Below, in pieces: positions 1-28,537 of a DNA stretch of 28,537 nucleotides (within the stretch, counting starts at the first letter, position 1; every line of letters starts with the position of its first letter). Source of the stretch: a virus. The translations under genes were made by a program, and so were the position numbers. The notes under the pieces were generated by a model, which had not been told where the DNA came from, searched no databases, and saw only the letters and a list, made by a program, of their open reading frames with translations. Location of the stretch: positions 1 through 28,537 of the IMG/VR virus record IMGVR_UViG_3300030329_000088; one strand, 5' to 3'.

Positions 1-172
1 TTAAGTATTTAATTTCTTCAATATAATAATCATCTATCATATTACGCTTTCCATACTTATCCCAATTTGACATTTGAGTTTTGCTGTAAGAAAAAAATAT
101 ATCCTTTTCTTCTTGATTCATAATTTGCGTGTTACCGCTTACTTTGTTTGTAATTTTGTAATTTGTTTTCAT
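1..172 (-). CDS. Tail-anchored small protein, left copy (truncated by window edge)
   Basis: This is the N-terminal 57 codons of the protein fully encoded at 27338-27595. It starts at the ATG at 172-170 and runs off the window at base 1 before the C-terminal membrane segment. It differs from the complete copy by about two residues (Q to E near residue 21 and N to K near residue 55). Upstream it overlaps the stop of a small ORF in an ATGA arrangement, unlike the right copy, where a promoter lies directly upstream. Function is unknown. Its place as first gene after the promoter suggests an early-expressed membrane protein. Confidence 0.7.
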   Translation of the reverse strand, partial: MKTNYKITNKVSGNTQIMNQEEKDIFFSYSKTQMSNWDKYGKRNMIDDYYIEEIKYL

Positions 173-339
173 TTTTCTTTGTTTTTAATTGTTAAATTAT
201 AGTTCATAAAATAAAGTATTAAAATTAGCTTCGGTTTGTTAGCTTCTGCTTCTTGAGGACTGTTACTTTTCATTTCCACAGTCAATACACAAGTGCTTCG
301 CCAATCTTTAGAGTTCTTTTAAGGTTTGCTATTTTTCAT
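169..339 (-). pseudogene. Small ORF with in-frame stop in the left-copy insertion
   Basis: From the ATG at 339 the frame reads MKNSKP, then TAA (321-319), and continues open as KNSKDWRSTC... to a TGA at 171-169. That TGA overlaps the next ATG (172-170) as ATGA. A downstream ATG at 273 would give an intact 34-residue peptide beginning MKSNSPQEAE and ending NLTIKNKEK. The same-frame continuation on both sides of the stop suggests a roughly 56-codon gene broken by a TTA-to-TAA change, or a peptide that really starts at 273. This segment is absent from the right copy. No homology is recognised. Confidence 0.35.
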
Positions 340-613
340 TTTTAGTTTTAAAAAAGTTGATTAAGTTTTTTTATTACAATTTAAACAAACAATACTTAAA
401 TGCTTCCTCGTTTACTTTATTTCAATGAACTTTTGTTGGTACAAAGATACAACAAAAAATGATATAAACAAGTTTATTCACAAAAAATATTAAAAAAAAT
501 GCTTTTATATCTAGTAAATTTTTTTAAAAAAACTTATAAATTAAGCAAAAGAATGCTAAAAATGATTAAAAAATACAATATAAATAGACGTATATTTGTT
601 TGTTTTTCGCTCA
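173..613. other. Intergenic region, left copy: insertion, promoter and AT-rich block
   Basis: This stretch of more than 400 bases holds, in transcription order, a conserved AT-rich block of about 120 bases (480-600, matching 27660-27781), a Bacteroidetes-type promoter (442-472), and an insertion-like segment (about 193-437) missing from the right copy. The insertion carries the small broken ORF and a hairpin: GACTGT and ACAGTC arms at 258-263 and 278-283, with outer CTTG/CAAG arms at 252-255 and 290-293. No long ORF is present. The block may hold a packaging or regulatory site, but nothing in the sequence proves that. Confidence 0.6.
442..472 (-). promoter_or_regulatory. Bacteroidetes-type promoter, left copy
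   Basis: On the minus strand there is CTTG (472-469), a 19-base spacer, then TATCTTTG (449-442). This matches the Bacteroidetes primary sigma consensus TTG-N19-TAnnTTTG. It is the allele of the promoter at 27620-27650, differing at one -7 base. Here it reads first into the inserted small ORF and then into the 85-residue gene. Confidence 0.7.
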
Positions 614-1339
614 TTATAGCGGCATTAATAGATTAATAGGTGTTGTTCCTCCTAAAACCACCCCACAGGCAATAGCAGGCTTTTTACCTCTTTTAGCGTA
701 TGCCATTGCATAAGTATCATGGTCAATCCCACAACCTACCTGCATTCCAAATACTCTAAAATTTTGTCCTACATAGTGTTCTATATAGCATTGAGTATGT
801 AGATGCCCTTGTACTGTGTTCATCATATCAGCCCTACATTTTGTTCTGCTCGTACCTGCCTCCCCATGAATGTATTGAACATTATCTATAACTAACCTAT
901 CTACAAATTCCCATCCAGGAACTTCTAAAACTTCTTTATAAGACTTAATCCACTTGCTAGGTATTAATGAGGTTTGGGCTTTTCGCATTATCATCCTATC
1001 ATGATTGCCTACTATTACAGTTGCTTTAGGGAAAACCTTATACCATTTAGCTATTTTACTTATTGCATGTTCTAACTCTTGCTTTCCTGTATATTCAGCT
1101 TCAATATCTATTTCATGAAAACTCGTATAATGATTATCTATAATATCACCAATCATCACTACATCTGTACAATTCCAAGTTTCATATTGCTCCAAACAAA
1201 ACTCTAAGTATCCATCTAAACAAAATGGTTCATGCAAGTCGCCAACAACTAGGACGTTCCTAGTGTCGGCTTCTCGCATTTTTTCAATTACCGCTATCTC
1301 ATGCGGCTTTAATCTGTACCTGTTATTACTTCTTTGCAC
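614..1339 (-). CDS. Metallophosphoesterase (calcineurin-like), copy A
   Basis: The 241-residue protein has the complete metallophosphoesterase signature: GDLH at 33-36, GDIIDN at 64-69, GNHDR at 111-115, H158, and GHLH at 178-181. These residues normally bind two metal ions and hydrolyse phosphomono- or diesters; the substrate in phages is unknown. The start overlaps the holin-like gene's end by 14 bases, so the two are translationally coupled in the lysis-end cluster. Compared with copy B at 27792-28523, the first 23 residues, the stretch around the GHLH motif (168-185) and the last eight residues are identical, while the rest is substantially different. That mosaic points to recombination between alleles. 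No signal peptide is seen, so it is probably cytoplasmic. Confidence 0.88.
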   Translation of the reverse strand: MQRSNNRYRLKPHEIAVIEKMREADTRNVLVVGDLHEPFCLDGYLEFCLEQYETWNCTDVVMIGDIIDNHYTSFHEIDIEAEYTGKQELEHAISKIAKWYKVFPKATVIVGNHDRMIMRKAQTSLIPSKWIKSYKEVLEVPGWEFVDRLVIDNVQYIHGEAGTSRTKCRADMMNTVQGHLHTQCYIEHYVGQNFRVFGMQVGCGIDHDTYAMAYAKRGKKPAIACGVVLGGTTPINLLMPL

Positions 1340-1508
1340 TATCAGCTATACCCTGACCTAATACAAGTGTTAAACAAGCATAAAATAGTTTTGTAGCTGT
1401 TTCTTCATCTACCCCTATGTATTGAACCATTAAAGGTATTACAATAGAACTTACAGCATACCAAAACTTTTTAGATTTCATCATTGTTAAAATCAACCAA
1501 TTTTTCAT
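1326..1508 (-). CDS. Holin-like small membrane protein
   Basis: The 60-residue protein has a hydrophobic stretch around residues 15-32 (FWYAVSSIVIPLMVQYIGV) and a weaker one around 38-55 (ATKLFYACLTLVLGQGIA), with a lysine-rich N-terminus. Length, two-helix layout and position between the M15 endolysin and the metallophosphoesterase fit a small phage holin or holin-like protein that permeabilises the inner membrane. The start at 1508 was kept, but the Met codons at residues 9, 10 or 11 could also be used, giving a product starting MKSKKFW. The last codons recur at the right window edge (28510-28537), so the terminal repeat extends into this gene. Function is inferred from context, not from a diagnostic motif. 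Confidence 0.6.
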   Translation of the reverse strand: MKNWLILTMMKSKKFWYAVSSIVIPLMVQYIGVDEETATKLFYACLTLVLGQGIADSAKK

Positions 1509-1537
1509 AATTATTATTTTTAGTTAGTAAATTTATT

Positions 1538-1978
1538 TTAATTATAAAGCCAAATAACATCTTGGTCTTTTTGTTTATCAACATCACAATGTACAAAACT
1601 CTTGCCGATTCCAATTCTTGTTATTCCCACCTCCATTAAAGATTTAACTATTATATATCTATCTCTGCTGCCATTATATGCTATATCTGCTGCACGACCT
1701 ACATCCCCTGTGTGGCTAGAACCTACACGCCCCCCAATCCTTTGATTCCACGCCTTAGTTCTATATCCACTATTGATTTTAAATGGAATACCTGCATTAT
1801 GCCTAGCATAGTCTAATTTTTCTAGGAATTTTTTGTCCATTTTTGAACCTGAGTTTGGTTCGTCAGGGCTGTCAAATTCAGATAGTTTAAAATATTTTAA
1901 GTCCAAATTATATGTAATATGATTTGTAAATCTTGCAGCCCTTAACTTCTTTAATAAATATGTTACGCATTTTAACAC
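1538..1978 (-). CDS. Endolysin, M15 family D-Ala-D-Ala carboxypeptidase-like
   Basis: The protein contains the M15/VanY-type core INSGYRTKAWN (68-78), SSHTGDVGRAADI (87-99) and FVHCDVD (128-134), which supply candidate zinc ligands H89, D98 and H130. This family cuts peptide cross-links in peptidoglycan and serves as the lysin in many phages. The H-to-D spacing is two residues longer than the usual SxHxxGxAxD form. The start is uncertain: the frame opens at a GTG (1978), giving 146 residues, but the conserved region begins near NLDLKYFKL. A TTG at 1906 would give about 122 residues and would sit directly after the stop of a small overlapping ORF. No signal peptide is evident, so release would need the neighbouring holin-like proteins. 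Confidence 0.85.
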   Translation of the reverse strand: MLKCVTYLLKKLRAARFTNHITYNLDLKYFKLSEFDSPDEPNSGSKMDKKFLEKLDYARHNAGIPFKINSGYRTKAWNQRIGGRVGSSHTGDVGRAADIAYNGSRDRYIIVKSLMEVGITRIGIGKSFVHCDVDKQKDQDVIWLYN

Positions 1979-2033
1979 TATTATCTGTTTTAATATACTT
2001 AGGGTTGCTGCTATTTAATTTTCTTTTTTTCAT
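1908..2033 (-). CDS. Possible 41-residue basic ORF upstream of endolysin
   Basis: An ATG at 2033 opens a 41-codon frame beginning MKKRKLNSSNP and ending YKSYYI, with a TAA at 1910-1908. It is Lys-rich with no recognised motif. It overlaps the N-terminal extension of the GTG-initiated endolysin ORF but stops just before the alternative endolysin TTG at 1906. If it is real, the endolysin starts at the TTG. If it is not, the region is simply the endolysin 5' end. Nothing beyond length and position decides this. Confidence 0.25.
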   Translation of the reverse strand: MKKRKLNSSNPKYIKTDNSVKMRNIFIKEVKGCKIYKSYYI

Positions 2034-2090
2034 CTGCAATTACCACATGAATTTAAACAATATCTTCCGCCTGTTATTATGTTTATTATT

Positions 2091-2252
2091 TTACAAATTA
2101 TTGTTTTCATATTTTATAAATTTATAAATTGTAAATCCTATTGCCAAAACTAAGGATACAAAAGTTAATATTTCGTTGCAATCTGTTAGGCTAAAACCAA
2201 TAGCTGAACCATTAGCCAACCCTACTTGTATTGTGTCTTTTAAGTCGCTCAT
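2091..2252 (-). CDS. Small single-TM protein of the lysis region
   Basis: The 53-residue ORF starts MSDLKDTIQV and has a single hydrophobic helix around residues 29-45 (LTFVSLVLAIGFTIYKF), ending in a charged cytoplasmic-type tail (KYENNNL). It lies between the head connector gene and the endolysin, where phages often encode holins, antiholins or spanin-like proteins, so a lysis role is plausible but unproven. Its start codon (2252-2250) sits in the loop between perfect 8-base inverted arms at 2221-2228 and 2278-2285, which could occlude translation initiation. Confidence 0.6.
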   Translation of the reverse strand: MSDLKDTIQVGLANGSAIGFSLTDCNEILTFVSLVLAIGFTIYKFIKYENNNL

Positions 2253-2334
2253 TTTTATTTAATTTAGGCTTACTTTCCAAGTAGGATTTTAGCTTAGTTA
2301 TATTTGTATTTTTTGGTTTATAGTGTTTCTTCAT
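2212..2334 (-). CDS. Possible 40-residue basic ORF coupled to connector gene
   Basis: The stop codon of the connector gene (2336-2334) shares its last base with an ATG (2334-2332). That ATG opens a 40-codon Lys/Asn-rich frame starting MKKHYKPKNTN and ending NTSRVG. It overlaps the 53-residue membrane gene by 41 bases in another frame. The TAATG junction resembles other coupled junctions in this genome and argues for translation. The composition and overlap argue for caution. No domain is recognised. Confidence 0.3.
   Translation of the reverse strand: MKKHYKPKNTNITKLKSYLESKPKLNKNERLKRHNTSRVG
2221..2285 (-). promoter_or_regulatory. 8-bp inverted repeat enclosing a lysis-gene start
   Basis: CCTACTTG at 2221-2228 and CAAGTAGG at 2278-2285 are perfect complements separated by 49 bases. 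On the mRNA the loop contains the ATG of the small membrane gene at 2252. Such a stem-loop could delay or tune translation. This is inference from geometry only. Confidence 0.35.
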
Positions 2335-2894
2335 TATGTTAAATCAGGAGTTAAAAAATCTCTTAATGTTAATTTGCTACCCTGCATAGGCCTTTCAAGA
2401 TTCATACCTGCATAATAATTATCAGTTGATGGACTAACATCTGCACCGCTATTTGTGTTGTAAGCAGGATAGCTTGACACGTTATTTCTAATATAGTCTA
2501 TTAACCTTTCTCTATAGTAACTTGCAGTATTCATAACCTCCTCTCTAAGATGCTGTGCCTCTTCTGTTGTTAAAGCTGTTCCTGTTTCTGATGTTTTAGA
2601 ATAAATATTACCATTCTCAAATTTGAATCTCAAAAATGGTATAGCATGATACACCGCATATCCTGGCAAACATTCCGCAATATAATCATCTACCAATGTT
2701 TTGTCTGCACCTGCTAATGTTCCTGCTGTTATCTGTGCTTTCAAATGGGCTGTTAAATCTGTACCTAGTGCAGTTTCTATATACAATTTCTGTGCTTCAC
2801 GCACAAATGGCAATAAAATTGCAGGGTCTATATTTAGATTCAAAGCTGTTGAATCTTTTAGTTTATCTTCTGATATAAATAATACGTATGCCAT
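2334..2894 (-). CDS. DUF6712-like head-tail connector protein
   Basis: The 186-residue protein begins MAYVLFISEDKLK and contains the pattern of an N-terminal helical bundle (FVREAQKLYIETALGTDL, about 29-47), a central KTLVDDYIAECLPGYAVYHAIPFLRF segment, and a Ser/Tyr/Asn-rich C-terminal tail. This pattern resembles a family common in Bacteroidetes phages (DUF6712), thought to be a head completion or adaptor protein. It follows the portal gene by three bases, consistent with a role at the head-tail interface. The assignment rests on remembered family resemblance, so function is moderately supported. Confidence 0.6.
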   Translation of the reverse strand: MAYVLFISEDKLKDSTALNLNIDPAILLPFVREAQKLYIETALGTDLTAHLKAQITAGTLAGADKTLVDDYIAECLPGYAVYHAIPFLRFKFENGNIYSKTSETGTALTTEEAQHLREEVMNTASYYRERLIDYIRNNVSSYPAYNTNSGADVSPSTDNYYAGMNLERPMQGSKLTLRDFLTPDLT

Positions 2895-2897
2895 AAT

Positions 2898-4904
2898 CTA
2901 TTTTGGTAAAAATCCGTTGTTTCTCATAGTCTTAGGCGCTCTAGCAACTAAGCTATCATTTCTTTTTATTGTAAAGCCCTCACTTCTAGCTTTTGTAGCT
3001 GTTATAATCTTATCTGTTGTAATATTATCAGGATAAACAACAAAACCCTCATCACTAGCAGGAGCCTGATACACGATTCTGCGGAAGTAATGATGGCAGT
3101 TGCCGCCTCCTTTGTAGAGCCAAATTGAGTAGGTAGCAGCACCTCTAGGCCCCCATCCTGGATTTACAGGCATTGTTGACATTCTTAAAATATCTTCTTT
3201 ACGATACACTTTTTTACTAGCCATCATCAATTTACAAAAGCTTCTAGTTTCGCCCTCTTGCCTTAAAGCATTGTTTTTAGTGTACATGTATCTTACCTTA
3301 AAAAACTTATCGCCATCTTTATTTAATCCATCCTGCTCACTTCTAACATTTGGGTTTTGCCTACCAGTAGATATAAACTCAAATTTTTCACTAGCTACCT
3401 TATTTAATTCCTTTTCAAAATCAAAATCCTGATGCTCACCATCTACTATTTCATCATCTACAATTTCCCAACCCTCTGGAACGTCCTCACCAAATTCCTC
3501 AATAAACTTAGATAGTTCTGTTGCCTCTTCATGCCCCTCACACGCCATATAAGCCGTTTTACCCTCATATTCATGCTCATGGTACCCCTCACACCCTTTT
3601 GTTTTTGCGTAAGCCTCAGCCTCTTCTATGGTGCTAAAAACAGGCTCTCCATCAATCATGCCAACTTTGCTGAGTTTTACATCCTGCTCTATTGTATCTT
3701 CATCACCTAAAGGCTCTAACCCTAATTCCTCACGTATTTCATCAGTAGTCATTACCTCACGTATTGTCTTAGAGTCAAATTGAACTGTGATTGGTTTTAA
3801 TTGCACAAAGCGTACAGGCATATCCATATTGTTAACTTGGAATATTTTTCTAAGCTGTTTGATTAGCATATCTTGGAAAGGAATAATCACTGTTTGTCTG
3901 TAAAAATCAGCAGCGTTTATTAATTCATCAGTATTTGAAGAAAAGCCGTTTTTGCTATCAATACCCATTAAAGTTTTAGATGTTACTCTATGGCCGCTTA
4001 AAATGTTAGATGTGAGAAGCTCCTGTAATGCTAAATATTGCTTATCCAAATCAGATGGTGTTATTGCATTTATTTCAGGTGTTCTAGTCTTATCATCTGA
4101 AAATGTAAGAATAAATTTACCTGCATTATTTTGCCCTGTAAATTTAGCCGCTAAACTCTGCTCTATCTGATGCCTCTCCTCTTGCGTTGGTATTCCATTA
4201 GAAAAATTAATCATGAAACTCCCTGAAAATCCTGAGCTTATTGCGTTGAGATGGTACTCACTAATCCTAGAATCTATTAAAGCCCAGTTATTACAGCTAA
4301 CGTAATCAGGAGTGTAGTAGCTATTCATATTAGGGCTATAAAGACCTGCATACATTATTTGATTTGCTGAGGTTCTATCATTAGCATTAAAAGCAGGTAC
4401 GTAATAAGGTTTATTTTGTCTAGTATTACTCCAATCAGAACTTATATAATATCCTGGAGTTTTGCCAAATTCATTAGGTCTTGCACATCTTATTTTTTCA
4501 ACAGGCACGTGATATATTTCTGCTATTTGTGTTCTATCTTTACTCCATACAATATTAAGAGCAAATGCACCTTGTAGTTTAAAATCAAAAGACAATTTTT
4601 TTATTACTTCATGTAGGCTTTCGTTTCCGTTTGCCCTATCCATAAAGTTTTGTAGTTTTACCCTAGCCTCTAAATCTCTATCCTCTTCATCTTCTATTAT
4701 CAAATCCTCTCCTGCTATCATTTCTGAGGTAGCATTAATAATAGCTGCTGTAATAGAACTAGAGTAATATAAGTCTATTAAGAATTGAGGGTATAAATTA
4801 CGCCAATCATCTGTTCCGTATTCTATCCAATCCCTACCTCTAGCTTCGGATATTATTGGTGCTGTGCTAGTTTCTAAATTAATATTAATAATATTGTCTT
4901 TCAT
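2898..4904 (-). CDS. Portal protein with C-terminal extension
   Basis: The 668-residue protein has a portal-like core (about 1-410): an N-terminal DDWRNLYPQFLIDLYYSSS segment, the helical SSITAAIINATSEMIAGE region, and the crown-side DDLIREELGLEPLG-type ending (TTDEIREELGLEPLGDED, 386-403). The portal forms the dodecameric DNA gate that docks terminase and tail. Residues 411-668 are additional. They include a compact Cys/His segment (CEGYHEHEYEG near 438-448 and CEGHEEA near 455-461), an acidic linker, and a C-terminal domain with GWGPRGAATYSIWLYKGGGNCHH (583-605), which resembles an accessory domain found on portal or protease proteins of related phages. It is longer than typical portals and lies at the far end of the structural block rather than next to terminase. 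The start follows an A-rich leader. Confidence 0.82.
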   Translation of the reverse strand: MKDNIININLETSTAPIISEARGRDWIEYGTDDWRNLYPQFLIDLYYSSSITAAIINATSEMIAGEDLIIEDEEDRDLEARVKLQNFMDRANGNESLHEVIKKLSFDFKLQGAFALNIVWSKDRTQIAEIYHVPVEKIRCARPNEFGKTPGYYISSDWSNTRQNKPYYVPAFNANDRTSANQIMYAGLYSPNMNSYYTPDYVSCNNWALIDSRISEYHLNAISSGFSGSFMINFSNGIPTQEERHQIEQSLAAKFTGQNNAGKFILTFSDDKTRTPEINAITPSDLDKQYLALQELLTSNILSGHRVTSKTLMGIDSKNGFSSNTDELINAADFYRQTVIIPFQDMLIKQLRKIFQVNNMDMPVRFVQLKPITVQFDSKTIREVMTTDEIREELGLEPLGDEDTIEQDVKLSKVGMIDGEPVFSTIEEAEAYAKTKGCEGYHEHEYEGKTAYMACEGHEEATELSKFIEEFGEDVPEGWEIVDDEIVDGEHQDFDFEKELNKVASEKFEFISTGRQNPNVRSEQDGLNKDGDKFFKVRYMYTKNNALRQEGETRSFCKLMMASKKVYRKEDILRMSTMPVNPGWGPRGAATYSIWLYKGGGNCHHYFRRIVYQAPASDEGFVVYPDNITTDKIITATKARSEGFTIKRNDSLVARAPKTMRNNGFLPK

Positions 4905-4913
4905 ATTTTTTTA
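4902..4913 (-). promoter_or_regulatory. A-rich translation leader shared by several late genes
   Basis: The minus strand reads TAAAAAAATATG, with the last three bases forming the portal start codon. The identical 12-mer precedes the genes starting at 7274 (7272-7283) and 16420 (16418-16429), and a near copy precedes 11330. Bacteroidetes use A-rich leaders instead of Shine-Dalgarno sequences, so these are probable ribosome-binding contexts that fix those starts. Confidence 0.5.
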
Positions 4914-4915
4914 TT

Positions 4916-5593
4916 TTATAAAGCTGCTAACCATGTATTGACATTAGCTGTTAATGCCGCACTTGTACTGCTGTATATTTGTATCTCTCTCATGGTACCA
5001 TCATAAGGGGATGCATCTGTTTTTCTAATACCTATTGCATCAATATCTGCTGTTCCTGTTTTAGTTCCTGAACTTGTTTGTTGAACACCATCTACCCACA
5101 TATTAACTGTACCGCTAGAACGTGTCAAAACCATGTACTGCTCACCACCAAAATTACCACTATTTAAAGTCAAATCTAGGGGAGCTGTACCATCAATTTT
5201 TACTCTTATTTTATTACTAGCCTGAAATCTTAAAAACTCTCCTGTTTCTGTTTGGTCTGCTAATAGCGTTCCTGTTGTCGCTGTTACGTTAAAACGAATA
5301 CCAATAGTAAAATCACCTGCTAATTGTATTTGCGTTCCATCTAACTCTAAACATTCGTTATTTGTAGGGTCAAAAGTTAAAACTCCTGCTGAATATGCAG
5401 GTTGTTGTGAAGCATCCAATTGTTTCATTGTAAAACCATTGCCTGAACTATCTCTCCATTCGCTAACATCAGAACCATTTAAAACAATTCCTGTTGCCAT
5501 TTTATACCACGCATAAACATTATCAGAGCCAGGTGTCCAACCGCCTTGAGGTCTTATTTTATTTAAGCTTAATTTTTGACTAAGTGATAACAT
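4916..5593 (-). CDS. LamG/concanavalin A-like lectin-fold virion protein
   Basis: The 225-residue protein shows the laminin G/concanavalin A-like pattern: WRDSSGNGFTMKQ (46-58), a domain core with LELDGTQIQLAGDFTIGIRF (about 82-101), VMLTRS-type strands (YMVLTRSSGTVNMWVDG, 153-169), and a C-terminal GTMREIQIYSS strand (199-209). Such domains bind sugars or proteins. In phages they serve in adsorption, as head decoration or as fibre tips. It sits between a 91-residue virion protein and the portal, spaced by one base from its upstream neighbour. The role in binding host surface polysaccharide is inferred from the fold. Confidence 0.62.
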   Translation of the reverse strand: MLSLSQKLSLNKIRPQGGWTPGSDNVYAWYKMATGIVLNGSDVSEWRDSSGNGFTMKQLDASQQPAYSAGVLTFDPTNNECLELDGTQIQLAGDFTIGIRFNVTATTGTLLADQTETGEFLRFQASNKIRVKIDGTAPLDLTLNSGNFGGEQYMVLTRSSGTVNMWVDGVQQTSSGTKTGTADIDAIGIRKTDASPYDGTMREIQIYSSTSAALTANVNTWLAAL

Positions 5594-5594
5594 A

Positions 5595-5870
5595 TTATGT
5601 AGTTGCTCCCTCGCTGTAACCTACGCCAACTCCGCTACTAAGCTGTATCTGCGTAATATTCATAAATAAAGTTGTTCCTGCTGGTAGTGTTGTTTGTAAT
5701 GCTGAATCTCCTGTTGCATCTGCTACTGTTATTGAACTTACCACGCTTTCCACAGGAAAGTAAACACAATACCAATCCTTGCTAGTTTGGTCATCTGTTG
5801 TAAATATCTCAGTTCCGCCATTTTTACCTAGCTGCTCTGTTAATAATTGTTGTACGTTTTCTATTGCCAT
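5595..5870 (-). CDS. Small virion-associated protein (unknown)
   Basis: The 91-residue protein has a short N-terminal helix (MAIENVQQLLTEQLGK) followed by beta-type sequence (WYCVYFPVESVVSSITVAD, TLPAGTTLFMNITQIQLSSG) and ends in a small glycine- and serine-rich tail. No enzyme motif is seen. It lies in a tight run of structural genes between the capsid and portal and overlaps none of them. Size and beta-rich sequence fit a small virion, spike-base or decoration subunit. The exact role cannot be read from the sequence. Confidence 0.5.
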   Translation of the reverse strand: MAIENVQQLLTEQLGKNGGTEIFTTDDQTSKDWYCVYFPVESVVSSITVADATGDSALQTTLPAGTTLFMNITQIQLSSGVGVGYSEGATT

Positions 5871-5880
5871 TTTTTAATTT

Positions 5881-6579
5881 TTATCCGTTATAAATATAAT
5901 TGTTTTCTTGAATACTAGCTGTTATACTAGATGTTGCTGTTTCGCCTACACTTGAAAGCGTAACAACAGGATTTTCGGTATATCCGTTTCCTGCATAAGT
6001 AAGAGTTACACTATCTACAACACCACCTGATATAGTACATGTTGCAGTTGCAGGAGTTATACAGTCGCCTGTTATTGTTATAGTAGGAGCAGTTGGATAA
6101 CCTATACCTCCATAAGCTATATCTAAGCTGATAACTTCCCCACCATTTTGAGTATATTGCACCTCTTCTGTTCCGCTAAGTTCTGATACTAACATTTTGC
6201 CTTTTGTAACTAATCCTTGTACTACACCTCTCCTTATACTTGCAGGTAGTAATACTGCTAATTCAGTTGATGGTGCTTGTTCATTATCTAATGCTCCAAA
6301 AGCCCCCCATGTTACCTCATACACTTCATATTTCCAATACCCAGCAGGTTTTAAATCAACACGCCCTAAAAATACATCAGGTACAGCGTTGTAGCTAAAT
6401 GAGAATTTACTATACCTGTTGTATAATTGCTGCTCAGGATAAGCATATTGTACAGCACCACTCATATCATTAGTAAACTTAAACAAATATCTTGTATTAG
6501 TATCATTAGCAGTACCAATCCTCACATCCTGAGTTTGTATGTATGCATGAAAGCTAGAATTTGTTGTTGCGTGTATCAT
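5881..6579 (-). CDS. Virion structural protein with YGGxGY repeat tail
   Basis: The N-terminal half of this 232-residue protein (1-145) looks like a virion-specific domain (YRYSKFSFSYN and YWKYEVYEVTWGAFGALDN regions). The C-terminal part has two copies of a beta-structural repeat: AYGGIGYPTAPTITITG (about 155-171) and TYAGNGYTENPVVTLSS (about 194-210). Such repeats occur widely in phage tail and fibre proteins. It starts after an intergenic region containing a strong terminator (6631-6656) and a perfect CTATTATATAATAG palindrome (6591-6604), so it may head its own transcription unit. Function beyond structural is unresolved. Confidence 0.55.
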   Translation of the reverse strand: MIHATTNSSFHAYIQTQDVRIGTANDTNTRYLFKFTNDMSGAVQYAYPEQQLYNRYSKFSFSYNAVPDVFLGRVDLKPAGYWKYEVYEVTWGAFGALDNEQAPSTELAVLLPASIRRGVVQGLVTKGKMLVSELSGTEEVQYTQNGGEVISLDIAYGGIGYPTAPTITITGDCITPATATCTISGGVVDSVTLTYAGNGYTENPVVTLSSVGETATSSITASIQENNYIYNG

Positions 6580-6590
6580 AATTAGTGTAC

Positions 6591-6604
6591 CTATTATATA
6601 ATAG
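6591..6604 (-). promoter_or_regulatory. Late-gene motif CTATTATATAATAG (perfect palindrome)
   Basis: A perfect 14-base palindrome lies 11 bases before the ATG at 6579 and directly after a terminator. Related copies occur at 9031-9044, 9765-9778, 19183-19196 and 20759-20772. Weaker copies straddle gene junctions at 12186-12199 and 16990-17003. The best-conserved part, read in the direction of transcription, is CTATTATATAA. All clear copies precede late (terminase or structural) genes. It is a candidate phage-specific promoter or operator, or a translation signal. Confidence 0.5.
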
Positions 6605-6630
6605 AAAAAAGTCTTATTTATTTGCTAATA

Positions 6631-6656
6631 AAAGAAAAAGAGGGCATAAAGCCCTC
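6631..6656 (-). terminator. Rho-independent terminator after 193-residue gene
   Basis: The minus-strand transcript reads GAGGGC, a five-base loop, GCCCTC, then a T-rich tract (TTTTTCTTTT). The stem arms are 6651-6656 and 6640-6645. This is a textbook intrinsic terminator between the gene ending at 6693 and the gene starting at 6579. It should reduce read-through from the capsid genes into the fibre and portal genes. Confidence 0.75.
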
Positions 6657-6692
6657 CTAATCAAGAATATATATAAAAACTAATGATAAGTT

Positions 6693-7274
6693 TTATGATT
6701 TTACAATAGTACCCATTGTGAATCCTGCATTATCAAATGGTTCAGAGCTATAATCTGCTACCATTGCAAAAGGCTCTGCCTCCATGCCCGATAGTGTAAG
6801 ATTGTAACCGCCTCTATCACCGAAAGCAGCCCCAGTAACCATAGTTCCTGCATTAAGTTCCATTCCGTTAACAACCCCCATTCCAATAATTACATCATGT
6901 CCGTTTGTTAATTGTGCATTTAACTGACAAAATACAACTACTTTTGTTGAAGCTAATAATTTAATCTCGTGTTGGTCTTCTTTAGTTAGTCTGTTTAAAA
7001 TCACCTCTACTGTTGGCTCATAGAATACTGTTCCGTTTTCTCTACTACCTGTTATCGTATCAGTAGCTGATGCAACGCCTAATGGCATTGTGTAACGATA
7101 TAAAGTGTTAGTGCCCATCTCAATATCTGTTATTTCACCATTAGAAACTACAATACCTGTTCCATCAATAGGAGTGTCAAATTCATCATAAACTCCAAAA
7201 TAAACGTATTTGATGCCACCTGATACTCTATTACAATCAAGCCCTCTACCTTTAGTTAAATTAGTACATGCCAT
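6693..7274 (-). CDS. Putative tail tube-like virion protein
   Basis: The 193-residue protein begins MACTNLTKGRGLDCNR and continues with a strongly beta-type sequence (IKYVYFGVYDEF at 22-33, TVEVILNRL, KVVVFCQLNAQL, GYNLTLSGMEAEPFAMVADY near 154-173). The N-terminal TKGRGLDCNRVSGG pattern recurs in Bacteroidetes phage structural proteins as I remember them. Size, fold type and position directly after the major capsid gene suggest a tail tube or major decoration protein. A stable UUCG hairpin upstream and a terminator downstream isolate it as a high-level expression unit, as expected for a major virion protein. The function is not certain. Confidence 0.5.
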   Translation of the reverse strand: MACTNLTKGRGLDCNRVSGGIKYVYFGVYDEFDTPIDGTGIVVSNGEITDIEMGTNTLYRYTMPLGVASATDTITGSRENGTVFYEPTVEVILNRLTKEDQHEIKLLASTKVVVFCQLNAQLTNGHDVIIGMGVVNGMELNAGTMVTGAAFGDRGGYNLTLSGMEAEPFAMVADYSSEPFDNAGFTMGTIVKS

Positions 7275-7302
7275 ATTTTTTTATGTTTTAAAGGTTATAG
7301 AG

Positions 7303-7322
7303 GCGAGAGCCGAAGCCCTCGC
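7303..7322 (-). other. Stable UUCG-loop hairpin between capsid and tube-like genes
   Basis: On the minus strand GCGAGGGC-TTCG-GCTCTCGC forms an 8-bp stem (one G-U pair) closed by a UUCG tetraloop. It lies between the capsid stop (7341) and the next ATG (7274). No T-run follows, so it resembles an mRNA stabilising or processing hairpin more than a full terminator. Confidence 0.6.
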
Positions 7323-7340
7323 ATCTGTTAATTTAGTTTA

Positions 7341-8273
7341 TTATGATTGTCTAACAATGTCAGCACCAATACCAGTTTGAACACCACCTGAGTAACGAAC
7401 AACTAATCTCATGTTGTCGCTGCCATCTAGGTTAGCCATGTCCATTAAAGTAATTCTAGGGCCTGTTCCTGTTTCGCCAAAGTCAGAAACTAAATCAGTT
7501 CCCCAGTATAAGTTAGATTTTTGTGCTGCTACTAACTGATTGTCTAACATTCCAGGACAAACAGCAATTTTGTAACCCTCAAATACAGGCTCATAGTCGC
7601 CATTCATGTTGTAAGCATTAACATATCCTAATGTAGATACTGCTGAAACGTAGTAAGCGTAAGTTTTAGGATTCATGTAAATGTGTGTATCTTCTTTTGA
7701 TAAGATATTAGGAACATTAGCTGCCATGTCAGCAGTTAAAGTTTGTAAGTTAGCTATGATGTTAGCTGCTGAATAAGCACCTGATGCAGTTGATTGTACA
7801 ACTGTTGCATCAACACCTGGTAATAAGTAACCTACTGCAGTTCCTAAGAACCCTGTAAATTCTCCTGCATTACCTGCAACACCACTCCATATAGAGTTTT
7901 CTGTTGCATCTGCAATAGTGCTACCCATGTAAGATATTACATAGTCTGTAAAATCAGCAGGTGGCATACCCTCAGGTCCTGACATTTTAGCCGATTCCCA
8001 TCCTGAAACTAAGTTATTTTTGCAAAGGTCAATGTTTATCTGTAAAGCCTTTGGCTCAATAATTTTATCAGCGAGAGTTAAAGTCCCTGCATCTGTAAAA
8101 TCACATGTAGCATCTGCTACTAAATTTGCACCTGCAAAAGTTTGCAATGCACTCTTATAACGAACATTGTTTACTTGCGTTATAAAAGATAAAGATTTTG
8201 CCTCTTTCAAAGCGGCTGCTAGATATACCCCTGCGGATTTACCTGCATACGATTGATTTACTGTAAAAGCCAT
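7341..8273 (-). CDS. Major capsid protein (HK97-fold type)
   Basis: The 310-residue protein follows a scaffold gene and an XkdF-like protease gene, the usual head-assembly order. Its sequence has the balanced Ala/Gly/Thr-rich composition of a capsid protein, an N-terminal segment AGKSAGVYLAAALKEAKSL (10-28), a mid region with FTDYVISYMGSTIADATENSIW and a C-terminal beta-rich RLVVRYSGGVQTGIGADIV. It would form the icosahedral shell. The gene is bounded downstream by a stable hairpin, consistent with high expression. The family assignment comes from context and overall character rather than a single motif. Confidence 0.78.
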   Translation of the reverse strand: MAFTVNQSYAGKSAGVYLAAALKEAKSLSFITQVNNVRYKSALQTFAGANLVADATCDFTDAGTLTLADKIIEPKALQINIDLCKNNLVSGWESAKMSGPEGMPPADFTDYVISYMGSTIADATENSIWSGVAGNAGEFTGFLGTAVGYLLPGVDATVVQSTASGAYSAANIIANLQTLTADMAANVPNILSKEDTHIYMNPKTYAYYVSAVSTLGYVNAYNMNGDYEPVFEGYKIAVCPGMLDNQLVAAQKSNLYWGTDLVSDFGETGTGPRITLMDMANLDGSDNMRLVVRYSGGVQTGIGADIVRQS

Positions 8274-8299
8274 AATTTTTGTTTTTTATTTGTTAATTA

Positions 8300-9013
8300 T
8301 TATTTATTTAAGTTATATAAGAATCTTTCTTGTTTAGAAAGTTTATTGTATTCTTTTCTTGACAATACAGGTCTTGCTTTGTCAGAACTAAATTTGTTTG
8401 TGTTAATTGGAGCATCAGCAGGACTTGCCGATAATTCCGTTTTTAACTTTTCGTTTTCAGCTTTTAATTTTTTTATTTCATCTTCTGCTGAAAATTCTAC
8501 TACTTCTGTTGTTTTAATAGACTTTGGATTTGTAGATGGCTCTGCTGTTTCTTCTGCCATCTCTTCAACATCACCTGTTTCACCTATCTCTCTTTTAAGG
8601 TCGCTAACCGCATCCTCTAATTGCTTTATTCGCTTCTCCATGCCCTCCCAATCATAAACTGCTGCCTCATCATCATACTCATCCTTATCCTCTTCTTCTA
8701 ATTGAGTTTCTTCTGATGACATTTCTTCTTCTGTTACTTCTTCTTCCGTTTCTGATTCAATAACTTCTGAAACAACACCCTCTTCTTCTACTCTAAATGA
8801 TACTCCTGTATCTGTTTTGTAAGTTCCGATTGGAACAAGGATTGTCGTACCGTCTTCTAATAGTACTGAGATGTCTACACCTGCTTCTAATTCTTCAGCA
8901 GTAGAAACGAAAATAGTTCCACCATCTTCTGACTTAGATTGCCATCCTAATTTAATTTCTTCCTCAGTTTTGTTTAAACCAAGTGCTACTAATATTTGCT
9001 CTTTAATATCCAT
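8300..9013 (-). CDS. Capsid scaffolding protein
   Basis: The 237-residue protein is extremely acidic (repeated Glu around residues 75-115) with coiled-coil heptads near 120-145 (MEKRIKQLEDAVSDLKREI) and 175-192 (EIKKLKAENEKLKTEL), and a short basic C-terminus (RKEYNKLSKQERFLYNLNK). This is the standard architecture of phage scaffolding proteins, whose basic tail binds the capsid protein during procapsid assembly. It sits immediately upstream of the major capsid gene and downstream of the XkdF-like protease, which would remove it. A late motif (9031-9044) lies just upstream of the ATG. Confidence 0.82.
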   Translation of the reverse strand: MDIKEQILVALGLNKTEEEIKLGWQSKSEDGGTIFVSTAEELEAGVDISVLLEDGTTILVPIGTYKTDTGVSFRVEEEGVVSEVIESETEEEVTEEEMSSEETQLEEEDKDEYDDEAAVYDWEGMEKRIKQLEDAVSDLKREIGETGDVEEMAEETAEPSTNPKSIKTTEVVEFSAEDEIKKLKAENEKLKTELSASPADAPINTNKFSSDKARPVLSRKEYNKLSKQERFLYNLNK

Positions 9014-9030
9014 GATTAATGTTTTAGGTT

Positions 9031-9044
9031 CTGTTATATAATAG
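9031..9044 (-). promoter_or_regulatory. Late-gene motif copy before scaffold gene
   Basis: The minus strand reads CTATTATATAACAG, 13 of 14 matches to the palindrome at 6591-6604. It lies in the 33-base gap between the protease stop and the scaffold ATG (9013), leaving a 17-base leader. Confidence 0.45.
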
Positions 9045-9046
9045 AT

Positions 9047-9766
9047 TTATTTTGAGTTTGTTTGATTTTCACGTATTATCTCATTTAAAGCTGATAGTAT
9101 TTCTTCATCTGTTGGTGTTCTCTCTGACATTTCCTGCATACGATTTGTAAAATATCCCTCAATTGACAACCCACGTAAAGAGCCGCTTTTTATTTCTCTC
9201 CAAAGTTCATCATTTGTTATTTTCATTTTTACGAACCATGTGCCATTAGGCAAATCATAGCCATATAATTTAGATTTATCACTATCACCCTCTTTTATCC
9301 ATGATTCTACTGTTAGAACTCCTGATACCCTTTCGTTGTGTTCATGAGTAGCTTTATGATGGTTGTTATGTTTTAAATATAACTCACTAGCCTTGCGTAC
9401 TGTTTCAGGACTAAAGTAAACATAATACTCAGAGTCTGTATTAGGGTCGTATCTAAATATATGTTTGTTAGGTATTAATGCAGGACTAACTAGCATTCTT
9501 TTCTCTTCATCTACCTTAGCAAAGGTTAGATTATTTTTTTCTTTACCAAAAAACACAAAGTCTTGTTCTATTGCAGGAGAGTTTACTAAGCTAATAGCAT
9601 CAATAGCTAACTCCTCACTATCATCTGCAATTACAAGCTCTACAATTGATGTAGTTTTTTCGTAATAGTCTTTATTGTCTTGTTGGCATTCGGTTAACGT
9701 GTCATATTTACACTCACCAGTATTGCCGAATTTATATTTTCCGTTTTCGCATTTTTTACATGGCAT
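9047..9766 (-). CDS. XkdF-like prohead maturation protease
   Basis: The C-terminal half carries the XkdF pattern: THEHNERVSGVLTVESWI (140-157), LPNGTWFVKMKITNDELW (172-189) and SGSLRGLSIEGYF (194-206), with H141/H143 and S201 as likely catalytic His and Ser. Such proteases cleave scaffold and capsid proteins during head maturation. The N-terminal 30 residues hold four cysteines (C3, C6, C19, C27) in a compact possible zinc knuckle that is not part of the protease core. The gene lies just upstream of the scaffold and capsid genes. A late motif overlaps its start region (9765-9778). Confidence 0.75.
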   Translation of the reverse strand: MPCKKCENGKYKFGNTGECKYDTLTECQQDNKDYYEKTTSIVELVIADDSEELAIDAISLVNSPAIEQDFVFFGKEKNNLTFAKVDEEKRMLVSPALIPNKHIFRYDPNTDSEYYVYFSPETVRKASELYLKHNNHHKATHEHNERVSGVLTVESWIKEGDSDKSKLYGYDLPNGTWFVKMKITNDELWREIKSGSLRGLSIEGYFTNRMQEMSERTPTDEEILSALNEIIRENQTNSK

Positions 9767-9778
9767 ATTATATAATAG
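9765..9778 (-). promoter_or_regulatory. Late-gene motif copy at protease start
   Basis: The minus strand reads CTATTATATAATAT, 13 of 14 matches, in the 37-base gap after the tape measure stop. Its last bases run into the ATG at 9766, so as a promoter it would give almost no leader. A translation role is an equal possibility here. Confidence 0.4.
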
Positions 9779-9803
9779 ATTTAATTAATAATTTGTTTGA
9801 TTT

Positions 9804-11330
9804 TTATATTGTAGCTTGTCGCCTAATGTTAGCTAATTGGTCTTGCGAATTAGTCATTTCATCAGTTACAACAAAAGCTTTCATAGGCTCAGGGGCCAAT
9901 CCTCCGCCTAATTCAAAAGCCCCTGACATCATTTGTGGTGCAGGTGTTTGTGGTACCATTTGACCTGCTCCTCCGCCACCGCCTCCGCCACTTGCACTTG
10001 GCTTAGAACCTGCCGCAATTTTAGCAATATTTGTAGCGGCAAAACCTGCTGCTAGTCCTGCCATCACTAACGGATAACCTCCTGCTGTTGCTGCTGTTAG
10101 TGCAATATTAGCATTTGCTGCCGTAAAGGCATTTTGTACACCTTGAACTCCTGATATTGTAGCTTGGGCTATTGCGGCTGCCTTACCTATTGCAGTACCC
10201 TCACCTGCTGCTTGTTGTATCAGTTGTAGCCCCTGCATTGTGGCATCTTTTCTAAAAGCCTGTAAGTCCTTTTCTAGCTGTTTTTTCTTTGTTTGATTTA
10301 TTTCTAATTGTGCAAAATAATCATTATCTGCCTGTATAAGTTCGTTGTTTACTTTTGCAACTAAAGCAGGCATTAATGTTAAATCCTTAGTCCTTTCAAT
10401 ATTTTGGGCTTTCTCCTTTTCAAATGCGGCATCTCTTTTAGCCTGTGCCTCAGCTTCAATAGCATTGATTTTGTTGTTTAATTCTATTTGCTTTGTTGTA
10501 CTTTCTTGTTGTATGTTAAATAAATTTACTTGTAATTCCGCCTCTCTATCTAGTTCTTCTGCCCTATTTTTACCATTTATTTTAGTGGTTGTCATTAAGC
10601 TTTGTTGCAATTCCAATTCCTTTTGAGCATTTGATATCCTTGTATCTAGCAATTTGTTTTCTATGTTAAATGCATCTTTTGCTGCTTTTAACCTCTCTTG
10701 TGTAGATTTAGTAACATCCTCTGCTATTAATTTTAACCTTTCAATTTCTGCCCTTTGTTTAGCAGTTTCTACTGTTAAAGCCCTATTACTATCTGCTAAT
10801 CCTTGCTGTGCTTTTTTTAATGCTATTGTATATGCAGTATCAGCCAATATTTCTTGGCCTATGTTTTTAAAAGAATCTTTCATGTCTTTAAGACCCTCCT
10901 TGTTGCCTTGTATCAACTTAACCAAACCCCCTCCAAATTTTGCTACTCTATCAACTACTACATTAATTGCAGCCCCAACACCTGCCATAGCCCTTTCTAA
11001 AAGTTCTGCACCCTGTTTTGTTTTAGCAAACCATGTTGCGATTGAGCCTAAAGCTAAAACAAAAACCCCCAAACCTGTTGATGCAATACCCGCCTTTATG
11101 CTTTTAAACATAAATTTCGCTCCCTTTGCGGCTGATGTCCATGCCGCTTTCAAACCATTAATAGAAAATCCAAGTATTTGCATTTCTGCAACAACCTCCT
11201 TTCCCTCTTCATTAACATCCTCAATATTTTCTTTGGTTTTTTTAATTTCTTTATTCCACTCTTTTTGGTCTTTTGATACCGATTTAATATTTGATTTTAC
11301 TTCTGCTTCTATTACTAGTTTATCTGACAT
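9804..11330 (-). CDS. Tape measure protein
   Basis: The 508-residue protein has the tape measure layout: a charged N-terminal coil (15-48), hydrophobic helices about 55-105 (KFMFKSIKAGIASTGLGVFVLALGS region), long Lys/Glu/Gln-rich coiled coil from about 150 to 360, an Ala/Gly-rich hydrophobic section (370-440, with ATISGVQGVQNAFTAANANI), a glycine run near 447-456, and a short C-terminal tail. It sets tail length and is ejected with the DNA. At 508 residues it predicts a fairly short siphovirus-type tail. It lies after the hub and fibre genes rather than before them, which is unusual. The start has an A-rich leader ending AAAAAGATATG. Confidence 0.78.
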   Translation of the reverse strand: MSDKLVIEAEVKSNIKSVSKDQKEWNKEIKKTKENIEDVNEEGKEVVAEMQILGFSINGLKAAWTSAAKGAKFMFKSIKAGIASTGLGVFVLALGSIATWFAKTKQGAELLERAMAGVGAAINVVVDRVAKFGGGLVKLIQGNKEGLKDMKDSFKNIGQEILADTAYTIALKKAQQGLADSNRALTVETAKQRAEIERLKLIAEDVTKSTQERLKAAKDAFNIENKLLDTRISNAQKELELQQSLMTTTKINGKNRAEELDREAELQVNLFNIQQESTTKQIELNNKINAIEAEAQAKRDAAFEKEKAQNIERTKDLTLMPALVAKVNNELIQADNDYFAQLEINQTKKKQLEKDLQAFRKDATMQGLQLIQQAAGEGTAIGKAAAIAQATISGVQGVQNAFTAANANIALTAATAGGYPLVMAGLAAGFAATNIAKIAAGSKPSASGGGGGGGAGQMVPQTPAPQMMSGAFELGGGLAPEPMKAFVVTDEMTNSQDQLANIRRQATI

Positions 11331-11340
11331 ATCTTTTTAT

Positions 11341-12189
11341 TTATAGTGCTACTCCTGTTTTTATTTGTGTGAATGTTACATTTAAAGCCCATTCTAAAGT
11401 CATATTATTAGTTCCTTTTATTTGTAACAAGAAATTAGTTCCTGATACTGCCCCTGTTGGTTGCCATCCTGTTGTAGTACCTGAGCCTTTAATTGTATCT
11501 CTTTCTCTTTCTATGCTTAATGTTCCAGACTTGTTAATTACAACGCCACGTTCTACCCATGACTTATAATCTCCAACTGCTCCTGAGCCGCTAGTACCGC
11601 CAACCCTAACTGCTACACAATCAGCATGAAAATACATTATAGTGTTATCAGGTACTACTACAAAAGAATCTGTTGTATTATTTAAATAAGAATTTACAGT
11701 ATTGCCATCTGTTGTTTGTCCACCATATAATAATTGAACACTTTGCCTTTTGCCTAAAACGTCTGATGTGGCATTACCGCCTATAACAAAAGAGTTTGTT
11801 TCTCTAACCTCTCCTAAAGTGCCAAATACAGCAGTATTATCTACCTGTTTAGTAATTTGGTTTCTGCTACCTACTAAAATGTTGTTTCTTGACACGTCAA
11901 TAACCTCATTATTCTCACCCATTATATAGGTGTTGTTAGTGCCTACTCCTGTTACGTTTTGTGAGCCTTGTACGTTGTTATTTTCGTTGTTTAGATTTGC
12001 ACTTAAATTAGAACTATATTTAAAAGCTTCACAAACCCCTGTTGTTGGGTTGTAGGTATATCCATAGGCTTCACATTGTCTTTGGTTAGGAACTATCTCA
12101 TTCCTGCCATCTGTAAATGTTACAACTCCTGTTCCGCTAATCTTTGCAGGTTTTATTGCAAATCCTGTTATGTAAGGTATTGATGCCAT
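11341..12189 (-). CDS. Tail fibre or adhesin-like protein
   Basis: The 282-residue protein has an N-terminal domain (1-60, with CEAYGYTYNPTTGVCEAF), then an Asn/Gly/Val-rich repeat region (about 60-150: NNVQGSQNVTGVG, NNEVIDVSRNNILVG, NNTAVFGTLG-type units) resembling a trimeric beta-helix or YadA-type head, and a beta-rich C-terminal domain (190-282) that could bind receptors. It follows the hub gene with a TAATG overlap, so it likely forms the baseplate fibre or tip. Family membership is inferred from repeat character and location. Confidence 0.58.
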   Translation of the reverse strand: MASIPYITGFAIKPAKISGTGVVTFTDGRNEIVPNQRQCEAYGYTYNPTTGVCEAFKYSSNLSANLNNENNNVQGSQNVTGVGTNNTYIMGENNEVIDVSRNNILVGSRNQITKQVDNTAVFGTLGEVRETNSFVIGGNATSDVLGKRQSVQLLYGGQTTDGNTVNSYLNNTTDSFVVVPDNTIMYFHADCVAVRVGGTSGSGAVGDYKSWVERGVVINKSGTLSIERERDTIKGSGTTTGWQPTGAVSGTNFLLQIKGTNNMTLEWALNVTFTQIKTGVAL

Positions 12190-14981
12190 TATATAATAAG
12201 TATAAATTCTACTGTTGCTAAATCGCCTGGTTTGTAATCTATTTTGTTTACTCTATATTCTCTATTTTTGATAAATACAGTATCAAAGAAATTAAAGCTA
12301 TTCATATCGCCTGGAGTTAAATTTACTTTTAATGTCATAGTCCTTGTATCTGCATTATATAACTCATTATAATAAGGTAGCCAATAAAGATAGAATAGGT
12401 TGTTTGTTGTTGCGTTTCCTATTGGATTTATTAGCTGACAATCCCCAAAATGAAAATCATTTGTATCTGTTGCTAATGGTGGAATAGTTGTTACAGTTGG
12501 TATATCTGTTAAATGGCTAAATTGTAAAAAGTCAATCATTTGCTCCCCTGCTTCTGTGTTTTGAGCAGGTATATAATACGTGCAACTTGTTAAGGTCTTT
12601 ACGCCATTGTTGAACATAATTCTAGGGCTATTTGCAAACCCTTGAGATGTTCCATCATCAGCATTATAAGAATATATTGCAGGTGTAATAAAATCAGGAA
12701 ATTGAGTCATTAAAGGCTTTGGTACTGTTGCTGCAAATGGTTCTGCTATTATTTCTTCCTCTCCTGTCAATATTGTAGGAAATCCATTTCCTGACAATGA
12801 AGCATCAAATAGTTTAGAACCATATAAATGCCCCTCAGTATAAACTCCATTTACTGACTGCTTGTAAACATTAAATACATAATCATCTTCATCTTCTACA
12901 AATTTAAAAGTAGTTAATCTTTTTAAATCTGTTAGTGGTGTTAATTTAATTTCTTCTACATCTATTTTGCTAGTCCAATCTAATTGCTTACTATTAGCGT
13001 TGTTTAAGAATATCTCATTATAAGGCTCTATTAATATATTGTTTGGATTTGATTTATCAGGTATTGAAACTAAGTTAAACATTGTCAATATACCCTTTAT
13101 TAGTTCCCATTGTGATAATTCGCCACGTTCTTTTATTAATAATGATTCTACTGTTGCTGCATGGTTATTGTATGTAACATTTAGATAAGACGTAGTAGTA
13201 TCAGACTGTTCTATGTCATTATCACTATTAAAAGTAGTAGCCTGTAATCTTATTTGCTCATTTGCTTGTAAAACAGTATCAAAGCTGCCTGACAAAGCAC
13301 CTGACCCCCCTGCATTAATTGTTGGTGAATCTGACTGGAATATTTCTGTAACCACGCCTGATTGATTCATTCTAACTACTCTCATTTCAACAGTCCAATC
13401 ATCAACATTAGGGAATGGCTTGTTTTCTAGTTGTATTCTAAATGAAACATTTACTTCTAAATTATTTACATCCGAAATAAAAGCATAAAGAGTATTATTC
13501 CACAAGGCCGTACTTGTACTACCATTGTCTATTGTTAATGGTATTGATGTATAGGATGGAGATTGTGCAATAGTTGTATTAACTGCATCTGTTTCCCTTT
13601 TTAATATATCATCTCTAATAGGAGCTGCCCCTGTGTTTTCTTCCCCCCAATTAAAGTCTATGTATAATTCCTTAAATTCATCAGTATCAAAAAACGCACT
13701 TGTATAGCTAAATGGAGAGCCTGTTTGATAAAATATTCTATTTATTAAATATCTAGCCTGAATAAAAGGTCGAAAGCCCTGCTCTAATTGTGTTAATTCA
13801 GGGTCGCCTAATGTAGCACCTGAGCCTGTTGAACCATTAGCTACTAACATCTGATGATTCCAATCACAAAACGGATATTTTACTGTGCTGTTTGGTTTTC
13901 TAAAACCTGATGTGTCAGGATTTGTATAAGCAATTCCTGTTCCTGATGTATTCCAACTATTTTTTATATTTGATTTTACATAGTCATGCTCTAGCTCTTC
14001 AAAACCTAAATCTGCTAATGTAGCCTCTCCCAGCATGTCTGCTAGGGCTATCACTTCTGAATATAAGTTTACATTGTAACTTATCTCGCCCTGCTTTTCT
14101 TGTATATCTATTAGTCTTAAATAGCCCTCAAATAAAATAAATCCATCTTGTTTTAAAATACTTTTAGTTTTAACATATGGATTAAATACTAGCCCTGTTG
14201 TTGAACGTGTTACCTCAAAAATATTATCAAATATTAAATTATTCTTTTTAGTGCCTGGTAGCTTAAAGGCTTTTGAGTAAGATTGTACCTGCTCTGCTGC
14301 ATTTTTAAAATCATCAACACTTAAAGTTAATGGTATGTTTTCATCTTCATACAGGTCGCATATAACCTGTCCATCTTCTAATTGATAAGTTGTAGTTGTA
14401 GTTCCTGCTCCTTGTTGCAGTACCGATATGCTGTTAATTAGTAAATTACCTGCTACAGAACTTTGGGAAGATATGCTAATTGTATTATCAGAGGCAGTTG
14501 CTGTAAACGTACAAGTATAGGTGCCTACTGTAATTGGTGCAGCAAACTGCTGTATTGCAATTTGTGTTGAGCCATCATAAGCTCTAATGTCTAAACTTTC
14601 ATTATTAACAGAGCCAACATCTACTGTAATATCATAATTTTGCCCTATTGTCAATCCTGAAAGTCTTTGATATACTCCTGTCATTGTAGTAGCAGCAGAA
14701 GAGTTTAAAACTAATGTGCTGCCAACATTGCTAGGGTAGGCAGCCTGTGGTGCTAACAAAGGTGTTCTAAATCTATACCATGAATTTATAATAGATGGCG
14801 GTGCTGCTGCAATAATTCCAGGCGGATAATTTGTAACCTGCTCGTATGTTGGTGCTGAATTTATAGTGCTAAAGTTCATGCCATCTACAACAAACTCAGT
14901 AGAACCAATAGTATAAGTATTGGTTGTAGTGTTATACTGCCCTGTATAAGATTGTGGATATAATATTAGTTGCGTGTTCAT
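12189..14981 (-). CDS. Tail baseplate hub / tail-associated protein
   Basis: At 930 residues this is the largest gene. Its N-terminal 200 residues include a galactose-binding-like beta-sandwich (YQRLSGLTIGQNYDITVDVG through LLINSISVLQQG). The central part begins with LSVDDFKNAAEQVQSYSKAF, the pattern of hub proteins common in Bacteroidetes phages, and the C-terminus ends in short beta strands (YRVNKIDYKPGDLATVEFIL). It probably forms the baseplate hub at the tail tip with an attached carbohydrate-binding module. It is joined by one-base overlaps to the genes on both sides, indicating tight translational coupling. Confidence 0.65.
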   Translation of the reverse strand: MNTQLILYPQSYTGQYNTTTNTYTIGSTEFVVDGMNFSTINSAPTYEQVTNYPPGIIAAAPPSIINSWYRFRTPLLAPQAAYPSNVGSTLVLNSSAATTMTGVYQRLSGLTIGQNYDITVDVGSVNNESLDIRAYDGSTQIAIQQFAAPITVGTYTCTFTATASDNTISISSQSSVAGNLLINSISVLQQGAGTTTTTYQLEDGQVICDLYEDENIPLTLSVDDFKNAAEQVQSYSKAFKLPGTKKNNLIFDNIFEVTRSTTGLVFNPYVKTKSILKQDGFILFEGYLRLIDIQEKQGEISYNVNLYSEVIALADMLGEATLADLGFEELEHDYVKSNIKNSWNTSGTGIAYTNPDTSGFRKPNSTVKYPFCDWNHQMLVANGSTGSGATLGDPELTQLEQGFRPFIQARYLINRIFYQTGSPFSYTSAFFDTDEFKELYIDFNWGEENTGAAPIRDDILKRETDAVNTTIAQSPSYTSIPLTIDNGSTSTALWNNTLYAFISDVNNLEVNVSFRIQLENKPFPNVDDWTVEMRVVRMNQSGVVTEIFQSDSPTINAGGSGALSGSFDTVLQANEQIRLQATTFNSDNDIEQSDTTTSYLNVTYNNHAATVESLLIKERGELSQWELIKGILTMFNLVSIPDKSNPNNILIEPYNEIFLNNANSKQLDWTSKIDVEEIKLTPLTDLKRLTTFKFVEDEDDYVFNVYKQSVNGVYTEGHLYGSKLFDASLSGNGFPTILTGEEEIIAEPFAATVPKPLMTQFPDFITPAIYSYNADDGTSQGFANSPRIMFNNGVKTLTSCTYYIPAQNTEAGEQMIDFLQFSHLTDIPTVTTIPPLATDTNDFHFGDCQLINPIGNATTNNLFYLYWLPYYNELYNADTRTMTLKVNLTPGDMNSFNFFDTVFIKNREYRVNKIDYKPGDLATVEFILII

Positions 14982-16420
14982 TATACAGATTGTGTTCTTA
15001 GCATTTTTGTTTTTTCTACCTCAAAAGAATATTGTATCAATTTATCATTAGCTACTGTTTTTCTAGTAAATGATGAACTGCTTAATGTTACAGGTGTTAC
15101 ATATTTATTTAAAGCTGAAAAATTAACATCAGTTTGGTAGCCCTCTAATAAATAAACTTCAGGACTGTTTGTTAGTTCTTCAAACATTACATTATCATCT
15201 TCTTTTATAAAGTCTGTATTCATACTAATTCTTTCAGTTGCGTTTCTTCTTAATGCTTTTTTGCCGCCTCTATAAGTGTCTAATCTATACAAAGATTCAT
15301 TCCATGTGCCTGGCAATTGCGTATATGTAGTGCCGCTTGTAGATATGGTTCTAGTTGATTTTTTTGTGAATGTATAGTAATCCCAAGCACCCCATTGATT
15401 AAGCCAACAAAGCCTTATAGATTCATAGCCAAAACCATCAGGACAATTAAGTTTTATTTTGTAAAAATCTGTAACTGCAACATTAGAAACATCTCTGCCT
15501 ACTACACGTATTTCGCCACCCTGTATAGTTCCTGCGGTTACTAATGCTTGGAATGTAGTACTCCAATTTTGCAAGTTAGCAGGAAAGCAACCAAAGAATA
15601 AAAGATATTTATTAATCTCACCACTCCATACATCATAGGCTCCATTGCCTAAAGTTCTAAATATAGATTCAGTATTTAACAAAGAACCTGCACTATTATA
15701 GTATTGTAAGTCTATATGGTCTAGCTTATCATCTATTGCTAAAAATGCAAGTGTTCCGTAATCTTCTAAATTAGCATATTGTGTTAATGGTGCATTAGTT
15801 AAAAATCTATCGCCTGGAGATTGTAAAACAAAATCCGAAACATCAAAACCAAAATCATCACTTGGCGGCACCCCTCCTGTTCCCATTTTTAATTCATCAG
15901 TATATTTAACATAACCATTAAATAAATTAAAAAGGTCTGAATTTACTTCAGTTCCTACCTGCCTACGTACTGTATTTGCATCCTGATTCCCTGCTGCATC
16001 TGTTGCTCCTAAATATTCTACTGCAAAGACTAAAGCCATAAATCTTATAGAATTGTTATTCATAGAATATTTATCTATCAAATGTAATGGGTGCCTTTCT
16101 TCAGGACTTGTAACTGTTGATTTATAACTACTACCATTAGCTGCCATATTATCTGCTTCTACATAATTTTCTAAAACATTACGCAAATCAAACATTCCTA
16201 CACCTGCATTATTAGGCGTTGTTTTATAACTGCCAACTAAATCATTTGTTGTAGTAGTGTCAGGCGGTGTTGTATCACTTATATGTATATCAACTATGAA
16301 TTTTACCTTTTCATAATTTGTTACCGCATCAATATTTGATATTACAAAAATAACCTCCTGCCCTACTGGCATTGTAGTGTATAGTGGTTGTTGCTCTATT
16401 ACTGAATTTTGAACTGACAT
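14981..16420 (-). CDS. Tail tip (distal tail-like) structural protein
   Basis: The 479-residue protein starts MSVQNSVIEQQPLYTTMPVG and is beta-rich throughout, with ESIRLCWLNQWGAWDYYTF (about 331-349) as its most distinctive segment. That pattern is familiar from conserved tail proteins of Bacteroidetes phages located before the hub. It overlaps the hub gene by one base and follows a gp10-like tail completion gene. A distal tail or baseplate role is the best guess. No catalytic residues are visible. The start codon has the shared leader TAAAAAAATATG. Confidence 0.55.
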   Translation of the reverse strand: MSVQNSVIEQQPLYTTMPVGQEVIFVISNIDAVTNYEKVKFIVDIHISDTTPPDTTTTNDLVGSYKTTPNNAGVGMFDLRNVLENYVEADNMAANGSSYKSTVTSPEERHPLHLIDKYSMNNNSIRFMALVFAVEYLGATDAAGNQDANTVRRQVGTEVNSDLFNLFNGYVKYTDELKMGTGGVPPSDDFGFDVSDFVLQSPGDRFLTNAPLTQYANLEDYGTLAFLAIDDKLDHIDLQYYNSAGSLLNTESIFRTLGNGAYDVWSGEINKYLLFFGCFPANLQNWSTTFQALVTAGTIQGGEIRVVGRDVSNVAVTDFYKIKLNCPDGFGYESIRLCWLNQWGAWDYYTFTKKSTRTISTSGTTYTQLPGTWNESLYRLDTYRGGKKALRRNATERISMNTDFIKEDDNVMFEELTNSPEVYLLEGYQTDVNFSALNKYVTPVTLSSSSFTRKTVANDKLIQYSFEVEKTKMLRTQSV

Positions 16421-16426
16421 ATTTTT

Positions 16427-16993
16427 TTATTTTACTGTTGTATTAGGTGCTTTGTCTAAGGTGTTTAATATATCTTTTTTAACAGCCGATAACATTTCTT
16501 TGCGAAATCTTTTTAATCCTAACATTAATGGTCTTTGAAAAAAACTAATTCCTTTTGTTCCATTAAACTTAATGCTTCTTGAAATTAAAAAAGCAAAAGA
16601 TTTGTCTGTTATAAATTGCCCCCCTCTGTTCCCTGCACTCTTCCATTTTTTATCTACCCTACCTCTTATTCCTCTTTTTTTTATCCACCTCTCAATTAAT
16701 CCTGATGGTGGTTGTTTTGCACGTTTGTATGGTGTGGTTTTTGTTTCGCCTTTGTAGTCTGTATATTTTTGAGCTTTTTTAGTTCCTGAAACTCCCTTAT
16801 CTACAAAAGTACCATAATCTGCCATGTAAAGTTCTAAAGTAAAGCCCCCTGAATCTTCAACAACCTTAAAACTTAGAGAATTGTATAGATTTTTATCTAC
16901 ATTTTTTTTGCCTTTGGTTAAATTAGTTCTAGCCTGTTTGACTATATATTTACCAAAGCTTTCCAAATACCTTTCAAGATTGCTGGTTTCCAT
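16427..16993 (-). CDS. HK97 gp10-like tail completion protein
   Basis: The 188-residue basic protein has an N-terminal helix (LERYLESFGKYIVKQARTNL, 5-24) and the motif series NSLSFKVV, YGTFVDKGVSG (59-69) and FFQRPLMLGLKRF, a pattern typical of HK97 gp10-like neck or tail-completion proteins. These proteins join tail to head. The gene lies between a beta-rich virion gene and the tail tip gene and abuts its upstream neighbour at one base. The central Lys/Arg-rich region (YKRAKQPPSGLIERWIKKRG) fits DNA or protein contact at the neck. Confidence 0.72.
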   Translation of the reverse strand: METSNLERYLESFGKYIVKQARTNLTKGKKNVDKNLYNSLSFKVVEDSGGFTLELYMADYGTFVDKGVSGTKKAQKYTDYKGETKTTPYKRAKQPPSGLIERWIKKRGIRGRVDKKWKSAGNRGGQFITDKSFAFLISRSIKFNGTKGISFFQRPLMLGLKRFRKEMLSAVKKDILNTLDKAPNTTVK

Positions 16994-17442
16994 TATATAC
17001 TAGCTACAAATATTTCTACATCTACATCTGTTGTTGCTGTTGGTCTTACTTCTAATTTAGCTATATCTGCTAATGAGCCATAAGTAGGAACCGCATCTGC
17101 TTCTGCTAACATAACATCATCTGCCCTAGCTATAAGGTGTGAGTTTCCTGCAGGTATTAACATTGAATAATTAGAGGCTGTTCCTGCTACTCCAATTTCT
17201 ATATCATGAGTAGCTGATAAGTTAGAAACTCTAATATATCTCACATTCTCTTTGTCTAATGCTCCTGCACTATCATATACATTTGATGAGAATGTTGCTA
17301 TCGTTGTTGTTGCTGAATGAGGGCATGTTATTACCCTTTCAAAAGTATCTGTTATATCTGTAACTGTTAAACTGTTTGATGAACCTCTTAAAGCACCATT
17401 AATGGTTACACTTTCAGATACTGTTACTACTAAATTTGCCAT
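16993..17442 (-). CDS. Beta-rich virion protein (unknown)
   Basis: The 149-residue Thr/Ser/Ala-rich protein is almost wholly beta-type sequence (LVVTVSESVTINGALRG, YIRVSNLSATHDIEIGVAG, YSMLIPAGNSHLI, KLEVRPTATTDVDVEIFVAS). This looks like a small beta-sandwich decoration or tail protein. It lies in the tail-completion gene run. Its stop shares a base with the next start. I do not recognise a named family. Confidence 0.5.
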   Translation of the reverse strand: MANLVVTVSESVTINGALRGSSNSLTVTDITDTFERVITCPHSATTTIATFSSNVYDSAGALDKENVRYIRVSNLSATHDIEIGVAGTASNYSMLIPAGNSHLIARADDVMLAEADAVPTYGSLADIAKLEVRPTATTDVDVEIFVASI

Positions 17443-17447
17443 AATTG

Positions 17448-17852
17448 TTATTTTTTATTTTTATCTATTTGTTTTAATTTTCTTATCGCCCATTCAATTC
17501 CTGATGTGCCGCCCCATGCATCCCACATTAAACCACCACACCCCTCACTATAAGGAACATCTTTATTTTGTTGATGCCTTTTAAAAGAAGCCATACGTGC
17601 TATTGTATCTCTGCTTATTGGCTTTCTATCTGCTAATTGTGCTGAACGTGTCCACCCAACACGTGTTCCGCAATCACTACCATTTTCTTCTTTCCATTTT
17701 CTTGCACGTTTAGCGTTGTTAGTTGCTGATTGTGGGTAGTCATTATAACTAGCCATTTTAATGCTTACAGCTTCTGCCATGTCTATTACATCATCAAAAC
17801 TCATAACTTTATTGTTATCTTTGGTGGTATTATTTGTATCTCTACTTTCCAT
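17448..17852 (-). CDS. Stand-alone 'YPQSATNNAKR' domain protein
   Basis: The 134-residue protein has SYNDYPQSATNNAKRARKW (35-53), GSDCGTRVGWTRSAQLAD (58-75), ISRDTIARMASFKRH (79-93) and GCGGLMWDAWGGTSGIEWAIRKL (104-126). I recognise this module as one often appended to portal, head-morphogenesis or prohead-protease proteins of other phages. Here it is a separate gene in the tail block. Two cysteines (C61, C105) are embedded in its motifs. Biochemical function is unknown. It may act in capsid or tail assembly. Confidence 0.5.
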   Translation of the reverse strand: MESRDTNNTTKDNNKVMSFDDVIDMAEAVSIKMASYNDYPQSATNNAKRARKWKEENGSDCGTRVGWTRSAQLADRKPISRDTIARMASFKRHQQNKDVPYSEGCGGLMWDAWGGTSGIEWAIRKLKQIDKNKK

Positions 17853-17868
17853 ATTCTAAACTTAAACA

Positions 17869-18417
17869 TTAGTATCCTGCTCCTGCATCCGTTACAGGAA
17901 TATTACAAGTATCAAAGTCATTCATTACTAATATTCCAATTTGGAACACTTGACCGCATAGCAAATTATCAAACCTCTCGCTAAATGGCTCTATTGTAAA
18001 CTGGTCTTGCGTAAAGTACAAAGGCTTATTAATATCATCAACACCTGCTAATGATTGTCTTGTACTATGTCTTAACATCCCTATAAAATCTGTTGCTATT
18101 TCTAAAGTTTGATTATATACTTGTTGCTCGTTGTTTTTATTGTCTATTAGCTTTGTTAATCCTTTTGCATTGTGAGTTTGCCAATTATCCTTTTCGCTAA
18201 CTAAATCACAAATAAATATTTGAAAGTTATAAGTAAGCTGTGCATCCCCTGTTGTAACATTAACAGGATTGATATGCAACAAAGGCATTTTTTGCATTTT
18301 CTCTAAATTAATATCAAAAATATCACCAACAGAAACTGTTTGTATTTGGTCGTGATACTCCCCTAGTCTTGCTAGAGTTTCTATTACGTTGTTGTATGTC
18401 TTATTGGTTACTGCCAT
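17869..18417 (-). CDS. Probable tail terminator / minor tail protein
   Basis: The 182-residue protein starts MAVTNKTYNNVIETLARLG and contains KMPLLHINPVNVTTGDAQLTYNFQIFICDLV (about 43-73) and a C-terminal QVFQIGILVMNDFDTCNIP segment. This pattern is shared by conserved proteins of Bacteroidetes phages just after the assembly chaperones. The mix of an N-terminal helix and long strands fits a tail terminator or minor tail subunit. It overlaps the end of the G-T chaperone extension by 17 bases. Identification is from context and remembered family resemblance. Confidence 0.45.
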   Translation of the reverse strand: MAVTNKTYNNVIETLARLGEYHDQIQTVSVGDIFDINLEKMQKMPLLHINPVNVTTGDAQLTYNFQIFICDLVSEKDNWQTHNAKGLTKLIDNKNNEQQVYNQTLEIATDFIGMLRHSTRQSLAGVDDINKPLYFTQDQFTIEPFSERFDNLLCGQVFQIGILVMNDFDTCNIPVTDAGAGY

Positions 18418-19182
18418 ATTTTACTCTATTTTGTGAATCTAATTCTGTTTCATACGTTAACCATGTTAAACACTCATAAAGATTTAATTTGGTTACTGCT
18501 TCTAAATTTACTATTTGCCCTCCTGCTAGTCTATACATCACTCCAAACCAATTCCATTGACTTGCAAAATCTTCAGTTGCTATTGCTGTTTCGTTTCCCT
18601 CATGCTGCGAATCAAAGATAACTCCAAAGTCATTAACAACCCCTTTACGAAAATCCAAAAAAAAACCAGAGCAGATTGCACTTGCTCCGAACTCATTTTT
18701 TTCATCTCTTCCGCCCTCTTATCTATTTTGCCATCATAGGCCTCAATAGTATAAAACCCATTCTCTCCCTCTTCAATAATTGGTCTGTAAAGAATCGCCA
18801 TTACATTTGCTAAATTTTGCTGCAAATCATTTTTCATAAAAGCCTCTATATCAGCGTACTCTCCTAATGTTATATCTGATAGGCTAGGATGAAATCCGTA
18901 TCTCTTGCCATTTATCTCAATTATCTTTTTTAAAGAACTATTTGCCTTTTTTTGTAACTCTGCTATCTTACTTAATATTAATGCTACATCTTGTATTCCT
19001 AATTGGTTAATCAGCTTTTTAGGAATGTCTGACAAAAGTGCTATGGTTTCTAATGCCTCTTTACTTTTATCATTGTCATTGATGTTTATTAATTTAATCC
19101 ACTTCTCTAATGTTACATCCTCCCAACTCTCAATTAATTTGTACTGCTTTTTTTTACCCTTTTTTTTAATTGCAACTTTCAT
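18401..19182 (-). CDS. Tail assembly chaperone G-T fusion via -1 ribosomal frameshift
   Basis: This joins the G frame from 19182 to the open frame ending at 18401. At 18666-18655 the message reads G-TTTTTTTTT-GG. In the G frame it is GTT TTT TTT TGG, so T TTT TTT is a perfect slippery heptamer (18664-18658). A -1 slip after codon 175 continues as TTG GAT TTT CGT into the 85-codon downstream frame, giving about 260 residues. The T-like part contains WNWFGVMYRLAGGQIVNLEAVTKLNLYECLTWL, typical of the T domain. The downstream ORF lacks an ATG near its beginning and overlaps G by 79 bases, both expected for frameshifted expression. The fusion would recruit the tape measure and tube proteins, as lambda G-T does. 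Confidence 0.8.
18580..19182 (-). CDS. Tail assembly chaperone G-like
   Basis: The 200-residue protein begins with a Lys-rich start (MKVAIKKKGKKKQYKL) and is mostly helical: WEDVTLEKWIKLININ (20-35), DIPKKLINQLGIQDVALIL and KRAEEMKKMSSEQVQSALVFFWIFVKGLLM (about 154-183). It matches the G-type chaperones that solubilise the tape measure protein during tail assembly and is the unshifted product of the G/G-T gene. A late motif (19183-19196) is immediately upstream of the ATG, after a hairpin-rich gap downstream of the large terminase. It is far from the tape measure gene, unlike lambda. Confidence 0.75.
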   Translation of the reverse strand: MKVAIKKKGKKKQYKLIESWEDVTLEKWIKLININDNDKSKEALETIALLSDIPKKLINQLGIQDVALILSKIAELQKKANSSLKKIIEINGKRYGFHPSLSDITLGEYADIEAFMKNDLQQNLANVMAILYRPIIEEGENGFYTIEAYDGKIDKRAEEMKKMSSEQVQSALVFFWIFVKGLLMTLELSLIRSMRETKQQ

Positions 19183-19196
19183 CTAATATATAATAG
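19183..19196 (-). promoter_or_regulatory. Late-gene motif copy before chaperone gene
   Basis: The minus strand reads CTATTATATATTAG, 13 of 14 matches to the 6591 palindrome, directly adjacent to the ATG at 19182. The adjacency makes a promoter role for this gene alone less likely and keeps a translation or operator role open. Confidence 0.4.
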
Positions 19197-19223
19197 AAAT
19201 AGTTAATATTTAGTTTTTTTTAT

Positions 19224-19283
19224 TATCTTTGCCACGTTTTCATTTCTCTTGTTAGGGGGTTGGCGTAATGCCGCCCCTTTTTT
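19224..19283 (+). terminator. Plus-strand-oriented GC hairpin with T-run after terminase
   Basis: On the plus strand GGGG (19255-19258) and GGC (19262-19264) pair with GCC (19270-19272) and CCCC (19274-19277) around GTAAT, followed by six T (19278-19283). This is an intrinsic terminator orientation opposite to all genes. A -7-like TATCTTTG (19224-19231) lies upstream on the same strand, but no TTG is found at the expected distance. The terminase stop codon is TAA at 19284-19282, inside this element. It could terminate antisense transcription or protect the terminase mRNA end. Confidence 0.45.
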
Positions 19284-20484
19284 ATTGCACAAAATACTTA
19301 CCTGCATTTGGATTGTCTAAGTGATAAATTACGTTATATCTAATGCCATCTATTGCGTGATTGTAATTGTCTATGTATAGCTTAGAACCTTTGTCCTGAT
19401 AAGCATAGTTGTTCAACTCCTTAGCTATATTAGTTGATTCAGGTGTTATGACTAATTCATAATCTTGCATTCTAGTTATGCCGCTTTCAATAGTTCCTTT
19501 TTTAACAGGCTTTATATTTACTCCTAAATGCTTTAAGTCTGCTATTAGTCTAGGCTCTGCTGAATCTGCAATAATAAGCGTATTGCCTACTTTGTCTAAT
19601 ATTAACTTGGCTAGGTCATGGCTCTTTAATCCATTTTTATATATATGCTCTTTTAAATATATCTTCATCTTTCTTTTGTCTATTGCCACTTCTGTTAAAC
19701 TATCAGGGTCAACACTAAATCCAAAGTCCATGCCGCATGATGTTTGCAATCCATCAGGATTAAACTCTCCTATACTCCAATTATCAAACACAACACCCTC
19801 TGCTTTGTCTAGCCATCCACCCATTATTTTGTGTTGGTACTTTTTAAAGTTCCTATGCTTTATAGCCTTAATACGCTCTAGGAAGCTCTTAGAGAGGTTT
19901 TCTTTATTGTCTAGGTATGTGCTATGGATATAGCATACATTGTCTTTAACGCCATTAAAACCTGCTTCAACGCCTTTGTCTTGAAAAAACCTATTATATA
20001 TCCAATGCTCTTTAGTTACAGGATTTAATATTAACACTATTCTATTTTGTATATTCTTTTCTCTAATGCTTAAATCAATAGTATCAAATATATCCTCATC
20101 TATTAACTCCTCTGCTTCATCTAATACCCAACAGCTAATGCCTTGTAAAGATTTTAAACTTGCAGTTTGGTTTCCTGCTGAGGTCTTAATACCTCTAAAT
20201 AATATATCGGATTTGTTTTTAAGATTAACTACCTCTGCTTTGTTTACGCTAAAAATATTCTCATATCCTAATAGTTGTATCTTTTCTAAAAACTCAGGTA
20301 TTATTGATAGATGTGCTGATACCATTGTGTATCTTGTAAACAAAACCCTAATCCCCTCAGCCATAGTCAGCAAAGTTAAAAATACTGTTACTGCAAATGA
20401 TTTGCCTGAGCCTCTACCACCTGTTATGATAAAGTATCTAGCATCAGATGTGAATAGCGGATTGTATTTTTTATTCAGATTCAG
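19282..20484 (-). CDS. terL: Terminase large subunit (probable CTG start)
   Basis: The frame is open from the TAG at 20490 and encodes NLNKKYNPLFTSDARYF followed by Walker A GGRGSGKS (22-29), Walker B WVLDEAEE (D122, E123), the C-motif region LILNP, and a nuclease domain with CGMDFGFS (D253), LIIADSAEP (D307) and YNHAIDGIRY (D379). It packages DNA into procapsids. A start at the TTG at 20373 would remove Walker A, so translation must begin upstream. No ATG, GTG or TTG exists there, but CTG at 20484 or 20478 gives an N-terminus starting MNLNKKYNPL, about 400 residues, overlapping the small terminase gene by 14 bases. The enzyme is certain; the start is inferred. Confidence 0.85.
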   Translation of the reverse strand: MNLNKKYNPLFTSDARYFIITGGRGSGKSFAVTVFLTLLTMAEGIRVLFTRYTMVSAHLSIIPEFLEKIQLLGYENIFSVNKAEVVNLKNKSDILFRGIKTSAGNQTASLKSLQGISCWVLDEAEELIDEDIFDTIDLSIREKNIQNRIVLILNPVTKEHWIYNRFFQDKGVEAGFNGVKDNVCYIHSTYLDNKENLSKSFLERIKAIKHRNFKKYQHKIMGGWLDKAEGVVFDNWSIGEFNPDGLQTSCGMDFGFSVDPDSLTEVAIDKRKMKIYLKEHIYKNGLKSHDLAKLILDKVGNTLIIADSAEPRLIADLKHLGVNIKPVKKGTIESGITRMQDYELVITPESTNIAKELNNYAYQDKGSKLYIDNYNHAIDGIRYNVIYHLDNPNAGKYFVQ

Positions 20485-20731
20485 TTTCTACAAAGTTTAT
20501 TAATGGCATGTTGATTGTTTCCTCATTTGATGTTACATCTACCCTTTGTTGTGGTTTGCCATAAAAATACTCAAAGAATAATTTTACTGCCCATTGTTCT
20601 TTTTTCTCTAATCCTTTTCTAAGTGATTCTAAAGCCATTGGATTCATTGGTGTAAGATTCTCTATTAGCTTTTGTTCTTCTGCCTTAGCCTTACGCCCTG
20701 CTCCTGCTCTTTTACCTCCGTGTGTGTTCAT
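20471..20731 (-). CDS. terS: Terminase small subunit
   Basis: The 86-residue protein begins with GGKRAGAGRKAKAEEQ (5-20), a basic DNA-binding start typical of small terminases in Bacteroidetes phages, followed by LTPMNPMALESLRKGLEKKEQWAVKLFFEYFYGKP (about 26-60), the helical oligomerisation region. It recognises the packaging site and stimulates the large subunit. It is short for the family. It overlaps the large terminase frame by 14 bases. Upstream lie a late motif and a 12-base palindrome, so it is the likely first gene of the late operon. Confidence 0.75.
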   Translation of the reverse strand: MNTHGGKRAGAGRKAKAEEQKLIENLTPMNPMALESLRKGLEKKEQWAVKLFFEYFYGKPQQRVDVTSNEETINMPLINFVETESE

Positions 20732-20742
20732 TTTGAAATATT

Positions 20743-20754
20743 TTGATTAATCAA
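20743..20754. promoter_or_regulatory. Palindrome TTGATTAATCAA before terS
   Basis: A perfect 12-base palindrome sits between the late motif (20759-20772) and the terS ATG (20731). Position and symmetry suggest an operator for a dimeric regulator at the head of the late genes. No partner is identified. Confidence 0.35.
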
Positions 20755-20758
20755 GTCT

Positions 20759-20772
20759 ATATTATATAATAG
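20759..20772 (-). promoter_or_regulatory. Late-gene motif copy at head of late operon
   Basis: The minus strand reads CTATTATATAATAT, 13 of 14 matches. It lies in the 45-base gap between NinB and terS, leaving 27 bases to the terS ATG. This is the position expected for a main late promoter. Confidence 0.5.
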
Positions 20773-20776
20773 AAAC

Positions 20777-21160
20777 CTACTTGAATTCATTTGGCAACAT
20801 TAATCTTATACCTAATTCTGTTAAAGCCCATATTCTTATTTGGTCTGCATATACTTCAAACTCTTTTGTGTTCATACGTGCTGTGCTGTTTACTGTTTGT
20901 AATCCTATCTGCCTTTCGTTTATCTCTATGCTTTGCCACTCGCTTGAAAACTTTACTTTTAAAGTATCATGCATTTCATCAGGAAAGTAACCTAACTCTT
21001 CTGCTAATGGTTGTACTATACATGACCAATAGTAATTGTTTTGCATATTGCTTCTATTGTTTCTTTGTTTCTTTACTTTTACTATATAATCAGTTCCTAA
21101 CTCTTTAAGATAATTAAAAAGCGATTGTTTATCCTGACTGCTTTTAATTACGAAATTCAT
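20777..21160 (-). CDS. NinB-like recombination protein
   Basis: The 127-residue protein has KVKKQRNNRSNMQNNYYWSCIVQPLAEELGYFPDEMHDTLKVKF (about 28-71), matching the NinB pattern of a basic patch, an N-x-YYW core and a helical segment. The C-terminus includes TARMNTKEFEVYADQIRIWALTELGIRLM. NinB binds single-stranded DNA and assists annealing or recombination in lambda. It ends the early/middle block and directly precedes the late motif and terS. The start overlaps the upstream HTH gene by 17 bases. Confidence 0.78.
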   Translation of the reverse strand: MNFVIKSSQDKQSLFNYLKELGTDYIVKVKKQRNNRSNMQNNYYWSCIVQPLAEELGYFPDEMHDTLKVKFSSEWQSIEINERQIGLQTVNSTARMNTKEFEVYADQIRIWALTELGIRLMLPNEFK

Positions 21161-21362
21161 ATTGTATATATTTGCGTGTTATACTATTTTCACGTCTTTG
21201 CTTAAACTCCTCTTTAAGTATTTTAGTAATCCTTGTATGTGCAACATTAAACTTATTTGTCATTTCTTTTAGGCTGTTTGCATTTGGATTGTTAAAGTAA
21301 TATTCAACAACCTTTTTTGCTAGTGCCTTTGGATTCTTTGGTATTCTAGGTTTTGTTTTCAT
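21144..21362 (-). CDS. Small HTH DNA-binding protein
   Basis: The 72-residue basic protein has a proline-rich start (MKTKPRIPKNPKALAKKVVEYYF) and a helix-turn-helix-like segment NSLKEMTNKFNVAHTRITKILKEEF (29-53), in which NVAHTRITKIL is the putative recognition helix. It may regulate transcription or bind the packaging region. It shares its first base with the last base of the upstream zinc-ribbon gene and lies near the late block, so a role in the switch to late expression is possible. No specific family is recognised. Confidence 0.55.
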   Translation of the reverse strand: MKTKPRIPKNPKALAKKVVEYYFNNPNANSLKEMTNKFNVAHTRITKILKEEFKQRRENSITRKYIQYEFRN

Positions 21363-21616
21363 TAGTCAAATGATTCATTTATACCTCTCTCTCCTATTAG
21401 CTTTTCCTTTGCTCCATCCCACAATTTATCATGTCGTTTTTTTTTACTTAATGATGCTTCTGTTCTTTTAATGCTTGGCATTCCCTCAGCAGGCTCACTA
21501 TCCATGTATTTACCACATTTACACATTACATCTGCAACCCATTTACCATCCCTAAAGACTATGATTGCTTTGCTTACTTCTTTTTCTTCTCCGCATGAGC
21601 ATTTATATAATGTCAT
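21362..21616 (-). CDS. Zinc-ribbon small protein
   Basis: The 84-residue protein has two Cys pairs, C6/C8 (CSCGEEK) and C32/C34 (CKCGKYM), forming a likely four-cysteine zinc ribbon, and a Lys-rich C-terminal half (KRTEASLSKKKRHDKLWDGAKEKL). Such small proteins in phage early regions often bind nucleic acid or host proteins. It overlaps the DUF3310 gene end by four bases and the HTH gene start by one base. Function is unknown. Confidence 0.55.
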   Translation of the reverse strand: MTLYKCSCGEEKEVSKAIIVFRDGKWVADVMCKCGKYMDSEPAEGMPSIKRTEASLSKKKRHDKLWDGAKEKLIGERGINESFD

Positions 21617-21873
21617 AACTTGCCTCCTGTTTGTGCTAATCCGCCTGTTCTTGTTTTGCTTTTAATATAAATCCTTTCTAACTCAAAATGTAAATGACTT
21701 ATTGCTTTGCGTATATCCTGCTCGGCAGGGTTTCCTTCTTTTTTACCTGCTCTTAAAAGATATGTAATGGCAGTTCCTAAATTATAACTATCCGCCTGAA
21801 AGTCCTCAACAACTTTCCTGGCTTCTATTTTATAAGTTTTTCCAATATAGTAACTCGGTATTTCTTTATTCAT
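21613..21873 (-). CDS. DUF3310-like protein (nucleotide kinase-associated family)
   Basis: The 86-residue protein contains QADSYNLGTAITYLLRAGKKEGNPAEQDIRKAISHLHFEL (about 27-66), the DUF3310 signature seen in many phage early proteins, some annotated as nucleotide kinases. The YNLGTAITYLLRAGKK and DIRKAISHL segments are the key features. It has no Walker A, so kinase activity is doubtful. Its ATG overlaps the stop of a 41-residue membrane ORF in an ATGA arrangement. Confidence 0.7.
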   Translation of the reverse strand: MNKEIPSYYIGKTYKIEARKVVEDFQADSYNLGTAITYLLRAGKKEGNPAEQDIRKAISHLHFELERIYIKSKTRTGGLAQTGGKL

Positions 21874-21995
21874 TTTTTATTGTTTTTTATTTTATAATAC
21901 ATGTAACTAGCAAAAGGTGTTCCTAATAATAAAGTCAATAAGCTAGGATGCGGCTCTCCGCAAAGCCCTGTTATGTGTTTTAGTGCTTCAAGCAT
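21870..21995 (-). CDS. 41-residue membrane protein with GLCGEPH motif
   Basis: The ORF starts MLEALKHITGLCGEPHPSLL, continues with hydrophobic LTLLLGTPFASYMYYKI, and ends KNNKK. It has one likely membrane helix (19-33). The HITGLCGEPH pattern resembles small proteins found repeatedly in Bacteroidetes phages as I remember them. It overlaps the Cys-rich gene's end by 8 bases and ends in an ATGA overlap with the DUF3310 gene, so it is locked into the operon. Function is unknown. Confidence 0.6.
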   Translation of the reverse strand: MLEALKHITGLCGEPHPSLLTLLLGTPFASYMYYKIKNNKK

Positions 21996-22386
21996 ATTTA
22001 TTATATAATTTTTTAATTCCATCAAAGCATGTAGATATACAACTACCACAATTTGTAGTAGGGCTGTAATTAGTCATGTGTATAACATTGTAGGTTTCTA
22101 TCATTCTTTTTTTTGCTTGTACGTCTTTTGCCCTGCCTGTTTTTAAATCTTTCCACATGTCTAATATTTCATCTATTATTTCCGGTGGCAAATCATCAGG
22201 TGTTTCTATCTCAGTTGTTTTTTGCCAATACCCCTGCGGACACTCCATAGGTGCTAACCTGCATTTTAATTTCATAAAACATAAACAAACCTTGCAAGTT
22301 CCTGTTGGCTTAAAATAATAAACACATGACCTGCATATTTCTAGCCTATCCTCATAAACATTATTTGGCACAAAAAACTTATTCAT
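21988..22386 (-). CDS. Cys-rich zinc-binding protein
   Basis: The 132-residue protein has an N-terminal Cys cluster: CRSC (18-21), CKVCLC (31-36), C42 and C49, followed by Pro/Glu-rich and helical sequence and a C-terminal CGSCISTC near 113-120. The arrangement suggests at least one zinc site. Similar proteins are common between early and late genes in Bacteroidetes phages. It overlaps its upstream neighbour by 8 bases. Function is unknown. Confidence 0.55.
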   Translation of the reverse strand: MNKFFVPNNVYEDRLEICRSCVYYFKPTGTCKVCLCFMKLKCRLAPMECPQGYWQKTTEIETPDDLPPEIIDEILDMWKDLKTGRAKDVQAKKRMIETYNVIHMTNYSPTTNCGSCISTCFDGIKKLYNKYA

Positions 22387-22852
22387 AAAATAATTTATTG
22401 TTTCTTATATAAAACCCATTAGGCTTTAATATCTCTCTGCCATATAAATCATACATTTTATTGATTCCTATTTTGTCTTTGTGTTCTTTTATTCCAACAG
22501 TATTCATATTGTATATTACCCAACTATTACCATTAAATATTAACCAATCTTCTATACTACATACCATTACTAAACCATTTATATATATATACACATCATA
22601 ATTTAATTTTACTGTATCGGTTGGTGTAATTTGTGAAAAATAATAATTCATACCTTGCCCTGAATAACACACCCCATTAGCACAAGCTCCCCACCATACT
22701 TCCATAGAATCAGGGATATTAGCTATGTTTGATGTGTCAAGACCTACATTAAATACTTGGCTTTGGTTTGTCCAATATGTTATTGAATCACATAATTGTG
22801 CGGAGGTTTTTAATCCATATACTACAAATAAAAATAAAATTATTTTTTTCAT
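22379..22852 (-). CDS. Secreted protein with T9SS type A-like C-terminal tail
   Basis: The 157-residue protein has a clear signal peptide (KK then ILFLFVVYGLKTSA, cleavage near 18/19). The mature part is beta-type with paired Cys (C21 with the ACANGVCY and MVCSIED regions), resembling secreted proteins of marine Flavobacteriia. The last 25 residues contain MYDLYGREI and PNGFYIRNNKLFYE, reminiscent of the short type IX secretion C-terminal signal (Y-D-x-x-G-R and PxGxYI). It is shorter than a normal sorting domain. The start overlaps the sigma-like gene stop (ATGA). A surface or outer-membrane role such as superinfection exclusion is inference. Confidence 0.65.
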   Translation of the reverse strand: MKKIILFLFVVYGLKTSAQLCDSITYWTNQSQVFNVGLDTSNIANIPDSMEVWWGACANGVCYSGQGMNYYFSQITPTDTVKLNYDVYIYINGLVMVCSIEDWLIFNGNSWVIYNMNTVGIKEHKDKIGINKMYDLYGREILKPNGFYIRNNKLFYE

Positions 22853-23442
22853 TTATTTTTTTTATCAGCTAAATTGTTTTTTAAAATGTTTCTTACTTTG
22901 TCTATTGTTGTAAATATACTATTTCTGCTTATTTTTGTTTTTTTATGTATTTTATCTAGTGTGCTGCCCTCTTCATAATAGTAAAGCTTGAACAATTCCC
23001 TATCGTACCAATAATCTAATTTATCTAATTCCTTGTCTATTAATTCTAATCTTTCTAATTTTGTGTTATCTACCTCTTCATTCGGAATGTTATGTAAACT
23101 TTTATTAACATTATTATCAAAGTATATATTATCATCGTTATAGGTACAACTAAGAGTGTAGATAGAACTATCAATATGTGTGTAATACTTTTCATATTTA
23201 TAATAAAAATTGCTTCTAGTGCTTGTTAATGCTCTTCTTAAAGCAACCGCACCATATCTTGTAATTCCTAATATTCCATCCTTTTCATATATGCCCTTTA
23301 AAATATCAGGATTCATTTGTAAAAAATAAAGCATTAATTCCTGCACCGCTTCATTTACTTTGTTTTCATCTGTTGTTAATCCATAAGCCATTGTTCTAAA
23401 CTTATCTGTTAATTTAGATATTTCTAAATATATCTTAGTCAT
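22849..23442 (-). CDS. Sigma-factor-like protein
   Basis: The 197-residue protein has helical N-terminal sequence (6-80) with KVNEAVQELMLYFLQMNP (28-45), resembling sigma region 2 helices, an Asn/Asp-rich linker (100-125), and a C-terminal region-4-like helix-turn-helix: DRELFKLYYYEEGSTLDKIHKKTKISRNSIFTTIDKVRNIL (147-187). It may redirect host RNA polymerase to late genes. Similar proteins are common in Bacteroidetes phages, but the sigma identity is an inference. ATG at 23442 was preferred to the TTG at 23454 because it gives an 8-base overlap like its neighbours. It ends in ATGA with the secreted-protein gene. Confidence 0.5.
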   Translation of the reverse strand: MTKIYLEISKLTDKFRTMAYGLTTDENKVNEAVQELMLYFLQMNPDILKGIYEKDGILGITRYGAVALRRALTSTRSNFYYKYEKYYTHIDSSIYTLSCTYNDDNIYFDNNVNKSLHNIPNEEVDNTKLERLELIDKELDKLDYWYDRELFKLYYYEEGSTLDKIHKKTKISRNSIFTTIDKVRNILKNNLADKKNK

Positions 23443-23791
23443 GTTTAGGCTCAACTCTATTAAGCTTTTCTACAGCCTCATGTAGCATTTCATCTAACAC
23501 AACTCTATATGCTCTAACTACTGCCGCATTAGTCTTTGTTTCAACACCTGCAAAAAAGCCATTTGTTGCTACTGATAAGTTAATTGGAATAATCATAATC
23601 CAATCGTAAAAGTTGTTTTCATGTGTTCCATTTCCATAATTATTTGAGTACTCTATAATCACATCTACAACTTCTAAATAATTATTGTATTTTGCCTTAG
23701 TTGCAACCTCTTGGGCAAATTGTTTGCACATTGTAATATAAACATCTATAATAGATTTGTGTTCTTCATTTGCGTATATTGGTATGTGCAT
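23435..23791 (-). CDS. Conserved-type early protein (unknown)
   Basis: The 118-residue protein is mainly helical (HKSIIDVYITMCKQFAQEVATKAKYNNYLEVVDVII, 11-46; NAAVVRAYRVVLDEMLHEAVEKLNRV, about 88-113), with an aromatic central strand FYDWIMIIPINLSV. No catalytic motif or signal is seen. Just upstream is a -7-like TAAATTTG (23803-23796), but its TTG lies only 15 bases away, so a promoter is doubtful. Lying between NinG and the sigma-like gene, it may act in DNA metabolism, but that is unsupported. Confidence 0.5.
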   Translation of the reverse strand: MHIPIYANEEHKSIIDVYITMCKQFAQEVATKAKYNNYLEVVDVIIEYSNNYGNGTHENNFYDWIMIIPINLSVATNGFFAGVETKTNAAVVRAYRVVLDEMLHEAVEKLNRVEPKHD

Positions 23792-23813
23792 ACGCCAAAT
23801 TTATAATAAATGT

Positions 23814-24224
23814 TTACTCAATTCCCTTTTCTTTTTTTAAGTTTTTAACAGCTTCTTTGTAATAACTTATTTTTTCCTCATAATCTACCCTAGAAAACTT
23901 TTGTATTTGCCTAGATTTAATCTGTAAACTTTCAGCAGTTCCCTCTCCATATTGAGCGTCTAAATTAATACCAAACTGATATTGTCTGCCCTGCCCATAA
24001 AGATTATCCGCTATTGATTGAGGTTGTACGTTAATTTCATCCCACCTTGTAGATAAGCATTTCCTAGACATAAAATGTCCTGCATGAATACTCTTATAGT
24101 GATAGTACCGCCCTGATGTGTAACACTTTACAAAACCCAAATCATCAGCATCTCTAAGCCTAATGTAAAGACTAAACCATTTGTCTAATTCTTTTTTTAA
24201 TTTGCTAATTGACTTTTTTACCAT
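23814..24224 (-). CDS. NinG-like recombination protein with degenerate zinc sites
   Basis: The 136-residue protein has the NinG core: a helical start (KLKKELDKWFSLYIRLRDAD), FVKCYTSGRYYHY (31-43), AGHFMSRKCLSTRWDEIN (48-65), YQFGINLDAQYGEGTAESL (82-100) and a C-terminal helix. NinG acts in phage recombination and is related to HNH-type nucleases. Family members usually carry two CxxC zinc pairs. Here the first is reduced to C34 and the second region reads NVQPQSIADN with no cysteines. The His/Gly core is kept. Either this branch lost metal binding or function has shifted. The start overlaps the upstream HTH gene end by 7 bases. Confidence 0.75.
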   Translation of the reverse strand: MVKKSISKLKKELDKWFSLYIRLRDADDLGFVKCYTSGRYYHYKSIHAGHFMSRKCLSTRWDEINVQPQSIADNLYGQGRQYQFGINLDAQYGEGTAESLQIKSRQIQKFSRVDYEEKISYYKEAVKNLKKEKGIE

Positions 24225-24493
24225 ATTGATTTTTGCACAAATTGTTTAGGCGGTGCATTGTATATATATTTTGCAATAGTAGTATTTCTGCCAAATCTAG
24301 TTTTTTTTGTTAATGGCTTACTATCTATATTATAGCCCTCTTTTCTATGGTTAAATATAATAGCTGATAATCTAGTTGCTCCATACTCTTTTATTGCTTC
24401 ATAGCTTGTAATACTACCATATGTTTTTAAATGCCATAAAACTGCATCTGATTGTGATTTTACCTCATGTTGTTTAATTGTAATTGTTTTCAT
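24218..24493 (-). CDS. Winged HTH protein, 91 residues
   Basis: The protein starts MKTITIKQHEVK and has the helical core SDAVLWHLKTYGSITSYEAIKEYGATRLSAIIFNHRKEGYNI (about 15-56), a winged helix-turn-helix pattern shared by small phage regulators. The C-terminus is basic (KPLTKKTRFGRNT). A longer frame from a GTG at 24544 exists, but the ATG at 24493 overlaps the stop of the 20-residue membrane ORF as ATGA, so 24493 is chosen. It may regulate early/middle transcription or bind the origin. Confidence 0.65.
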   Translation of the reverse strand: MKTITIKQHEVKSQSDAVLWHLKTYGSITSYEAIKEYGATRLSAIIFNHRKEGYNIDSKPLTKKTRFGRNTTIAKYIYNAPPKQFVQKSIW

Positions 24494-24552
24494 TGTCTTA
24501 TTTGTCTTATTAGCCACATTGCAATAGCTGTTATTAATACCCACCCTATCAT
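24490..24552 (-). CDS. 20-residue membrane micro-ORF
   Basis: The ATG at 24552 opens MIGWVLITAIAMWLIRQIRQ and ends in TGA (24492-24490). Twelve hydrophobic residues flank a basic end, giving a single short membrane helix. Its start overlaps the stop of the upstream gene as ATGA and its stop overlaps the ATG of the HTH gene as ATGA. The double overlap is strong evidence for translation. Function is unknown. Confidence 0.5.
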   Translation of the reverse strand: MIGWVLITAIAMWLIRQIRQ

Positions 24553-24899
24553 TTTAAAAGTTTTGGTTCATCTCTATAATGCGGAACTTGCTTTGGGTTC
24601 TCGCCTTTGTCCACCCTTGCTCTAGCATCCCATATAAGCTGCTGATGCTTTCTTAGCCACTTTATATAGGTAGGCACGTTAAAGTGTATAAAATCGCTTG
24701 TATTAGGGCTTCTTACGCCTAAATTAAATGCGTTTTCTGCATCTTCAAAATAAAAGTTTTTATACATTCTTTTTAAATCAGTTGCTAGGCTTTGAGCCAT
24801 TATAGATATTGTATCCTCTTCTACGTTATTTTGTCCTAATTCTATATATGTTTTGCTAACTAAATCAACGGAACACATTAGCAAATCTTCATTAGACAT
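24549..24899 (-). CDS. Replication-region helical protein (unknown)
   Basis: The 116-residue protein begins MSNEDLLMCSVDLVSKTYIE and is helical with FNVPTYIKWLRKHQQLIWDARARVDKGENPKQVP (about 74-107). It directly follows the initiator gene, the place of helicase-loader genes in lambdoid phages, but no loader motif is seen. ATG at 24899 is chosen because it gives an 8-base overlap. An upstream in-frame ATG at 24923 would extend it by eight residues. Confidence 0.5.
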   Translation of the reverse strand: MSNEDLLMCSVDLVSKTYIELGQNNVEEDTISIMAQSLATDLKRMYKNFYFEDAENAFNLGVRSPNTSDFIHFNVPTYIKWLRKHQQLIWDARARVDKGENPKQVPHYRDEPKLLK

Positions 24900-25524
24900 T
24901 GTTTTTATTATTCTCATTTTCAAATTGTTTTTTTAATTTTTCTTTTACGTTTATATTTTTCTGTAAATGTTGATGGATTTTACTCATAGTCTTTGGTTTA
25001 TCCCATTTCTTTTGGCTTTTTTGCCAACGCAATAATCTTAATTTTATTTCAAATGTACTTTGTTTTTGGTATCTCATTTTCTTTTTACCCTCAGTCCAAT
25101 AGTTAATAAAATCCTCTAACATATCTTTAGGATAATCATAAGACATGACCTCTAAAATAAATTTTTCTTTAGTTATATTTATATTACTTGTATTATTAAT
25201 ACTTGTATTATTACCTTTCATCTTTTTATGTATAGGGCTATCCATCTTTTTCGTGATACCTATACGTCTTTTTATTATCTGCTTTTTAGCGTTCCTTTCA
25301 ACATTTACATTTATAAAGCCTAATTTTTTTAAATCACTAATCCAACTGCTGATAGTGTTTTTGCTTACTCCATACAATTCAGCAAAATAATTATTAGTTG
25401 CGTAACAATACCCTAACTTTCCACTTAATGCAGTAATCTCTCCATATAAAAGTTTTGCATTAGGTTTTAAGTTGGAATACCTCACCTCAGCAGGAATTAT
25501 AGCATAGTAATTAGGTTTGTCCAT
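24892..25524 (-). CDS. Lambda O-like replication initiator (winged HTH)
   Basis: The 210-residue protein has an N-terminal initiator-type winged helix: YYAIIPAEVRYSNLKPNAKLLYGEITALS (6-34) and YATNNYFAELYGVSKNTISSWISDLKKLGFINV (41-73), with the recognition helix at SKNTISSWISDL. A basic linker with NNTS repeats follows, and the C-terminus contains DFINYWTEGKKKMRYQKQSTFEIKLRLLRWQ. This is the layout of phage O/DnaD-type initiators, which bind the origin and recruit helicase. Two 14-base direct repeats in the linker DNA (25185-25213) could be an internal origin, as in lambda. It overlaps its upstream neighbour as TAATG. Confidence 0.68.
   Translation of the reverse strand: MDKPNYYAIIPAEVRYSNLKPNAKLLYGEITALSGKLGYCYATNNYFAELYGVSKNTISSWISDLKKLGFINVNVERNAKKQIIKRRIGITKKMDSPIHKKMKGNNTSINNTSNINITKEKFILEVMSYDYPKDMLEDFINYWTEGKKKMRYQKQSTFEIKLRLLRWQKSQKKWDKPKTMSKIHQHLQKNINVKEKLKKQFENENNKNNV
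25185..25213. repeat. Tandem 14-mer repeats in initiator linker
   Basis: TACTTGTATTATTA occurs at 25185-25198 and again at 25200-25213, a 15-base period. They encode the NNTS linker of the initiator, where lambda has its origin iterons. With only two copies, origin function is a hypothesis. Confidence 0.45.
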
Positions 25525-26033
25525 TATAACATTTTAACTGTATAGTAATATTTCTCCATTGCAAATTTAATATTTTCTAATTGACTTGAAAATTCAAAAT
25601 AAGAAGTATTTATATCACAAATAGCCTCGCCACTTTTTACTTGCAAAATAACATCTGAATCTTTAGATTCTTTAACATTGTTTTTTAATAAATACTCTTT
25701 CATTAATTTACCATTGATAAAAATTTCCTTTTCATTATCAATATCTTTATATGCTTTGTAAACAGCAGAAAAGGTATCTCTATAAATACTGCATGACCTA
25801 TATAAAAAGTCATGCCTGTTTTCATAATGATATATTAAACTCCTATCTCTATTTAATACTTTGCCAATAACTTTTCTATGTATATCCTCTTCTGACCTGC
25901 CAATATAAGCCGCTACGGAACGTGCAATCTGCAAAGGTCTTTTACGGCTTCTTAATGCTAAAGAGCCTTTAGGCATGTTTAACACGTTTGTAGTAAGGTC
26001 GCATATTGCTTTAAAATTTAATTCCTCAGTCAT
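25524..26033 (-). CDS. DnaA domain IV-like DNA-binding protein
   Basis: Residues 28-74 read RSRKRPLQIARSVAAYI followed by RKVIGKVLNRDRSLIYHYENRH, resembling the DnaA C-terminal origin-binding domain (basic loop, then NRDRSLIYH where DnaA has GRDHTTVLH). The rest (75-169) is unknown, with a helix-rich central segment. It probably binds DnaA-box-like or phage origin DNA and acts with the O-like initiator directly downstream. Lack of an ATPase domain marks it as a partial DnaA relative. Confidence 0.62.
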   Translation of the reverse strand: MTEELNFKAICDLTTNVLNMPKGSLALRSRKRPLQIARSVAAYIGRSEEDIHRKVIGKVLNRDRSLIYHYENRHDFLYRSCSIYRDTFSAVYKAYKDIDNEKEIFINGKLMKEYLLKNNVKESKDSDVILQVKSGEAICDINTSYFEFSSQLENIKFAMEKYYYTVKML

Positions 26034-26035
26034 AA

Positions 26036-26368
26036 TTAAAATGGCAAATTATCATCATCTGTTGTTACAAATTCAGACCTGTTATCTGTTGGGCTTTCAT
26101 TTTGATTTACAAAAAACCAACCATCAATTTGATTATAATACTTTCCGTTATATTCTCGTGAATAAACATTGCAGCTTATAGCAACCATATCACCCTCTTT
26201 TAACTTATTCATTTGTTTAACCTTATCACCAAAACATTTGATAGCTATAATGTTATTAAATTTTTCTTCTGTATCTACTAAGATTGTTTGACTTTCCCAG
26301 GGCTTACCATTCTTTGATGTTCCTGCTTCTGCTTGTAGTTTTTTAATTAATTTTCCTTTTACTTCCAT
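26036..26368 (-). CDS. DUF3127 SSB-like protein
   Basis: The 110-residue protein matches the DUF3127 pattern: MEVKGKLIKKL, a GTSKNGKPWESQTILVDTE loop, IAIKCFGDKVKQMNKLKEGDMVAISCNVYSREYNGKYYNQIDGW (about 42-85), and an acidic C-terminal tip DDDNLPF as in single-stranded DNA binding proteins. It coats single-stranded DNA at replication forks and docks partner enzymes through the acidic tail. The family is largely found in Bacteroidetes and their phages, supporting the host assignment. Confidence 0.82.
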   Translation of the reverse strand: MEVKGKLIKKLQAEAGTSKNGKPWESQTILVDTEEKFNNIIAIKCFGDKVKQMNKLKEGDMVAISCNVYSREYNGKYYNQIDGWFFVNQNESPTDNRSEFVTTDDDNLPF

Positions 26369-26416
26369 AATTTTTTATTTTTTAATGATTTCTAAAATTT
26401 TTAATAGTTTTTGTTT

Positions 26417-26527
26417 CTATTTGAGATTGTTTTCTCTTACTCTCTCGCTTTCCCTTTTAAAATACTCTAGCCTTTCGGTATTATCTAAGGGTGTGTTAAT
26501 ACTGTTTTTAGGTGTGTAATTGTCCAT
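26417..26527 (-). CDS. 36-residue early protein
   Basis: The ORF runs from the ATG at 26527 to a TAG at 26419-26417. It starts MDNYTPKNSINTPLDNTE and ends with a charged helix RLEYFKRESERVRENNLK. It lies in the 250-base gap between a recombination-type gene and the SSB-like gene and has no overlap. Its charged helical C-terminus suggests a small binding protein, but no family is recognised. Confidence 0.5.
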   Translation of the reverse strand: MDNYTPKNSINTPLDNTERLEYFKRESERVRENNLK

Positions 26528-26544
26528 GTTTTATAGTTTAGTTA

Positions 26545-26619
26545 ATAAAAAAGAGGGGGGTAGCATTTACAAAGTATAACTGCTGACATTAATAATTAAT
26601 AATTGCTTAAAACCCCCTC
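26545..26619 (-). terminator. Long-loop GAGGGGG/CCCCCTC hairpin with T-run
   Basis: The minus-strand transcript has GAGGGGG (26619-26613) and, 53 bases later, CCCCCTC (26559-26553), followed by TTTTTTATT. Inner AGCA/TGCT pairing is possible. It follows the gene ending at 26623, so it acts as a terminator or attenuator inside the early operon. The long AT-rich loop is unusual. Confidence 0.5.
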
Positions 26620-26622
26620 ATG

Positions 26623-27006
26623 TTATTTTTTAAATTCTTCGCTCTCATCTTCGCCTTTGACACCTATTTCATACAAACCTAAAATTTCTAAAGTGGCTCT
26701 TGCATATGCTCTTTTCTGTGCCATCTCTAATACATAATGACTATTAGTGTTACCATCTTTAAATGTTTGACCTTTTAAAGCAGAGCCAAATGTTTCAATA
26801 GTTTTGTTTCCTTTAGTTGCTATTGCCTTTACTCCTGCAAAATTAGATTCACATTTAACCACCTCGTAATGTATATCAATAGATTCATAAGCATTTATTT
26901 TTGCTATTGCACTTCTGGTCAAGATAATATAGTGCTGATGCTTAAAAATATCTTCTTTTTCTAATTCGTACTTTAGGTACATTTCTTTAATTTTTTCTGT
27001 TTTCAT
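26623..27006 (-). CDS. Putative recombination-associated early protein
   Basis: The 127-residue protein has a helical-beta mix with YIILTRSAIAKINAYESIDIHYEVVKCE (26-53) and the distinctive NSHYVLEMAQKRAYARATLEILGLYEIGVKGEDESEEF tail (about 87-124). The EMAQKRAYARATLEILGLY pattern resembles segments of phage single-strand annealing and related early proteins as I remember them, but no catalytic motif is present. It lies with SSB, DnaA-like and NinB/NinG genes, which supports a DNA metabolism role. Identification is tentative. Confidence 0.45.
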   Translation of the reverse strand: MKTEKIKEMYLKYELEKEDIFKHQHYIILTRSAIAKINAYESIDIHYEVVKCESNFAGVKAIATKGNKTIETFGSALKGQTFKDGNTNSHYVLEMAQKRAYARATLEILGLYEIGVKGEDESEEFKK

Positions 27007-27335
27007 ATCGTTGTTATTAATGCTAAATTATTATCCATTTTATTATATATTTCCTTGTATTCTTTTAGTTTCTTTTTAATGACCTCATTTCTATCTTTGT
27101 CATAAAAACGTGAATCTTTTGGCTCAGGCTTAAAATCAAAACCCTCATCTAAATTAAGCCCTGTTAGTTCTATATAATCATCTAAGGCTTTGTTTATCTG
27201 TTCTTGCGTTCCAAAGATTCTAATGCTAGGTTCAACTTTTTTAAGGTCTGTAAACCAACCATCAGGCGAAAGCTTTTCTATTGTCTTATATATTTCGTTA
27301 TTATAAAAATAAAAATCTTGTGCTATCAATTCCAT
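27003..27335 (-). CDS. Early protein, 110 residues (unknown)
   Basis: The protein begins MELIAQDFYFYNNEIYKTIEKL. The conserved core is SPDGWFTDLKKVEPSIRIFGTQEQINKALDDYIELTGLNLDEGF (about 23-66), followed by a charged C-terminal helix (KKKLKEYKEIYNKMDNN). It seems cytoplasmic. A longer frame from 27410 would add 25 residues overlapping the upstream gene. The ATG at 27335 lies two bases after that gene's stop, so 27335 is chosen. It ends in a 4-base overlap with the next gene. Confidence 0.55.
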   Translation of the reverse strand: MELIAQDFYFYNNEIYKTIEKLSPDGWFTDLKKVEPSIRIFGTQEQINKALDDYIELTGLNLDEGFDFKPEPKDSRFYDKDRNEVIKKKLKEYKEIYNKMDNNLALITTI

Positions 27336-27337
27336 AA

Positions 27338-27595
27338 TTAGTAGTTTAATTGTATGTGAAGCAACATAGAACAAATAGTAGCTGCAATTAATACACTTGT
27401 TATTAGCCAAACAGGTATCTTATTTAAGTAATTAATTTCTTCAATATAATAATCATCTATCATATTACGTTTTCCATACTTATCCCAATTTGACATTTGA
27501 GTTTTGCTGTAAGAAAAAAATATATCCTTTTCTTGTTGATTCATAATTTGCGTGTTACCGCTTACTTTGTTTGTAATTTTGTAATTTGTTTTCAT
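27338..27595 (-). CDS. Tail-anchored 85-residue early membrane protein
   Basis: The protein has a hydrophilic N-terminal half (MKTNYKITNKVSGNTQIMNQ) with charged helices and a single C-terminal membrane segment, PVWLITSVLIAATICSMLLHI (about 61-81), so it should be tail-anchored in the inner membrane. It is the first gene after a strong host-type promoter (27620-27650) with a leader of only about 20 bases, so it is probably the first protein made. Immediate-early membrane proteins often block superinfection or lysis. That role is inference. The left copy (1-172) is nearly identical where present. Confidence 0.65.
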   Translation of the reverse strand: MKTNYKITNKVSGNTQIMNQQEKDIFFSYSKTQMSNWDKYGKRNMIDDYYIEEINYLNKIPVWLITSVLIAATICSMLLHIQLNY

Positions 27596-27619
27596 TTTTC
27601 TTTGTTTTTAATTATGGTA

Positions 27620-27650
27620 CAAAAATACAACAAAAAATGATATAAACAAG
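27620..27650 (-). promoter_or_regulatory. Early promoter, Bacteroidetes type
   Basis: On the minus strand there is CTTG (27650-27647), a 19-base spacer, and TATTTTTG (27627-27620). This fits TTG-N19-TAnnTTTG exactly. Transcription would start near 27613 and reach the ATG at 27595 after about 20 bases, driving the whole early operon. Confidence 0.8.
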
Positions 27651-27791
27651 TTTATTCACAAAAAATATTAAAAGAAATGCTTTTATATCTAGTAAATTTT
27701 TTTAAAAAAACTTATAAATTAAGCAAAAGAATGGTAAAAATGATTAAAAAATACAATATAAATACACGTATATTTGTTTGTTTTTCGGTCA

Positions 27792-28523
27792 TTATAGCGG
27801 CATTAATAGATTAATAGGTAGTGTTCCGTTATTAAGTATGACTGCACAACCAATAGCAGGTTTTTTACCTGCTCTTGCGTAATTAAAACTTAGATTTGTA
27901 AAATTTATGCCTGTTCCAACCTGAGTTCCAAACACCCTAAAATTTCTACCTACATAATGCTCTGTATAACATTGAGTATGTAGATGCCCTTGTACTGTAT
28001 TCATCATATCAGCCCTGCATTTTGTTCTAGCGGTTCCGCCCTCACCATGCACATATTGCACCCCATCTTGCACATATCTTTCTACAAAATCCCAATTAGG
28101 AGTTCCTAATACTTCGCTATAAGACTTTAACCAAGCTGAGGGTATTCCGCCTGTCATAGCTTTTCTAGCAGCCATTCTATCATGGTTTCCTATAATAACT
28201 TTTGTTCCAACTTCGTTAAATTCATTATACCAACGCTGCACTCTTTTTATAGCAAAGTTAAGTTCATCACCTGCTGATGGTAAATCAGGATTCTGCTCAT
28301 GATACGAATATCCTGCGGAATCTACCACATCACCAATTAAGATTACCTGATTACAATTATATGTATTGTATTGTTCTACAACCCATGGCAAATATTCATC
28401 TAAATCCCAAGGGCAATGAAGGTCACCGATAACTAGGACATTCCTAGCCTCGGTTTCCCTCATTTTTTCAATTACCGCTATCTCATGCGGCTTTAATCTG
28501 TACCTGTTATTACTTCTTTGCAC
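27792..28523 (-). CDS. Metallophosphoesterase (calcineurin-like), copy B
   Basis: The 243-residue allele of the 614-1339 gene has intact metal-binding motifs GDLH (33-36), GDVVDS (64-69), GNHDR, HGEGG and GHLHTQC. It hydrolyses phosphoester bonds; the substrate is unknown. The first 23 residues, the GHLH region and the last eight residues are identical to copy A, but the core between them differs widely while keeping catalytic residues. Both alleles therefore appear functional and under selection. It overlaps the truncated holin-like gene by 14 bases, as in the left copy. Its stop precedes the early promoter region. Confidence 0.88.
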   Translation of the reverse strand: MQRSNNRYRLKPHEIAVIEKMRETEARNVLVIGDLHCPWDLDEYLPWVVEQYNTYNCNQVILIGDVVDSAGYSYHEQNPDLPSAGDELNFAIKRVQRWYNEFNEVGTKVIIGNHDRMAARKAMTGGIPSAWLKSYSEVLGTPNWDFVERYVQDGVQYVHGEGGTARTKCRADMMNTVQGHLHTQCYTEHYVGRNFRVFGTQVGTGINFTNLSFNYARAGKKPAIGCAVILNNGTLPINLLMPL

Positions 28524-28537
28524 TATCAGCTATACCC
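28510..28537 (-). CDS. Holin-like protein, last eight codons (cut by window edge)
   Basis: The final residues GIADSAKK plus stop are identical to the end of the gene at 1326-1508. The rest lies outside the window. Its presence shows that the repeat continues into this gene and supports a circular or permuted genome. Confidence 0.75.

Follow-up and report, generated by a model that had tools for sequence, protein, structure and literature searches.

The window analyzed here comprises the 28,537 bases recorded for a small virus, probably of uncultured Bacteroidota-type bacteria, and carries portal, large terminase, NinG, NinB, and replication initiator genes. On its minus strand lies an open reading frame of 157 amino acids with an ATG start, whose translation reads MKKIILFLFVVYGLKTSAQLCDS...NTVGIKEHKDKIGINKMYDLYGREILKPNGFYIRNNKLFYE and confirms the gene as the sequence-only reading had placed it (Table 1). 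The ATGA overlap with the preceding gene which that reading had described is correct. The preceding gene had been called sigma-like, a label without profile support: its product had no Pfam match, and its sole PHROG match was weak (E value of 0.006) and of unknown function. The product of the downstream gene matched PHROG 13558 at an E value of 4e-13 and PF19668 slightly below its cut-off. NinG, replication initiator, NinB, and DUF3310 genes lie near the 157-aa gene and support the early/middle operon setting proposed for it. The ends of the record are imperfectly repeated, positions 1-190 matching 27424-27613 at 98% and positions 437-1353 matching 27615-28537 at 75%, with a calcineurin-like phosphoesterase gene in each copy (1-1353 and 27424-28537). 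The repeats could reflect tandem paralogues, if the map is circular, or else the assembly joined two strain variants.

Table 1. Features of the 157-aa gene, its product, and the two adjoining genes (window coordinates)
Feature	Position	Strand	Description or basis
Secreted-protein gene, 157 aa	22379..22852 (stop included)	-	ORF and translation, 55-member family, dN/dS
Upstream gene, ATGA overlap (gap -4)	22849..23454	-	201 aa, possible C-terminal helix-turn-helix, no recognised family
Downstream gene, 8-base overlap	21988..22386	-	132 aa, cysteine-rich, DUF6171-like
Predicted Sec signal peptide, residues 1-18, cleavage A18/Q19	22799..22852	-	Sequence, Q-rule, no nonsynonymous change
Mature body, Ig/FnIII-like beta-sandwich with conserved Cys, residues 19-118	22499..22798	-	AlphaFold2, Foldseek
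Short T9SS-type C-terminal domain, residues 120-157, 38 aa	22382..22495	-	Conservation, motif counts, profile tests
NTVGI, putative PorU cleavage motif in disordered linker, residues 117-121	22490..22504	-	pLDDT, likeness to P. intermedia consensus
Motif B, YDLYGRE, residues 134-140	22433..22453	-	Counts in 55 members
Motif D, GFYI, residues 146-149	22406..22417	-	Y148 and I149 invariant in 55 members
Motif E, RNNKLFYE, residues 150-157	22382..22405	-	Counts in 55 members

Relatives were gathered by scanning IMG/VR with the protein and with growing alignments (contigs up to 105 kb). In addition, an alignment of the tail only was run against IMG/VR (contigs up to 166 kb) and gave 100 matching stretches, from which 80 loci were kept; some of these are repeats of one contig, and a non-redundant set of 55 was aligned. 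The family comprises at least 55 distinct members, nearly all of them in IMG/VR phage contigs. Among isolated phage genomes, tblastn with the window protein and three relatives found no relative, and tblastn with the upstream gene found nothing. One family gene is carried by a 29.0-kb contig (L023, PBGL02000003.1) of a MAG titled Euryarchaeota; this contig has the size of whole phage records and is probably a mis-binned phage.

The N terminus of the protein consists of a KK n-region, a strongly hydrophobic core (mean Kyte-Doolittle value of 2.97 over residues 4 to 14), and a TSA/Q cleavage site, in agreement with the signal peptide noted in the sequence-only reading. The site agrees with the Bacteroidetes Q-rule, according to which a glutamine directly follows the signal peptidase cut (PMC5837995). 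An alanine or serine followed by this glutamine was found in 47 of the 51 N-terminally complete relatives, compared to a mean of 16.7 and a maximum of 27 after shuffling. A lipoprotein was also considered and rejected: a leucine precedes C21, and the relatives likewise have non-lipobox residues at this position.

In AlphaFold2 models of two family members, the Ig/FnIII-like body and the small stranded tail were predicted with confidence, and the linker between them with low confidence. Body blocks mostly reached a pLDDT of 81 to 95, and this outcome was repeated with another family member placed first. Foldseek returned only weak matches to FnIII/Ig domains from the PDB. In BFVD, the single true relative was A0A218ML00, an uncharacterised protein from an uncultured virus, and there were weak structural matches to T4-like outer capsid proteins. 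Because the PDB matches are weak and the sole BFVD relative is uncharacterised, the fold assigns no function. Pfam, NCBIfam, and PHROGs held no family for the protein, and scans of the individual members gave scattered chance matches only.

The C-terminal sequence of the protein is INKMYDLYGREILKPNGFYIRNNKLFYE. The YDLYGRE...PNGFYI tail quoted in the sequence-only reading is thus present, and a scan of six-frame segments of at least 40 aa identified this ORF as the only carrier of such a motif in the window. A search with C-terminal domain profiles of the type IX secretion system (T9SS), proposed as a check, gave no support: none of the 55 members matched TIGR04183 or PF18962 at E values up to 1, and the window protein did not match them up to an E value of 10. 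These models describe a seven-stranded Ig-like C-terminal domain (CTD) of about 70 aa or more, whereas the tail has 38 aa and only short predicted strands. It shares with this type A domain motif B (IYDLLGRE), the GxY, and a basic C terminus, in identical order, but lacks the PNP start and some 30 to 40 residues.

The anatomy of the tail largely matches that of the short CTDs described in Prevotella intermedia. These have a PT/GI cleavage consensus with a conserved isoleucine, a motif B with an invariant glycine, a strong tyrosine, and a basic residue after the glycine, a motif D made of GxY and then isoleucine, and a motif E with one or two basic residues, and they span 40 to 51 (or 43 to 55) aa from the cleavage motif to the C terminus (PMC11969387). 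Besides the N-terminal Sec signal peptide indicated by sequence, hydrophobic core, and Q-rule pattern, the phage family has motif B in 55/55 members, its tyrosine in 51/55, and the basic residue after the glycine in 52/55. In motif D, the tyrosine and isoleucine are invariant; most relatives read GxxYI there, and at least five lack the glycine. Motif E harbors at least one basic residue in all 55 members and at least two in 54. A cleavage-like motif, TVGI in the window, has a similar counterpart in 48/55 members. The distance from this motif to the C terminus is 33 to 46 aa in the family (median, 42.5), and the 38 aa of the window protein fall slightly under the published 40 to 51. As in P. 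intermedia, the motifs follow in order and with tight spacing. A disordered linker (pLDDT below 50 at residues 118 to 124) leads to a small stranded tail, modeled as a hairpin (147-150/153-156) with two-residue bridges at 133-134 and 140-141 and similar in the second model, an arrangement that resembles the linker and three-stranded tail of the P. intermedia CTDs. The P. intermedia CTDs differ in being slightly longer and in belonging to one oral bacterium, compared to phages and aquatic Bacteroidota here, where cleavage is moreover only putative. Since the targeting signal of HBP35 lies within its last 22 residues (PMC11285876), a signal of 38 residues is feasible.

Independent results also tie the sequence of the tail to that of T9SS tails. 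A tail-only profile matched in 25 of 296 Bacteroidota genomes and in 3 of 293 genomes of a control phylum (that of the MAG titled Euryarchaeota), a contrast that is somewhat overstated because the control genomes are smaller. Of the control matches, one came from a phage contig of the family itself, and two were stray matches that did not cover the start of motif B. Among the loci read, the Bacteroidota matches outside one genome (G001, see below) were nearly all canonical YPNPFNP...IYDLLGRE...GxY T9SS tails, aligned at motif B. A first hhalign comparison (94.6%) was set aside as circular, its T9SS tails having been picked by the phage profile, and the figure to cite is therefore the unbiased repeat, for which T9SS tails were chosen by TIGR04183 only, without the phage profile. 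There, motif B was in register with a score of 21.0 and a probability of 40%; over 200 shuffles of the columns the highest score was 17.8, and the reversed profile scored 8.5. Against short tails of hosts, hhalign gave 95.7%, a value that is partly circular on the same account. Finally, the same tail was found on unrelated bodies, including those of Omp28 proteins on two contigs (L069, above the Pfam cut-off, and L115, slightly below it).

One relative (L024) is chromosomal. It lies between two other secreted proteins, which end in a different short tail (LGRET...LFYIYNDGTVEKK), and is also flanked by ordinary chromosomal genes; the cluster (positions 6478-9289) comprises three secreted proteins and two short-tail types, in a genome of 1.5 Mb. 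This genome, G001, encodes SprA, 45 TIGR04183 tails, and about 20 proteins with an LGRET...LFYIYNDGTVEKK-like tail, of which those tested stayed under the NCBIfam cut-off. In 2025, P. intermedia was described as the sole species with both long and short CTDs (PMC11969387); judging from sequence, the L024 genome appears to combine both as well.

Viral records carrying family members or tail-bearing proteins can also encode canonical tails: six of them (G297, G300, G301, G310, G321, and G324) had TIGR04183 tails above the cut-off, two of which were confirmed with PF18962. In the sister phages L178, L179, L180, and L183, canonical T9SS tails were observed on proteins of 1,050 to 1,150 aa, possibly surface or tail-fibre related, and in L178 to L180 a further exported protein of about 355 aa adjoins the canonical-tail protein.

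We consider it likely that the 157-aa protein is a phage-made short-CTD cargo of the host T9SS, shown on the host surface during infection. A Sec signal peptide by itself accounts for periplasmic export, and with no curated T9SS profile matching, the product could instead be a periplasmic or outer-membrane phage protein with a merely T9SS-like tail, acting inside the envelope, for example in lysis or in a block of DNA entry. This seems unlikely to us, as the same tail occurs on unrelated bodies, the tail profile picks out T9SS tails, and the gene is grouped with those of DNA metabolism and apart from those for lysis.

Both the gene and its tail are conserved. Among close relatives, whole-gene dN/dS was 0.06 to 0.28, and the signal peptide showed no amino acid change at all. 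Tail dN/dS was about 0.0 to 0.2 in every comparison of close relatives and at most 0.06 where the window gene was included. Purifying selection is strongest in these two segments, and no other part of the protein is as well conserved across the family alignments as the tail. These low values indicate that the tail is maintained rather than decaying, and they refute the suggestion that the sorting signal is degenerate. In most comparisons, dN/dS was higher in the body than in the tail. Such a pattern would suit a decoy cargo, whose tail occupies PorV or the translocon and thereby lowers the display of host T9SS adhesins or receptors, secretion being the target and the body mattering little; short CTDs are indeed predicted to bind PorV in the same manner as long ones (PMC11969387). 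The body is, however, a conserved folded domain with conserved Cys and is itself under purifying selection, and we regard a decoy as improbable compared to a displayed cargo.

In phages of different kinds, the gene keeps company with genes of DNA metabolism and is usually tightly packed with its neighbors, which include genes for a single-strand DNA-binding protein, a UvsX-like recombinase, GroEL, thymidylate synthase, polynucleotide kinase, and a DUF3310/nucleotide-kinase-like protein. That these sets differ between groups suggests transfer of the gene among phage types, with nonstructural genes remaining its neighbors. In two contigs (L078, 1975-3615; L046, 4481-5476), the neighbors have the sequence appearance of a phage GroEL and a cysteine-synthase-like protein (PHROG function unknown). 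In two others (L013, 1286-1957; L014, 1660-2331), the secreted protein shares one open frame, with no methionine in between, with an upstream helix-turn-helix-like gene that resembles window positions 21144-21362, which represents either a gene fusion or initiation at a codon other than ATG. Phage virions commonly bear Ig-like folds, and together with the weak capsid protein matches this could point to a virion component such as an Ig-like decoration protein. Such a role is very improbable, as the protein has an N-terminal signal peptide and several phage types keep its gene with those for replication, nucleotide, and recombination functions.

Display of the protein by the host T9SS can be pictured as follows. 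The gene would be transcribed with the replication and recombination genes during infection, as its order among them suggests. Export first by Sec and then by the T9SS is probable from the predicted signals: Sec would export the protein, and signal peptidase I would expose the N-terminal glutamine. If the published short-CTD mechanism applies, the motif B loop and motifs D and E of the tail would bind the PorV shuttle, the protein would cross the outer membrane via SprA, and the sortase PorU would cut in the NTVGI linker and link the Ig-like body to surface polysaccharide. The T9SS export proposed from the sequence is the best-supported route, with the qualification that the signal fits a separately described, shorter class and that existing T9SS profiles do not match it. 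Given a signal of this class, infection probably leaves the cell with a viral protein exposed on its surface.

The displayed Ig-like domain would alter the surface of the infected cell. What this would achieve is speculative, with superinfection exclusion, receptor masking, a change in gliding, and jamming of the T9SS as candidates. The sequence-only reading named a block of superinfection and changes in adsorption or gliding, all of which are plausible. We tentatively take superinfection exclusion or receptor masking as the most likely purpose. Also tentative is a broader scenario in which phages of different types that infect aquatic Bacteroidota have a mobile cassette in common. By way of the host T9SS, the cassette would coat the infected cell with an Ig-like phage protein, using a short signal missed by annotation pipelines, and this display would exclude competing phages.

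Phage T9SS cargo is in itself already published. For Cryophage, such cargo was proposed in the form of enzymes and a PA14-domain protein, with superinfection exclusion as a suggested role (PMC7468147), and crAss-like phages harbor BACON ORFs with T9SS domains (PMC6949934). Those proteins are likewise phage encoded and predicted to use the host T9SS, but they are reported to carry recognised sorting domains, whereas here a small single-domain protein carries a short tail missed by profiles. Phages of Porphyromonas gingivalis encode Q-rule secreted proteins suggested to modify the host surface; these share the Bacteroidetes-type signal peptide, and the portions of that article searched mention no T9SS tail (PMC10367356). 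What sets the present case apart is the small Ig-like cargo, its short, profile-missed signal, and its recurrence in many uncultured phages.

Earlier proposals that phages use the T9SS concern a few large phages and were based on tails that profiles recognise. Since a compact protein of 157 aa, encoded in a phage record of about 28.5 kb, and its relatives in many other records carry a signal unseen by curated models, phage T9SS cargo is probably undercounted. Short CTDs, reported so far only from P. intermedia, are extended to aquatic Bacteroidota and their phages, and the tail bears on the minimal size of a T9SS signal and on the use of surface display by phages.
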